Shown here one piece after another: positions 1 through 53,478 of a stretch of DNA of 53,478 nucleotides; position 1 is the first letter of the stretch, and every line of letters starts with the position of its first letter. Below the pieces are notes generated by a model. It saw only the letters and a list, made by a program, of their open reading frames with translations, did no database searches and had not been told where the DNA came from. The stretch lies in NCBI RefSeq assembly GCF_001645125.1, contig NZ_LXKA01000337.1, positions 1-53,478 on the forward strand, read 5' to 3'. Made by a program: the position numbers and the translations under genes. The stretch comes from Paraburkholderia ginsengiterrae. Its GTDB lineage: Bacteria > Pseudomonadota > Gammaproteobacteria > Burkholderiales > Burkholderiaceae.

Positions 1-134
1 CCTGAGACGGACAACGACTGCATCACGTATCAGGACTACAAGCTCACCGGCACGACGCCGGACGCCTGCCCGTCCGGCGTCGTGCCGGTGAGCTTGTAGT
101 CCTGATACGTGATGCAGTCGTTGTCCGTCTCAGG
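1..134. repeat. Fold-back inverted repeat at the window start
   Basis: Bases 1-64 are the exact reverse complement of bases 71-134, leaving a six-base loop (CCTGCC, 65-70). The repeat lies inside a coding sequence read on the minus strand, and the protein stays coherent only on the 71-440 side. Bases 1-64 therefore look like a copied-back strand rather than genuine flanking DNA. A fold-back assembly or library artefact at a contig end is the simplest explanation. A real cruciform at this spot is less likely because it would destroy the gene. Confidence 0.9.
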
Positions 135-440
135 CGTCGGCGCCTGACCGCTGATCATCGAGATGTAGTTGTCGAGGCTCACGTGCCCCGTGCCGTAGTA
201 CTGCTGCACCATCGCACCCTGCGAGGCGAGCGTCTGCGAAAGATACGGTGCCTTGCTGTTGGCGCCGAAGGTGGTCGTGTAGTTTTCGTTTTCGAGCGTG
301 ATGACGAAAACGTGTCTGATCTGCTGCTGTCCGGTCAGTTTCACCGACGAGGACGACGAGCCGCATGCTGCGACGATCAGACCGAGTAGGGCCGCGCAAA
401 CGACCATGAGAATTGCACGCAACCCGCTGCGTTGTGACAT
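36..440 (-). CDS. Phosphoesterase/acid phosphatase-family lipoprotein, N-terminal part only
   Basis: The protein starts at base 440 with a basic residue, a hydrophobic segment and a lipobox ending in A-A-C at about residues 24-26, followed by a serine run. It is therefore probably an exported lipoprotein. The segment HVFVITLENENYTTTFG and the later G-x-x-SLDNYI stretch match the start of the phosphoesterase family (PF04185, which includes phospholipase C and acid phosphatases). In that family the E-N pair belongs to the metal/active site. The family is normally several hundred residues long, and here the gene runs into the fold-back repeat, so everything below about base 65 is not genuine reading frame. 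Function beyond the family is not readable. Confidence 0.7.
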   Translation of the reverse strand: MSQRSGLRAILMVVCAALLGLIVAACGSSSSSVKLTGQQQIRHVFVITLENENYTTTFGANSKAPYLSQTLASQGAMVQQYYGTGHVSLDNYISMISGQAPTPETDNDCITYQDYKLTGTTPDGQASGVVPVSL

Positions 441-586
441 GAAAAGCCCCTATGTATTGGCGTTTTTAATGGGGCCGAACTCTATGCAGCGCGTATGACG
501 TCGCCGTGAATGACGCCACATTCCGACAATATATCGGTCATCCCACACGGCATATAAGACCATCCGCAGCGGACAACCTCGCGCCG

Positions 587-1552
587 TTATTCGGTATAGC
601 GGCGATGCAGGGCAGCTGCCACTTCCGACATGCGAGTACGCAACTCGGGCGGCGCCAGTACTTCCGCCTCGGTACCGAAACGCAGTAATTCCGCGCAAGC
701 CTGCCGCACCGAACCGACTGGCAACACCACCGTGCGCCAGCCGTCCACGGGATCCGGCTCGCCGATGCGCGCCGCCGAGCGCGCGAACGGCGACGTGAAG
801 GCCTCGAGCATCTGCATGCCCCACGGCGAGAGACGCAGCGTCGCTTCGTTCGCGTGCATCTCCTCGGACAGACGCTGCGTGCTGTCCTCCCAGTACGCGG
901 CAAGGTCGAATGCAGGTGGCCGTTCAAACGTTTCGTCGAGCAGGCTCAATTCGAGAATGCGCGAAATGCGGTAGATGCGAACGTCGGGGCACACGCGCCC
1001 GACTACGTACCAAGCCCCGCTTTTCAGCACGATGCCGAGCGGCTCGATGCGGCGAAACTTCTCCGCCTTCCAGCTCTGATAGCGAATCTGCAGCGGATGC
1101 TGCTCCCACACGGCTCGGGCGATCAGCGGCAGATGCTCAGGCTGATCCGCTTCGGAAAACCACGCCGGCGCGTCCAGATGGAAACGCGAGCGCATACGCT
1201 CCGCGGTCGCGCGCAACTCGACCGGCAGCGCGGCCAGCAACTTGGTCTGCGCACCGGCCATGACCGCGCCTAAACCGAGCGCCTGCATCGGCCCTGGCAG
1301 GCCGCCGAGAAACAGCGCTTCCGCCTCCTGTGAGGACAGCCCATTCAGCCGCGTGCGATAGCCGTCGAGCAGACGATAGCCGCCGTCCGCACCGCGCTCG
1401 CTATGAACCGGGACGCCGGCGGCGCTCAAGGCGTCGATGTCGCGATAAATGGTACGCAACGACACCGCGCATTCGTCGGCCAGCAGCTGCGCGGTCACCC
1501 GGCCGCGTGCCTGCAGCGTCATCAGGATGGAAAGAAGGCGGCTCGCTCTCAT
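587..1552 (-). CDS. YafY-type transcriptional regulator with WYL domain
   Basis: This is a DeoR-like HTH_11 domain (about residues 5-60, with the AQLLADECAVSLRTIYRDI recognition region) followed by a WYL domain ending near residue 320. The layout and length (about 321 residues) are those of YafY/YobV regulators, which bind DNA and sense a ligand through WYL. I chose the ATG at 1552, which gives the usual MRASRLL start. An in-frame ATG at 1570 exists, but it lies inside the palindrome of the intergenic region. The gene is divergent from the glutathione S-transferase, a common arrangement in which the regulator controls its neighbour. The ligand is unknown. Confidence 0.88.
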   Translation of the reverse strand: MRASRLLSILMTLQARGRVTAQLLADECAVSLRTIYRDIDALSAAGVPVHSERGADGGYRLLDGYRTRLNGLSSQEAEALFLGGLPGPMQALGLGAVMAGAQTKLLAALPVELRATAERMRSRFHLDAPAWFSEADQPEHLPLIARAVWEQHPLQIRYQSWKAEKFRRIEPLGIVLKSGAWYVVGRVCPDVRIYRISRILELSLLDETFERPPAFDLAAYWEDSTQRLSEEMHANEATLRLSPWGMQMLEAFTSPFARSAARIGEPDPVDGWRTVVLPVGSVRQACAELLRFGTEAEVLAPPELRTRMSEVAAALHRRYTE

Positions 1553-1567
1553 GCCGACAAGTGTAGT

Positions 1568-1594
1568 CATACCTGACACAAACTGACAGGTATG
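1568..1594. promoter_or_regulatory. Palindromic operator between the WYL regulator and the GST gene
   Basis: CATACCTG (1568-1575) is repeated inverted as CAGGTATG (1587-1594) with an 11-base spacer. It lies in the 126-base divergent region, touching the 5' end of the regulator gene. Its position fits autoregulation by the WYL protein. Binding is inferred. Confidence 0.55.
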
Positions 1595-1678
1595 CAGGCA
1601 TAGGATGAACGTGTCTCCGGCGCGCTGCTCACCGCCGCCGGTTCTCTTCCACCATGCTCTTTCCGGAAGGTTTCAGCC

Positions 1679-2326
1679 ATGTCGACAGACCGCACGATCA
1701 CGCTGTTCCACTCGCCCCAATGCCGCTCCGTCAGTGTCCTCACGTTGCTCGAAGAACTCGGCGCGCCGTATGAGTTGAAAGTGCTGAACATGAAGGCGGG
1801 CGAGCAGCGCAAGGCCCCCTATCTCGCCATCAATCCGCTTGGCAAGGTGCCGGCGATTCTTCATGGCGATGCGCTGGTGACCGAACAGGTCGCCATCTTC
1901 ATCTATCTCGCGGACCTGTTTCCCGAGGCGCGCCTCGCTCCTGCGCTCGGCGACGCGTCGCGTGGGCCGTATCTGCGGTGGCTGGTGTACTACGCGGCGT
2001 GTTACGAGCCGGCGCTGGTCGACAAGGCGATGAAGCGCGATCCGGCGCCGCCCTCCACTTCACCCTACGGCGACTTCGATTCAATGATCGGGACGTTGAC
2101 GAGCCAGTTGCAGCCCGCGCCTTACCTGCTCGGAGCGACGATGTCGGCGGCGGACGTGTTGTGGGGCATCGCCCTGCATTGGGGGATGATGTTCAAGCTG
2201 GTGCCCGAGACCCCTATCCTGTGCCAGTACGCCGAACGCATTTGCTCGCGGCCGAGCTTCGTGAATGTGAGCGAGCGCGACGTCGCGCTGGCGGCGGAGC
2301 ACGCAGCGGCGCTCAAAGGCGCTTGA
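1679..2326 (+). CDS. Glutathione S-transferase family protein
   Basis: This 215-residue protein has the bacterial GST plan. A thioredoxin-fold N-terminal domain (about residues 5-82) starts with TLFHSPQCRSVSVL, includes the cis-proline segment NPLGKVPAIL and the [ED]-S/Q glutathione-contact region around LVTEQVAIFIYLAD. An all-helical C-terminal domain follows. Such enzymes conjugate glutathione to electrophiles or reduce mixed disulfides in the cytoplasm. The ribosome site GGAAGG lies about ten bases before the ATG. It is divergent from the WYL regulator and probably controlled by it. The substrate cannot be told. Confidence 0.9.
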   Translation: MSTDRTITLFHSPQCRSVSVLTLLEELGAPYELKVLNMKAGEQRKAPYLAINPLGKVPAILHGDALVTEQVAIFIYLADLFPEARLAPALGDASRGPYLRWLVYYAACYEPALVDKAMKRDPAPPSTSPYGDFDSMIGTLTSQLQPAPYLLGATMSAADVLWGIALHWGMMFKLVPETPILCQYAERICSRPSFVNVSERDVALAAEHAAALKGA

Positions 2327-2490
2327 CGATTCCGACGGCCGCCGGTTGCATCGCCGTCAGGGTCGCCGGCCGAATCCACGCAGATTTGAGACAATGGACG
2401 CCGCCCGCGCATGTCTTCGCAGGACGCGATCAGGCGTAGGCTTTCCCTTTCGTGCCGCTGGCGACTTATTGAACAAGAGATGCTTCAGGT

Positions 2491-2748
2491 ATGAGCAAGA
2501 CCGTATTTATTCCGAGCGTCCCCGCGACGTCGGAAGACGATTTTGAAATTTCGGCCGGCTCGAAACTCGCCGGCTACCGGCGTTTCTTCGGGCTGTTGAA
2601 AGTGGTTCGCACCACCGACGGCCGCGTGCTGTTTCCGTTCGACGGCGCACCGGAACTCGGGCCGTATGCGACCAAGCTGGAAGCAATCGCGGCCGCGCAG
2701 GTGTATGGCGAACATATTGTCACCAGCGACCTCGCGCGGCCTGCATAG
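2491..2748 (+). CDS. Small DUF6723-like protein
   Basis: This 85-residue cytoplasmic protein has no signal or membrane segment. The core reads YRRFFGLLKVVRTTDGR, then LFPFDGAPELGPY, then an alanine-rich helix ending in AAAQVYGEHIV. This is the pattern I recall for the Burkholderia-restricted family DUF6723, so the family name is from memory. Its function is unknown. It is the last gene on the left before the transposition operon and may mark the left flank of the inserted region. Confidence 0.7.
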   Translation: MSKTVFIPSVPATSEDDFEISAGSKLAGYRRFFGLLKVVRTTDGRVLFPFDGAPELGPYATKLEAIAAAQVYGEHIVTSDLARPA

Positions 2749-2907
2749 CAGAATTAGATGCGTTTACAGAACCCGGGTTTCAGGCCACATCGACAAAACA
2801 CGATGTGCAATCAACACCTTACGGAAAGCGTAAACGCTTCTGGACACATGCAAGTCGCCCGAATTCGCACGAGAATGATGTCAAGCTGATTTCTCCCGGC
2901 ACCAGAG
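2749..2907. other. Intergenic boundary between chromosomal genes and the Tn7-like operon
   Basis: This 159-base gap is where the left end of the element would be expected. It contains a seven-base inverted repeat, CACATCG (2786-2792) with CGATGTG (2801-2807), and the small palindrome AGCG-TAAA-CGCT near 2828. I saw no clear TGT...ACA terminal repeat shared with the right side and no target duplication, so no end is called. Confidence 0.35.
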
Positions 2908-3441
2908 TTAGAAGCGTTTGCGCGCCGTCCCGCTTGGCTTCGGCGCTTTTCTGTACAACGTCGGGCAGTCACGGACCATCTCTCTCAACTGCGCAGCGGT
3001 ACGTGGCAATTTTCTCGAGGTCGGGAACACCGATAGCGGGCGCGTGTGAACAAGCCACTCGTCGAATTTCGCACAGAAGTCGTCCAAGCCGTCGTTCGTC
3101 GGTGCGTGCTGACGCCGCGACGGCTGCAAAGCATCAAGGATGGCCATCGCGCGATTCACCGATATATGCAGAGCGGCAACGACTGGACCAATCTGCATGT
3201 CCATTCGCTCGCTGAACGTATCCGGGTCAAGTTCATCGTCCCAAACCGTGACGGTAATCCGGTCATTCATCAAGTTATCGTCGAGGTCGTCCCAGTCTCC
3301 GTAGCCGCACAACTGGGCGAAGACGTTTCTAGCGCGAATCCTTGACAATCGTCGTGCGCCCGCAATCATCCTGAGCCGTAGTGCCATCTCGTGGGCGTAG
3401 CGTTTTGATGGGGGAAAGAAAACAGCGTCCCAACCGTTCAT
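2908..3441 (-). CDS. Unknown protein, last gene of the transposition operon
   Basis: A 177-residue protein starts at 3441 with a good AGGAG site seven bases upstream, 68 bases after the TnsB stop. It is probably co-transcribed with the transposition genes. The N-terminal 60 residues (helices around RRLSRIRARNVFAQLCGYGDWDDL, here split: RRLSRIRARN and VFAQLCGYGDWDDL) resemble the short helical module with a G-[FY]-x-DW-x-x-L ending found at the start of several uncharacterised proteins. The rest is helical and ends basic. I do not recognise a catalytic motif. It could be an accessory transposition factor or a passenger. Confidence 0.6.
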   Translation of the reverse strand: MNGWDAVFFPPSKRYAHEMALRLRMIAGARRLSRIRARNVFAQLCGYGDWDDLDDNLMNDRITVTVWDDELDPDTFSERMDMQIGPVVAALHISVNRAMAILDALQPSRRQHAPTNDGLDDFCAKFDEWLVHTRPLSVFPTSRKLPRTAAQLREMVRDCPTLYRKAPKPSGTARKRF

Positions 3442-3509
3442 AATTTGCTCCTAAAAGAGCCGGCAATACCCGTGCGGGCGAGCCGGCCCATGACCTTTCC
3501 TCGCGAGTG

Positions 3510-5882
3510 CTAGTGGAGATGAGTCTCACCGACGCCCCGGCTACGCGCTAGCTTCTTTTCACGAATTCTTGCCGCGTATGCTTGGTCAGCCGCAGTTGAC
3601 TTCGATGTTTCCGTAGGCATGGGCGCGACAAGCTGCTTGGTGTCAATGCCAGCAGCAGCGGCCTCCTTATCGCCCCATTTGCGGTCAAACTGTGCCGTGG
3701 CCCGCGCCTTGGCGTCAGATATCGAGGTCCCCTCGAGCTCAATAACGTCGCCGTTTGCCTGCAAGACCTGCTCGCGCGCTGTAATCAGTTCATCTTGCTC
3801 AACCGTCACGCGGTCACGGCTCGCTCGCCTTCTACTATCGGCCGTAGGTTTCAGCATGGAGGTAGCTTCTAGCGTCATGTCGAGCTCTGCCCAAGACATT
3901 TGGCGGATACGCATCGCATCCGCCTCAATTAACTTCAGGAGGCCTTCCTCCCGATTGGGCATCTTCCAGATAAGGCAGTGAGGACTTCCTTCCAAACGCT
4001 TGACGGAAACGATAAGTGGACGACGCTGCTCTTTTGGAATCTTCACGTGGTTGTTCCAGAGTGTCACCAGGTCCGCTGACGTATACCGAACCTTGCGCTT
4101 GAAATAGACCAATCCTCGGCGGACCTTATATTTCTTCCAAGGCACGAACCTGGCGAGTACGTCCCTTTCCGTCCATTCCCTCCGTGCGTCACCTCGCCGC
4201 TTCAACTGCGATGCCTCAAAGTTTTGCGCCGGTGTGCCTTCCCAACCCTCTTTCATAGCGGCGTAGCCACGCAGATACGACCTGTCCGCGGTAAGGTTGT
4301 GGTGCTGCATGGCCTTGTAAATTAGCGTTTCGAGCTGCCGTATCGATACACCGCGCGCTCTTCTGGCGCGTCTGCGCTCTTCCTGTTGGACCTTGTCATG
4401 CTTCCGGTTATGGCCGCTGGCTTCCTCCTCGCAGAACTGCACCATCAGCGAGTTCAAGTTCTCTCCTACCGGTTTGTAATCTCCTCGTCCTGGTGGCGCC
4501 AGTTCGTACGAGAGCCTCATCTCCCCGCAGGCGACCTGAACGTTTTCCTTCGCTGGTCCCGCGCCATTGTCGACAAACACTCCATCGATGTTTCCGTGTA
4601 CGAGCCCATCACTCGACTCAAGCCCCAACTCCTTTGCCCGCTCAGCCTTGCTTAAAAAACATGAGGCGATGCATCTGCGATAAGCAACCGCGCTCTCACC
4701 TCTCAACACAATTTCCGCGGCTAGTACTGCATGAGTATTGCGGGACACCGCAAATATCACCTTCACTTGAGTGGTCTTCCACTTGTTCCTGACTTTCACT
4801 CTGATGAAAATTTTTGGGGTGAAGCCGTCAACGTCGACAATCTCAATTTTTCCTTGAGTGTAGTCAGTGGCCGTACCCACTCGAGCACCGTAATATTGTT
4901 CATGAATCACTGTCCGATTTCGAACTGCCACCAGGTCATGCTCTACTATCAAGCGCCTCGAGTGGTAACGGAAAGTGTCAACCGTCGGAATCTCGCGCTC
5001 GTCAACGTCCGCGTAGTGCTCAAGACAAAGCTTGGCGTAAGTCCTCCCTAGGCTGAAGCGCTTGTTGGCCCAGTAGCGTGTCAGCACATCGACGAACTTC
5101 TTCTCGTCATCGAGATTCGTTGGCGGACGCCTGTATTTGACGGGCTTCCCAGTGACTTCGCTTCGTCTTTTGGCTCGTTCCTCCTCATCAGATAGTCGGC
5201 CCGGTTTGATTTTCAACGTCCCCACCCGCGTCCTTATGCGCCCACCTTTCTCGTTGTGTTGCGCCAACATGGCGCCGTTTGCACCTCCGAAATGGCAAAA
5301 CTGATGGAAGAGCTTCCTTATGTGCGACTCCCAACCGTGCGGTTTACCGAGCGAATCCCGGACAAAGCGCTGCGCTTCGAGTCGCGCCTGAGTGTTCACG
5401 ACCACATCGTCGTTGAACATCATGTCCTCTTCCTGGCCCTTTCCCCCAACGTCCAGGGAGCAAAATGCTTGCACGATTCGCCGGCGCCGTGCGTGGCCGT
5501 TAAGCCCCTTCTTTAGTTCTTTTGGGAGTTCAGTGAGCGGCTTCGTCATGTATTCGGGCACTACGGATTCGTCCGCGCGCCTGATGTCCTTCAAGGGCGA
5601 GTCAGGCGCGTCGGCGGACCACACATACCACTCTCCCGGCCCCATCGGGGCGCCATTGGGGACGAGCTTAAGCACATGAAGCTGTCTGTCGACCGCATTC
5701 CAGCAAATTGCCCGATAACGCACATTCTCGCCATCGCGAAACCGCTTCAGCATCGCAAATCGAAACAGACCTTTGGGCCACTCTTCCTGCGGTTGCTGAA
5801 GTCGTACTATCGTCGCAGCGTCCGCCGCACGCGGCTTCAACCTAGATACCGGCGTGAGCTTTTCAGCTTTGGACTGGCTCAT
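3510..5882 (-). CDS. tnsB: TnsB-like DDE transposase
   Basis: This 790-residue protein has the Mu/Tn7 transposase plan: N-terminal DNA-binding helices (about 30-310), an rve/RNase H catalytic core (about 333-500), and a C-terminal beta-barrel and tail. The catalytic triad is visible as D340 (in TATDYTQGK), D438 (in VFVDNGAG) and E474 (in KPVGENLNSL), so the enzyme looks intact. In Tn7, TnsB binds the transposon ends and makes the 3' cuts and joins. It starts in an ATGA overlap with the TnsA stop, as expected for a coupled pair. The tail (AARIREKKLARSRG) is basic. The stop is TAG at 3510. Confidence 0.9.
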   Translation of the reverse strand: MSQSKAEKLTPVSRLKPRAADAATIVRLQQPQEEWPKGLFRFAMLKRFRDGENVRYRAICWNAVDRQLHVLKLVPNGAPMGPGEWYVWSADAPDSPLKDIRRADESVVPEYMTKPLTELPKELKKGLNGHARRRRIVQAFCSLDVGGKGQEEDMMFNDDVVVNTQARLEAQRFVRDSLGKPHGWESHIRKLFHQFCHFGGANGAMLAQHNEKGGRIRTRVGTLKIKPGRLSDEEERAKRRSEVTGKPVKYRRPPTNLDDEKKFVDVLTRYWANKRFSLGRTYAKLCLEHYADVDEREIPTVDTFRYHSRRLIVEHDLVAVRNRTVIHEQYYGARVGTATDYTQGKIEIVDVDGFTPKIFIRVKVRNKWKTTQVKVIFAVSRNTHAVLAAEIVLRGESAVAYRRCIASCFLSKAERAKELGLESSDGLVHGNIDGVFVDNGAGPAKENVQVACGEMRLSYELAPPGRGDYKPVGENLNSLMVQFCEEEASGHNRKHDKVQQEERRRARRARGVSIRQLETLIYKAMQHHNLTADRSYLRGYAAMKEGWEGTPAQNFEASQLKRRGDARREWTERDVLARFVPWKKYKVRRGLVYFKRKVRYTSADLVTLWNNHVKIPKEQRRPLIVSVKRLEGSPHCLIWKMPNREEGLLKLIEADAMRIRQMSWAELDMTLEATSMLKPTADSRRRASRDRVTVEQDELITAREQVLQANGDVIELEGTSISDAKARATAQFDRKWGDKEAAAAGIDTKQLVAPMPTETSKSTAADQAYAARIREKKLARSRGVGETHLH

Positions 5883-6865
5883 GCTCCTGACCTCGCTTTA
5901 GCGGTGGCCCTCGTACGCCAGCCGCTACGAACGAGATGCAGCCTCAAGTCCGTATCTAGCTCGTAGTTGTGGTCAAGCTGGAGGAAGCCATATGCAACCG
6001 AGGCTGCGAACCTGTGATACGCCTCGTCGAGACCAATGCACATTGTGCGCGAGACACGTTCCATGACCGCGTCCAGGCTACCTCGGCTGCTGCTACGAAT
6101 GACAATTGGCGCAAACTCTTGCGCGGCAACGTAGAGGGACGGAAGGTTTTGCTCGCGCGCGAAAATGAGGACGAGCCTCAGGTTTCCAAATTCCGTCATC
6201 GATATTGCATCACCTCGAATGAGCTCCCAGGTCCATCCTCTTTCTGCCATCGCAGCACGTTCACGCTCCTCGCGGCTGAGTTGCTCGTCTGTTGGCAGAT
6301 AGCTGCCATGCTTTATGGAGATGGCGTGATACTTCAGCTTAAAGTCTGGCGGCTGGACATACGTGACGATGACATCGATTGTCATCAGGTCCGAACGGCG
6401 CATGCGTTCACCTTTCGCCTCAGCGCGCCAATACGCTTGGCGGTTGTAGATGCCGTACTGCTCGCGAAAGTCCCAGACGGCGGGATGCAGTGCGAGCTTC
6501 ACCATCACACGAAACTCGGACATCGACAGCGCCTGGTGCAGTCGGTCCAGCTTGAAACCTGGAATAATCGCGCGCGTGCTTATCAGTGGCGTACGCGCCT
6601 TGAGCAGTGGTGTGTATGCGTCTCCGTGTGGCCATCCAAACGGGTCGTGCGCCGGCAGGACGATTTGGGACGGCGACACGAAAGGCGGCGCCAAATCAAA
6701 GATATGAAATCCTTCCTTCGCTTTGACCGGCACTTCGGGAACGACGCCATCGTCGTACTCGAAGTCAGGATGTCGCCAACGTTGAGCCGCGACGTCGAAA
6801 GGTGAGATGTAAGTATGTGAGTGGCGACCGCGCTCACCCGGGCGGCCAGTTTGACGCAAGACCAT
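5879..6865 (-). CDS. tnsA: TnsA-like endonuclease subunit
   Basis: This 328-residue protein has the restriction-like nuclease core in its middle. E117 (SMSEFRVM), D164 (TIDVIVTY) and K185 (AISIKHGS) line up with the E-D-K metal site of Tn7 TnsA. The typical segment FREQYGIY lies between the first two. In Tn7, TnsA makes the 5' cuts so that the element moves by cut-and-paste. The ATG at 6865 is preceded by AAGGAAA, which overlaps the TAA of the preceding TniQ gene, so this start is preferred over an upstream one at 7000. It has about 100 extra N-terminal residues compared with the short Tn7 protein. Confidence 0.87.
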   Translation of the reverse strand: MVLRQTGRPGERGRHSHTYISPFDVAAQRWRHPDFEYDDGVVPEVPVKAKEGFHIFDLAPPFVSPSQIVLPAHDPFGWPHGDAYTPLLKARTPLISTRAIIPGFKLDRLHQALSMSEFRVMVKLALHPAVWDFREQYGIYNRQAYWRAEAKGERMRRSDLMTIDVIVTYVQPPDFKLKYHAISIKHGSYLPTDEQLSREERERAAMAERGWTWELIRGDAISMTEFGNLRLVLIFAREQNLPSLYVAAQEFAPIVIRSSSRGSLDAVMERVSRTMCIGLDEAYHRFAASVAYGFLQLDHNYELDTDLRLHLVRSGWRTRATAKARSGA

Positions 6866-6875
6866 TTGAATTTCC

Positions 6876-8393
6876 TTAGCTGTTCGCGACGTCGGAAGTC
6901 GACTTGGTTGGCGACCGATGAAAGTGTTGTATGGACCGGGCCCTTGCTGGCCTCTCATACGACGCAATTCGTTCTCTCCACTCCGCAGCGGTCTCCGCAT
7001 TTCGCTTCAGGGCCTCAGGCACACCCACCAGCTTCTCAGCCATACCCTTTCCACTCAGCGCCTTCGGGCGGACGAATCCCCGCTGTAGTACGCGCTGGTC
7101 GATGCGCCCGGGATACCGAGTCCCACGCAAAAATTCCGCCCGCGTATCGATGTACTCGACAAGCATCTCAGCGAGCGCCCGATTTCGAACACCATTCTTA
7201 AGAACCATCGGCACGTCGTAGCCGGCTGCCGCAAGCGAGTCCTCTGTCAAGACGTCATTAGCCGTGGTCGGCAGAAGTCGCATCAGTTGGACGTGGCTCA
7301 ACTCGGGACGCTCGCGCCGAAGTTCGTCGTACTGGGAAGCGTAGCGACTGAACAAGCTCTTGAAGTTCCGGTTGATGTAGCTCTGGTGATACTTCGTCCA
7401 GTCCTTCCGCGGTGCCGTTTTGACAGGATTGCATTGCTCTTCAATGGTTACCAGATTAGGTTTGTTCATAAAGATTTTCTCCACGTGGTCCCAGCTGGCG
7501 TTCAGGGCCCTGAGCATGCTGATTGCTTCAATTGGGTGACGAAGAAACTGTCGACCCTTCAGGATGTTCCCAAACGCTTGACTACGTTCAATTGCGATTC
7601 CAGTGCGCTCGACAACCGGTCGAAGCGAATGTTGCGCGAAGTACTCCTTAGTGGTATTCCAGAAAAACCTACCGCCACGTATGAGTCCATGCCTCATTGC
7701 CGCCTCCGCAATTGCCTGAGCGACGCTGGCATGGTTGAGATGAGGGAGGTAGTCCGGCTCTAGCAGCTTCGATGCGATTCGAGCGACCTCCATTTCTGTT
7801 TCGGCCTGTCTGTCTGAGAGTGATGTGGCCTCGGCAATGGGCTTGAGGCCACAACCGCAGTGATAGCCGGCGTGCAGGACCCGCTCGGGATGCTTCTCGT
7901 AGTCCATACATAGTTCGCACGCTTCATACAGCGGGAGACCGTGAAGTCCGCAAAACAAGTTTCCCGGCAGCAGATGGTCTCGGCGCCAAAATGGGCGACC
8001 GCAGCAACCAATATCCTCTTCGAGACACCGCACGCATCGCAGCAGCCGGTGCCGGGCCCAGCCCGACCGTGGTCCTGCCATTCCCTGTTTGGCTTGTAAG
8101 CCACTGACCGGGTCATCGAGGAAATGCGCCTCGACACAGCGGAAATCTTCTGGCGGGATGAAGCGCGAGGCGAGAGGGGAAAGAGTGTTGTTGGTAAGAA
8201 CATCATCGACAGACCCGACAGTAGTCTCAAGGATTTCTATCACCGGACGCATGCGACTCGGGAGCATCCATGCGCGATTCGGAGAGAGGTTGTGCTTCGC
8301 CACTGTTCGGAGGCGTCGAAGGTACAGCGTGAGCATCTCCCCCTTTGAGATAGAAAGACCCAAGCCGGGCCGATGTAGTCGCCTTAATTTCAT
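6876..8393 (-). CDS. TniQ/TnsD-family target-selection protein (second copy)
   Basis: About 505 residues. The TniQ start appears as SISKGEMLTLYLRRL, followed by zinc-binding pairs CVRC, CGLH and CELC between about residues 137 and 190, with a CGCG further on. In the Tn7 family, TnsD/TniQ proteins recognise the attachment site and recruit TnsC. The reading frame overlaps the upstream TniQ gene by 167 bases in another frame. An internal ATG at 8336 with AAAGGGGG just before it would shorten the overlap, but it would cut the conserved GE-L-Y entry. The long C-terminal half is helical and may hold the specific DNA-binding part. Confidence 0.85.
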   Translation of the reverse strand: MKLRRLHRPGLGLSISKGEMLTLYLRRLRTVAKHNLSPNRAWMLPSRMRPVIEILETTVGSVDDVLTNNTLSPLASRFIPPEDFRCVEAHFLDDPVSGLQAKQGMAGPRSGWARHRLLRCVRCLEEDIGCCGRPFWRRDHLLPGNLFCGLHGLPLYEACELCMDYEKHPERVLHAGYHCGCGLKPIAEATSLSDRQAETEMEVARIASKLLEPDYLPHLNHASVAQAIAEAAMRHGLIRGGRFFWNTTKEYFAQHSLRPVVERTGIAIERSQAFGNILKGRQFLRHPIEAISMLRALNASWDHVEKIFMNKPNLVTIEEQCNPVKTAPRKDWTKYHQSYINRNFKSLFSRYASQYDELRRERPELSHVQLMRLLPTTANDVLTEDSLAAAGYDVPMVLKNGVRNRALAEMLVEYIDTRAEFLRGTRYPGRIDQRVLQRGFVRPKALSGKGMAEKLVGVPEALKRNAETAAEWRERIASYERPARARSIQHFHRSPTKSTSDVANS

Positions 8394-9828
8394 GTGTTGT
8401 CAGCGAGACCTTGAAGCCAAATTTTGAAACAGTTGCAATGCGCAACCTTGCAGCGCGAGACACTGTTGCGATGTCCAGCGGCTTGCCATCACGAGCGAGT
8501 TGTTCAACGGCAATGCCTACGCGTCGGCTAACGAAGAGCTCTTTCAAGCCTGGAAGTTGCGCCTGGCGACCCACCGCTGGCGGCATCGTGGGCAGTCGAT
8601 TGAAGAGATACTCATTCATGCCGTACGCGAGACGGGTTTGGTATGCCGACGGGAGTGGCTCCCGACCACCGTGATGTTCGCGGAGGTCGACGTCATCGTG
8701 GTTGATGGCGACGTTAATGAATGCCGGAATCTCGTGGAATCGCCGTCCGCCTGCCGGCGTACCGGTTGGGTGTTGGTGCTCTTGCAGCCACGGGCGGTCA
8801 TTCCGGTACAGCCAACTCCAAACGTCGGATAGAGAGTGCCGCATCTGTGTTCGTGTCATCTCCTGGTGCGAGATGCTCTGTTCGAGCCACCTTGCGCGTT
8901 TCGATGTTCGCAAGGCCGCATCGACGTCTACCGGCGTCGACCGAGAGGGATACCGCTGATGCAACGAACATGCGGCATCGATGTCGCGAGCAGCGTAATG
9001 GAGCAGGACCAGAAACGGTGCGGGCGCCGCCCGGTCGGCCCTTCGCACCGCTCTGATGCAGCAATCGAAAAAGCTCGTATCGTGCACGAAATGACAGAGA
9101 CGTTCGTCCTCAAAACCGGCGGAGAACAGCTTGCGATACGAGTCGTGCAGTTCCGCCATTCGCAGTTTCCCGTGCTCGGTGACGTAACCCTTCTCATAAA
9201 GGATGCTATGAATGCGAGGCCAGAGAGGCTCATGCGGAGCATCGTCGCTGATGGAGCAGGCGAGCTGTGCATATCGAAGTGAATTTTTAGCGCGAGCCTT
9301 GTCTCCCTCGCTTGACAGAAGCATTTCCAGCCTGCTGCATTCAAGGTCGCAAACGAGCCTGCAAGCGTGCCGCGGACATCTGGTCACGTACGGGATGCAG
9401 TGCACGCAATAGGAGACTCTGCGCCCGGCTGTCACGGTCGCCTGGAGAGCGCACTCTGGGCACTGCAGCCCGTATCGGTTGCCGGATTCGAGCCCCGGCA
9501 ACATGCGTGGAAACATAGTCCGACTCGTCGTGTGATACGCAATACAGCGCGTCGCTTTCTCCGCCATGTCTGCGGACATCCCGCACGTCGCGAAAGAAAG
9601 CAGACTGTACTTTGACAGTACATGCAGTGCATCACCATATGCCAGGCGGGTTGCTTCGCAGAGGCCGGCCGACCTGCACGGCAGGGTGCTGTAAAGGAGT
9701 AAGTCGCCTCGAAGTGCACATCGGAACATGCTTCTGACAGCCTCGTCGCCGGTAGTTCTGGCCACCATATCCGCGATGCTTGTGAGCGACTCTCCGGGTT
9801 CTGCGGGGATGTAGGTCGGCCCGTTCAC
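8227..9828 (-). CDS. TniQ/TnsD-family target-selection protein (first copy)
   Basis: This 533-residue protein starts at a GTG (9828) that overlaps the TnsC stop as GTGA, with a GGGGAGG site directly upstream. The N-terminal 200 residues show the TniQ layout: a PAEPGESLTSIADMVAR entry and zinc ligands CPEC (near residue 123), CVHC and CPRH. The C-terminal half is long and helical, as in TnsD rather than the short TniQ of CRISPR-associated elements. Two dissimilar TniQ proteins in one operon suggest two target modes, or a heteromeric target complex. The last 55 codons are shared out of frame with the next gene. Confidence 0.85.
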   Translation of the reverse strand: MNGPTYIPAEPGESLTSIADMVARTTGDEAVRSMFRCALRGDLLLYSTLPCRSAGLCEATRLAYGDALHVLSKYSLLSFATCGMSADMAEKATRCIAYHTTSRTMFPRMLPGLESGNRYGLQCPECALQATVTAGRRVSYCVHCIPYVTRCPRHACRLVCDLECSRLEMLLSSEGDKARAKNSLRYAQLACSISDDAPHEPLWPRIHSILYEKGYVTEHGKLRMAELHDSYRKLFSAGFEDERLCHFVHDTSFFDCCIRAVRRADRAAPAPFLVLLHYAARDIDAACSLHQRYPSRSTPVDVDAALRTSKRARWLEQSISHQEMTRTQMRHSLSDVWSWLYRNDRPWLQEHQHPTGTPAGGRRFHEIPAFINVAINHDDVDLREHHGGREPLPSAYQTRLAYGMNEYLFNRLPTMPPAVGRQAQLPGLKELFVSRRVGIAVEQLARDGKPLDIATVSRAARLRIATVSKFGFKVSLTTHEIKATTSARLGSFYLKGGDAHAVPSTPPNSGEAQPLSESRMDAPESHASGDRNP

Positions 9829-11144
9829 GACGCCTCCCCAATCAGCGGCAGCAAAAGAGAGCCAGAATAGCTCTCGTTGACCGCCGGAATTGCCGCGATG
9901 GACGTATCAAGTGGAAGCCAGTCAGCGTAACGCAGAGCGCCATCCCGTGCGGTCGGACGATTCGCCCGGACGTGCGCGACTGCTCGGAGTGGGGCACGCT
10001 CGAGTTTCAGCGCCTGTTCCGCGAAGGAGGACAGCAGTTCCGGGGTGAGCTCTTCGCCGGCAGTCAGCTCACGGCGTTCATAAATGTGTCGGACGAGTTT
10101 GGTGGCAACCTCGGTGTGACCACGCGAGTGCTTCCACAGCTCTTTGTGCAGCCAGTCAGGCATGACGTGGTTGAAGACGAATCGGAGATAGTTGTCCCAT
10201 AGATACTCCGTCCACAGCCCCCATTGGGCCTCCTCAAGTTCGAGCGCTGCGATACTGACGCCTCCCTTGCTGTAGAGCGGTGAGGCTGTGGCTCCAAGTT
10301 CGACGAGACGAGAGGCCGCTCCCGTGGACCCAAGGCAGACAAGCGGCACGCCTGAGAGCTTCGCAAATTGAGAAAGCTCGCCGAGGAGGACCGAGGCGCC
10401 ACTTTGCTCGAGTGCTTTCGCAGTGATGTCCGGAACGAGTATCACGCCAATGTTGTGCTGGATGCATAGGGCACACATCGCGAATGCGCACTCATCTGGG
10501 AGTCGGTGAAACGGACCGGTCGTTTCATTTGCATAGCCCGTTTGCGCCGCACTGTCGATTGCGTGCAGCAGAGTTTTCACGAAGCGCTTCGGAGAGCCAT
10601 TTGGCGGAAACCGGACCGTGAGCGACTTGACCTTGTTGACTTCGATTGGACCTCTGTGCGGAGTGTTCACGTAGAACCACTTGCTCTGCGTGCCAACATA
10701 GTCTTCGATAGCTTTCACCAGTGTGTCCTGGCCCATCTCGGCGGGCATGAACACGAAAATGCCTCGAGCTCCACCATTGCGGACGGATATAGCTTTTGTA
10801 GGGATGGCGTGCCCGTGACAGTCCTCGGTCTCAGCTAGGACTGCTGACGCGTTAAACATCAGGCGCTGGTACTCAAAATCCGCCGGATTACGCTCAAACG
10901 TGCTGAAAAACATCGCCTCAACGATTGCTCGAATCAGATGCGCTTGAACTGAAGTGGGGAAGTTGGCAACACCGTCGGACTCCATGCGGCCATTGCCAAG
11001 CCGGGTAGGCTCCACGGTTAGCCTGTCCATCGCATCGTCGAAACCATTCCAAACCGGCAGGTAGTCCAGGCAAGGGTTGTTTGGAACTGGAGATGGCTGA
11101 AGCACCTCAATTACGCCATCAGCGCCGCTCTCTGTGGTCGTCAT
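9825..11144 (-). CDS. tnsC: TnsC-like AAA+ regulator with degenerate nucleotide-binding motifs
   Basis: A 439-residue protein starts at ATG 11144 with GGGAG upstream. An Arg-rich extension to 11243 is judged non-native. The fold markers of TnsC are readable: the segment after the P-loop ending in EDYVGTQ, the FPPNGSPKRF element, the strand GVILVPDI, and the sensor-like VPLVCLGS. The Walker A position reads MPAEMGQDT (about 133-141) instead of G-x4-GK[ST], and Walker B reads VPDI where DE is expected. In Tn7, TnsC is the ATP-dependent matchmaker between target selector and transposase. Here ATP binding or hydrolysis is doubtful. It is the first gene of the operon. Confidence 0.8.
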   Translation of the reverse strand: MTTTESGADGVIEVLQPSPVPNNPCLDYLPVWNGFDDAMDRLTVEPTRLGNGRMESDGVANFPTSVQAHLIRAIVEAMFFSTFERNPADFEYQRLMFNASAVLAETEDCHGHAIPTKAISVRNGGARGIFVFMPAEMGQDTLVKAIEDYVGTQSKWFYVNTPHRGPIEVNKVKSLTVRFPPNGSPKRFVKTLLHAIDSAAQTGYANETTGPFHRLPDECAFAMCALCIQHNIGVILVPDITAKALEQSGASVLLGELSQFAKLSGVPLVCLGSTGAASRLVELGATASPLYSKGGVSIAALELEEAQWGLWTEYLWDNYLRFVFNHVMPDWLHKELWKHSRGHTEVATKLVRHIYERRELTAGEELTPELLSSFAEQALKLERAPLRAVAHVRANRPTARDGALRYADWLPLDTSIAAIPAVNESYSGSLLLPLIGEAS

Positions 11145-11555
11145 CACGCGGACTCCCGATTCGGGAACACGGCCCCGCGCAAATGTCGAGATGCAATTCG
11201 CGGCCGGAAGAAGCCGATTCCTTCGCCGGCTGCCGCGAACCAACGCAGACCCGGGGCAAATGCGCTTCCGCGCTGGCGCGAAGGAAATCGAACTGCGTTT
11301 CGTCCGCCGATAGACGCATCAGCGCGCCTGAGACACGATTTTCCGCTGCTATGAAGGTTGGCAGGCGCCACATCGGGCGTTGAGTCTAACTTACTGAAAT
11401 ACAACACTTTTTTGCCTCTCGCGAAGACGCATTTGGGACGAGTAGGCCCCTGCCTTCCGGGCGAAGGCATAGGCGCGAGTTGACGCCGGCTCGCGCTCGT
11501 GAGAGACTGCAGTTGTCTGAACTGCGGTGTGTCCCTTTCGAGGGTGCGCCACGAC

Positions 11556-11586
11556 AAAAGGGGACGGTTGCCGCTGTCCCTTTTTT
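11556..11586 (+). terminator. Rho-independent-like terminator hairpin
   Basis: AAAAGGGGAC (11556-11565) pairs with GTCCC plus a T6 run (11576-11586) around a ten-base loop. Both sides are A/T-flanked, so it could act in either direction. It stands upstream of the transposition operon and may insulate it. Confidence 0.55.
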
Positions 11587-12983
11587 CGTTTACCGGTCGT
11601 CTTTAGTCGATTGAATCCGTCGACCAAGCGGTGGGTCATCGGTTTCTTACATTTCTTACTCCTCGCGCGGTTCCGCGCTGGTTCGATTCACCGCGATGAT
11701 TGCCGTCATCGCGATGCCTTACATCAAGTGCCTCAGGTAGGTGTTCGATGACTACCGTGCCAACCCGTTTTCCCGATACGCTCGCTCATCAGAGTTACAC
11801 GCCCTGCTGAGACAAAATTCGTTGGCCCCTGCCTTGGCGCCGCGCCGCTTAGAGGTTCGCGATGCGGTCCGAGTCGGGCACAACTGCAGTATGCTCATCT
11901 GGACATCGGGCTCAACAAACTTTAGCCTCGAACGTTTTAGATAACTTTAGAAGCGGCCTCCCTTCCGTATCTTTTCTTCCGCGGCATGTCTCTAGGACCC
12001 ATGTGATTCAAAGTGGAGGGGATAATTTCACGCTGAGCGGTTCGTTGCAAGAGGTCATGTTTGATTCTCAATGCCGTTCGTGGCAGTGTCGAGGCGTTTT
12101 CCCTTTCTGAACAAAGAATTGGCAGTCTCAAAAAAATTCAAATCTTTTTTGAGTCAGCGGGACTTAACGCGTTTCCGACGCAGAGAAAGTTTGGATGCAC
12201 AATTCCCGCCGACCGTCAATAACCCCTCCAGATTTCTAAAAAAAGGCCGGTATTTCTTAAAATTTATAATTTTTATAAATTACTTACAAATCATATGGTT
12301 ATGATGTTAGATATCCTCATCATATACACAGTGTATGTGCTGGTGAACACAATGCTGACACCTAAAGTCGAGTACGAAAGGCTTATTTCATCGGGCTTCC
12401 GTGCGCACGCCCCGAAAAATCTAAAATAAATTTACTGCGCAATCGCGGCCAAATCGCACCAGCACGTTCGGGCTATCACTTTATATAATCTCGTATGCAT
12501 CTTCATACGGGCCGCTATAACGGCTGAATGCAAGTCGGCTATAAAATGAAGCCCAATCCTGGTCACACGCCCCTCCGCTTTAAATGAGCGACTACACGCG
12601 TGTTCCAGTGCCAGCCACGTTGGCGCAAAATCTCCGCCCTCCGCGTAACGACACGGATTGCTATCGGAGGTCCGGTGCATTACGGTAGGCGAGGCGCACG
12701 CACCGTTAAGTTGCGCAAAGAACCCCGCGGTTTGCAAACGTTTATTTGAGTTGCCTGATATGCACCCTGCAGGCCGGCAAATGAGATAGTCGTCGGATGC
12801 ACCGTGGGCGCCGTCAGCGAAATCAACCGGACGATATCGCTGGCGTCACCCGGCGTGAGGCAAAGGGGCGACGGTGAAAGCTGGTGGTCGCCTGCCCATC
12901 CATCTAGAATCGACTGCTGGCCGTCAGTTCTGCGTACCCCCGGTGCGGTGGGTACTCGCATGTGCTGTTTTTTTATCTTGCCA

Positions 12984-13005
12984 AAGTGAGATTTATCTCT
13001 CACTT
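12984..13005. promoter_or_regulatory. Palindromic operator copy 1 (AAGTGAGA...TCTCACTT)
   Basis: AAGTGAGA (12984-12991) and TCTCACTT (12998-13005) form a perfect eight-base inverted repeat with a six-base spacer, 42 bases before the DUF6471 start. A very similar 22-base site occurs at 13675-13696 before the next operon. This fits a shared regulator, with the DUF6471 protein as the obvious candidate. Confidence 0.65.
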
Positions 13006-13046
13006 GCAGTCTAGGACAAACGCGGTAGAAAACAAGGAAATCTGAC

Positions 13047-13577
13047 GTGAGCGAGGTCGATTCGGTTTGGCAAAGTCTCGCATCTAGAGTTATCCGCGTT
13101 GCGCTCGCGCGCAAGGATAAGACCTATGCCGAGCTCATCGAGGAGCTTGCCGAAAGCGGTTCGCCGGAGTCGGTACGTGCGCTGACGAACCGAATTTCAC
13201 GCGGCACAATGAGGCTGAGCCTCCTTCTCCAGGTAATCTCCGTAACGGGAGCTACTGCGCCAGCCCTCTGGCAGGCTGCCATCCACGCAAGCGGTGATTG
13301 GGACGACAGGGCGAGCGCCGTGGTCGCAGCAGAGCTCGCACGTCAGCCATGGGTGACGCCGGCCGAGTTAACTCGGCGTCTAGGACAGATGGGCACGGAC
13401 ATCTCCCAGCGCACGCTCACCGGTCACCTAACTTCCGGCTCCGTCGCACTCTCCCTATTTCTTCAATGCATAGCCGCGCTCGGTAGCAGTAGCCTCGAAC
13501 ACTACCTGGACTTCGCCGATTTGCATGCGGCCGCGAATTTCGACCGCGAACCTCTGGAAGGCAACGAGAGCGCCTGA
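13047..13577 (+). CDS. Tandem DUF6471 protein, probable DNA-binding regulator
   Basis: A 176-residue soluble protein begins at GTG 13047, with AAGGAAA eight bases upstream. It contains two copies of the same helical unit. Unit one (about 8-80) runs from LASRVIRVALARK through LTNRISRGTMRLS to ALW. Unit two (about 88-155) runs from VVAAELARQPW through LTGHLTSGSVALS to LEHYL. The units resemble the DUF6471 family as I recall it. The helix with x-x-R/H-[IL]-S-x-G-x-x-x-LS looks like a phage-repressor-type recognition helix. It sits between two copies of a palindrome, so a role as autoregulator of the adjacent operon is inferred. Confidence 0.75.
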   Translation: MSEVDSVWQSLASRVIRVALARKDKTYAELIEELAESGSPESVRALTNRISRGTMRLSLLLQVISVTGATAPALWQAAIHASGDWDDRASAVVAAELARQPWVTPAELTRRLGQMGTDISQRTLTGHLTSGSVALSLFLQCIAALGSSSLEHYLDFADLHAAANFDREPLEGNESA

Positions 13578-13674
13578 CCCCAAGAAGATGGACTGCGCGC
13601 CGTTCTACAAGTGAACTGAGCGCTGCCGCCCCATTTCGCGGAGCTTGTGTTCTCTCGCAAACGACCTAGAATGA

Positions 13675-13696
13675 AAATGAGATATTTATCTCACTT
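13675..13696. promoter_or_regulatory. Palindromic operator copy 2 before the nine-gene operon
   Basis: Half sites AAATGAGATA and TATCTCACTT-like flank an AT centre. The outer TGAGA/TCTCA arms and the total length match copy 1 at 12984. It lies 186 bases before the first gene of the rightward operon, in a 304-base gap that is otherwise featureless. Confidence 0.6.
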
Positions 13697-13881
13697 TTGA
13701 AGCGTCGCCAAACGAAAATCAGACATGACTCTTTCCTCCCCTTGAGCCTTACCTTAGTAGGCTCGCACCGCCTGCATGCTTTAGAAAAGCGCGACCCAGC
13801 GCCCTTAAATGGCCTGCGAGGTTTGTGGACAGTACCGGCCCAACCACCGATTCGCGCCCACGTCAGATTGCGGAGTCGAGT

Positions 13882-14208
13882 ATGCCCATATGGATGGCAG
13901 CTTCGGTGAGTGAGCAACCGGTCATCGAACTACTACAGTGGCGAATTTTCGAGATTGTTCCAGATGGCGAGCGCCACTTTGTCGGGAGGAACGCCCAGAG
14001 CTACAACGGCCGCGTCAGTTCTTCCATTCAACTCCTCGACGCTGACAGGCGACAAGGCATCACGTTGTCTGGACGGGTGTATGTGTTGATTGGACCTCCG
14101 GGGTTCGCCAGCGTCTGTCAATACGTCTGGGACCAATGGTGCGAACGCAACCAAGTCTCGAGTTACCACGACGTTACGGACGAGCTATCCGAGGAAAATT
14201 GGCAATGA
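13882..14208 (+). CDS. Unknown 108-residue protein, first gene of the cargo operon
   Basis: It starts at ATG 13882 with GGAG eight bases upstream. The protein is soluble and mixed alpha/beta: LLQWRIFEIVPDGERHFVGR, read here as LLQWRIFEIV then GERHFVGR, followed by GRVSSSIQLLD and GRVYVLIGPPG. The beta-rich pattern (an edge strand, a turn, then S-S-x-I/V-x-x-L/F-D) resembles short beta-sheet proteins of unknown function from Burkholderia mobile regions. I do not recognise a family with certainty. The stop overlaps the next start as ATGA, so translation of the two is coupled. Confidence 0.65.
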   Translation: MPIWMAASVSEQPVIELLQWRIFEIVPDGERHFVGRNAQSYNGRVSSSIQLLDADRRQGITLSGRVYVLIGPPGFASVCQYVWDQWCERNQVSSYHDVTDELSEENWQ

Positions 14209-14414
14209 CAACCTCTGACGAAAGAACGCGGGCTGTCGTCGACACTCGGCAGTTGCTTCAGACGCTAGCCGCTGGGGAGGAGATTGCCATGGCCAATCTG
14301 GTGAGCGCTGTCACCATCGGCTTGCTCCTGCACTACCCCCTCGACGTCGACCTAGCCAAATCCGCCGCCGCTTTGCCGGGAATCTGGGGTACACCTAAGA
14401 GCAAGCGGACATGA
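14205..14414 (+). CDS. BPSL0761-like small protein
   Basis: This 69-residue protein begins MTTSDERTRAVVDTRQLLQTL, a start close to what I recall of the BPSL0761 family of Burkholderia (T-x-x-ERT-x-A-V-x-x-T-R-x-x-L), and has a middle L-L-x-HYP motif. These small proteins often sit in accessory regions next to HAD-type genes, and their function is not known. Both ends overlap neighbours by four bases (ATGA), so it belongs to the coupled operon. No membrane or metal motif is visible. Confidence 0.7.
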   Translation: MTTSDERTRAVVDTRQLLQTLAAGEEIAMANLVSAVTIGLLLHYPLDVDLAKSAAALPGIWGTPKSKRT

Positions 14415-15022
14415 ATCAGGACTCGCCGCGAGAAACGGGCAACGCCCTTGGCGACGGGACGCGCACTCCGAATTCCCTGACGGCTGCCTCGGCCGTGCTC
14501 TACACGGACCTCGACCACACCTTGCATCGCAGCGACGCGTACCGAACGAAGCACGGAATCATACCAGGGTCGCCTGACACCCCATTCTTCGAGTTCGCCA
14601 ACGTGCTTGAGCAACTTCTCGCTCCGTTCAAAGAAGTCGTTATCGTGCTGAGCACATCGTGGGTGCAGGAGCTGGGATTCGAGGAGACACGGTCCCGCTT
14701 CCCGACTGCCTCGCTACGGGCCCGAATCGTTGACTCAACCTATCACCCGGGAGACGAGCTCGCGCCTGTATGGGGCTACATCACAAGGGGCGCCCAAGTC
14801 CTTCGGCACGTGAGGCATCACAGGCTCACCCGCTGGCTTGCAGTCGACGACGACCGGCAAGGCTTTGACGGCTACGAGTCTCACCTGATTCACTGCCAAC
14901 GAAGCGTCGGCCTCGGGGACAAAGACGTGCAGGAACTGTTTGCTCGCCGTCTCGAGCTAATGTTCGGCACTCCGGATTCGCTCTCTTCCGACGTCTCTCC
15001 GAAACCGGAGTGCCCGAGGTGA
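14411..15022 (+). CDS. HAD-like phosphatase (RNA-repair 'Swiss Army Knife' class), catalytic motifs present
   Basis: This 203-residue protein carries all the HAD signatures: motif I DLD (D33 and D35, in LYTDLDHTL), motif II ST (S81/T82, in VIVLSTSW), and motif IV DDD (146-148, in WLAVDDDRQ). The spacing fits the HAD domain of RNA-repair Swiss Army Knife proteins (PF18143), which are proposed to remove phosphates from nucleic-acid ends. It therefore looks active. A second HAD-like gene one position downstream has lost motif I. The substrate is unknown. The protein is cytoplasmic. Confidence 0.78.
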   Translation: MNQDSPRETGNALGDGTRTPNSLTAASAVLYTDLDHTLHRSDAYRTKHGIIPGSPDTPFFEFANVLEQLLAPFKEVVIVLSTSWVQELGFEETRSRFPTASLRARIVDSTYHPGDELAPVWGYITRGAQVLRHVRHHRLTRWLAVDDDRQGFDGYESHLIHCQRSVGLGDKDVQELFARRLELMFGTPDSLSSDVSPKPECPR

Positions 15023-15378
15023 AGGCCAAACGACCGAGAGTGCGGAACGCATTCAGTCACGGGACAACTCGCGTTCTTTCCTATGCGCTTAGCGGGGTCG
15101 CGAAAGAGTTGGCGCGTCTGCTGAGACTACATCAGACGCGGCGCCGGCGTGCGCTCACCCGGCGCGGTGAGCACGGAATGTCGAAACAGCTGGTCTTTCG
15201 CCTTCTGTGCCGCGCGTTTCACAACGCGATGCTTAGCCCCCGTAGTGACAAGGTGTGCGCGGCAAAACAACGGAGCGCGCTGCTATATGTGCTGGCCGCT
15301 GCTGACGTGCCATCGACGCTACATGTGCCGGGCGTACCAACGGAACTGCGCCGCGCGCGCAAACGGAGGAGGCGATGA
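15019..15378 (+). CDS. Arg-rich unknown protein between the two HAD genes
   Basis: A 119-residue reading frame starts at GTG 15019 (GTGA overlap with the upstream stop) and ends in an ATGA overlap with the next gene. This placing between two coupled genes is the main argument that it is real. It is highly basic (RRRRALTRR near the middle and ARKRRRR at the end) with a central helix (LVFRLLCRAFHNAML). The charge suggests nucleic-acid binding. No family is recognised. It might instead be a fortuitous frame that only couples translation. Confidence 0.5.
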   Translation: MKAKRPRVRNAFSHGTTRVLSYALSGVAKELARLLRLHQTRRRRALTRRGEHGMSKQLVFRLLCRAFHNAMLSPRSDKVCAAKQRSALLYVLAAADVPSTLHVPGVPTELRRARKRRRR

Positions 15379-15902
15379 CGACAATTGAGCATCTCAATGA
15401 GTTGGCCTCCGATGCCCCAACGCTCTATCTCAGCTACGGGGGTGTATTGAACATCGGACACGGACTGATGGACGACAGCGGCGTTGTGACTTTGGACTCA
15501 GGCCGGATGCTGTTCGAGTTCGCGCCCTATCTTGTGGAGGTCCTCGCACCTTGGCCTCAAGTTCAGATAATCGTCACCACCTCTTGGCTGCAAAGCTTAG
15601 GCGCAGGTAAGACCATCGCGCTGCTACCAGACCAGTTGCGTCACAGACTGGTCGCGACGACGCTCCACACGCCGCCTCGTCTAAGCGAAATCAGCAATGG
15701 CTCTGCCAAAGCCATGACCGTCATTCGCCATGCCGTGAAGCATGGCCTGACAACTTGGCTAGCGCTTGATGACGAGGCTTGGGGCGTGCCATCGGACTTT
15801 GAGCAGCATTTTTTGCACACAGACCCGGAAACGGCACTCGGCGCACCAGAAGCACGCAAACAACTTCGGGAATGGCTTGCTGTCAATGGCAGCATGCAGT
15901 GA
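15375..15902 (+). CDS. HAD-like paralogue lacking the nucleophilic aspartates
   Basis: This 175-residue protein aligns with the HAD protein two genes upstream over its whole length (motif II TTSW at 68-71, motif IV LDDE at 131-134, the same R-H-x-x-K/R-HGLTTWLA block). Motif I reads LYLSYGGVL instead of LYTDLDHTL, so S20 and G22 replace the two essential aspartates. A HAD phosphatase without them cannot form the phospho-aspartate. It is therefore probably a pseudoenzyme, perhaps a regulatory or partner subunit of the active copy. The frame is intact, which argues against simple decay. Confidence 0.75.
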   Translation: MTTIEHLNELASDAPTLYLSYGGVLNIGHGLMDDSGVVTLDSGRMLFEFAPYLVEVLAPWPQVQIIVTTSWLQSLGAGKTIALLPDQLRHRLVATTLHTPPRLSEISNGSAKAMTVIRHAVKHGLTTWLALDDEAWGVPSDFEQHFLHTDPETALGAPEARKQLREWLAVNGSMQ

Positions 15903-15964
15903 TGCCGGAGAGACGTACGAGTCTCCTTGCTGGCCGGAAGCCGACGCACGATGGATGCGAAATC

Positions 15965-16330
15965 ATGAACAAAAGTGAGAGTTGGCGTATGGCTGCAAGT
16001 CGCGAATATCTGCGTGATGCAAAGCATGGCGAACTGTCACCGGCGACGCGCCTCAAATGCGCCTGGGAAAGCCTTTATTATTGTTGCTGCGAAGTCGCCG
16101 AGAGACGAGGTGGGAGCATTGATGGCCTTGACCATCCTGATGCAGATGTCGTCGAGCATCTGCTGGTGGCCCTCTCTGCGTCCGCGGACGAGCGACTTCA
16201 GGTCGACGCGTTTTTTCGCTGGACTTCGAACATGGAGACATGGACGCTTGCCCCATGTTCTCCCGCGGAGGCGTACGACCTCGCCGAAGCTCTTCATCTA
16301 CGAACCGCCGCATTTCTATCGGCAGCGTAA
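15965..16330 (+). CDS. Unknown 121-residue helical protein
   Basis: It starts at ATG 15965, 62 bases after the HAD-like paralogue, with only a weak ribosome site. It is all-helical: an N-terminal REYLRDAKHG helix, then CAWESLYYCCCEVAERRG, DADVVEHLLVALSAS and a tail PAEAYDLAEALHLRT. The cluster of three cysteines (YYCCCE) has no metal-site spacing. The shape recalls HEPN-like or four-helix proteins (a Y/H-rich helix followed by an acidic one), but no R-x4-6-H motif is present. No function is assigned. Confidence 0.6.
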   Translation: MNKSESWRMAASREYLRDAKHGELSPATRLKCAWESLYYCCCEVAERRGGSIDGLDHPDADVVEHLLVALSASADERLQVDAFFRWTSNMETWTLAPCSPAEAYDLAEALHLRTAAFLSAA

Positions 16331-16387
16331 TGTTTCAAGGTCCTCTCCAGATTGCGTCGGACTTCCCTTCAAGAAACAGAGGCAGCC

Positions 16388-16675
16388 ATGAAAGTGCGAG
16401 ATTTGCTGCGAAACCTGGAGGCGGCCGACGTGGATGCCGTCGTTCTATATCTCGCGCCATACGCCGATGAAAGCGAGGCCGATGAGATTGTTCAGGTCAG
16501 GGTCTCGAACGAACTCTGGACCTGCGAGCGCCACCGCTCCAAGGATGGTCGGATTGACAAGATTTATCACCCCGTGGTCGGCGGACTATCGCTTGCCTGG
16601 AACGAAACGACGGACCAGCATCGGCCCGAGCGCGCGGTCATCTTGTCTTCAACCCTAGGAGCTCAGTATGGCTAG
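16388..16675 (+). CDS. Unknown 95-residue protein
   Basis: It starts MKVRDLLRNLEAADVDAVV, continues LYLAPYADESEADEIVQV and ends in a short polar tail that overlaps the next start by eight bases. The opening resembles the M-x-V-x-[DE]-L-[LI]-x-x-L segment of small acidic proteins in Burkholderia accessory operons. An acidic middle (ADESEADE) could pair with one of the basic partners of this operon. No enzyme motif was seen. Confidence 0.6.
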   Translation: MKVRDLLRNLEAADVDAVVLYLAPYADESEADEIVQVRVSNELWTCERHRSKDGRIDKIYHPVVGGLSLAWNETTDQHRPERAVILSSTLGAQYG

Positions 16676-17669
16676 CGGCGGCTGGGATATCGCGATGCGC
16701 CGCATCGACCAGCAGTACGACCTCCCTCAATTTTTAGCCTCATCGCTTGTGCGCAAAATCGCAGCCAATGGCTTCCGGTTGCCGCCGACGGACCGCGTCA
16801 CGTTCCAAAAACTACCGGATGAGGTGATTGAGCGCATAGAGCAAATTGTCCGCGACGCCTACATCGAAGCCGGCGGAGATGTTGGCGGCGAAGTATTGAG
16901 CGAGCATCTCCGGCAGCAGTCATTAACTGCGCGGCGTGAAATGATTGCAAATGGAGAACTGCTGGCACCGAGTGACTTTAGGAAGCGCATCGGCGTGACT
17001 GAAAAGCGACTCGCGCTCCTTCTCGAAGATGGCAGCGTGTTCACCGTCGAGGTCGACGAAGCCTCATACATTCCTGCTCTGCTTGCAGCCCCGGCACATA
17101 ATCGAAGGCGCCTGCATGCAATTTGCCGAATCATCGTTCCTGCTCCGCCATTGAGCCGACTTGATTTCCTCTCGTCGCAGCGAGGTAGTTTGGGTGGGCG
17201 CCGTCCCCTCGATATGCTCGACAGCGACGTTGATTTCAAAGCGGTCAAAAGGATAGCTGCGGCGTGGGCAGCAGAGTGGTCGCGCACCGTCGTTAAGTTG
17301 TATGCGGGTGACCACCAACTCGAACCGAGCGATGTTGAACCGCTGTACACAGCGACAACGGAAATTGACCCTAGGAAACCGCTGTGGACACGAGCATCCG
17401 AAGCGCTTCACTTGCACGGACACGAATGGCCGCTAGACCCACATCGAGTGATTCCGATATTTACCCTATTCGTTTCGCGACAAGCGGTTGGGGATTCCAC
17501 GCCAACACCGGAAGCTTGCGTGCAAGTTCTTGTCGTCGGTGAGCGCATTCGAATCCGAATAGTCGCTGCCGCGGGCACTGTGCTCGGCTCGCAAATAATA
17601 ACGGCCGGCAAGTACAAGACGTTTGTTGACATAGCGAAGCAAGTCGTCGCTTATCTGCTCAAGCACTGA
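16668..17669 (+). CDS. Unknown 333-residue protein with a possible DNA-binding module
   Basis: An AGGAG site lies seven bases upstream of ATG 16668. The N-terminal part is helical (to about residue 95). The middle (about 97-150) starts FRKRIGVTEKRLALLLEDGSVF and continues to PALLAAP, which reads like a helix-turn-helix followed by a strand. Next come AICRIIVPAP and the striking SLGGRRPLDML motif, reminiscent of MbcA/Xre-type antitoxin C-termini. The last third is beta-rich. It is the largest gene of the cargo operon. A regulatory or nucleic-acid-binding role is inferred only. Confidence 0.6.
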   Translation: MASGGWDIAMRRIDQQYDLPQFLASSLVRKIAANGFRLPPTDRVTFQKLPDEVIERIEQIVRDAYIEAGGDVGGEVLSEHLRQQSLTARREMIANGELLAPSDFRKRIGVTEKRLALLLEDGSVFTVEVDEASYIPALLAAPAHNRRRLHAICRIIVPAPPLSRLDFLSSQRGSLGGRRPLDMLDSDVDFKAVKRIAAAWAAEWSRTVVKLYAGDHQLEPSDVEPLYTATTEIDPRKPLWTRASEALHLHGHEWPLDPHRVIPIFTLFVSRQAVGDSTPTPEACVQVLVVGERIRIRIVAAAGTVLGSQIITAGKYKTFVDIAKQVVAYLLKH

Positions 17670-17692
17670 CCATCGGCTGTGAGCCTGAGAAA

Positions 17693-18274
17693 ATGATAGA
17701 CCCCAACCCACCGATAGCAATCAGAGTAACCGTAAATGACAAGGACTTCACCGTCTCGTTGAGGGACGGACGCATATTTCGGATTCCATTGCGATGGTTT
17801 CCCCGATTGCTAGCAGCGACGCCCGACCAGCGAAACGATGTTCGGGTCTCCGCGTCCGGCGCAGAGCTGCATTGGGACCAACTTCACGAGGACATCCGCG
17901 TCAGCGGACTAATGCGTGACTACGAACCGCTTCTTCTTGACGAGACGTTGAGTTCACAGGTTCCCAACGACTTTCCTTGGGACACGACACCCGCATCACT
18001 CGCCGGCGCACAGCCCAAGCTCGCCGGGCGGAAAATTGCAGGACGTTTTGTGGTCGGTCTCACGGCGCCAGAACGCTATCAGCGATGGGATGTATGCGAG
18101 GACCTCGCGCAGCAGTTGATGCCAAAGGCACTCAAAGACGCGGCGAAGTTTCCCCAAAATTCGCGTGATGTGACGCTGCGGCGCATCAGACGGGCCATTG
18201 AAGGCAAAGGGTGGACGAGTGTTGTGGAGACGGATTGGCTGATAGAACGGCTTCGCGTCCTGCTTGAGCGGTAG
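17693..18274 (+). CDS. DUF2442 domain fused to a C-terminal domain with a HipA-like motif
   Basis: 193 residues. The N-terminal half (about 7-80) matches DUF2442: VTVNDKDFTVSLRDGR, IPLRWFPRLLAATP and a following GAELHWDQLHEDIRV strand. This domain is often found next to, or as, antitoxin-like proteins. After residue 98 the sequence reads PASLAGAQPKLAGRKI, a pattern like the GAQPK loop of HipA N-termini. A helical tail (CEDLAQQLMPKAL to LIERLRVLL) follows. It is the last gene of the coupled operon, 23 bases after the previous stop. Confidence 0.7.
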   Translation: MIDPNPPIAIRVTVNDKDFTVSLRDGRIFRIPLRWFPRLLAATPDQRNDVRVSASGAELHWDQLHEDIRVSGLMRDYEPLLLDETLSSQVPNDFPWDTTPASLAGAQPKLAGRKIAGRFVVGLTAPERYQRWDVCEDLAQQLMPKALKDAAKFPQNSRDVTLRRIRRAIEGKGWTSVVETDWLIERLRVLLER

Positions 18275-18420
18275 CATGCGACTGCACGAAGGCCCACATG
18301 TGCGTCGACCTGCTGCAAGTGTGGCGCGAAAACTAGTTGCTGCCGGCGGTGCCTACCCTGCGCAGCGACAACCGGCTGCGCACGTCGCTTTTGTCCGTGC
18401 GGCGAGAAAATCACGCAGAA

Positions 18421-18648
18421 GTGACTATCGTGACCATTGAAGAAGCAGCGAAATTTCTCTTCGTCAGCCGGGCGCACATTCGCCATCTTCTTGAGCGTGG
18501 AGAATTGGTCGGGGTCAAACGAGAGTATTCGGGCGGTCACGTCGATGTCGATACGACTTCGATTCAAGCGTATCGGGAAAAGCGCAGGGCAGCTCAGCGA
18601 GCCTATATGGATTCGCAGACCGAAGACAACGACCCGCCTGGGCTTTAG
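18421..18648 (+). CDS. Excisionase-fold (MerR-like HTH) DNA-binding protein, possible antitoxin
   Basis: 75 residues from GTG 18421. TIEEAAKFLFVSRAHIRHLL is a helix-turn-helix of the excisionase/AlpA type. A wing (ELVGVKREYSGGHVDVD) and a basic helix (IQAYREKRRAAQRAYMD) follow, then the tail TEDNDPPGL. Such proteins are common as antitoxins for PIN-type toxins or as recombination directionality factors. No toxin gene follows: the downstream DNA holds only fragments, so this may be an orphan. The upstream start at 18337 would add an unrelated arginine-rich stretch. Confidence 0.7.
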   Translation: MTIVTIEEAAKFLFVSRAHIRHLLERGELVGVKREYSGGHVDVDTTSIQAYREKRRAAQRAYMDSQTEDNDPPGL

Positions 18649-18696
18649 TACCCTCCATGAGCCCGCGATGGCCGTTCTGATAGAACCGCAACCATA

Positions 18697-18870
18697 GCTG
18701 ACTACCCGCGTTTCAGCGCAAGCGTGTGGGACCTCGTAGCTCAAGGGGGGCGCCACGGCGTTGAGGACATCAGCGCGACGGGGTTGTTGCGCAATGCGGA
18801 GTATCACGTCGTTCCTGAACGGCTGAAATCAGTAGAACGTGCCGTCAAATTCGACCTCGATGACCTGTAG
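18697..18870 (+). pseudogene. Start-less fragment, probable gene remnant
   Basis: An open stretch of 57 codons reads ADYPRFSASVWDLVAQGG and ends in KSVERAVKFDLDDL before a TAG. It looks like real protein sequence but has no ATG, GTG or TTG upstream before an in-frame stop. The same frame continues after the TAG with protein-like residues into the next gene. It is therefore read as a remnant. No family is recognised. Confidence 0.4.
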
Positions 18871-19086
18871 CTACCCAACTTCAGCCTCCGTGTCCGTATC
18901 AATCGACGAGAAGCCAGGTGTCCCATTTCCGGGCGTCTCCGAGAGCAAGTTCGATGTTTTGTCACGGAAGCGCTGCTTGACCCGCTGGGGCGAACGAAGG
19001 CAGTATCAGAGACGCGGTGCCATACCGGCGAACTGGCAGTGGACATGTGCCTGCCGGAACCCAACTCCATCGGTGAGGAGACGTCC

Positions 19087-19419
19087 ATGATAGAGGTGAC
19101 GAATACGTACGACCTGCAGCCAGGCGTGAATCTGGAGTCTTACGCCGAATGGGCTAGGAAGGCGGCGGAAGCTATTGTGCTGCAGCCAGGTCTGGTCGAA
19201 CTTCGCGCAAATCGGAATATGCTCGGCGCCCCGCAGATTCGAACGACCACCTGCTGGAGGTCTACAATCGACTGGGCGACGTTCGCAGACGGGCCATGGC
19301 GCGCGCTGGAGCAGGAATTACGGACCTTCGCGACGAATCTGAAGGTTGAGATGTGGGGACCGTCGCAGCTCCTGCCAATACCACTTCGTCCGGACCCAAC
19401 CGGCGGTGCCGGTGCATGA
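19087..19419 (+). CDS. Small protein resembling antibiotic-biosynthesis monooxygenase-like fold
   Basis: This 110-residue protein starts at ATG 19087 with GGTGAGGAG just upstream. The sequence has one ferredoxin-like half (VTNTYDLQPGVNLESYAEWA, then a helix and LVELRANRNMLG) and a second (ATFADGPWRALEQELRTFA ending VEMWGPSQLL). That layout is typical of small dimeric ABM-like proteins, although the family assignment rests on pattern only. The neighbourhood is decayed on both sides. Function is unknown. Confidence 0.5.
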   Translation: MIEVTNTYDLQPGVNLESYAEWARKAAEAIVLQPGLVELRANRNMLGAPQIRTTTCWRSTIDWATFADGPWRALEQELRTFATNLKVEMWGPSQLLPIPLRPDPTGGAGA

Positions 19420-19824
19420 GCAAACCCACGCGCGTCGTCAGCATCGAAACCGGTCGCGACAGTCCTTCCGAACGAGCTATTTTTCTGGTCGTCAGGCTCA
19501 CCTGACCCAGATGCTCGCGTGCTGTGGTCGCGAATTGCAGTCGGGCAGACACCGACTGTTTTCGTCAGAGGCGCGGTAACCATCATGCGCCACGGGACTG
19601 TGCGACGTGCGAATTGCACACTGCTTATGGTTCTCATCGCTCCTCAGTCGCCGCCATGGCAGAGAAGATGGCGTCGAACTCAGAACCAAAACATTGGACG
19701 TACTTCAGTCCGCGCCAGCGCCGCGACGATATAGCCTGATGCGTTCCTGTTTGACGACGAGCTGCGAGATTGTGCTATCTGACAATCGCATTGCACCAGA
19801 TGCCAGAATCGCGCGCAGAATCGA
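19420..19824. other. Gap with no supported gene
   Basis: Short rightward frames exist (for example 19519-19734), but none has a good start or family features. No hairpin or repeat stands out. The base composition is ordinary, and the stretch is probably decayed coding DNA between the cargo operon and the M20-like remnant. Confidence 0.4.
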
Positions 19825-20907
19825 CTAAATCGAATCCATCGCGAGCTCGGCAATAAGCCCTTTCAGTCCTGCACTGCACCTGGCGAGCTGTGCCAATTCG
19901 ACATACTCGTTTTCGGCCGCAATCAACCGCGGTTGACCCGGTCCCCAAGAGAGGCTTAAGTGCTCTTCGCTGGAGGCGTCAGAACTGTCCAATCTTGTGC
20001 CTCCAGTGTTGTTTCCTGATAACGCGAGTGTCTTGCTCAACGCGTCGAACGCGTTGGCCCCTTGATGACAGGGACCTTTGATAGCGACGGAACCAATGTC
20101 GTTCGAGACCGAGCAAACCCCGGCGCCAGCTTGACGAACAACGGTACTCAAATCCATGCTACGAGCACGAGGCGGTGAAGTTATCTCGTCAAGCGCTGAA
20201 GTGGGTGCAGGCACTGCGACCAGCTGAGTTTCCAGGCGCGCAAATGCGCGAAGCGCCGCGGCTTTTGACGCCGCATCAATGCCCAACTGGCCTCCGGTGG
20301 AGACATGGAACGGACGGGTATTGGGACCCGTCTGCCTCCATTTGTGGCCCACTACGACTTGCATGTTCGTTGGACGGCCCGATATTGAAGCAACAGGACG
20401 CACGTCATCGATGAATTCCGAAACGGCATTGTCAATTGCAGATGCCCGACCGTTGGTTGTTCGCGGGCTGTAGCAGAGTGCAATGTGTATCGGACAGGAC
20501 AGCGTCGCGGAAGCCATCACCGGCACTAACCCCAATAGCAAACCGACGAACCCTTTCATGCTGCAGGCTCCTCTGCCATAGAGACGACCGTTCCGAATCA
20601 CCGGGCGGAACGGATTCGAGTCCCAAGTTTGCCCCGCTACCGAGGCAACGTCGCAGTTGGCGGCAAACACGATGCCACCTAGGATGTCGCCGGACGCGTC
20701 GGGAACACTTGCAAATAGCGTCCCAGAACCGGTCATCGGTCTTGCGACAGTCGTAACACGCACTCGTCTCATGGACAGGTATTCTTTGACGACACTGACG
20801 AGCGCCAGGTTACCGCTACATGCGGTCGTATCGATTCGGATTAGTTTCTCGACCCAATCTAACGAGTCAACCTCGGCTCGCACCGGGGACAAGGCAATGT
20901 CGGTCAT
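19825..20907 (-). CDS. M20/ArgE-like protein without metal ligands (probable non-catalytic or decaying)
   Basis: A 360-residue frame follows acetylornithine deacetylase from VAGQTWDSNPF and GRLYGRGACSMKG to GRPTNMQVVVGHK. In active M20 enzymes the first block is preceded by a G-H-T-D zinc ligand, the second ends DMKG, and an E-E pair follows. Here these read A-N-C-D, SMKG and no E-E pair, so the zinc site is gone. The frame is uninterrupted but shorter than typical (about 385), and the C-terminal half aligns poorly. It is likely a relaxed pseudogene. A binding-only role cannot be excluded. ATG 20907 is chosen because it begins the conserved part. Confidence 0.6.
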   Translation of the reverse strand: MTDIALSPVRAEVDSLDWVEKLIRIDTTACSGNLALVSVVKEYLSMRRVRVTTVARPMTGSGTLFASVPDASGDILGGIVFAANCDVASVAGQTWDSNPFRPVIRNGRLYGRGACSMKGFVGLLLGLVPVMASATLSCPIHIALCYSPRTTNGRASAIDNAVSEFIDDVRPVASISGRPTNMQVVVGHKWRQTGPNTRPFHVSTGGQLGIDAASKAAALRAFARLETQLVAVPAPTSALDEITSPPRARSMDLSTVVRQAGAGVCSVSNDIGSVAIKGPCHQGANAFDALSKTLALSGNNTGGTRLDSSDASSEEHLSLSWGPGQPRLIAAENEYVELAQLARCSAGLKGLIAELAMDSI

Positions 20908-21037
20908 TTGATTCGTTATCTGATGGCATTGCTTGTGGCCGGCAGCATTCTCCAGCCGCCAGCACACGCAATCAAGTTGTTCGTCATGACGCAGTCGCTG
21001 CTCACGAGTCGCGACTGCGCCATGAAGCTTATGGGGA

Positions 21038-21650
21038 CTAGTGCTGCACGCCGACGCTGTCTCGCTTGCCGTCTGCATACGTGTACAACGTGAGCGTTGC
21101 GTCCTTCACATCGCCCTTCGAATCGAAACGAGTTTCGCCGATGACACCCTTGTAGTCGGTCTTCTTGAGAAAGGACAAATACTTGGCCGGGTCGGAAGAG
21201 TTCGCCCGCTTCATCGCGTCGACCAGAATCATTACCGCGTCGTAGGCATACGGCGCGTAGATGACTACTTCCTGGCCATTTTTCTGTTTGAAGCGTTCTT
21301 TAAACTTGTCCATCCCCGCCTGATATTCGGAAGTGATGCCGCCGGCTTCCGCGCAGACAACTTGTCTGCTTTGCAACGAAGTACCTGCGAGCGCTGGAAG
21401 TTCTCCCGTGCAAATGCCGTCACCCCCATGAACTTCGATGCCATGTTCAGTTGCTGCATCTGCTTGAGCATCGGGCCGCCTTGCGCGTCCATGCCACCAT
21501 AGAACACAACATCGGGTGCGGTTCCCTTGACCGCCGTCAGGACGCCACGAAAATCGGTTGCCTTGTCGGTCGTAAATTGACGGGTCGAGAGCTTCGCACC
21601 TGCAGCTGTAGCGGCCGCAAGAAACTCGTCCGCGATACCTTGACCGCATG
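21038..21650 (-). pseudogene. Broken LivK-type branched-chain amino-acid binding protein
   Basis: Only the C-terminal 200 codons remain. The upstream part (ACGQGIADEFLAAATAAGAK to LKQMQQLNMASKFMG) and the downstream part (GDGICTGELPALAG to the end YADGKRDSVGVQH) are in different frames. The switch lies in a run of five Gs near 21423-21429, where one additional G would restore FMGGDG. The signal peptide and first lobe are missing, with an in-frame TAA just before the first recognisable residues. Two lesions make it a pseudogene even if the G-run change is a sequencing error. Confidence 0.8.
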
Positions 21651-21694
21651 CGCATTACGTGGCTTCCCTGCTGGTCATCTGTGTCGGGCTCGAG

Positions 21695-22072
21695 CTACAC
21701 CACGGCTAAAGTCCTCGCAGATTTGAACGCCTCTCTTAGTTCCGCAGCCGATACCATCGCTATCTGCCGTTCGAAGGTAGAAATGAGACTGCACATCGCC
21801 GGGATGTCCCGGTCTTCGATTAGCCAGCGGCCGGCATCGAGCCCCGACCGAACGGCCCGTTTCATTGCGTCCTCGGCCGCTCCTGCCCTCCGTTGTGTCA
21901 GGTCACCGTGTCCCCGCCGCGCGAGGATGCCGGCAACGACCGTGACTTCAAATAACGTTTTTGCGGTCGACGCTGTGCCGCGGGAAGAGTACGTGGCTTG
22001 CAGCGCAAGGTGGCAGCGGACGGCGAGGAAAGTGACGGCTTCTGCCGACAACCTTCCGGAACACACTTTCAT
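21695..22072 (-). CDS. Hypothetical protein
   Basis: A 125-residue soluble, helical protein with motifs RCHLALQATYSSRG, VTVVAGILARRGHGDLTQRR, GAAEDAMKRAVRSGLDAG and MCSLISTFERQIAMVS. The regular helix spacing and low bias suggest a genuine gene. I have a faint recollection of similar uncharacterised Burkholderia proteins but no function. No signal, membrane or metal motif is present. It lies between the LivK remnant and the acyl-CoA cluster and is not obviously part of either. Confidence 0.55.
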   Translation of the reverse strand: MKVCSGRLSAEAVTFLAVRCHLALQATYSSRGTASTAKTLFEVTVVAGILARRGHGDLTQRRAGAAEDAMKRAVRSGLDAGRWLIEDRDIPAMCSLISTFERQIAMVSAAELREAFKSARTLAVV

Positions 22073-22169
22073 GCAGGGAAGTCCTCATACTGCTTAACGA
22101 TTGGGCGCGACCGCAATCGTCTCGACATGTCGGCTTTTCGTCGACGACGAACGTCCGGTCAGGCCCTAC

Positions 22170-22967
22170 TCAATGTGCACCCCATGTCGGCAAGCGTTTT
22201 TCTAGGAATGCATTAATACCTTCTGACGCGTCGTCTTCCATCATGTTTTGCGCCATGACTTCGCCAGCGAACGCGTACGCCTCGGTAAGAGGCATCTCGA
22301 GCTGACGATAGAACATGTACTTCCCATGGCGAATTGCGGCCGGACTTTTCGAGACAATCTCGCACACTTTGCCGGCTATCACCGAATCGAGAGACTCGTC
22401 AGGAACGACCGCGTTCACGAGACCGGACTCGGCTGCAACTGACGCATCCACGAATCGACCGGTGACTAGCATCTCGAACGCCCTCTTTCTCGACACATTG
22501 CGTGACAGTGCGACTGCCGGCGTTGAGCAGAACAGGCCCACGTTGATACCCGAAACCGCAAACCTCGCTGACTGTGCGGCGAAGGCCAAATCGCAACTCG
22601 CGACAAGCTGGCAGCCAGCGGCTGTCGCCAATCCGTGAACGCGAGCGATAACCGGCACATCAAGACTTTGAATCGATTGCATGACGCCGCAGCACTTTGT
22701 GAAGAGTGCGCGATAGTAGTCCAGCGACGGCTTGCTTCGCATCTCCCTAAGGTCGTGTCCGGCACAAAACGCCTTTCCCGCAGCGCCCAGAATTACGCAA
22801 CGCACGCTCGTATCTGTCCGCACATGGTTCAAGGCATTCGCCAGCGCGCCGAGCAGTTCTTCTGACAGTGCGTTGAACTGATTGGGTCGGTTTAGTGTGA
22901 TGGTCACCACGTCGGCCTGCCGTTCCACGAGAACCATTGCGCCACCTGAGTTTTCATCGCTCTCCAC
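22170..22967 (-). CDS. Enoyl-CoA hydratase/isomerase family protein
   Basis: This 265-residue crotonase-fold enzyme starts at GTG 22967 with GGAGG five bases before it. The CoA-binding and oxyanion elements are clear: NRPNQFNALS, AFCAGHDLREM, and the second oxyanion block GLATAAGCQLVASCDLAFA. The catalytic glutamates of classic hydratases are not both present at the usual places (residues around GINVGLFCSTPAVAL instead of a G-x-x-PE motif). The exact reaction (hydratase, isomerase or hydrolase) is therefore open. It belongs to the leftward acyl-CoA cluster. Confidence 0.85.
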   Translation of the reverse strand: MESDENSGGAMVLVERQADVVTITLNRPNQFNALSEELLGALANALNHVRTDTSVRCVILGAAGKAFCAGHDLREMRSKPSLDYYRALFTKCCGVMQSIQSLDVPVIARVHGLATAAGCQLVASCDLAFAAQSARFAVSGINVGLFCSTPAVALSRNVSRKRAFEMLVTGRFVDASVAAESGLVNAVVPDESLDSVIAGKVCEIVSKSPAAIRHGKYMFYRQLEMPLTEAYAFAGEVMAQNMMEDDASEGINAFLEKRLPTWGAH

Positions 22968-22991
22968 GACTGCCTCCGATATTGAAGTGCG

Positions 22992-23462
22992 TCACGCCGA
23001 AATCAGGTTGAGGTCCATTCGATGAACCGTCACGGTCGCCGTAATCGAATTCGCGATAAAACAGCGCTTGTGAGCTGCGTTGTGGAGCCTTTCCAGTGCG
23101 ACTGCATCCGGCTTCTTATCGCCTCCAAACCTTACCTCAGGGCAGAGGTCGATGGTGTTGACCGCCATCCCGCCATTCGCATCTTTACCGAGCCGACCAA
23201 TCGGGTGGTCCTCATAGGATTCGATGAGATAACCCTGCGCGTCGGCAATGGCGAGAAAAAATAGCATGTGGCAACTTGCCAGTGATGCAACCAGCAATTG
23301 TTCAGGGTCCGCTGCGTTTGCATCACCCATGTAATCGACGGACGCCGACACGGTGACGTGCTGATTGCCGCCGAGCACTGCAGAGTGATTGCGCGAGTAT
23401 GAATCTGCTTTTTCCGGGTGCGCCGCGCGCTGCCACCGTAACGCCGTCTTGTGCTCAGACAT
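22992..23462 (-). CDS. OsmC family protein
   Basis: A 156-residue OsmC/Ohr-fold protein with the family blocks DPEQLLVASLASCHMLFF (the first cysteine of the redox pair) and HNAAHKRCFIANSI (the second). Both cysteines are present, so a hydroperoxide-reductase type activity is possible. The N-terminus (YSRNHSAVLGGNQHVTVS) is the usual strand pair. Organic hydroperoxide detoxification is the known role of the family. The particular substrate is not known. The ATG at 23462 (MSEHK) is preferred over an upstream GTG-like start. Confidence 0.85.
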   Translation of the reverse strand: MSEHKTALRWQRAAHPEKADSYSRNHSAVLGGNQHVTVSASVDYMGDANAADPEQLLVASLASCHMLFFLAIADAQGYLIESYEDHPIGRLGKDANGGMAVNTIDLCPEVRFGGDKKPDAVALERLHNAAHKRCFIANSITATVTVHRMDLNLISA

Positions 23463-23691
23463 TCTGCACCTCAATGGTTGATTTCGTCTCGCGCCGAGCT
23501 TGCTTCGTCACGAGAATGAGGAAATGCTACTGAGAATGAGCTGGACGGTAAAACGATGAATACTAGCCCGCAGGCATAGACAGGCTTAATCAAGAGCCTC
23601 GGGAACAGAGCTTGCCTCGGCGCGAGCAAGGCAACGAAATCGTTGGTAGGTCATCTTCATCAGTTAACCAAGCCGTTTGCTTGCACTAGTT

Positions 23692-24906
23692 TCACGCGAC
23701 TGGCGCCTTCAGCAGCGGGCGCATTCCCAATAACCCTAGAATCGGTCCGGGCACCAGGAGCCACGCTACATGGACGCCCCAGGAACTGACCAGCGGGGCT
23801 GTCAGGCTGATGGAAACGACCGTCATCGCGAAGCCGATAGCGTTCTGGATGGCAAGCGCACCGCCGACCAGTTCGGGCGGACACGCCTGGGAGGAGATTG
23901 CGGAAAATTGTGGAGAATCCGCAATGACGGTTGCGCCCCAAACCAGGAGCAGCGCAAATAGCCACATTGCGTCCAGTTTTCCGGCTGTTAGAGCGAACAC
24001 CACGCAGCACAGGCCGGAGGTAAGCAAACTGATTGCGGCGACCCGCGCACTGTCGAGTAATCGGCTCGCCATGCCACCGCCAATACAACCGAGCGCTCCG
24101 ATTCCGATGATGACGAATGCGATGAGAGAAGGTGCGCTCACACCAAGCCGGTCGGCCAGATGAGTTTGTGCAATAAGTGCAGGCACGAGTGCCCAGAAGG
24201 CATACAACTCCCACATGTGACCGAAATACCCGAATGTCCCTGCGCGAAATGCCCTGAGTTTGAAAACCCGCAGAATGCTAGTCTGGACTTCCTGATTGCG
24301 ACTAGGCGCCGAAAGATAGGGTCCATCACCCAGCCATGAAATCAATGCGGCAGCTAGAAAAGCAAGCACCGACGCTGCGGTCATCACTGCTGTCCATGGC
24401 AACGCACGGCTCGCGAGATGAAGCGCTTGAGGCAAGGCGGTGCCGAGCGTGAGCATCGCAACCAGTAGCGACAATGCGGCCCCGCGTTGCTGCGGAGCCC
24501 AGCTCACAACCAGTTTCATGCCGACGGGATAGATACCGGCCAGACAGATACCCACGCAGTAACGGAGCATGATTGCCGTCAACAGTCCAGTGGACAGATA
24601 GGCGAAAGCCAGATTGAAAAGCGCGCCGAGTATCGCGCTCACTACGAACAGCCGGCTTGCCTTGAACCGGTCGGCGAGCCCTCCTAAGGCTAGCGTTAGC
24701 GTTCCAGTGATGAATCCCAGTTGCACGGCGCTGGTTAACCATCCGATTTCGGTCGCACCGATACCCCACGCCCGCTTCAGGTCGTCGGCTGCCGCATTCG
24801 CGCTAAACCAGAGCGACGTTCCGAAAAGCTGGGCCAGGGCGACGATGAGTACAGGCGACACACGGCGGCGTGCATCCTCGGATTTGAGGGGAATTGAAGA
24901 ACTCAT
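23692..24906 (-). CDS. MFS transporter
   Basis: 404 residues with twelve predicted membrane helices, ending in a short basic tail. The loop between helices 2 and 3 has the MFS signature (GGLADRFKASR), and the start reads LFGTSLWFSANAAADDL, typical of CynX/NNP-like importers. It probably moves a small organic anion across the inner membrane. The position next to the acyl-CoA cluster and another carrier suggests uptake of a precursor of that pathway. The substrate is not readable. Confidence 0.8.
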   Translation of the reverse strand: MSSSIPLKSEDARRRVSPVLIVALAQLFGTSLWFSANAAADDLKRAWGIGATEIGWLTSAVQLGFITGTLTLALGGLADRFKASRLFVVSAILGALFNLAFAYLSTGLLTAIMLRYCVGICLAGIYPVGMKLVVSWAPQQRGAALSLLVAMLTLGTALPQALHLASRALPWTAVMTAASVLAFLAAALISWLGDGPYLSAPSRNQEVQTSILRVFKLRAFRAGTFGYFGHMWELYAFWALVPALIAQTHLADRLGVSAPSLIAFVIIGIGALGCIGGGMASRLLDSARVAAISLLTSGLCCVVFALTAGKLDAMWLFALLLVWGATVIADSPQFSAISSQACPPELVGGALAIQNAIGFAMTVVSISLTAPLVSSWGVHVAWLLVPGPILGLLGMRPLLKAPVA

Positions 24907-24974
24907 ACGAAGACCAAGGAAGAATTAGAGCTTGCAAAGCCAGGAGCGACGGCGGTCCGCCGTCGCTCCTCTCG

Positions 24975-26300
24975 TCAGTTTCGGTGCAGCCCGTCTTTAA
25001 ATGTTTCGCGAGCGAAGGCCGTCGCGACAATACTGATGACACCGAGTCCTATGACGTAGAGAGAGATACCCCACGTCTTTCCATCATTCACTGCCAGCAG
25101 ATATGTAGCAATCATCGGCGCGAGACCACCAGATAGCACGGCGCCAATTGCGTACCCAATGTTGGCGCCGCTTAGCCGGACCTTGGTGCCAAAGAGTTCC
25201 GAGAAGTACACGGCCTGTGGGCCGTACATGGAATCGTGAAGGATGTTGAGGCCGATGATGATTGCGATGGTAATCAGATAAACATTGCGGGTCTCGACCA
25301 TCATGAAGAACGGAATGATAAAAATGGTCGAGAGGATGGTTCCCGTCAGATACACCTTTTTCCGTCCAATCAGGTCGGAAAGATACGACCACAACGGAAT
25401 CGTGGCAATGCCGATGCAGGAGGAAATCAGGATGGCATTTAGGCCGACAGACCGTTCGACCTTCAACGAGCCCACGATGAAACTCAGCATGAACACGCTA
25501 TAGAGGTAGAACACTGCGTTCTGCAGCATCTTCATGCCGATAGTGATGAGCAGCGTTTTCCGGTGCGCCTTCACCACTTCCAGCGCCGGTGCGCTGACGG
25601 CTTCCTGTTTGCGTTTAATCTCCTCAAACACCGGAGATTCATGGACATTCATCCGGATGAACATGCCGATAGCAATCATGGCTGTGCTTGCCAGGAAGGG
25701 AATTCGCCAGCCCCACGCCAGAAGTGTGGCTTCATCCAGGCTCGACGAGACCAGAGCGAAAACGCCAGTCGATAGAAGCAACCCTAGCGGCGTGCCAATC
25801 TGCGGAAAGCTGCCAAATAGGCCACGTCGGTTCTCCGGTGCATGCTCGACGGCCATCACTACGGCTGACCCCCATTCGCCGCCGACAGCAAAGCCCTGGA
25901 TGATGCGCAGCAGGCATAGCAGGATTGGGGCGAGGAGGCCGGCCGTCGCGAAAGTTGGCAGCACCCCGATAGCGACCGTGCTGCCGCCCATCATGAGAAG
26001 CGACACAACCAACATTGATTTTCTCCCGATTCGGTCACCATAATGGCCGAACACTGCGGCACCAATCGGTCGGGCAGCAAAGCCGACGGCATATGTTGCG
26101 AATGCTGCGATAGTGCCAATCAGCGGGCTGACACTTGGGAAGAAAAGTTTAGGAAAGAGCAGTGCTGCGCAGACGCCATAGATGTAATAGTCGTACCATT
26201 CAACCGCAGTGCCGATGAGGCTTGCAAGCGCCACGCGTCGGTGACTTGCGCCAGCCTTCTTCGTTGATTCCATGCCATAAGTTCTTGCGACTTCAGTCAT
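24975..26300 (-). CDS. MHS-family MFS transporter (proton symporter)
   Basis: This 441-residue carrier of the metabolite:H+ symporter type (ProP/KgtP/ShiA) starts at ATG 26300. Signatures include LIGTAVEWYDYYIYG in helix 1, GHYGDRIGRKSMLV in the first cytoplasmic loop, RIIQGFAVGGEWG in helix 4, and a matching DLIGRKKVY loop in the second half. The family takes up dicarboxylates, osmolytes or aromatic acids with protons. It may bring in the substrate for the adjacent MaoC/thiolase genes. The substrate is unknown. Confidence 0.9.
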   Translation of the reverse strand: MTEVARTYGMESTKKAGASHRRVALASLIGTAVEWYDYYIYGVCAALLFPKLFFPSVSPLIGTIAAFATYAVGFAARPIGAAVFGHYGDRIGRKSMLVVSLLMMGGSTVAIGVLPTFATAGLLAPILLCLLRIIQGFAVGGEWGSAVVMAVEHAPENRRGLFGSFPQIGTPLGLLLSTGVFALVSSSLDEATLLAWGWRIPFLASTAMIAIGMFIRMNVHESPVFEEIKRKQEAVSAPALEVVKAHRKTLLITIGMKMLQNAVFYLYSVFMLSFIVGSLKVERSVGLNAILISSCIGIATIPLWSYLSDLIGRKKVYLTGTILSTIFIIPFFMMVETRNVYLITIAIIIGLNILHDSMYGPQAVYFSELFGTKVRLSGANIGYAIGAVLSGGLAPMIATYLLAVNDGKTWGISLYVIGLGVISIVATAFARETFKDGLHRN

Positions 26301-26440
26301 GATTGTCTCCTGCATGCTTCATGTTTTAGGCGCGAGCGTGGGCCGGCCAGTGGCTCGGGGCAACAGGACCAAATCAACGCGTCGCTGAACTGCCTACATC
26401 GTCATGCGATTGCCGCGAGGAAGCGGCCGCAAACGCAGGT

Positions 26441-26884
26441 CTAACTGACGTTTAAAGGCATGGTGTAAGTGGTCGCCTTGCCAGAAAGGCAGACGTCCCC
26501 TTTTTCGTTGATTACCTCAACGTCCATGGTGCAGATAGGTTTGTCCTCGCGAACAGTCGTGATAGTGACTTTCGCGGTGACCGTTTCGCCGATATAGACG
26601 CCTTTTGAGAACTTCAGGTCCATGCCCAGGAATACTGTGCCTGGACCTGGCAGGTCTTCAGCAAGTAGAGCGTTCAGCATTCCCGAGGTCACTCCGCCTT
26701 GCACAATCAGTCCGCCGAAGGCAGACGCCCGTGCGAGCTTTTCGTCGTAATGCAGTGGGTTCCGGTCGCCAGTGATTTCGGTGTACAGCTCGACATCCCG
26801 GGTGCTCATGGTTTTGACACGCGTGGCACTCGCACCGTTTGCTGGCATGCCGCGAACCGTTCCTTCCCATCCGTTCTTGCTCAT
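26441..26884 (-). CDS. MaoC-family (R)-specific enoyl-CoA hydratase-like protein
   Basis: A 147-residue hotdog-fold protein starts at ATG 26884 with a GGAG site eight bases upstream. The catalytic motif of R-hydratases is visible as YTEITGDRNPLHYDEKLA (the D and H pair), followed by GGLIVQGGVTSGMLNALL. Such enzymes hydrate trans-2-enoyl-CoA to the (R)-3-hydroxy form. It is the next gene after the thiolase in the leftward cluster (26 bases downstream of its stop), consistent with a beta-oxidation-like route. Confidence 0.9.
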   Translation of the reverse strand: MSKNGWEGTVRGMPANGASATRVKTMSTRDVELYTEITGDRNPLHYDEKLARASAFGGLIVQGGVTSGMLNALLAEDLPGPGTVFLGMDLKFSKGVYIGETVTAKVTITTVREDKPICTMDVEVINEKGDVCLSGKATTYTMPLNVS

Positions 26885-26910
26885 GAGTTTCACTCCTTCA
26901 GGTATCTCGG

Positions 26911-28077
26911 TTATTGAACGTTTTCAATCAGCACGGCGAGACCTTGGCCGCCCCCGCCACAGAGAGCAGCGATTCCGCGCCTTGCGTGCCGCCGCTGCAT
27001 TTCGAGAGCCAGCGTCAAAAGCAGTCGGAATCCAGTTGCGCCCAAGGGGTGTCCCAACGCAATCGCTCCGCCATTGACGTTCACGACATCGTGGGCAAGG
27101 CTCAGTGCACGAGTGGAGGCGATGGCGACGCTCGCGAACGCTTCGTTGATTTCATAGAGGTCGATGTCACTCGCACGAAGCTTCTGTTTTTCGAGCAGGC
27201 CGCGGATGGCGTCGGAAGGCTTCAGGTGCAGGGATGGGTCCGGGCCGGCCACCCAATGCCAGTCGACAATCCTAGCAAGCGGGCGTTGGCCCCGTTTATC
27301 CAGCATCTGGTCATCGACAATCAGGCCTGCGCTCCCGCCGTCCGCACGCTGCGAGGCATTTCCCGCAGTGATAGACCCGGTTTCTGAGAACGCCGGACGT
27401 AGTTCTGACAAAGCGTGCAAGTTGACACCGGGGCGGATGCAACCATCTTTGCTGACGGGACCTTCGACTGTCTCGAACGTGAACATCTCATCGCGCTCGG
27501 TGTTTTCTGATGCGGCTGAAGCGCGTGCCTGTGACGAATATGCCCACGCGTCTTGTGCTTCCCGGTCGATTCCGAGTTGCTTGTTGACGTCATCTGACAG
27601 TGCGCCCATAGAAGCGCCTGCAAATGCGCAAGTGAGACCGTCGTGCATGACGGCACTAACGCCATGAGCGAGGTCCGTAACTCCCGGCTGCATGATGCGT
27701 GCGGCGCACGACATGGAATCGAACCCGCCGACGAGATAGTGCGCCCCCTCGCGCAGGCGTATCCGGCGCGTCGCATCGCAAACCGCTTCGAGGCTTGCCA
27801 GGCAGACGTTGTTGAGAGTCAGCGCCGGTGTAGTCGGCGCCGCGCCTCCACGCAGCGCCGCAATACGAGCCGGATTCTGGCCAAGCCCTGCCTGAACGAC
27901 GATGCCGAGCAGCGCGGCGTCTGGAGTTGTCGCCCATGGGTTGCGCCTCAACAACTCCTGAACCGTCTTTTCGCCCAGGTCTAGCGTCGTCTGGTTATTG
28001 AGTGCTCCATTGAATTTCCCAATGGGCGTACGGATTCCATCAAGCAGGTACGCGTTTCTAGTGTTGTTTGTGTTCAT
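26911..28077 (-). CDS. Acetyl-CoA acetyltransferase (thiolase)
   Basis: This 388-residue thiolase has its active residues in place: C92 (NNVCLAS), the GHPLGATG histidine near residue 343, and the second cysteine near 373 in ALCGGGGQG. The layout and length match type II thiolases, which split or form acetoacetyl-CoA and related 3-ketoacyl-CoAs. It probably performs the last step of the pathway encoded by this cluster, linking to acetoacetate-CoA ligase further upstream. It is separated from the DUF35 gene by only seven bases. Confidence 0.92.
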   Translation of the reverse strand: MNTNNTRNAYLLDGIRTPIGKFNGALNNQTTLDLGEKTVQELLRRNPWATTPDAALLGIVVQAGLGQNPARIAALRGGAAPTTPALTLNNVCLASLEAVCDATRRIRLREGAHYLVGGFDSMSCAARIMQPGVTDLAHGVSAVMHDGLTCAFAGASMGALSDDVNKQLGIDREAQDAWAYSSQARASAASENTERDEMFTFETVEGPVSKDGCIRPGVNLHALSELRPAFSETGSITAGNASQRADGGSAGLIVDDQMLDKRGQRPLARIVDWHWVAGPDPSLHLKPSDAIRGLLEKQKLRASDIDLYEINEAFASVAIASTRALSLAHDVVNVNGGAIALGHPLGATGFRLLLTLALEMQRRHARRGIAALCGGGGQGLAVLIENVQ

Positions 28078-28084
28078 CTCTACC

Positions 28085-28510
28085 TCACTTCCTGGTTAGG
28101 GCGCGGAACATCGGCAACACGAACTCTCCGACCTTTACGTATGCCGCCTTGACAGGTTGTCCGACCGTCAGCAGTTCGCGAGGCGTGTCGATGACGGTGC
28201 TAAGCATCGTCGGCCCTTCATCGAGACGGATGAGGGCAACGGTGTATGGTGTGACGGCTTCCCATGCAGGATGGCCGGGGCGGTGGATGTCCGTGAAAGA
28301 TTTGACTTTCCCGAGGCCAGAGGCCTCTTTCCATGAGAGGCTGCGACTCCAGCAGTGAGGGCAATGGCTACGCGGATAAAAGACCCAGTGGCTACAGTCG
28401 TCGCAGTGCTGGAGCATGAACTGCTCCTTTGCTGTGCCATCCCAGAACGGTTGGGTGTACCGGTTGGGAATGGGGCCCGGCACTTTCAGTTGTTCCAGTG
28501 CTTGATTCAT
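28085..28510 (-). CDS. DUF35 OB-fold/zinc-ribbon acyl-CoA associated protein
   Basis: 141 residues with a rubredoxin-like zinc ribbon at the N-terminus (CDDC near residue 36 and CPHC near 50) and an OB-fold domain after it (VKSFTDIHRPGHPAW, TVALIRLDEGP). DUF35 proteins bind acyl-CoA and form complexes with thiolase-like partners, as in the Ltp2-DUF35 aldolase of steroid breakdown. The stop of the thiolase-like gene before it overlaps its start (ATGA), which fits co-folding or a fixed ratio. Confidence 0.88.
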   Translation of the reverse strand: MNQALEQLKVPGPIPNRYTQPFWDGTAKEQFMLQHCDDCSHWVFYPRSHCPHCWSRSLSWKEASGLGKVKSFTDIHRPGHPAWEAVTPYTVALIRLDEGPTMLSTVIDTPRELLTVGQPVKAAYVKVGEFVLPMFRALTRK

Positions 28511-29664
28511 TCGTCCGCTCCGAGAACAAGCGCTACTGCCTCACTGATGGTGGCGCCGTTGCCAGTGATGAGGGATAGCCTGGCATTCTCAATCTGCCGG
28601 CCAATCGCTTCGTGCCGCAATTGGCGTACGGCTTCCACGATGTGCGTCATTCCGCCGGCGAGGTCAGGTTGCCCGAAGCCAAGCTGGCCGCCATGTGTGT
28701 TCAGTGGAAAGTCGCCACGGTGACTGAGGTTGCGCTCAGAGAGCCAGTTACCAAACTGGCCGGGTTCGCACAGCCCTGCGTCCTCGATGGTCATCGCGAC
28801 CATCACGGTGTAGCAGTCGTAGAAAGAAAGCAGGCTCATCTGGTCAACTGTGACGCCAGCCTGAGCCATTGCTTGCGCCATCGCGAATTTCAGCGGGCCC
28901 GACGTGAGCGAGGGCGCCTGGCTGATTGCTCGATGCGTGAGCTTCTCACCCGCACCGAGGAGATGAACGGGCGCGTGCTTGAGTGTGCGCGCGCGTTCGG
29001 GGCTGACGACGACAACGGCCTCGCCGCCGGCGACGGGCATGACAATCTCGTACAGATGCAGCGGGCTGGTGATGATGGGTGAGGCCAGCACGTCTTCTAC
29101 GGTCGCCGGCTTTCCGTAAAAGATTGCATTCGGATTCAGCTGGGCGTTTTGGCGAGCCCATGCCGCGATGCTCGCAAACTGCTCCGGCGTGCTGCCGTAC
29201 TCAGCCATGTGTCGCTGCATAGGCAGCGCATAGGAAATGTTGGCCCCCGATGCACCGAACGGCACGTCAAATTCACGAATAGGATTGCGATTCGGCGACC
29301 GCGGCAACTGCTCCTCACGATGGTTTGCCAGTACGCACACGACCGCGTCGCACATCCCCATCTGAATCGCAGCTGCAGCGCGCCAGACCATACCCGCGCC
29401 GCTGGCGCCGCCCAGGTCGACCACGTTTGACATGCGCGGCGCGATGCCCAAGTATTCAGTGACCGTAGCGGGAACGTGCTGCGGTGTCTCTCCAACTTGC
29501 GGGCCAACGAGCAGACCGTCGATGTCGTCCTTCTCCAGCCCGGCGTCTTCGACGGCGAGCCGCACGGTTTCGGCGATAAGCTCAAGGGTGGTTGCACCAA
29601 ACGTACGCCGTTCCGGCTTCAGTTCGCCGATACCGGCTATGGCAGCAAGAGAGCGACGATTCAC
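28507..29664 (-). CDS. Thiolase-like SCP-x/lipid-transfer protein, partner of DUF35
   Basis: This 385-residue protein has the thiolase fold, but the position of the nucleophilic cysteine reads DLGGASGAGMV, so the cysteine is absent. The usual GHP histidine block reads FGQPDLAGG. FYDCYTVMV supplies the tyrosines that I recall as catalytic in Ltp2-type aldolases. This pattern, with a DUF35 neighbour coupled by four bases, supports a retro-aldolase or acyl-CoA-binding role rather than a true thiolase. GTG 29664 is the start and overlaps the upstream stop (GTGA). Confidence 0.85.
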   Translation of the reverse strand: MNRRSLAAIAGIGELKPERRTFGATTLELIAETVRLAVEDAGLEKDDIDGLLVGPQVGETPQHVPATVTEYLGIAPRMSNVVDLGGASGAGMVWRAAAAIQMGMCDAVVCVLANHREEQLPRSPNRNPIREFDVPFGASGANISYALPMQRHMAEYGSTPEQFASIAAWARQNAQLNPNAIFYGKPATVEDVLASPIITSPLHLYEIVMPVAGGEAVVVVSPERARTLKHAPVHLLGAGEKLTHRAISQAPSLTSGPLKFAMAQAMAQAGVTVDQMSLLSFYDCYTVMVAMTIEDAGLCEPGQFGNWLSERNLSHRGDFPLNTHGGQLGFGQPDLAGGMTHIVEAVRQLRHEAIGRQIENARLSLITGNGATISEAVALVLGADE

Positions 29665-31631
29665 AGCGTCCCCCGTTGCATCAGGTCGGCGTACTGTGCG
29701 AGCGACTCCGGATTGATGATTGAGCCTAGGTTTTTAACGGCTTGCCCAGTTGCTGTGGCTTTCGCGGCGCCTTCCACGCGTTTGTGATTCAGCGTATAGG
29801 GAATCGAACTTACCTGGAAAACGTGGCGTGGCACATGGCGGGGCGAGGCACGTTTCCGGATTTCGTCACGCAACCCTGCAGCGAATTCGGACGTCAGTTC
29901 ATTGCCGTCCTTCGCTACGACGCACAGGACGATTTCTTCGTCGCCACCCACTGGGACGCCAAACACGATGGCATCTTCGACTGATGGTTGTGACTCAACA
30001 ACCCGATAAATTTCAGCAGTTCCGATGCGCACACCGCCCGGCTTGAGCGTGGTGTCGCTGCGGCCGTAAATGACGACGGCGTTGTCAACGGTCTGCTCGG
30101 CAAGGTCACCGTGTGTCCAGATACCGGGGCGAGCCTCGAAGTACGCCGCGCGATAGCGAGCGTCCCCGTTATCGCCCCAGAACGTGAGAGGGGCGCTCGG
30201 GAACGGCTCGGTGCAGACCAGGTCGCCCTTGCGACCGATGACTGAGGCGCCGCGCTCGTCGAGCACATCAACGGCCAAACCAAGACCTTTGCACGGAATC
30301 TCTCCGCGGCGAATCGCGTGAAGCGGCGAGCCCATTACGAAGCAACCAATGATTTCAGTTCCTCCTGAGATGGAGGCAAAAATCATGTCCTGCTTGACCG
30401 ACTGATAGAGCCAGTCGAACTGCTCGGGTTGCACTGGTGCACCTGCGGAGAGGACGCTCCGCAGTGCACGGAGGTCGTGCTGGCGACCGGGCAGGTAGCC
30501 ACTTTCCTGGAGGGTGGCAAGGTACCGGGGGCTGGTGCCGAAGTGGGTCACGCCGGCGGCTTCCGCCATCCGCCAGAGCATGCCAAGGTCCAGGCCGTCC
30601 GCGGTTTTGACAATCGGTGCGCCGTCATAAAGCACCACTGCGGCGTGGCTCGCAAGGCCAGAGATGACCCAGTGGTACATCATCCAGGCTGTGTTGGTGT
30701 ACCAGCTCATGACATCGCCAGGTCTGACGTCACAGTGCAGCATGTGCTCCTTGCGATGTTCGAGCAGCACGCCTCCGGCTGTATGCACGATTCCCTTCGG
30801 CAGCCCTGTGGTGCCTGACGTGAACATCACATAAAGCGGATGCCTGAACGACAGTTGTTCGAATTGAAGCGCGCGCGGCTCAGCGGAATTGAACTCACTC
30901 CATGACATGCACGGCGTGGTGCCAGTGGCAATGGAGCCAGCGTCCCCAACCAGAACGACATGTTGCAGGCCATGCAGACCGCGCAAAACTTCGGCGAGAT
31001 TCTCCCCGAGGTGAAAGCGTCGACCGTTGTACTGATACTCGCTTACCGCGAAAAGGACCTTGGGGTTCACCTGGCCGATGCGGTCGATGATGCCTGGAGC
31101 GCCGAAGTCCGGCGAACATGACGACCAGATTGCACCAATTGATGCGCACGCGAGAAGCACTACAAGAGCATCTGCATTGTTGGGCAGGATGCCGCCAACG
31201 GTGTCTCCTGCTGTCACTCCGAGCTTGCGCAGGCCCTGCTGTGCGCGCGAGACCTGCGCGCGAAGCTCACCCATGGTCACTCGGCGGAGGTCGCCCCGCT
31301 CGTTCGCCTCAATGACCGCGAGACGACCGTCATCGCCGCAAAGAAGGTTTTCGGCGAAATTCAGCGTGCCGTTCGGATACCAGCGCGCTCCGAACATTGC
31401 CTCGCCGCTGCTGCGTTCGAGTGTGACGTCACCGCGGCTGCCGATGACCTGGGTGAAGTCCCACAATTCGTTCCAAAAAGCCTCCGACTGGCTCGTTGAC
31501 CACCGGTGAAGTGCATCGTAGTCGGAAGGCTCGAAGCCACATCGCGCGGCAAAACGCGCAAGGCTGGAATCTTTGAATTCGCGCGTCCCCGGCTGCCAGA
31601 GTGGTGACGGGGCGGTTGATTGAGTGAGCAT
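29661..31631 (-). CDS. Acetoacetate-CoA ligase
   Basis: 656 residues, first gene of the leftward cluster. ATG 31631 follows an AAGGAG site. The adenylate-forming motifs are FTSGTTGLPKGIVH (P-loop), SISGGTEI, the hinge ATP-site GRSDTTLKPGGVRIG, and the long C-terminal domain with KR near NHKRVEGA (the catalytic lysine region would be K around 626). The N-terminal part (FARFAARCGFEP, here LARFAARCGF, and ALHRWS) is typical of acetoacetyl-CoA synthetases. It activates acetoacetate or a related keto acid for cleavage by the thiolase in the cluster. Confidence 0.93.
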   Translation of the reverse strand: MLTQSTAPSPLWQPGTREFKDSSLARFAARCGFEPSDYDALHRWSTSQSEAFWNELWDFTQVIGSRGDVTLERSSGEAMFGARWYPNGTLNFAENLLCGDDGRLAVIEANERGDLRRVTMGELRAQVSRAQQGLRKLGVTAGDTVGGILPNNADALVVLLACASIGAIWSSCSPDFGAPGIIDRIGQVNPKVLFAVSEYQYNGRRFHLGENLAEVLRGLHGLQHVVLVGDAGSIATGTTPCMSWSEFNSAEPRALQFEQLSFRHPLYVMFTSGTTGLPKGIVHTAGGVLLEHRKEHMLHCDVRPGDVMSWYTNTAWMMYHWVISGLASHAAVVLYDGAPIVKTADGLDLGMLWRMAEAAGVTHFGTSPRYLATLQESGYLPGRQHDLRALRSVLSAGAPVQPEQFDWLYQSVKQDMIFASISGGTEIIGCFVMGSPLHAIRRGEIPCKGLGLAVDVLDERGASVIGRKGDLVCTEPFPSAPLTFWGDNGDARYRAAYFEARPGIWTHGDLAEQTVDNAVVIYGRSDTTLKPGGVRIGTAEIYRVVESQPSVEDAIVFGVPVGGDEEIVLCVVAKDGNELTSEFAAGLRDEIRKRASPRHVPRHVFQVSSIPYTLNHKRVEGAAKATATGQAVKNLGSIINPESLAQYADLMQRGTL

Positions 31632-31698
31632 TTGTCTCCTTCGTTTCCTCAGGTGGAATATGGGCAACTAAAACGTGCGCTTATTTTTGGTATGTGTA

Positions 31699-31715
31699 TT
31701 GACTGGTCGGTACAA
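31699..31715. promoter_or_regulatory. TetR-type operator-like site 1, upstream of acetoacetate-CoA ligase
   Basis: TTGACTGGTCGGTACAA. It shares the 13-base core TTGACTGGTCGGT with the site at 31957, and the end GGTACAA with the site at 31842. It lies 68 bases before the ligase start, where a repressor would control the leftward cluster. Confidence 0.5.
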
Positions 31716-31841
31716 AATAGAATTTAGACCAAGTCACACTACACGTCGAGGCTAGTTTCTTGTTCTGTGCGGGCTTCGCTAAGCAGGAGCCGAGTTGGGA
31801 ACTCAGCCTGAAACCTTGTCGCGTTACGAGATAATGTATAG

Positions 31842-31859
31842 TTGGACCGAATGGTACAA
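31842..31859. promoter_or_regulatory. TetR-type operator-like site 2
   Basis: TTGGACCGAATGGTACAA is an imperfect inverted repeat (TTGGACC / GGTACAA). It sits midway in the 385-base divergent region. ATAATGTATAG just upstream could hold a -10 element. Confidence 0.45.
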
Positions 31860-31956
31860 TCCAGGGATGTCCCGGGGGTGCATAATTTTTGCCATCCGAT
31901 ACCCGACTAGGCCCGTCTTAACTGCGCTATAACGCCGGCGCGGTGGCGCGCCGACG

Positions 31957-31979
31957 TTGACTGGTCGGTCCAGTCGGTG
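31957..31979. promoter_or_regulatory. TetR-type operator-like site 3, upstream of the tetR gene
   Basis: TTGACTGGTCGGTCCAGT, with an inner ACTGG/CCAGT palindrome, 38 bases before the chosen TetR start. It also contains a TTG that could be mistaken for a start codon. Placement fits autorepression. Confidence 0.5.
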
Positions 31980-32016
31980 CAAGAATGTGTTGAACAGTCG
32001 AAATTACGGAGCAGTC

Positions 32017-32646
32017 TTGGACAGCGTCAAACGAAGTGACGAATCGCAACGCACGCGGATACTGCGTATTGCCGCGCAGCTCTTTGCTCAGCGCGGGTAT
32101 CACGGCGTTGGAATGACGGACCTGCAGGACGCGGTTCAACTGGGTCGCGGCGCGCTGTATCACCACATCAAGAGCAAAGAGGACCTCCTTTACGACATTT
32201 CCAAGGAATACATCCTTGACCTTGTGAATGTCGCGCAGGACCTCTCCCGAATCAGCGAACCTGGTGAGCGGCTTCGTCAGATGGGGCGCCACCTTGTTAT
32301 GAAAATCGCATCGCACCAAGCTGAGCTGACCGTTTGCTTTCGCGAAGTGCAGTCGCTCACGGACGCGCGCCACAGCGAAGTGCTCGACCTGCACTCCCGG
32401 TATGAGAAGCTTTGGCGGGAAGTCTTGGTGGAAGGCGCGGAGCAGGGGCTCTTTCGACCATATGACCCGATTGTCCTTAAAGGGATGCTGGGAATGTATT
32501 TCTACAGCTACCTATGGATGCGCCCGGAAGGTCCGTTGGGGCCCGAGATGATTGCTGAGCGTTTCAACGAGCTTGCTCTGCGGATGGTCGTGATTGGCGC
32601 ACCTGCCAGCATCAATGTGCCACCGCTGCCTTCCGTGACGGTCTGA
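32017..32646 (+). CDS. TetR/AcrR family regulator of the acyl-CoA cluster
   Basis: This protein of about 209 residues starts at TTG 32017, where a CGGAG site lies six bases upstream; earlier in-frame starts fall in or near an operator. The N-terminal TetR helix-turn-helix is clear (RILRIAAQLFAQRGYHGVGM, then LGRGALYHHIKSKEDLL). The C-terminal domain (about 60-205) is helical and would bind the effector, as in FadR/PfmR-type TetRs that sense acyl-CoA. Divergent to the acetoacetate-CoA ligase operon with similar sites on both sides, it is inferred to repress that operon and itself. Confidence 0.9.
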   Translation: MDSVKRSDESQRTRILRIAAQLFAQRGYHGVGMTDLQDAVQLGRGALYHHIKSKEDLLYDISKEYILDLVNVAQDLSRISEPGERLRQMGRHLVMKIASHQAELTVCFREVQSLTDARHSEVLDLHSRYEKLWREVLVEGAEQGLFRPYDPIVLKGMLGMYFYSYLWMRPEGPLGPEMIAERFNELALRMVVIGAPASINVPPLPSVTV

Positions 32647-32680
32647 ACGCAGCAGTTGCGGACCGTTACGATGCGCCATT

Positions 32681-33151
32681 TCAAATAGGAAAGCTGGGGG
32701 AGCGCTTAATCTCTTTCAGCGAAAAGCCGGTATATATTTCCTTTACGTTCCCAAGCTCGCGAATTTGCCGGATTCCGATGCGGTGGAAGCTCTCCATGTC
32801 GGGGACGATTATCTGGAGCAGGTAGTCGTACTTGCCAGAAATGTTGTGACAGCAAAGGACGTTGGGCATTGCAGTCACCGAGGCTTCAAACGCCTGCATG
32901 GCCTTCTCTGAGTGGTTGTCGAGCATGACATTCACAAAGGCGAAGATTCCGAGGCCGAGCGCCTGCGGGTCCAAGGCCGCGTTATAGCTTCGGACAACAG
33001 TCGCTTCGAGGCGTTTAAGTCGTTTCCAGCATGCGGGCTGCGACAGGCCGATGCGGGTCGCTATCTCGGCATTTGTCAGGCGTCCATCCTCCTGAATCAG
33101 TCGCAAAATCTTCCGGTCCGTCCCGTCAATCTCCAAGAGCTGGGAGCCCAT
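32681..33151 (-). CDS. Lrp/AsnC family transcriptional regulator
   Basis: 156 residues with the full Lrp layout. The N-terminal HTH reads ILRLIQEDGRLTNAEIATRI then GLSQPACWKRLKRLE. The RAM ligand domain starts near residue 70 (LGIFAFVNVMLDNHS) with ISGKYDYLLQIIV. The ATG at 33151 follows a CGGAGAAAG site. Lrp-family proteins sense amino acids. The cluster of DsbA, OsmC and the TyrR-type regulator to the right suggests an amino-acid or stress theme, but no target is shown. Confidence 0.9.
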   Translation of the reverse strand: MGSQLLEIDGTDRKILRLIQEDGRLTNAEIATRIGLSQPACWKRLKRLEATVVRSYNAALDPQALGLGIFAFVNVMLDNHSEKAMQAFEASVTAMPNVLCCHNISGKYDYLLQIIVPDMESFHRIGIRQIRELGNVKEIYTGFSLKEIKRSPSFPI

Positions 33152-33285
33152 GTACTTTCTCCGTTATAACTTGTGATGCGGACACTTCCAGCGACCGCCA
33201 TCGACGCATGAAGCGTATGAATGCCGACGAGCGAATACCGTGTCGACGACAGCAGCGCACGGGTCCCAGCGTACGAACTATCCGG

Positions 33286-33963
33286 TCAAAACGTGCAGCC
33301 GCCGCTGCCGCACGTTACACCCTGCTCACCTTCAATGGTTTCGGGAGCTGAATCAACTGCCCGGTCCAACGCCTCCATGAATTTTTCGACAGGTTGCGCA
33401 CCCGACACATAGAAGTTGGAGTTAAAGACGAATAGCGGGACACCGGATGCAATTTGATTGGCAGTACGCTCGTCCCTCGCTACGTCGTCTGCCACGAAGT
33501 TGCAGGTCTCGACGACGTCGCGGGAAATCCCTGCCTTGATGGCAATGTCTTTCAGTACTGCCCGGTCGAATATGTCTTGACCGTTGGTGATGCTTGCCTC
33601 CATCAATTTCTCGATGAGCAATTGCTTCTCACTCTCCGACCGGAGGCTCTTCACGAGCGCATGCGCGTCAGTCGTATCACCGAAACGCATGGTCGGAAAA
33701 TTGTAGGTCAAACCTTCGAGTGCACCGTTATGTGCAACGGCATTCATCATCTGCCGACCTGAGGCTTCGTTGCCAAACTTCTGCGTCAGTGCTTGCGCAA
33801 AGTCCATTGGAAGTATGCCCTTGGCGATTCGGTAGGCCTTGTTGACAACTTGGATTTCGACACCGACAGATTGCGCCGCAATCGCTTTCTCGAGCCGGCG
33901 CTTCGCAATCCAGCACCACGGACATACGAAGTCCGACCAGACCTCAATTTTCACCTTTTTCAT
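33286..33963 (-). CDS. DsbA-family (FrnE-like) oxidoreductase
   Basis: 225 residues from ATG 33963. The thioredoxin-fold active site C14-P-W-C17 lies in VWSDFVCPWCWIAKRRLE. The cis-proline segment (SGVPLFVFNSNFYVSGAQP) and a helical insertion follow the 2-hydroxychromene-2-carboxylate isomerase/FrnE branch. No signal peptide is visible, so it is a cytoplasmic oxidoreductase, unlike periplasmic DsbA. A C-terminal CGSGGCTF tail carries an extra C-x4-C pair. It may act in thiol stress along with the OsmC gene upstream. Confidence 0.88.
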   Translation of the reverse strand: MKKVKIEVWSDFVCPWCWIAKRRLEKAIAAQSVGVEIQVVNKAYRIAKGILPMDFAQALTQKFGNEASGRQMMNAVAHNGALEGLTYNFPTMRFGDTTDAHALVKSLRSESEKQLLIEKLMEASITNGQDIFDRAVLKDIAIKAGISRDVVETCNFVADDVARDERTANQIASGVPLFVFNSNFYVSGAQPVEKFMEALDRAVDSAPETIEGEQGVTCGSGGCTF

Positions 33964-34165
33964 GGAAGCTCTCTTTTGCATAAACCTGAGCGACGCATGT
34001 CCCATGCTCACGACATGGACATGCGCACTAAGCTAACTACGTTCAACGGCAGGGACTGTTCACAGAAGGGCGGTTGCCTGCTTGTCGATAACTGGAAGAA
34101 GTCAACGACGCGATGTCGGTCCACAGGATAATTGCCGGCCGCGCCCGGCCGGCAATTGAATTGGA

Positions 34166-34720
34166 TTAAGCGCCTTCAACAACCAGCGTCGGCACCATGC
34201 GAATAGCCGAAGCGAAGTTCGAGAAGTTCGGCGACGTCTTCATCACGAGTCGGTGCAGTTCTTCGACCTTCTCCTTCGGAGCCGACGTGCGAAGGGTGAC
34301 CGTGTAGCGGACTTCTTCGTAACCAGGCTTGACGTTTTCGTCCAGACCGAGAAACCCGCGCAGGTCCAATTGGCCTTCCGTCTGGATTTCCAGCTTGTCG
34401 ACCTTGATGCCCATCGCTGCAGCATTGGCGATGTAGCCCACGGACATGCAGGCGTTCAACGCAGCCATCAGCACTTCTTGCGGGTTCGGCGCCGAATTCT
34501 TGCCGAGAAGCTCACCAGGTTCGTCCGCGGCGATTTCGAAATGACGTTGATGCTTCTCGCCACCGATGCTGTATTCCGATGCCGTCGCTACAGTGCGCGT
34601 CTGACCTTCCCAGTTCGTTTTCACATTGAACTGGACGATGCCCTTCTTCGGGTCCTTCTGCACTGCGCCCGCGAACTCGTGCAGGGCAGCGACGTCAATA
34701 CCATTCAGATTTGTGCTCAT
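34166..34720 (-). CDS. OsmC family peroxiredoxin
   Basis: 184 residues from ATG 34720. Family blocks are NPQEVLMAALNACMSVGY (the first cysteine) and a late HRLVMKTSPNFSNF region where the second redox cysteine would be expected. This copy has only the first, so the usual two-cysteine hydroperoxide chemistry is doubtful. It may be the larger OsmC-like group with a different role. It lies next to the DsbA-family gene, with a 200-base gap before it, and diverges from the TyrR-type regulator. Confidence 0.82.
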   Translation of the reverse strand: MSTNLNGIDVAALHEFAGAVQKDPKKGIVQFNVKTNWEGQTRTVATASEYSIGGEKHQRHFEIAADEPGELLGKNSAPNPQEVLMAALNACMSVGYIANAAAMGIKVDKLEIQTEGQLDLRGFLGLDENVKPGYEEVRYTVTLRTSAPKEKVEELHRLVMKTSPNFSNFASAIRMVPTLVVEGA

Positions 34721-34854
34721 GATTGTCGAAAGAATAGAGGTTGAATTTGGAGGCGCACCGCATGTGCGACAGCACCGCAACAATTTAATGCAACTCCCAT
34801 GCCACTTATATTCTATATAAAAATCAGTACCTTACAGGTGGTGTAGCGCAAAAT

Positions 34855-34924
34855 TGTAAACAAAAGTGTACGGGACAGCGCAATAGATGTAACCTACTGT
34901 CAACTTTTGTGTACACGGTTTACA
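34855..34924. promoter_or_regulatory. TyrR-box-like sites upstream of the TyrR-type regulator
   Basis: TGTAAACAAAAGTGTAC (34855-34871) and TGTGTACACGGTTTACA (34908-34924) approximate the TyrR consensus TGTAAA-N6-TTTACA. The second ends four bases before the start codon, so binding there could block translation initiation or transcription. Autoregulation is inferred. Confidence 0.55.
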
Positions 34925-34927
34925 GCG

Positions 34928-36514
34928 ATGCGTATTGAGGTAATTGGCGCGGGTCGTCCAGGTCTCGCATCTGATGTTCTGGCGGTCCTGGAGGGCTGGA
35001 ATCTGTCGGTTCGCGGTGTCGAAGTCGCAGGGCACCGCACGTACCTTGACCTGCCTGAGCTTCCCCGAGGCAAATTGACAGACCTCACGAGCGAACTGCT
35101 AGCACTGCGCGGGGTGTGTTCGGTACGGGAGATTGACCTGCTCCCGGGCGAATGCCAGCGGATGCAGTTCGAGGCCCTGCTTAATGCATTGTCCGAGCCG
35201 CTCATCGCGGTCGATATGCGCGGGAATGTCATTTCGATAAACGATGCTGCATCGGCTACTTTCAACATTCCGATGGAACGTCTTGTCGACCAGCCAAGCG
35301 TCTTCGATTTGCTCGGTACGGATACGGGCACCTGTCTCGATTCGCGATTGAAGAGTTGCGCTGGCGGCGAGGTCATGGTCAACGACAGGCCATACCTCGT
35401 CGACGTGCTGCCAGTGCTCGCGAAGCCAACGGACTCCCCCGACGACGCGCATGGCGCCGTGTTCATTTTCCGTTCTGCACTCAGCCTCGGCCGAGGCATA
35501 TACGCCATTGAGAAGCGGGAGTCGCCGCTGGATACGGGGTTGGTGGGATGCTCGCCGGCAATCCAGAAGGTCGAAGCACTGCTCTCACGCTTTGCACATG
35601 TCAATGCGCCGCTGCTCATCACTGGAGAGACGGGTACCGGTAAAGAACTGGTCGCACGAGCGTGCCATCGTCTGTCGCCTCGGTCACAAAAGCCGTTTCT
35701 GGCGCTGAACTGCGCTGCACTCCCGGAAAGCCTCGCGGAGAGCGAACTGTTTGGCTATGCCGCTGGCGCATTTAGCGGAGCGCAGCGGAACGGGAAACCG
35801 GGATTGTTTGAGCTTGCCGAAGGAGGCACGGTCTTCCTCGATGAAATCGGTGAAATGTCCGCTTATCTCCAAGCCAAGCTGCTTCGTTTCCTGCAGGATG
35901 GGACGTTCGTACGAATCGGTGGCAAGTCCGAGACGACTGTCGACATCCGGGTAGTCGCGGCGACCCACCGCGACCTGCCCGCCATGGTCAGAGAGGGAAC
36001 GTTCCGCGAGGACCTGTTCTACCGGCTGAATGTCCTGTCCATCCACATACCGCCGCTGCGGGAGCGAAAGTCCGACATCCCTGACCTTGTAACGCACTTC
36101 AGCCAGCGCGCAGCGGCTCAGGTGGGCAAGAAAATGACTGAAGTGGCGACGGAGACGCTAGACCGCTTGTGCAGTTATCCGTGGCCAGGGAACGCGCGTC
36201 AAATGGAGAACGTCATTTTCCGGGCGGTAACGCTGTCGGATTCTCACGTACTTACAGTGGAAAGCCTTCCGGATGACGTTCGCACTCGCGATGCATCGCA
36301 GGCGACGTTGGCGGCGCCACCGGCGGTTCCCGAAAATTCCGGCGAGCACGCAGCAGCAGGACCCTATGCCTCGCGCATGAAGGAAACTGAGAAAACGCTG
36401 CTTGAACAGCTCTATCAGCAATATCCAAGCACTCGCAAACTTGCTGCCCAACTGGGCCTGTCGCATACAGCGGTTGCGAAGAAACTGAAGAAATTTGGCA
36501 TCGAGCGAAGCTAA
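34928..36514 (+). CDS. TyrR/PhhR-type sigma-54-like activator
   Basis: 528 residues from ATG 34928. The order is an N-terminal ACT domain (MRIEVIGAGRPGL), a PAS domain (about 80-150), the AAA+ domain of bacterial enhancer-binding proteins (TGETGTGKEL near 238, a variant GAFSGA loop, Walker B LDEIGE, PWPGNARQMEN) and a C-terminal Fis-type HTH (about 495-528). The layout matches TyrR, which senses aromatic amino acids through ACT/PAS. GAFSGA in place of GAFTGA leaves sigma-54 contact uncertain. The permease just downstream on the opposite strand is a likely target. Confidence 0.88.
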   Translation: MRIEVIGAGRPGLASDVLAVLEGWNLSVRGVEVAGHRTYLDLPELPRGKLTDLTSELLALRGVCSVREIDLLPGECQRMQFEALLNALSEPLIAVDMRGNVISINDAASATFNIPMERLVDQPSVFDLLGTDTGTCLDSRLKSCAGGEVMVNDRPYLVDVLPVLAKPTDSPDDAHGAVFIFRSALSLGRGIYAIEKRESPLDTGLVGCSPAIQKVEALLSRFAHVNAPLLITGETGTGKELVARACHRLSPRSQKPFLALNCAALPESLAESELFGYAAGAFSGAQRNGKPGLFELAEGGTVFLDEIGEMSAYLQAKLLRFLQDGTFVRIGGKSETTVDIRVVAATHRDLPAMVREGTFREDLFYRLNVLSIHIPPLRERKSDIPDLVTHFSQRAAAQVGKKMTEVATETLDRLCSYPWPGNARQMENVIFRAVTLSDSHVLTVESLPDDVRTRDASQATLAAPPAVPENSGEHAAAGPYASRMKETEKTLLEQLYQQYPSTRKLAAQLGLSHTAVAKKLKKFGIERS

Positions 36515-36551
36515 CGAGGCTGCGCTCGATGCGTAGCGGCTAGCGCTTGCC

Positions 36552-38042
36552 TCAGGCTTCGTCGAGCGCTGATGCACTTGCGTGCGCAGTTGATGACGCG
36601 CTCTTTGCGCCGGGCTTCGTGCGACGCCAGCCGATGGCAAGTGCGATTGCAATCACTGGAATCAACGCGATTGTCATCGTTCCATCAGGGTAGTCGAATG
36701 CCATCAGGACGAGCACGCCGAAAAGGAACGCCAGCGTAAGCCACGAAGTGAATGGAGCGCCTGGCATGCGAAACGACACGTCGCTGAGTTCGCCGCGTTT
36801 CACCGCACGGCGGTACGCAATCTGACAGAGCACGATGAATCCCCACGTAGCAATGATGCCGAGCGCAGAAGCATTCAGCACAATCTCAAATGCCCGGGCG
36901 GGAACGATGTAATTCAGCGGTACGCCGATAGCGTTGATACCCACCGTAATCAGGATGCCGCCATAGGGCACGCCGCGGGAATTCATCTTGCCGAGGAACG
37001 CAGGTGCAGAGCCCCCCATTGCCAGAGAGCGCAGTACGCGGCCCGTGCTATACAACCCAGAGTTCAGGCTCGACAATGCTGCGGTCAACACGACAAAGTT
37101 CATGATGTCGCTCATGTACGGCACGCCAAGCTTGCCGAAGAACGTCACAAACGGACTTTCGTGGCTGCTGTAAGCGCTCCATGGTAGCAGTGTGACCAGG
37201 AGGACGACCGAGCCCACGTAGAACAAGGCAATACGCCACATCACGCTGTTGATGACTTTCGGCAGTATCTTGCGCGGATTTTCGGTTTCGCCAGCGGCCA
37301 CGCCGACAAGCTCGATGCTGGCATAGGCGAAAACGACACCTTGGACAATCAGCACGGCCGGAAGTAAGCCATGCGGGAAAAATCCGCCGTTGCTCGCGAC
37401 GAGGTTGAAGCCTGGGGTATGGCCCGCAATATGATGCCCGCTGGCGAGAAAGATGGTGCCAACGATGAGAAAGAGCGTCAGCGCTCCGACCTTGATGAGC
37501 GAAAACCAGAACTCCATTTCGCCAAACCACTTTACGCCAATCATGTTGAGCGTCGAGACAAACGCGAGAGCGCACAGGGCAATCGCCCACTGTGGAACGT
37601 CGGAGAACAACGCCCAATACTTCATATAGATGGCGATGGCCGTAATGTCGACGATGCCAGCTGCTGCCCAGATGAGGTAGTACATCCAGCCGGCGACATA
37701 CGACGCTGGCTCACCGAGAAACTCACGAGCGTACGAGACGAAGCTTCCGCTCGTTGGTCGGTGCATGACCAGCTCACCCAGTGCTCGCATGATGAAGAAT
37801 GCGAAGATGCCGCAGACGAGATATGTAATCGCGAGCGACGGCCCGGCCAGTTGCAGTCGGCCACCGGCACCGAGGAACAGCCCCGTTCCGATTGCGCCGC
37901 CGATGGCAATCATCTGTACATGTCTCGGCTTCAGCCGCTTCTCGTATCCGGTCTCGTGCGATTGAAGCCATTCGTCTTTGTTTTGACGGGCCTGACTGCT
38001 CGTATTCGCGGCTTTCCCGCCACTCTCGTTGTTGCTTTCCAA
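36552..38042 (-). CDS. Amino-acid permease, AnsP-like (APC family)
   Basis: 496 residues and twelve predicted membrane helices. The AAT-family signature is present: [19 protein letters not shown], the block [15 protein letters not shown], and [21 protein letters not shown] (read here as [10 protein letters not shown] and [10 protein letters not shown]). The closeness to E. coli AnsP (asparagine) is by recall. Aromatic (AroP) or GABA import are alternatives. Placement next to the TyrR-type activator makes aromatic amino acids possible. A 327-base upstream gap carries its promoter. Confidence 0.85.
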
Positions 38043-38314
38043 GGCAAGTCTCCTGTTGTATTCGCTGGGCCGCGGGAGCGAAAAGCCGTCGCGAGCCGGT
38101 TGACGGATTCTGCTCGTCAGCCCGGTTAAGAAGATTTCAACTTCGCCTAGGCAAAACGCTAGCTTTGAGAATTTTCTTATCCTTAAGGCGTGGTGCTACC
38201 GCCGCGCTCTTCGAAGCGAGCGGACGCGGTTGCGGTTAAAGGGAGGGTTGGTCGTTTCGGCATGTTTGCGCTGGTCAAGGAGAGCGGCGTGAACATTTGG
38301 GGAGGCCAAGTGCA

Positions 38315-38342
38315 AAGGGGCGGCCCCGAGGGACCGCCCCTT
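38315..38342 (+). terminator. Strong GC hairpin with T-rich tail
   Basis: AAGGGGCGG (38315-38323) pairs with CCGCCCCTT (38334-38342) around a ten-base loop, followed by GTTTTG. It sits 27 bases beyond the stop of the leftward MFS gene and may terminate it, although the T run follows on the plus strand. The 327-base gap around it holds no gene. Confidence 0.6.
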
Positions 38343-38369
38343 GTTTTGTCGCTGCAACGCTTTGAACCC

Positions 38370-39689
38370 TTAGCGCTTACGCAGCAGGCGTGCTGGCATG
38401 CCGGCCAGCAAAACGACAGCACCGACGGTCAGCACAGTGGAAAAAGTATAGAGACCGTAGGTAAGACTGCCTGTGACAGTTTTGAGCCAACCAATCACGG
38501 ACGGGCTGACGAACCCGCCGAGCAATCCGATTGAGTTAATCAATGCCACCCCACCCGCCGCCGCGGTGCCCGACAGATAGGACGTCGGAATTGTCCAGAA
38601 CACAGGCATTGTTGTGAGAATGCAGGTGGTGGCCAGCGAGAGGGCGCAGAGCGCAAGCGTCAGATTCCCGGGGACGAAGGTCGCGGCCACCAGTCCTACG
38701 CCGCCGCCCAACATGCACAGCGCGGTGTGCCACCTGCGCTCGCCAGTCTTGTCGGAATTCTTGCTGATGAGCACCATTCCGACGGCTCCGACGATATATG
38801 GGATAGCGGTGAGGATGCCAATCTGGACTGGGTCGTTCACGCCGTAGTTGCGAATCATTGTTGGCAGCCAAAAGCTAATGACGTAAATTCCAGCCGCGAT
38901 AGTGAAGTAGACGAACGACATGACGTAGAGACGTGGGTCACGCAACGCCATGGTGAACGAATGCTCTGCGTCAGCACTTGTCGTTGCAATCGACTCGATT
39001 ACCATCTGCTGCTCTCGATGCGTCAGCCACTTCGCGTGTTGCGGCTTGTCAGCCAGTGCGACGATGGTCAACAGGCCAAGCACGACTGACGGGACAGCCT
39101 CAATCGCGAACATCCACTGCCAACCTTCCCAACCGTAGACTCCGTTCATGTGCCCCATGACCCAACCCGAGAGTGGGCCGCCGATGATGCCGGCAACAGC
39201 AATAGCGGACATGAATATCGCGATAATCTTTCCGCGCATGGCCCCGGGATACCAGTAAGTCAGATACAGAACCACGCCTGGGAAGAAGCCAGCCTCAAAC
39301 GCGCCGAGCAGGAACCGCGCGATATAAAACTGCACAGGTGTGTGGATGAACGGGAAGCTCCCTGAAATTAACCCCCAAACGACCATGATGCGCATGAGTG
39401 TCTTGCGTGCGCCAATCTTCTCCAGCAAGAGGTTGCTGGGCACTTCGAACAGGAAGTAGCCCACAAAGAACATGCCGGCGCCTAGTCCATATACGGCGTC
39501 GGAAAAGTTCAGGTCCTGCTTCATCTGCAACGCGGCGAAGCCGATATTGACGCGGTCGAGGTAGGCGAACACGTAGCAGATGAATAGAAACGGAATGATG
39601 CGCCACGTCACTTTCCTGTAGACGCTGCTTAGCTCGTCCCGCGTGAATCGCTCCGACACACTAGTCGTCGATGTGGTTGCAATTGGCAT
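38370..39689 (-). CDS. ACS-family MFS transporter (organic acid:H+ symporter)
   Basis: 439 residues from ATG 39689 with a GGAGGAG site. Twelve predicted helices. The anion:cation symporter signature is visible (RIIPFLFICYVFAYLDRVNI and GFAALQMKQDLN), with EVPSNLLLEKIGARKTL in loop 2-3. The family takes up hexuronates, galactonate, tartrate and similar hydroxy acids. The dehydratase-type gene just upstream in the same orientation shares the theme of sugar-acid or hydroxy-acid catabolism. GntR control is inferred from the palindromes nearby. Confidence 0.9.
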   Translation of the reverse strand: MPIATTSTTSVSERFTRDELSSVYRKVTWRIIPFLFICYVFAYLDRVNIGFAALQMKQDLNFSDAVYGLGAGMFFVGYFLFEVPSNLLLEKIGARKTLMRIMVVWGLISGSFPFIHTPVQFYIARFLLGAFEAGFFPGVVLYLTYWYPGAMRGKIIAIFMSAIAVAGIIGGPLSGWVMGHMNGVYGWEGWQWMFAIEAVPSVVLGLLTIVALADKPQHAKWLTHREQQMVIESIATTSADAEHSFTMALRDPRLYVMSFVYFTIAAGIYVISFWLPTMIRNYGVNDPVQIGILTAIPYIVGAVGMVLISKNSDKTGERRWHTALCMLGGGVGLVAATFVPGNLTLALCALSLATTCILTTMPVFWTIPTSYLSGTAAAGGVALINSIGLLGGFVSPSVIGWLKTVTGSLTYGLYTFSTVLTVGAVVLLAGMPARLLRKR

Positions 39690-39809
39690 GCGTGTCTCCT
39701 CCAAACCATTTTTACGCCTTCGGAATCGAAGGCATGAGGCGATGCAGGGGACCTGTGCGGCCGTCGGTTGTTTTTGAATCCCCGCATCTAGGTTGCCTTG
39801 TCGTCGGGC

Positions 39810-41000
39810 TTACAGACCTAGGTAGCCTCCGGGTTTCCGAGCGGGGCGGGCGCGCAGCGCTTCCTCGATAGGGTCGCAGCCCCAACCCGGTGTATCTGGA
39901 ACCGCGATAGCGCCGTTCTTCACCACCGGAACGTGCGTGAAAAGTTCGGCATCCCACGGGAGCCGGTCTATGTCGTGTTCCATGACGCGCAGATTGGGCG
40001 TTGCGGCCGCGAAGTGCACGTTCATCATGGTTGCCTGGTGGCTGTAGAAGTTATGCGGCGCGATATTCACGTCGAACGCCTCCGCGGCTGCCGCAACCTT
40101 CATGGATTGCCACACGCCATTCCACACTGCGTCGATGATGCCGACATCCATGGACTGCGCCTGAAGGTACGGGAGAAACTGGCGCACACCGAACAGCGTC
40201 TCGCACGCGGCGAGCGGTGCATGACTGCGCTGACGAATGTATGCCAGCGCTTCGGGGTTGTAGCTGTCCAGCTCAATCCAGAAGAAATCGAAGTCCTTTA
40301 GCGCTTGGATGATGTTGACGTAACCTTCAGTGCGCGCATTGAAATTCAGGTCAACGAGCAACTGGACGTCCGGGCCGGCGCCGTCGCGCAAGGCTTCAAG
40401 ATGAGCCCGAACGTTGCGGATAAGCGGCTTGTCAATGTTCAACGACGGCGCGTAGGGCGCGCCAAAACCCGCCATCCACTGGCGCGGCTTGCCGTCGCCA
40501 TGGATAAACAGATTGGTCTTGGCTGCGGATACACCCAATTCACGCGCATCCTCGCCAGCCTTCTTCACGCCGTCGAGGTCGACAATCGCCGGCTTGTAGA
40601 AGTCCGGATGGTTAATACGCCACGTTGCGCAATGCGACCAGTACACGGGCACGCTGTCACGATGCTTTCCGCCAAGGAGCTGGTAGCAAGGAACCCCCAA
40701 GGTCTTCGCCTTGGCGTCGAGACACGCGTTTTCGAATGCGCCCAGAGCCTCGGCGCTCAAGCCATACGGCGCGGGACGCAGCGTCGAAGCCAACTGGCTG
40801 AAGATAACTTCGTGGTCCGCTACGGACTTGCCGATAAGGCGCGGAGCAAGCTTCTCAATCACGCCGGTCAACCCGGGCGGCCCGAATGCCTCGTCATACT
40901 CGGCCCACCCTACGACACCGTCTTCAGTCGTCAGTTTCAGGAAGTGATAATTGCGCCAGCCCGCGTCGCAGGCGAGTGTCTCGATGTGCTTGATACGCAT
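39810..41000 (-). CDS. Mandelate racemase/muconate lactonizing enzyme family protein
   Basis: 396 residues with the enolase-superfamily plan: an N-terminal capping domain (1-115) and a TIM barrel with metal ligands D217 (LLVDLNF), E243 (WIELD) and E267 (ACETLFG). K161 in AAKTNLF and H316 in IAPHNFYS are the likely general acid/base pair. The active pattern is complete, so an acid-sugar dehydratase or a racemase is probable. It begins 25 bases from a perfect 18-base palindrome and faces the GntR gene. The substrate is not known. Confidence 0.9.
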   Translation of the reverse strand: MRIKHIETLACDAGWRNYHFLKLTTEDGVVGWAEYDEAFGPPGLTGVIEKLAPRLIGKSVADHEVIFSQLASTLRPAPYGLSAEALGAFENACLDAKAKTLGVPCYQLLGGKHRDSVPVYWSHCATWRINHPDFYKPAIVDLDGVKKAGEDARELGVSAAKTNLFIHGDGKPRQWMAGFGAPYAPSLNIDKPLIRNVRAHLEALRDGAGPDVQLLVDLNFNARTEGYVNIIQALKDFDFFWIELDSYNPEALAYIRQRSHAPLAACETLFGVRQFLPYLQAQSMDVGIIDAVWNGVWQSMKVAAAAEAFDVNIAPHNFYSHQATMMNVHFAAATPNLRVMEHDIDRLPWDAELFTHVPVVKNGAIAVPDTPGWGCDPIEEALRARPARKPGGYLGL

Positions 41001-41025
41001 CCTAGTCTCCGGTCAATTGATAAAG

Positions 41026-41043
41026 TTAATTGTTAACAATTAA
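41026..41043. promoter_or_regulatory. GntR operator copy 1 (perfect palindrome)
   Basis: TTAATTGTTAACAATTAA is a perfect 18-base palindrome in the region between the enolase-superfamily gene and gntR. Similar sequences occur at 41133-41150 and 44611-44627. Confidence 0.75.
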
Positions 41044-41132
41044 GTGTTGTGAGTGTCGGCTGCCCCCATAAGGGTAGTCAAGACATGGTTTACCCATCCA
41101 ACGCCAGCTATGGAGCTCGCGATAAAATCGTG

Positions 41133-41150
41133 TTAATTGTTAATCATTGA
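41133..41150. promoter_or_regulatory. GntR operator copy 2
   Basis: TTAATTGTTAATCATTGA matches the perfect copy at 14 of 18 positions and lies 44 bases before the gntR ATG. Autoregulation is inferred. Confidence 0.6.
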
Positions 41151-41193
41151 CCGCTACGTGCTCGTCCGTAGCCGGCGGCAACGGGCCCGACCT

Positions 41194-41868
41194 ATGAAAA
41201 ACACAACCACAATTGATAAACGCAGCCTCGACCGTCAGGCCGCTGACTGGATTCGAGGCGCGATTGTTGCGGGGGACCTGTCACCGGGAGCCCGACTCAC
41301 AGAAATAGCCTTAGCGGAGCAGATTGGTCTGTCCCGGTCCACCGTGCGGTCTGCGATGCAGCGGCTGGCAGGTGAAGGGCTACTGGTCCAGCACGCCTAC
41401 ACCGGCTGGGAAGTGGTGACCCTCACGCCGGAAGATGCCTGGGAGCTTTACACGTTGCGTTGCAGCTTGGAGGGACTCGCTGCTCGCCTCGCTGCGGAAC
41501 GGATTGACGATGCAGGGCGCGCCGTCCTGACGGCAGCCCTCAACGAGCTGAAGGACTCAATTGCGGTAATGGACCGACGTCGGGTGGCGCTCGCTGACCT
41601 GACGGTCCACAGAACCATCGTTACGCTGGCAAAGCATCGGCGACTCTCGATGCAATACGGTCTCGTGATTGAACCCGTGCACCTCTACATCCTGTCGACC
41701 AACAGCATGACAGAGCCACTCGAGGCCATCGTGCCCGAGCACGAGGAATTGGTCGATAGCATTCTTCGAGGCGATGTACAGACGGCGGAACGCCTCGCCA
41801 GCGAGCACGTGAGCAAACATGGCTTGCGACTTGTTGAACTCCTGCGTGCCCAGGAAGCGAACGGATAG
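41194..41868 (+). CDS. GntR family regulator (FCD type)
   Basis: About 224 residues from ATG 41194. The winged HTH (residues about 10-78) reads ADWIRGAIVAGDLSPGARL, LAEQIGLSRSTVRSAM and RLAGEGLLVQ. An all-helical FCD-like ligand domain follows (ELYTLRCSLEGLAARLAA). In this branch a metal-bound carboxylate ligand releases DNA. It is divergent from the enolase-superfamily dehydratase. The shared palindromes suggest that it controls that gene, itself and the AtoE gene. Confidence 0.9.
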   Translation: MKNTTTIDKRSLDRQAADWIRGAIVAGDLSPGARLTEIALAEQIGLSRSTVRSAMQRLAGEGLLVQHAYTGWEVVTLTPEDAWELYTLRCSLEGLAARLAAERIDDAGRAVLTAALNELKDSIAVMDRRRVALADLTVHRTIVTLAKHRRLSMQYGLVIEPVHLYILSTNSMTEPLEAIVPEHEELVDSILRGDVQTAERLASEHVSKHGLRLVELLRAQEANG

Positions 41869-41938
41869 TCGCGCTACTCCAGCTGCCTCCTGGGTGGTCG
41901 AGCGCCCTGAGCAGCGCTCGACTTGCATACATCAGGAA

Positions 41939-42895
41939 TCAGCACGTCACTACGTATCGCGGCTCACCTCGCACGAAGGCTTCGATATTGTTCGCAATCG
42001 TGTTGACGAAGGCTTCAATGGCCTGCGCGCTCGACCACGCAACATGGGGTGTCACGACGAAGTTTGGCAGTTTGATGAGTTCGTTAAACGGATGTCCGTC
42101 ACCGGGAGGCTCCTGGGTCATCACGTCGAAGCCAGCGCCGGCAATCTGACCTGATTTCAGCGCGTCGAGAAGCGCGTGTTCGTCCACAATTCCACCGCGC
42201 GCAGTGTTTAACAGTATCGGCTTGCGCCGCATGAGCTGAAACTGTTCTTGTCCGATAAGATTCCGGGTAGACGCCAGCAACGGGCAATGCACCGTAATTA
42301 CATCGCTTTCGGACAGAATGGTGTTCAAGGGAAGATAGTCCAGCGATGAATCCAGGGGGCCATCGTGTGCCGCGAACCGGACCTCCATCCCGAATGCCCG
42401 CCCTATTCCGGCGACGGCGCGTCCCAGTGCGCCATCGCCGATAACGCCAAGCGATGTGCCATGCAAATCGCGAATCGGGAAGTCGAACAGGCAGAACGTT
42501 CCGGCCTCCTGCCATCGGCCATTGCGAAGAGCATGGTCGTACTCCATCAGGCTTCGGCGTAGCGCGAGCATGAGTGCAAAGGTGTGTTCAGGTACGGAGT
42601 GCGTGGCGTAGTCTCGGACGTTCGAAACGGTCACACCCATCTCGGAGCAGGCCTCGAGGTCGACCGCGTCGGCTCCCGTCGCGGCAATTGCAACGAACTT
42701 AAGTCGGTGAGTACCAGCCAGTATTTTTCTGTCGAGGCGGACTTTGCAGGTGATGACGATGTCCGCATCCGCGATGCGCTCCTCTGTCTGGTCCGCTCGG
42801 GTCGCCTCAAATACTTTCAGTTGATGGTCGAAGCGAAGCGCCGGTAGGGTATTGCCCGGCGGCAATGCACTGCTATCAAGGAAAACGACTTTCAT
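41939..42895 (-). CDS. D-2-hydroxyacid dehydrogenase family protein
   Basis: 318 residues. The NAD-binding motif GVIGDGALGRAVA is intact, though its second glycine is followed by an unusual D. The catalytic residues are R (LLNTARGGIVDE), E (DVMTQEPP) and H (VTPHVAWSS). The layout matches glycerate, hydroxypyruvate or phenylpyruvate reductases. The gene lies between gntR and the AtoE carrier, in the direction of the other catabolic genes, and may reduce a 2-keto acid product. The ribosome site before 42895 is weak. Confidence 0.9.
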   Translation of the reverse strand: MKVVFLDSSALPPGNTLPALRFDHQLKVFEATRADQTEERIADADIVITCKVRLDRKILAGTHRLKFVAIAATGADAVDLEACSEMGVTVSNVRDYATHSVPEHTFALMLALRRSLMEYDHALRNGRWQEAGTFCLFDFPIRDLHGTSLGVIGDGALGRAVAGIGRAFGMEVRFAAHDGPLDSSLDYLPLNTILSESDVITVHCPLLASTRNLIGQEQFQLMRRKPILLNTARGGIVDEHALLDALKSGQIAGAGFDVMTQEPPGDGHPFNELIKLPNFVVTPHVAWSSAQAIEAFVNTIANNIEAFVRGEPRYVVTC

Positions 42896-43029
42896 TGGTT
42901 TGTCAGAAAAAGAAAATTAAAGAGGAAATAGCCGACAGTAGAGGAACCCGGGACCCTCCGACTGTTGGTACATCCCAGGCAAGTAGCCCTGTCTGAGAAC
43001 ATCGGGTCCGAAAATCAGACTTGAGTTGG

Positions 43030-44424
43030 CTAATGGAGAATGAGCAACGTGCCACCCATCACCGCAAACATGACTGTGAAGATAATGAGAGTGAACCCCA
43101 TCACGCGGCCCATACCGACGCCGGCGATGGCCAGCAGAGGAATCACCCACATTGGCTGAATCATGTTGGCAACACCCTCACCGAGCGCGACGGCAATAGC
43201 GACCGAACTTTGGGAGACGCCAAGGTGCTGCGCGGCCGGCACTACAAACGGCGCCTGGACAATCCAGTGACCGCCAGCGCTAGGCACAAAGAGACTAATG
43301 ATTGTAGAAGACACGAAAGTCCAGAACGGCAGCGTGGTCGCGCTCGAGAATTTGATGAACACCCCTGCAAGAACGTCGGCTAGGCCAGTGGCGCTCATGA
43401 TTCCCATGATGCCGCCGTAGAAAGGAAATTGCAGGAGCACGGGGCCAGCAATCCTGGACGCGTTATTGATTGCCTTCAGATAGGACTTCGGTGTCCAGTG
43501 CATCGCCATGCCCGCCAGCAGGAACGCGATAACGAGCGTGTTCAGGTCCAGAGTGAGCTTGTGCTCGACAAGCTTGATTCCGAAATAGCCGCATCCCAGC
43601 ATCACAATCGCCACGTTCAGAATCCATGCGTTGTCGAGACGGCTTGCGAGTGTTCGCGGTCCTTCAGCCTCCGGCCGCACCTCATCCTCCGCCATCAGCT
43701 TTTTCGAATCGGCCGCAATTACCTCGCCGCAGCGCGGCTTCACGAAGTGGAGCACCAGCGGAAGAATCACGGCGAGCGCGAAGACGGGAACCAGATTGAG
43801 TGGGGACAGGAGGAACTGCGGCATTGGCAGCACATGTCCAGTGACTTTCTCGATGACATTCAGTGGCGAACCAGACATCGCACTGAGCACCGCAATCGAA
43901 CTGGAGATTCCGCAGACGTAGAACGTCCAGCCGGCGTAGGCCGCAGCAACCAGCCATGCAAAGTCGGCCTCGACACGCTTCGCGATTTCCCGAGCAAAAA
44001 TCGCTGAAACCACCAGGCCAACGGCCCAATTCATCAGGCCCGCAATTAGCGATACCAGAAAGGTCAGCACCATCGCACCTGTCGCGGAGCGCGGGATTGC
44101 CGCAATACGACGAAGAAGCCCGGACACAGGTTTAGAAGTCGCGAGTGCATGACCCGAGACGAGCGTCAAAGCAATCATGAACGCAAACGCGGCAATCTTG
44201 AAAACGCCGTCGTACCAGGAGGTGAGTATGTCGGATGGGGACGACTTCGGCGCGACTGCCATGGCAAGGGCGCAGGTGAGCAGCGTCAGCATGATTGCGA
44301 TGACAAACGGGTCCGGCATAACGCGCTCGGCCAGAAGCACGCACAGCTTCGTCACGCGCCTCAAACCATTTGAAAACACTCCGGACGAGGCTATTGACGG
44401 CATTTCGGCGTTGATTTCTTTCAT
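43030..44424 (-). CDS. AtoE-type short-chain fatty acid transporter
   Basis: 464 residues, about 12 membrane helices, starting at ATG 44424 with an AAGGAG site. The sequence follows the TIGR00366 family: VMPDPFVIAIMLTLLT, MNWAVGLVVSAIFAREIAK, GWTFYVCGISSSIAVLSA and VPSAGGHWIVQAPFV. AtoE moves short-chain keto or fatty acids such as acetoacetate or butyrate in E. coli. The GntR palindrome lies 186 bases upstream in the region facing the CitE-like gene. Confidence 0.9.
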   Translation of the reverse strand: MKEINAEMPSIASSGVFSNGLRRVTKLCVLLAERVMPDPFVIAIMLTLLTCALAMAVAPKSSPSDILTSWYDGVFKIAAFAFMIALTLVSGHALATSKPVSGLLRRIAAIPRSATGAMVLTFLVSLIAGLMNWAVGLVVSAIFAREIAKRVEADFAWLVAAAYAGWTFYVCGISSSIAVLSAMSGSPLNVIEKVTGHVLPMPQFLLSPLNLVPVFALAVILPLVLHFVKPRCGEVIAADSKKLMAEDEVRPEAEGPRTLASRLDNAWILNVAIVMLGCGYFGIKLVEHKLTLDLNTLVIAFLLAGMAMHWTPKSYLKAINNASRIAGPVLLQFPFYGGIMGIMSATGLADVLAGVFIKFSSATTLPFWTFVSSTIISLFVPSAGGHWIVQAPFVVPAAQHLGVSQSSVAIAVALGEGVANMIQPMWVIPLLAIAGVGMGRVMGFTLIIFTVMFAVMGGTLLILH

Positions 44425-44610
44425 TGATTGTCTCCTTCTCGATGCCGCATGTTGCGGTCAGGGTTTGTTATTGACTGTCGACTTCTGATTCCTTTGATTG
44501 CCACCGCTCGTCACCGGCCACCGTGGTGGGTCAGTACCGCGCGCATTCAGCCTGCCGACCAATACGTGAGGTGGCTCTTACGCGTCTAGTGCATTGCCAT
44601 GGTTAACAAA

Positions 44611-44627
44611 TAATTGTTAACAATTGA
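44611..44627. promoter_or_regulatory. GntR operator copy 3, upstream of the AtoE and CitE-like genes
   Basis: TAATTGTTAACAATTGA matches the perfect copy at 41026 at 15 of 17 positions. It lies in the 533-base divergent region between atoE and the CitE-like gene, which holds no other feature that I could see. Confidence 0.65.
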
Positions 44628-44957
44628 TGGGCGCAGTCTGACCCGGGTACTGTTGGAACGTCAACTTAGCGTTAACCCCCTGCTTCGCCTCAGCTTAGGC
44701 AAACGACGAAGCGGGGTTATCTTGCAGTGTTCGACGGTGCCGAAACCATTGATGGAACGTGATTTGCCGGCCGTCGTACCCTGCCGTGCGCCCACCTCTG
44801 CATTAGGTTCCCTATCGCAATGACGTAGAACTCGTTGCTTTACCAAGGTCGCTGTTGTTACTACGCTTTATCCCTCAGACCCTCGGGATGAAAGCCACTC
44901 GTCAAGTTTGGGCAGGGGGACGGCGTGAGAATTGATAGATTGACTGAAGGAGCATGG

Positions 44958-45821
44958 GTGAACTTAGACCGCATCATTCGGGCTCGGCGGAGCTTTATCT
45001 TCGCGCCAGGAAACCGTCCGGACATGTTTTCCAAGGCGTTGGCCTGCGGGACCGACATCGTCTGTGTGGACCTTGAGGATGCCATTGCGCCTCATGAGAA
45101 AGAAGTGGCGCGCGCCAATGCGTTCGAGCATCTGCCAAAAGCTGACGGGCCCGCTACCGTTGAGCGAGTTATTCGGATAAATTGCCTGCGCACTGTCGAT
45201 GGCATGAAGGACGTCCAGCGCTTGCTGGATGTTGAGGCCAGTGTTGACGCAATCATGCTGCCGAAGGTGAAGGGTCCCGAAGAAGTGCGCAATCTGAGCG
45301 ACTTGATGGACGAGTTCAAGGCCACTGCGCGATTGCATGTAATTATCGAGACGAACGAGGGGCTGGAAGCTGCATCGGAGATAGCCCGCTCGAGCGACCG
45401 TGTGGAAGCCTTGTTCTTTGGTGGCGTCGACATGGCTGCAGACTTGCGATGCAGGCAAACCTGGAGCGCACTGCTGTATGCCCGCTCGCGCGTTGTCCAC
45501 GCTGCGGCGATGGCGGGAGTCGACGCCATTGACGTTCCATATCTCGACCTGAGCGACATCGACGGTATGCGGCGTGAAGCCGACTTGTCGGCCGAGCTGG
45601 GGTTCACGGGCAAAGGTGCAATTCACCCAAAGCAGATACCTCATATCAACGCGGCATTCATGCCAGACGAATCCACTGTTGCATACGCTCGTCGGGTCCT
45701 CGATGCGTTCGAAAAGTGTGGCGCCGGGCTTCTTGTCTTTGAAGGGAAGCTTATAGAGAAGCCGGTAATTCGCAGCTTCGCGCGCATGCTGGCTGTCCAC
45801 GACGTCGCGTCGCGTCAGTAG
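44958..45821 (+). CDS. CitE-like/HpcH-HpaI family CoA-ester lyase
   Basis: 287 residues from GTG 44958, which follows an AAGGAG site (another GTG at 44925 is in frame but would add eleven residues). The barrel starts RRSFIFAPGNRP. The metal/substrate elements VCVDLEDAIAP, VERVIRINC, IMLPKVKGPEEV and IIETNEGLEAASEIA are all present, including the magnesium-binding E/D. It resembles citramalyl-CoA or malyl-CoA lyases, which split a hydroxyacyl-CoA. It is divergent from atoE. Confidence 0.9.
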   Translation: MNLDRIIRARRSFIFAPGNRPDMFSKALACGTDIVCVDLEDAIAPHEKEVARANAFEHLPKADGPATVERVIRINCLRTVDGMKDVQRLLDVEASVDAIMLPKVKGPEEVRNLSDLMDEFKATARLHVIIETNEGLEAASEIARSSDRVEALFFGGVDMAADLRCRQTWSALLYARSRVVHAAAMAGVDAIDVPYLDLSDIDGMRREADLSAELGFTGKGAIHPKQIPHINAAFMPDESTVAYARRVLDAFEKCGAGLLVFEGKLIEKPVIRSFARMLAVHDVASRQ

Positions 45822-45835
45822 CACGGAGGGATGTG

Positions 45836-46879
45836 ATGGATGGTGCTGCGAAGGGGAAAGGGCGAGAAGCGCCAGAGATGGTCTCTGAAGCGACTATCGC
45901 TGCGCCAGATTCGTGCTCGACAACCAGGCGCACTTGGCCGCGACGTGCGGGAGCGCGGCGTTTGCCGCCGTTGATATCGCTTGCTTATTTTGAGGCGGCG
46001 GCAAGGACTGGCAGCTTCGCCATCGCAGCCAAGGAACTCCATGTAACGCCAGCAGCCATCAGTCAGCAAATCAAAGCGCTGGAAGAATCGCTCGGCATCG
46101 AGCTGTTTGTACGCCAGCATCGCAAGGTTTCCATCACACCTGCCGCGAGACGGGTTTTGCCTTTGTTCCAGGAGGGCTTCGGTGCGCTTTCCGAGGCGGT
46201 CGAGGAATTGCGCGCCGCAGGGGACGAGAAGTCCGTTGTGACAGTCTGTGCCGAGCCGTTGTTTGCGACCAAATGGTTGGTCCCGCGGCTTCACCGCTTC
46301 TATGCCAGATTTCCGGAGGCTGAGGTCCGATTGCAGGCAAGCGTCAACTCGATTGACACATCTGAAGAGGGGCCCATATCGCCGGCTACATTTGCACGGA
46401 CCGGAGTGGACCTGTCGATACGCTTCGGTTACGGACATTATTCGAATCTCGAAACCACCCTGCTCTTCACTGTTATGTTGGGACCGGTGATGTCGCCCAA
46501 CAATCGTACGCCACTGCCTACCCTGAAAGAGATTTCGAAACAACCCTTGCTCACCGACAGCGCGACATATCGCTCTCCCGAGCGATTCGGATGGCCGGAG
46601 TGGCTACAGCACATGGGTTATCCGGCGCAGGGAAAACTTCGTGAGCAACGCTTTGGAAACGGCCTGCTGTCGCTAGAGGCGACATTGACCGGGCAAGGCG
46701 TGCTGCTAACCACAGACCGGCTGGTACGTAGCGAAATTCAGGAAGGCAAACTCGTGGCTCCCTTCGGTTTCACGTATCCGTGCCCATTCTCTTACAACGT
46801 CGTCTGCAGTCAAGGCGTGCTCGACAGGGAAATCGTGAAGGCATTCTACGACTGGCTCGTCGAGGAGAGCGTGGCCTAG
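45836..46879 (+). CDS. LysR family regulator (GcvA-like)
   Basis: 347 residues from ATG 45836 with GGAGGG five bases upstream. An unusual 40-residue N-terminal extension precedes the winged HTH (LISLAYFEAAARTGSFAIAA, LHVTPAAISQQIKALEE, LGIELFVRQ). The effector domain runs from about 130 (CAEPLFATKWLVPRLHRFYA). The PLPPLISLAYFE-like opening and wide HTH are those of GcvA/AmpR-type LysRs. It follows the CitE-like lyase by 14 bases, so its partner may be that lyase or the MalY/PatB gene downstream. Confidence 0.88.
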   Translation: MDGAAKGKGREAPEMVSEATIAAPDSCSTTRRTWPRRAGARRLPPLISLAYFEAAARTGSFAIAAKELHVTPAAISQQIKALEESLGIELFVRQHRKVSITPAARRVLPLFQEGFGALSEAVEELRAAGDEKSVVTVCAEPLFATKWLVPRLHRFYARFPEAEVRLQASVNSIDTSEEGPISPATFARTGVDLSIRFGYGHYSNLETTLLFTVMLGPVMSPNNRTPLPTLKEISKQPLLTDSATYRSPERFGWPEWLQHMGYPAQGKLREQRFGNGLLSLEATLTGQGVLLTTDRLVRSEIQEGKLVAPFGFTYPCPFSYNVVCSQGVLDREIVKAFYDWLVEESVA

Positions 46880-47072
46880 CGGGCTCGCTGACAAGCTGCG
46901 CCTAAGCTGTGGTTAATTTTCTTTCCAGATACTGGCGATTTCACGACCCAAGATTGGAAGCATCTTAACCAGCATAGCGAGGAGAATTGTCGACATCACT
47001 TAATGATGCGAAACGACGCGCAACCCGGCCTTGGCGTCGAGCTACCGTTGCGGCCGCACGACCAACAAGTTT

Positions 47073-48308
47073 ATGACTTTCAACTTTGACAAGATTATTT
47101 CCCGCCAAGGCACCAACGCGTTGGCGGAGGACGGCTACGAGAACTACCTCTTCGGCGCATCGTCGGCCGAGCCGCTGAACCTTCCATCCGGTGACCTGAT
47201 TTCCATGTGGGTCGCGGATATGCAGTTCGCAGCGCCTGACGCAGCAATCGATGCTGTCCGGAAGCGCTTGGAGCATCCGATTTTCGGCTACACCATGAAC
47301 TTCGACGACCAACTGTACGATGCGTTCGGCGCGTGGTGTGAACGGCGGTACGGATGGAGCTTCGAGCGCGAGCAGATGATGGTTTCGCTGGGCGTCATCC
47401 CTGCGCTGTTCGCGCTCGTCGAATACATCTGCAATCCAGGTGACAAGGTACTAACCCTGACGCCAGCGTATGGGTATTTCAAGCACGCGGCAGTTCAGCA
47501 GGATAGGGAGCTTGTGACGTCGCCAATGCGCGAGTGTGCTAATGGAGATTACGAAATCGACTTCGACGATTTCGAGCGCAAGGTCAGTGACCCGTCTGTA
47601 AAGCTGTTTTTCCTGTGTCACCCCCACAATCCGACAGGGCGCGTCTGGACTGAGAATGAACTGCGCAAAATGGCCGAGCTGTGCTTCGCAAACGGCGTCC
47701 GCATCGTGTCTGACGAGATTCACTGCGACCTGACGCGCTCGTGTGTGCGGCACGTCCCCCTGGCTAAATTGTTCCCGGAGAGCCAGGACATCATCACCTG
47801 CATGGCGGTGAGCAAGACGTTTAACCTGGCAGGCATGATGGTTGCCACGGTCATCATTCCAGACGAGACGTTGAGAACCGTATGGAAGTCGCGTAACTAT
47901 CCTTTCATCAACCCTCTCAGCCTCGCCGCTGCCGTTGGCGCATACCAGGACGGCGAGGCTTGGCTGGAAGAATTGCGTGTGTACCTCGACAGTAATTTCG
48001 AGTTTCTCCGAAAGGAGTTGAGCGCGAAGCTCCCGCTGGCGCGGTTCAAAGTGCCGGAGGCGACGTATCTCGCCTGGGTTGACCTCAGCGCTTACTTCGA
48101 CAGCTCAATTAACCTGACCAGATTCTTCCTCGAGAACGCGGGCGTCATCCTTGAAGGCGGCGAAATGTTTGTCGATAACGGCGCTCAGCGAATCAGGCTC
48201 AATCTCGCCAGCCCGACACATCAGGTCCAGGCTGCACTCGATAAGATTCGCGATGCGATATTGAATCGAGCAGATGCTGGCACCACACAGACATTGATGT
48301 CAGCCTGA
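47073..48308 (+). CDS. MalY/PatB family aminotransferase-fold C-S lyase
   Basis: 411 residues from ATG 47073. PLP-dependent fold type I enzyme with the lysine K248 in MAVSKTFNLAG, the aspartate D214 (VSDEIHCDL) and the NPTG motif (CHPHNPTGR). The start (GTNALAEDGYENYLFG) resembles cystathionine beta-lyases of the PatB group. The family cleaves C-S bonds of cystathionine or similar thioethers. It lies 193 bases after the LysR gene. The role in the catabolic region is not clear; cysteine conjugate breakdown is a possibility. Confidence 0.88.
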   Translation: MTFNFDKIISRQGTNALAEDGYENYLFGASSAEPLNLPSGDLISMWVADMQFAAPDAAIDAVRKRLEHPIFGYTMNFDDQLYDAFGAWCERRYGWSFEREQMMVSLGVIPALFALVEYICNPGDKVLTLTPAYGYFKHAAVQQDRELVTSPMRECANGDYEIDFDDFERKVSDPSVKLFFLCHPHNPTGRVWTENELRKMAELCFANGVRIVSDEIHCDLTRSCVRHVPLAKLFPESQDIITCMAVSKTFNLAGMMVATVIIPDETLRTVWKSRNYPFINPLSLAAAVGAYQDGEAWLEELRVYLDSNFEFLRKELSAKLPLARFKVPEATYLAWVDLSAYFDSSINLTRFFLENAGVILEGGEMFVDNGAQRIRLNLASPTHQVQAALDKIRDAILNRADAGTTQTLMSA

Positions 48309-48914
48309 AGCGAAATGGTCGAGGCGCAGCGCCGGCCATCACTATCCCGTTAGTTCGTGTCGCAAAGAACCAGGACCGCTTCTACTCAATCCGGCAGCGT
48401 AGACTGCTGGTCACAAGCGTAATGTAACTACGACTGAATCGCCATAGTCAATACGGACCGTGGCAGTAATGCCATGTGTGCATCACACTCAAGATAAGTG
48501 ACAAAGCCGGTTTCCAGCATTTCCTCCGCCCGGCGCGCAATCGAAATTGTTGAGGGTTGTCGTGGCGAAGTCCGGCACTTGGCGTAATGCAGTTCGACCC
48601 GAAAAGTTGTCTTGCAGCATTCGACTTCCGGAATCCATCGAGCTCCTCGAACATTTGCTCAATTTGCTATGCAACCGTTCCTTGCTTTGGTGCGCTAGTG
48701 CGCATACCCGTACAGAAATGAGCAGAGAGGATGGGACGCGTTGGAACGTAAAAGGTACCTCAACGGAGTAGTCCGGCTGTATGCCGATAGGGGGCGAAAA
48801 GTCGCGAAGACGTTAAGGGAGAAGCTCTGCGGCTATGGGGTAGTGGCGGAGATAGTCGAACATATGAGGCGCAGTGGGAGGCCCTGCGAAATATGAGGCA
48901 GAATCCGGACTGGT
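48309..48914. other. Gap with no supported gene
   Basis: About 600 bases. Small frames at 48547-48771 and 48739-48895 have neither good starts nor family motifs. The sequence near 48840-48900 holds a short repeat of ATATGAGGC. The stretch marks the change from the catabolic genes to the TcmP/DUF5131 patch, so a boundary is likely here. Confidence 0.4.
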
Positions 48915-49754
48915 TTAGAACCCCGGCAGCGACTGTTGGCGCGAGGTCGGTATCGCAGCATCGTTCCAAAGCTTCGTCGCGAGGGGATGACGGGCGAGAT
49001 GGATGAGCCGGTAGAGAGGTCCCTTGTTCATATTGACGAATAGCGGCTTGCTTTGTGCGACTTGCATCTTCGTCAGGTCTGTTACGAGCGTTTCCCAATA
49101 TTTCAAGTAAGCGCCGACCAGTTCGTGCTTCGGTACTGCGTCGAGTCGCAGATTGTTGCGCCAGCCAGGCGCTGCCGCATCCAGCCTCGAGCTGGCCAAG
49201 TTGAAGTCGCCATCGATGTTTCGCTGGACATCCATCACACTAAAGTGAATCAGGATGTCGATATTCGGCCGAGCGGACAGCTTGCGGATAATCTCGAAGT
49301 CCAGGTGCTCGATGTTGAACGGGTCGAGGAACGCGAAGTGCAATCCCTTCGGCAGTGCGTCGAGCACCCAGTCGACGGTTACAGATGCTGTGCCTACGCA
49401 TGCTCGGACATTGGCGCCGGCGGAGCGAAGGCGCGTCGCGCATGCTTCCACGCTGCCCGCGTCAGCATCGCCGATGTAAATCTCGTTGAACGGAGCGCCA
49501 CCCTTCTCGGATATGCGCCATGCCGCTAACACTCCACCATCCGAGATGGTTTTTGAGTCACGGTTCATGACGCGCCCAGGACCGGAGAAGAGGTCGATGA
49601 ACGAGGCGTAAGGCCATTTCGCACGCGCCATACGGGCGGAGTCGATGTAGCGCGAAAGTGCCACGTGCTTGTTTTCCGACCACGCGCCAACCTTCATGAC
49701 CGGCAAACCATCGGCAGGGTCGATGGCAACCTCGTCTTCCTGTTTGCTGTTCAC
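48915..49754 (-). CDS. tcmP: TcmP-family (three-Cys-motif partner) protein A
   Basis: 279 residues from GTG 49754 (GGGA upstream); a 37-residue extension to 49865 is judged non-coding. A Rossmann-like domain is readable: SFIDLFSGPGRV (motif I with D54), YIGDADAGSVEAC and FAFLDPFNIEHLDF (the DPF motif). Together they resemble a SAM-methyltransferase-like fold. TcmP proteins occur next to DUF5131 three-Cys proteins, as here. The opening VNSKQEDEVAIDPADGLPV and the VGAWSENKHVALSRYID block are family features. Activity is unknown. Confidence 0.85.
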   Translation of the reverse strand: MNSKQEDEVAIDPADGLPVMKVGAWSENKHVALSRYIDSARMARAKWPYASFIDLFSGPGRVMNRDSKTISDGGVLAAWRISEKGGAPFNEIYIGDADAGSVEACATRLRSAGANVRACVGTASVTVDWVLDALPKGLHFAFLDPFNIEHLDFEIIRKLSARPNIDILIHFSVMDVQRNIDGDFNLASSRLDAAAPGWRNNLRLDAVPKHELVGAYLKYWETLVTDLTKMQVAQSKPLFVNMNKGPLYRLIHLARHPLATKLWNDAAIPTSRQQSLPGF

Positions 49755-49875
49755 GCTTTGTGTCCCGTTTTTTGGGCTCAATTGGGAGATTAAATAGTAT
49801 GCCGTGATTTCGAAATATTTACTAAAACCTGATAATCTTTCGAGAGACCAAGGGCCACACCACATAACACAGCGA
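49755..49875. promoter_or_regulatory. Divergent promoter region between the two TcmP genes
   Basis: 121 AT-rich bases separate the two TcmP starts. AATTGGGAGATTAAATAGTA and TGATTTCGAAATATTTACTA supply A/T-rich blocks where back-to-back promoters would lie. No clear palindrome other than TTTCGAAA-like symmetry was seen. Confidence 0.4.
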
Positions 49876-51144
49876 ATGGCAAAGTCAAAAGATAAGTATC
49901 TCTGGCAAGTCGGGGAGCCGCCGCCGATTCTCGACCAGCACAGTGCCGTAAAGCACTCGATTGTCGAAAGCTACGTTCAGAGATACATCGAAACGGTGAT
50001 GTCTCAGGCCATTATTCCGAAGCTGACTTTGTCATTGGTCGATGGTTTTGCGGGCGGAGGGGAGTACATCAGCGAAGCCGGCATATCGGTCGATGGAACG
50101 CCACCTTTGATGCTGCGCGCGACGCACGCGGCTCGCGCCAGCATAAATGTTGGTCGCAGAGTTACGGAACGCGAGGTCGACGCCGAGTTCTTCTTCATCG
50201 AGAAACGGCGAGAGTCAGCAAAGTATCTGCGCGAACACATTGATAAGCGGCGCGCGGAAGGGAGTATTGCTGACATGGACTATCAGCGAACGACCATCCG
50301 GAATGCGAGTTTCGTGGACGAATTGCCTGGAATCGTCGCGCGAATCAAACAGCGTCGCGGTGGCTTTCGCTCCATCTTTCTGCTCGACCAGTACAGCTAC
50401 AACGCCATACCGATGAGCATGCTTCGATGGCTAATGTCGGAGCTACCAGGCGCCGAGGTCATCATGACCTTCAACGTCGATTCCCTGCTTACGTACATCA
50501 GTGACAGAGAAGCGAATCGGAAGGCGGTCCGCGGCGTTGACCTCGAAGGCTACATCCCATGGGAGCACCTCGGACAAATCAAGGCGGAGCATGGCCGGGC
50601 ATCGCTGCAAAGATACGTCGCGCATGGCATTAAGGAGGAGACGGGCGCACCGTTTATGACGTTGTTCTTTGTCCGCCCCAACGCAGCGAACCCTTGGAGC
50701 TACTGGCTCGTGCATCTGTCGCAGCGCTACAAGGCGCACGACGTCATGAAGTCACTACATTGGGACCACTCAAGCGAGTTCGGACATGAGCTTGAACCAG
50801 GGCTTTTCATCCTTGGCTATGACCCGAAGCGTGATGAGGAATACAACGGCCAGTCGTCACTTTTGTTCGATAAAAGTGGGGAGCAACGCTGTATTGAGAC
50901 GCTGACCGACGACCTCGGTCGCGTATTGTCCAGTCAGCAGCGACCTGTCTCGGTCGCGCAACTGTTCACGGGAAATATCTCAAACACAATCGCAGACGAG
51001 GCTCGTCTGCAGAAGGTGCTCCGTAGCCTGCACGCCGCAGGCACAATCGCGGTGTCGAACAAAGAAGACCGAGCGCGGCGACCGTCGAAGCTGTATCGCC
51101 CGACCGACATCATCGAATACTCCCGGCAACTGCGGTTCACCTGA
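49876..51144 (+). CDS. tcmP: TcmP-family protein B with C-terminal winged helix
   Basis: 422 residues from ATG 49876 (MAKSKDKYLWQVGEPPP). The Rossmann part has SLVDGFAGGGEYISEAG (motif I), EFFFIEKRRESAKYL and FLLDQYSYNAIPM (the DPF/DPY position reads DQY). It differs from protein A in length and in motif IV. The last 85 residues (about 335-422) look like a winged HTH with KLYRPTDIIEY, so this copy may also bind DNA. It is divergent from protein A and convergent with the DUF5131 gene, 10 bases apart. Confidence 0.85.
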   Translation: MAKSKDKYLWQVGEPPPILDQHSAVKHSIVESYVQRYIETVMSQAIIPKLTLSLVDGFAGGGEYISEAGISVDGTPPLMLRATHAARASINVGRRVTEREVDAEFFFIEKRRESAKYLREHIDKRRAEGSIADMDYQRTTIRNASFVDELPGIVARIKQRRGGFRSIFLLDQYSYNAIPMSMLRWLMSELPGAEVIMTFNVDSLLTYISDREANRKAVRGVDLEGYIPWEHLGQIKAEHGRASLQRYVAHGIKEETGAPFMTLFFVRPNAANPWSYWLVHLSQRYKAHDVMKSLHWDHSSEFGHELEPGLFILGYDPKRDEEYNGQSSLLFDKSGEQRCIETLTDDLGRVLSSQQRPVSVAQLFTGNISNTIADEARLQKVLRSLHAAGTIAVSNKEDRARRPSKLYRPTDIIEYSRQLRFT

Positions 51145-51154
51145 GCCGACGTGG

Positions 51155-51904
51155 TCAGGTTAGCAGACCTCGTTCGGGCATATCGTCCCAGGTGCGTCCT
51201 TCAAGAAGCCGGCCGTTGGCTGTCTTGGAGCGGCGCACCCCGTCGCTCCCCCAGGTGCCCCATTGCTTGAAGAAGAACTTCACACCTCGCTCCTCGCACT
51301 GAACCTTGACGTTCTGCACCCAGTCTTCGTGCATCGGGCGTGCCTTCGGGCCAGATTCCCCGCCGACAATTACCCAATCAATGTTCTCGAGATTCAGGGT
51401 GCCCAAGTCCTCGAGCAGCGGCTCGACGGACAAGAACCGAACGCCGCCTTCCACGCGACGCAGCTCGTCGATTCTCGGTAGGCCGTGCCGGCGGTCCTCG
51501 ACGGTCACGCCAAGCCACGCATTCGCTGGCATCTCTCGGCGGCTGCAATAGGACGCCAGGCGCTCTGCGCGCTTCGTGAGTATCTGAAAGGTGTGCTGAG
51601 GGCATGCTCGAATCGAATCGAACACCTGCGTGATGTAGGCGTCCGACACGGAGCGGTGGAACAGGTCCGACATCGAGTTGACGAAGTAGACCGTCGGGCT
51701 TTTCCGCTTCAGCGGCTCGTCCAAGCGGTTGGGCAGAAGGGTCAGCTTGAAGCCATTTTCATAGCCTGGAGTCCCCATGGCGTGCAAACGCTTCGCCATA
51801 CCTTCGGCGTAGCAGTTTTTGCAGCCCTTAGAGATTTTCGTGCAACCCACTGTCGGGTTCCACGTGCGCTCCGTCCACTCAATTTTGCTTTGCCCGCCGC
51901 TCAT
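51155..51904 (-). CDS. DUF5131 family (phage Gp37/Gp68-like) three-Cys protein
   Basis: 249 residues from ATG 51904 with GAGAGG upstream. The motif C21-x6-C28-x2-C31 (GCTKISKGCKNCYAE) is the family's iron-sulfur-like three-Cys signature, with WTERTWNPTVG before it and YFVNSMSDLFH, RFLSVEPLLEDL and VIVGGESGPKARPM after. It resembles a radical-SAM-like protein of unknown reaction. It is typically linked with TcmP, and two TcmP proteins lie next to it here. Confidence 0.88.
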   Translation of the reverse strand: MSGGQSKIEWTERTWNPTVGCTKISKGCKNCYAEGMAKRLHAMGTPGYENGFKLTLLPNRLDEPLKRKSPTVYFVNSMSDLFHRSVSDAYITQVFDSIRACPQHTFQILTKRAERLASYCSRREMPANAWLGVTVEDRRHGLPRIDELRRVEGGVRFLSVEPLLEDLGTLNLENIDWVIVGGESGPKARPMHEDWVQNVKVQCEERGVKFFFKQWGTWGSDGVRRSKTANGRLLEGRTWDDMPERGLLT

Positions 51905-52437
51905 TGTCCGACCTCTCAATTTTAGTTTGCGATTTTATCGAGCTTCCTGCGGCTGCTACGAAATAGCCATACTTTCGTCATGTGGTCGCGTTTGTCCGAA
52001 TGCTTCCATGCGACAAACGAGAGAAAAATGGACCACGCATCCGCGTCAGGCGCCTTAGCAGTATAGAGACCGAGACTGTATATTTATACAGTGGATGAGT
52101 AAATATGATTGAGTGATAGCGGGAAATAGGCGCGGCCTATGCGCCGCCCGGAGAGTTCCAAGAAAGTGCTCCCGGCCAATACCAGCAAGGCTTTTAAAAC
52201 AGGACAAGGAACGGACATCTCCAGCGAACATCTTGGGCACGGTGCGCTATGACGGCACGCAAAGCAAGAGTCTGAGGGCACCCTGCGAGACGAAATGCGC
52301 GAACAGCTGCACCGAGCCATGGACCGGGTTGCTTGTGCGCAATCGGTCTTGGAAACAATGGGGGCAGTGAGACGCCACGGAAACTTTGGCCTTAGTACGG
52401 GGCGATGCCCATTACTATGGCGGCAATTACAGGGCGC
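51905..52437. other. Gap with no supported gene
   Basis: About 530 bases beyond the DUF5131 start. The stretch contains its promoter. Short plus-strand frames near 52295 lack family features. The sequence TATATTTATACAG near 52079 is AT-rich and may hold a promoter element. Nothing else was seen. Confidence 0.35.
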
Positions 52438-52764
52438 TTACGACGGTCGAACTGTCGCCAATCGCGTGCCGACGAACGGGTCTCGACTCCAGTCAATCGC
52501 TGGACGTCCGCGGCTAATCGACATTGACGGCTTCTCAACAGCAAAGTGCGTAAGTGACTGCCCAGCGCTCGTCGCTTGCCTCAGCCACTGGGGCGTATCG
52601 CCCTTGCCATCCCACGTGTCGCCGAAAGCACTGCGATAACGTGCCGAATTTTGGCGGGTCCTTTCCTCGGCGATTGCCGCGGCGACGTCGCCCATCTTGA
52701 TGCCAACCTTCGCCATCTTGTTGCGTAGGTATGCAATCATACTTTGGCGTCTTTGCTCATCCAT
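52438..52764 (-). CDS. H-NS-family DNA-binding protein
   Basis: 108 residues from ATG 52764 with AAGGGG upstream. The N-terminal helix MDEQRRQSMIAYLRNKMAKVG and the C-terminal YRSAFGDTWDGKGDTPQWLR segment match H-NS-like proteins (typically Y-R-x-x-x-G-x-TW-x-G-x-G-x-x-P-x-WL). The middle lacks a long coiled coil, so this is the short Burkholderia-type protein. The tail after about residue 78 (PSMSISRGRPAIDWS onward) is not family-like, so the 3' end may be frameshifted. Such proteins often silence AT-rich acquired DNA. Confidence 0.85.
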   Translation of the reverse strand: MDEQRRQSMIAYLRNKMAKVGIKMGDVAAAIAEERTRQNSARYRSAFGDTWDGKGDTPQWLRQATSAGQSLTHFAVEKPSMSISRGRPAIDWSRDPFVGTRLATVRPS

Positions 52765-53153
52765 GTCGGTTTCCCCTTCGAAGTTCCAGCCTCGTAGCGG
52801 TCTCGTGTCGTCTCGCCGACGCGCCCGGCCACTAGATGATTCGGACATACCAAGTATCCTGTCGAGAAAAGCTGCCGTCGATGTGCGATTCCTGAAAACA
52901 GTGTTGCAGCCAGAGTGGCAAAACCGGCAGGCTCGCCCGTCTCACTCAGTCTGGGGATGGCGCGCGCCGAGGCCGTGCCGTTTCAGTTTCCTGACAGAAC
53001 GTACGGTAGCTGACGCCAAACTTCCAGACGGGGTTGCCGCCATCGGTATCGGGGACCTGTTAGCGACACGCCGAGCGGCGATGCTGAGGAACCAGCGAGC
53101 CACTCCCGACGCGGCTTTTCCAGAACGGTTTATAGACCGTAAATGTGAAAATG

Positions 53154-53369
53154 TCAGGCCTGACGGCGTAGCGTTTGTCGCGACAGGCGGGCGGCAATGA
53201 TGCCACCCATTGCGCCACCGAGATGACTCTGCCACGACACTCCCGGGTAAATGGGCAGCAGGCCGAACAGCAGGCTCAGTCCATAGCCGCTGGTCACGAA
53301 GAGGGCGACGAGTATTGAGACAAGGCCGCGCGTGTAGATGCCGCGTGCAACTGTCAAACGCAATCTCAA
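53154..53369 (-). pseudogene. Rhomboid-protease C-terminal remnant
   Basis: Only about 65 codons remain. A membrane helix (VSILVALFVTSGYGLSLLFG) and SWQSHLGGAMGGIIAARL match the last two helices of rhomboid intramembrane proteases, including the catalytic histidine. The serine helix (GxSG) and everything before it are missing. The upstream break falls on the repeat region at 53355, where an inserted element could have truncated the gene. Confidence 0.65.
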
Positions 53370-53462
53370 GTTGATACAGCGTCGGACGCAAACGCAATTT
53401 AAATTTGATACACCTGCGCATACGGTTATTAGCTGAGTGCTGCCTCCTTCGAATTGCGTTTG
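53355..53462. repeat. Direct and inverted repeats, possible transposon end
   Basis: Two 24-base direct copies (53355-53378 and 53389-53412) share 21 of 24 positions, beginning CAAACGCAAT and ending TTGATACA. An inverted copy of the core, AATTGCGTTTG, lies at 53452-53462. The first copy is preceded by CTGT, so the unit could begin TGTCAAACGCAAT at 53353. Repeated transposase-binding sites starting TGT at the edge of an interrupted gene are typical of Tn7/Tn552-like ends. The element would lie to the right, outside the window. Confidence 0.5.
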
Positions 53463-53478
53463 CGTTTGACGTCGTCCG

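Follow-up and report, generated by a model that had tools for sequence, protein, structure and literature searches.

A clade of glmS-associated Tn7-like transposons in Burkholderiales encodes TnsC proteins without Walker A and Walker B motifs

Introduction

In Tn7-like transposons the ATP cycle of TnsC is held to govern target choice. What, then, is to be made of a tnsC-like gene that has lost both the Walker A and the Walker B motif? Such a gene lies on a contig of Paraburkholderia ginsengiterrae (NZ_LXKA01000337.1), analysed here over its whole stretch of 53,478 nucleotides and called the window in the following. The initial annotation had left three options: a system that selects its targets without ATP, an ATPase-dead TnsC that serves as a fixed adaptor, or an immobile element. 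In our reading, to which we assign a probability of about 0.7, the window carries a Tn7-like transposon located at attTn7 and belonging to a mobile family, and its TnsC would now be a nucleotide-independent AAA+ scaffold. The first two options are two wordings of this reading, which the sequence data support but do not prove.

Results

The Walker-less protein remains a TnsC

The protein comprises 439 aa counted from the ATG, or 472 aa if an upstream TTG is used. In a MAFFT alignment of 46 TnsC ORFs the peptide MPAEMGQDT falls without gaps on the P-loop GPTGIGKTT, and hhalign gave the same gap-free placement when the profile of its clade was compared with that of canonical TnsC (Prob 99.9, E 7.1e-32). 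An AF2 model of moderate quality (pLDDT 63, pTM 0.66) shows a strand (residues 128-132), a loop and a helix (139-150). By homology in sequence and fold the protein is a TnsC by descent, and the profile, the fold and the gap-free alignment agree that it remains one, as had been annotated.

The loss of both motifs was confirmed by translation, the two alignments and a motif search. The profile alignment places no canonical GKT elsewhere in the protein, and [AG]xxxxGK[ST] is absent from TnsC, TniQ1, TniQ2, TnsA and TnsB of the window; a chance match to a P-loop pattern lies at 39810, within a mandelate-racemase-like cargo ORF. At the Walker B position the first Asp is changed to Pro, while the second position keeps its Asp (VPD).

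The window TnsC did not match the Pfam AAA and TniB models, and neither did any of the six clade members scanned at E<=0.1; all eight canonical relatives scanned matched both AAA_22 and TniB. TnsC has been surveyed by means of the AAA model PF13401 (PMC10702557). Since none of the six clade members matches AAA or TniB, surveys of this type would miss these elements.

Table 1. Features of the window and positions of two related elements.
Feature	Position	Strand	Evidence or remark
tnsB-side element end, begins TG; first TnsB-like site at 2753	2742..2769	+	match to glmS-side end
Second TnsB-like site	2828..2844	-	site scan
Third TnsB-like site	2907..2923	+	site scan; layout like G045 42091, 42166, 42235
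Target-site duplication copy CGGCC (GGCCG on glmS strand)	2737..2741	+	same 5 bases at glmS-side end
DUF6723 gene, chromosomal neighbour, last codons supplied by the element	2491..2748	+	homology to relatives ends at 2741
177-aa accessory gene after tnsB	2908..3441	-	matches in G022 (C1) and BCC0506 elements, about 31% identity
tnsB, 790 aa	3510..5882	-	Tn7 TnsB 7pik 3.8e-37
tnsA, 373 aa as called	5879..7000	-	Pfam TnsA N 2.8e-7; Tn7 TnsA 1f1z 2e-14
tniQ2, 505 aa as called, start possibly downstream	6876..8393	-	Pfam TniQ 8.2e-10
tniQ1, TnsD-like, 533 aa	8227..9828	-	Pfam TnsD 2e-9
tnsC-like gene, Walker A and B lost	9825..11144	-	ORF, alignment, profile, fold
VILVPDIT codons, Walker B position, residues 234-241	10422..10445	-	translation, alignment
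MPAEMGQDT codons, P-loop position, residues 133-141	10722..10748	-	translation, two alignments
Divergent gene, two DUF6471 domains	13047..13577	+	Pfam; relatives at other loci
Second small gene of the element family	13825..14208	+	matches in 11/15 of the same loci, window included
Cargo side of the island, past contig end	14411..53478		ORFs scanned mostly metabolic; candidate defence genes 48.9-51.9 kb
G031 element	412519-472629		4-bp duplication, 24 bp after glmS
G044 element	486080-522207		4-bp duplication, 24 bp after glmS

Both motifs are lost throughout a clade

TnsC sequences were gathered from overlapping genome sets, in which TnsC was matched in 16 of 197 relatives, in 8 of 399, in 12 of 399 (with the profile of the sister group) and in 24 of 138; four named loci came from a scan of genome contigs with a TnsA alignment. 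Genome contigs scanned with TnsC alone yielded no relative, nor did viral contigs. The tree contains 44 of the 46 aligned ORFs, an unrelated (L111) and a truncated one (L138) having been removed. It leaves out the protein of Paraburkholderia sp. 22B1P as well as duplicate, fragmentary or further loci (e.g. L074, L110, L128, L140, L141, L172-L177).

The window TnsC falls into a clade of nine (clade 1) together with those of Paraburkholderia ginsengisoli NBRC 100965 (G045), P. fungorum ES3-20 (G103), Burkholderia sp. BCC0506, BCC1885 (G058) and the genomes G022, G031, G044 and G401. All nine proteins stem from Burkholderiales and lack both Walker motifs. GK[ST] is found in none of them, whereas it is present in all 31 canonical rows, i.e. 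those outside clade 1 and its sister group (in the strict form GxxxxGK[ST] in 29). The acidic Walker B pair is likewise present in 31/31 canonical rows, once as ED; in the clade this position reads PD, PN, EQ, GP or EK. The other clade members have intact tnsC ORFs, and their products are 23-41% identical to the window TnsC. A tenth Walker-less TnsC, with APVSMGCRR and LLVIERIN, is encoded on a plasmid record of 22B1P (NZ_AP028998.1).

The Walker A Lys is missing in 12 of the 44 tree rows, and because these 12 share one branch (support 100/96) the loss is not a matter of chance. In a tree calculated without the Walker columns, clade 1 and the sister group were each supported by 99/95, and the two joined by 100/96. 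Conservation of the letters GQDT had been proposed as a sign of function. The exact letters vary, with GEEA, SQQA, GQHA, GRRS and GCRR at this place; what is conserved is that the Lys-Ser/Thr pair is gone, GK[ST] being missing in the close homologues too. Pro134 is the sole invariant column of the loop at the P-loop position.

TnsC might still bind nucleotide in an unconventional manner with a rebuilt pocket. The length of the loop is kept, as are its last Gly in most members and the strand-loop-helix arrangement in the predicted structure, and in one member Arg replaces Lys (GRRS). However, Q/E/R/C stand in place of the Lys and D/E/Q/H/R in place of the Ser/Thr, and neither column is invariant, so that we regard a rebuilt pocket as improbable.

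The sister group shows a graded decay of the motifs: L073 keeps GSSGSGKS with DG at Walker B, L071 and L072 have GRT with DG, and L018 has neither motif. Losing the intact Walker B pair takes one change on the tree. A single origin for all Walker-A-less rows was weakly rejected (p-AU 0.029); owing to the long branches, this rejection and the order of the losses are not firm. Provisionally, Walker B may have broken ahead of Walker A; L073, with its GKS and DG, would represent such a state.

The tnsC genes are under purifying selection. For the four pairs measured, dN/dS was 0.19, 0.23, 0.22 and 0.16, values that lie inside the 0.13-0.28 spanned by the remaining tns genes.

The operon encodes a Tn7-like transposition machinery

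The features that mark the element as Tn7-like are the TnsA E/D/K residues, the TnsB DDE residues, a TniQ/TnsD selector, and inverted ends with a target duplication. In TnsB the triad D352, D438 and E474 is invariant across 8 aligned sequences; the window TnsB gave no Pfam match at E<=1. In TnsA the residues E162, D209 and K230, also invariant across 8, align with the catalytic positions of 1f1z. The annotation of both proteins as having all their catalytic residues intact holds for these six positions; it does not hold for the position of a further catalytic residue of Tn7 TnsA, Gln130, with which Ser228 of the window TnsA aligns. TniQ1 is likely the selector that recognises glmS, judging from the attTn7 location. 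No Cas families were detected among those window ORFs that were put to Pfam, a part of all ORFs.

The gene order C-Q1-Q2-A-B was found in 9/9 clade-1 loci, in 4/4 sister loci and in the canonical element G078. The G058 locus is interrupted by an IS21, located between tniQ2 and tnsA, that shortens tnsA; in the 22B1P element no TniQ2 was seen. G045 carries a second, canonical element with the same five genes, in which tnsA and tnsB are located on the opposite strand.

The elements are inserted next to glmS

E. coli Tn7 (TnsABCD, attTn7 pathway) inserts about 25 bp past glmS, generates a 5-bp duplication and has ends beginning with TGT. The tnsB-side end in the window agrees in 23/28 bases with an end at position 495522 of contig C1 of the same genome, 25 bp past the glmS stop; the second-best position within the window reaches 18. 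Both ends carry the duplicated GGCCG. From the inverted repeat and the duplication we infer that the two ends, although on different contigs, belong to one element. In several relatives (e.g. G022, G050) glmS and DUF6723 are situated within about 1 kb of one another. Shuffled sequences contain on average 3.25 TnsB-like sites with <=4 mismatches, and the window contains four; since this number is near that of the shuffles and the consensus was partly derived from these very sites, only the clustering of the sites and the end-to-end match count.

A candidate second end at 53156, next to a rhomboid-like fragment and with GGCC on both sides, was rejected, the fitting end being the one on C1. The rhomboid-like gene fragment (53157-53351) lies within the island, and the GGCC pair flanking it mimics a duplication by chance. 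In G048 and G057 a rhomboid-like gene adjoins DUF6723; the G048 copy gave a weak TIGR03902 match, below the cut-off.

Besides that of the window, three related elements are located at glmS (G031, G044, G045). In G031 and G044 both ends are present (TGGCAGGTTCTAACA and relatives), the far ends lying 24 bp past the stop of glmS (identified by TIGR01135, 8.8e-245), and the target duplications are 4 bp long instead of 5 (GTAT and TATG). The Walker-less element of G045 has an inverted repeat of 27/28, and TTGAA flanks the whole array that it forms with the second element (read by eye from the flanks). Of the ten Walker-less elements, target duplications were established for these four, the other six being those of G022, G058, G103, G401, BCC0506 and 22B1P.

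Different Tn7-like elements seem to be stacked beside glmS in two attTn7 arrays, one in G045 (C43, 42080 to about 131062) and one in G058 (L167). The newer elements seem to be closer to glmS in both, as read by eye from their ends.

The family is mobile

The elements of G031 and G058 are 96.7-99.3% identical, whereas the adjoining chromosome is 76-81% identical, which points to a recent move of the element between species. As the insertions carry the flanks of their own hosts and the Walker loss is shared, such moves most simply postdate the loss. The elements of this family are thus mobile and appear to have kept their homing to the glmS side after the Walker motifs were gone.

The third option of the initial annotation, that the element is immobile, amounts to a decaying relic whose changes are neutral. 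For a relic one may cite that the window element is not seen whole on one contig, and that the G058 and 22B1P copies show the shortened tnsA and the lack of a visible TniQ2 described above. Against it speak the dN/dS values of 0.16-0.23, tnsC ORFs that are intact at 23-41% identity, the duplications at the attTn7 ends, the loss conserved across the clade and the inter-species transfer. We therefore reject the relic as highly improbable.

A probable role of TnsC as an adaptor without a nucleotide cycle

Most likely, TnsC acts as a nucleotide-independent adaptor that leads from TnsD/TniQ to TnsAB. TniQ1 would bind the glmS end and recruit TnsC via the usual TniQ-TnsC contact, and TnsC would pass the site on to TnsAB with no ATP-gated on/off cycle. 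Control would be held by TniQ1 and TniQ2, which would decide where TnsC assembles. A wider proposition is that accurate glmS-directed Tn7 transposition proceeds naturally without a TnsC ATP cycle, the AAA+ switch having been lost stepwise (Walker B, then Walker A more than once) and target discrimination having moved to the TniQ/TnsD pair; we give it even odds.

Alternatively, the Walker-less TnsC could be an adaptor or regulator that depends on an ATPase in trans, be it a canonical TnsC/TniB or a different cellular one. Such help would be possible in six of the eight clade-1 genomes tested, that of the window included, because another protein of the TnsC/TniB family with a GK[ST] P-loop is present there; in G045 the Walker-less element has a neighbour with canonical TnsC. 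However, no other TnsC/TniB was seen in G103 and G401, two genomes with a completeness score of 100%; their weak TniB matches are Clp-type proteins. In the elements examined the Walker-less TnsC is the sole TnsC of its operon, and no P-loop was found in the core proteins of the four sets checked (window, P. ginsengisoli L095, BCC0506 L096 and P. fungorum L097). Help in trans is in our view rather unlikely. G022 was not counted as lacking TnsC/TniB, because the canonical TnsC profile finds a TniB-type protein at C1:3682805 despite the absence of a PF05621 match.

Comparison with known systems

With Tn7 the elements share the TnsC fold, the main catalytic residues of TnsA and TnsB, a TnsD-like selector and insertion about 25 bp after glmS, and in the window and G045 also the 5-bp duplication. 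They differ from Tn7 in a TnsC without Walker A and B, in the order C-Q1-Q2-A-B with two TniQ-type genes, in ends that start with TG instead of TGT, and in a tnsB-side end located away from glmS (window, G031, G044, G045).

A canonical counterpart is the element of G078, which has the same gene order, a divergent DUF6471 gene and two shared cargo genes; unlike the window TnsC, its TnsC keeps GPTGIGKTT and LLIIDDIQ. A natural Walker-less lineage with precise glmS targeting, together with a canonical relative of the same order and with some of the same cargo, makes the role of ATP testable. Such a lineage could also yield a less complex TnsC with which to insert DNA at chosen sites.

Type V-K CASTs are devoid of TnsA. 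One review (PMC11406308) describes TnsC as connecting TniQ with the transposase, and mutation of the Walker B Glu as rendering Tn7 hyperactive and compromising other systems; it also notes that a typical Walker A or the Glu of Walker B is naturally missing from TnsC in some type V-K CASTs. The present elements resemble these in a TnsC naturally short of Walker motifs. Unlike the CRISPR-associated V-K CASTs they form a TnsA-bearing, glmS-homing lineage in which both motifs are lost clade-wide. Tandem TniQ/TnsD genes are shared with the dual tniQ-tnsD Tn7-like transposons, of which 1,048 loci have been reported; the passages covered do not mention a Walker-less TnsC for them (PMC10293859). In the portion of the open-access literature covered, mention of Walker-less TnsC was found for type V-K CASTs only, an absence that is weak evidence. 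Within that portion, Walker-less TnsC is thus already known from type V-K CASTs, and what is new is its clade-wide occurrence in TnsA-bearing, glmS-homing elements.

Accessory and cargo genes

A relative of the divergent DUF6471 gene lies ahead of tnsC in all 15 Walker-less, sister and G078 loci searched (a counterpart is found at L099:5128-5646), Pfam confirmation of the two DUF6471 domains being confined to the window and 22B1P. Neither the G114 stretch nor the surroundings of the canonical second element of G045 contained a relative, and the open-access literature searched does not mention DUF6471 by name. The idea that the DUF6471 protein specifically replaces the ATPase was rejected, because the canonical G078 also has the gene.

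Two cargo genes of the window (16668-18271) are 81% and 97% identical to those of the canonical G078 element, so cargo seems to have been swapped between Walker-less and canonical elements. The contig begins with an inverted repeat (1-134; each arm about 60 bp long) that is probably an assembly artefact. Two adjoining genes at 49804-51919 are candidate defence cargo: a GMT-like wHTH domain was found there, as was a match to PADLOC PDC-M30B/M41B. A 540-aa gene is located next to tnsB in G031 (412700-414319), G058, G103 and G044, the copies being 83-100% identical to that of G031.
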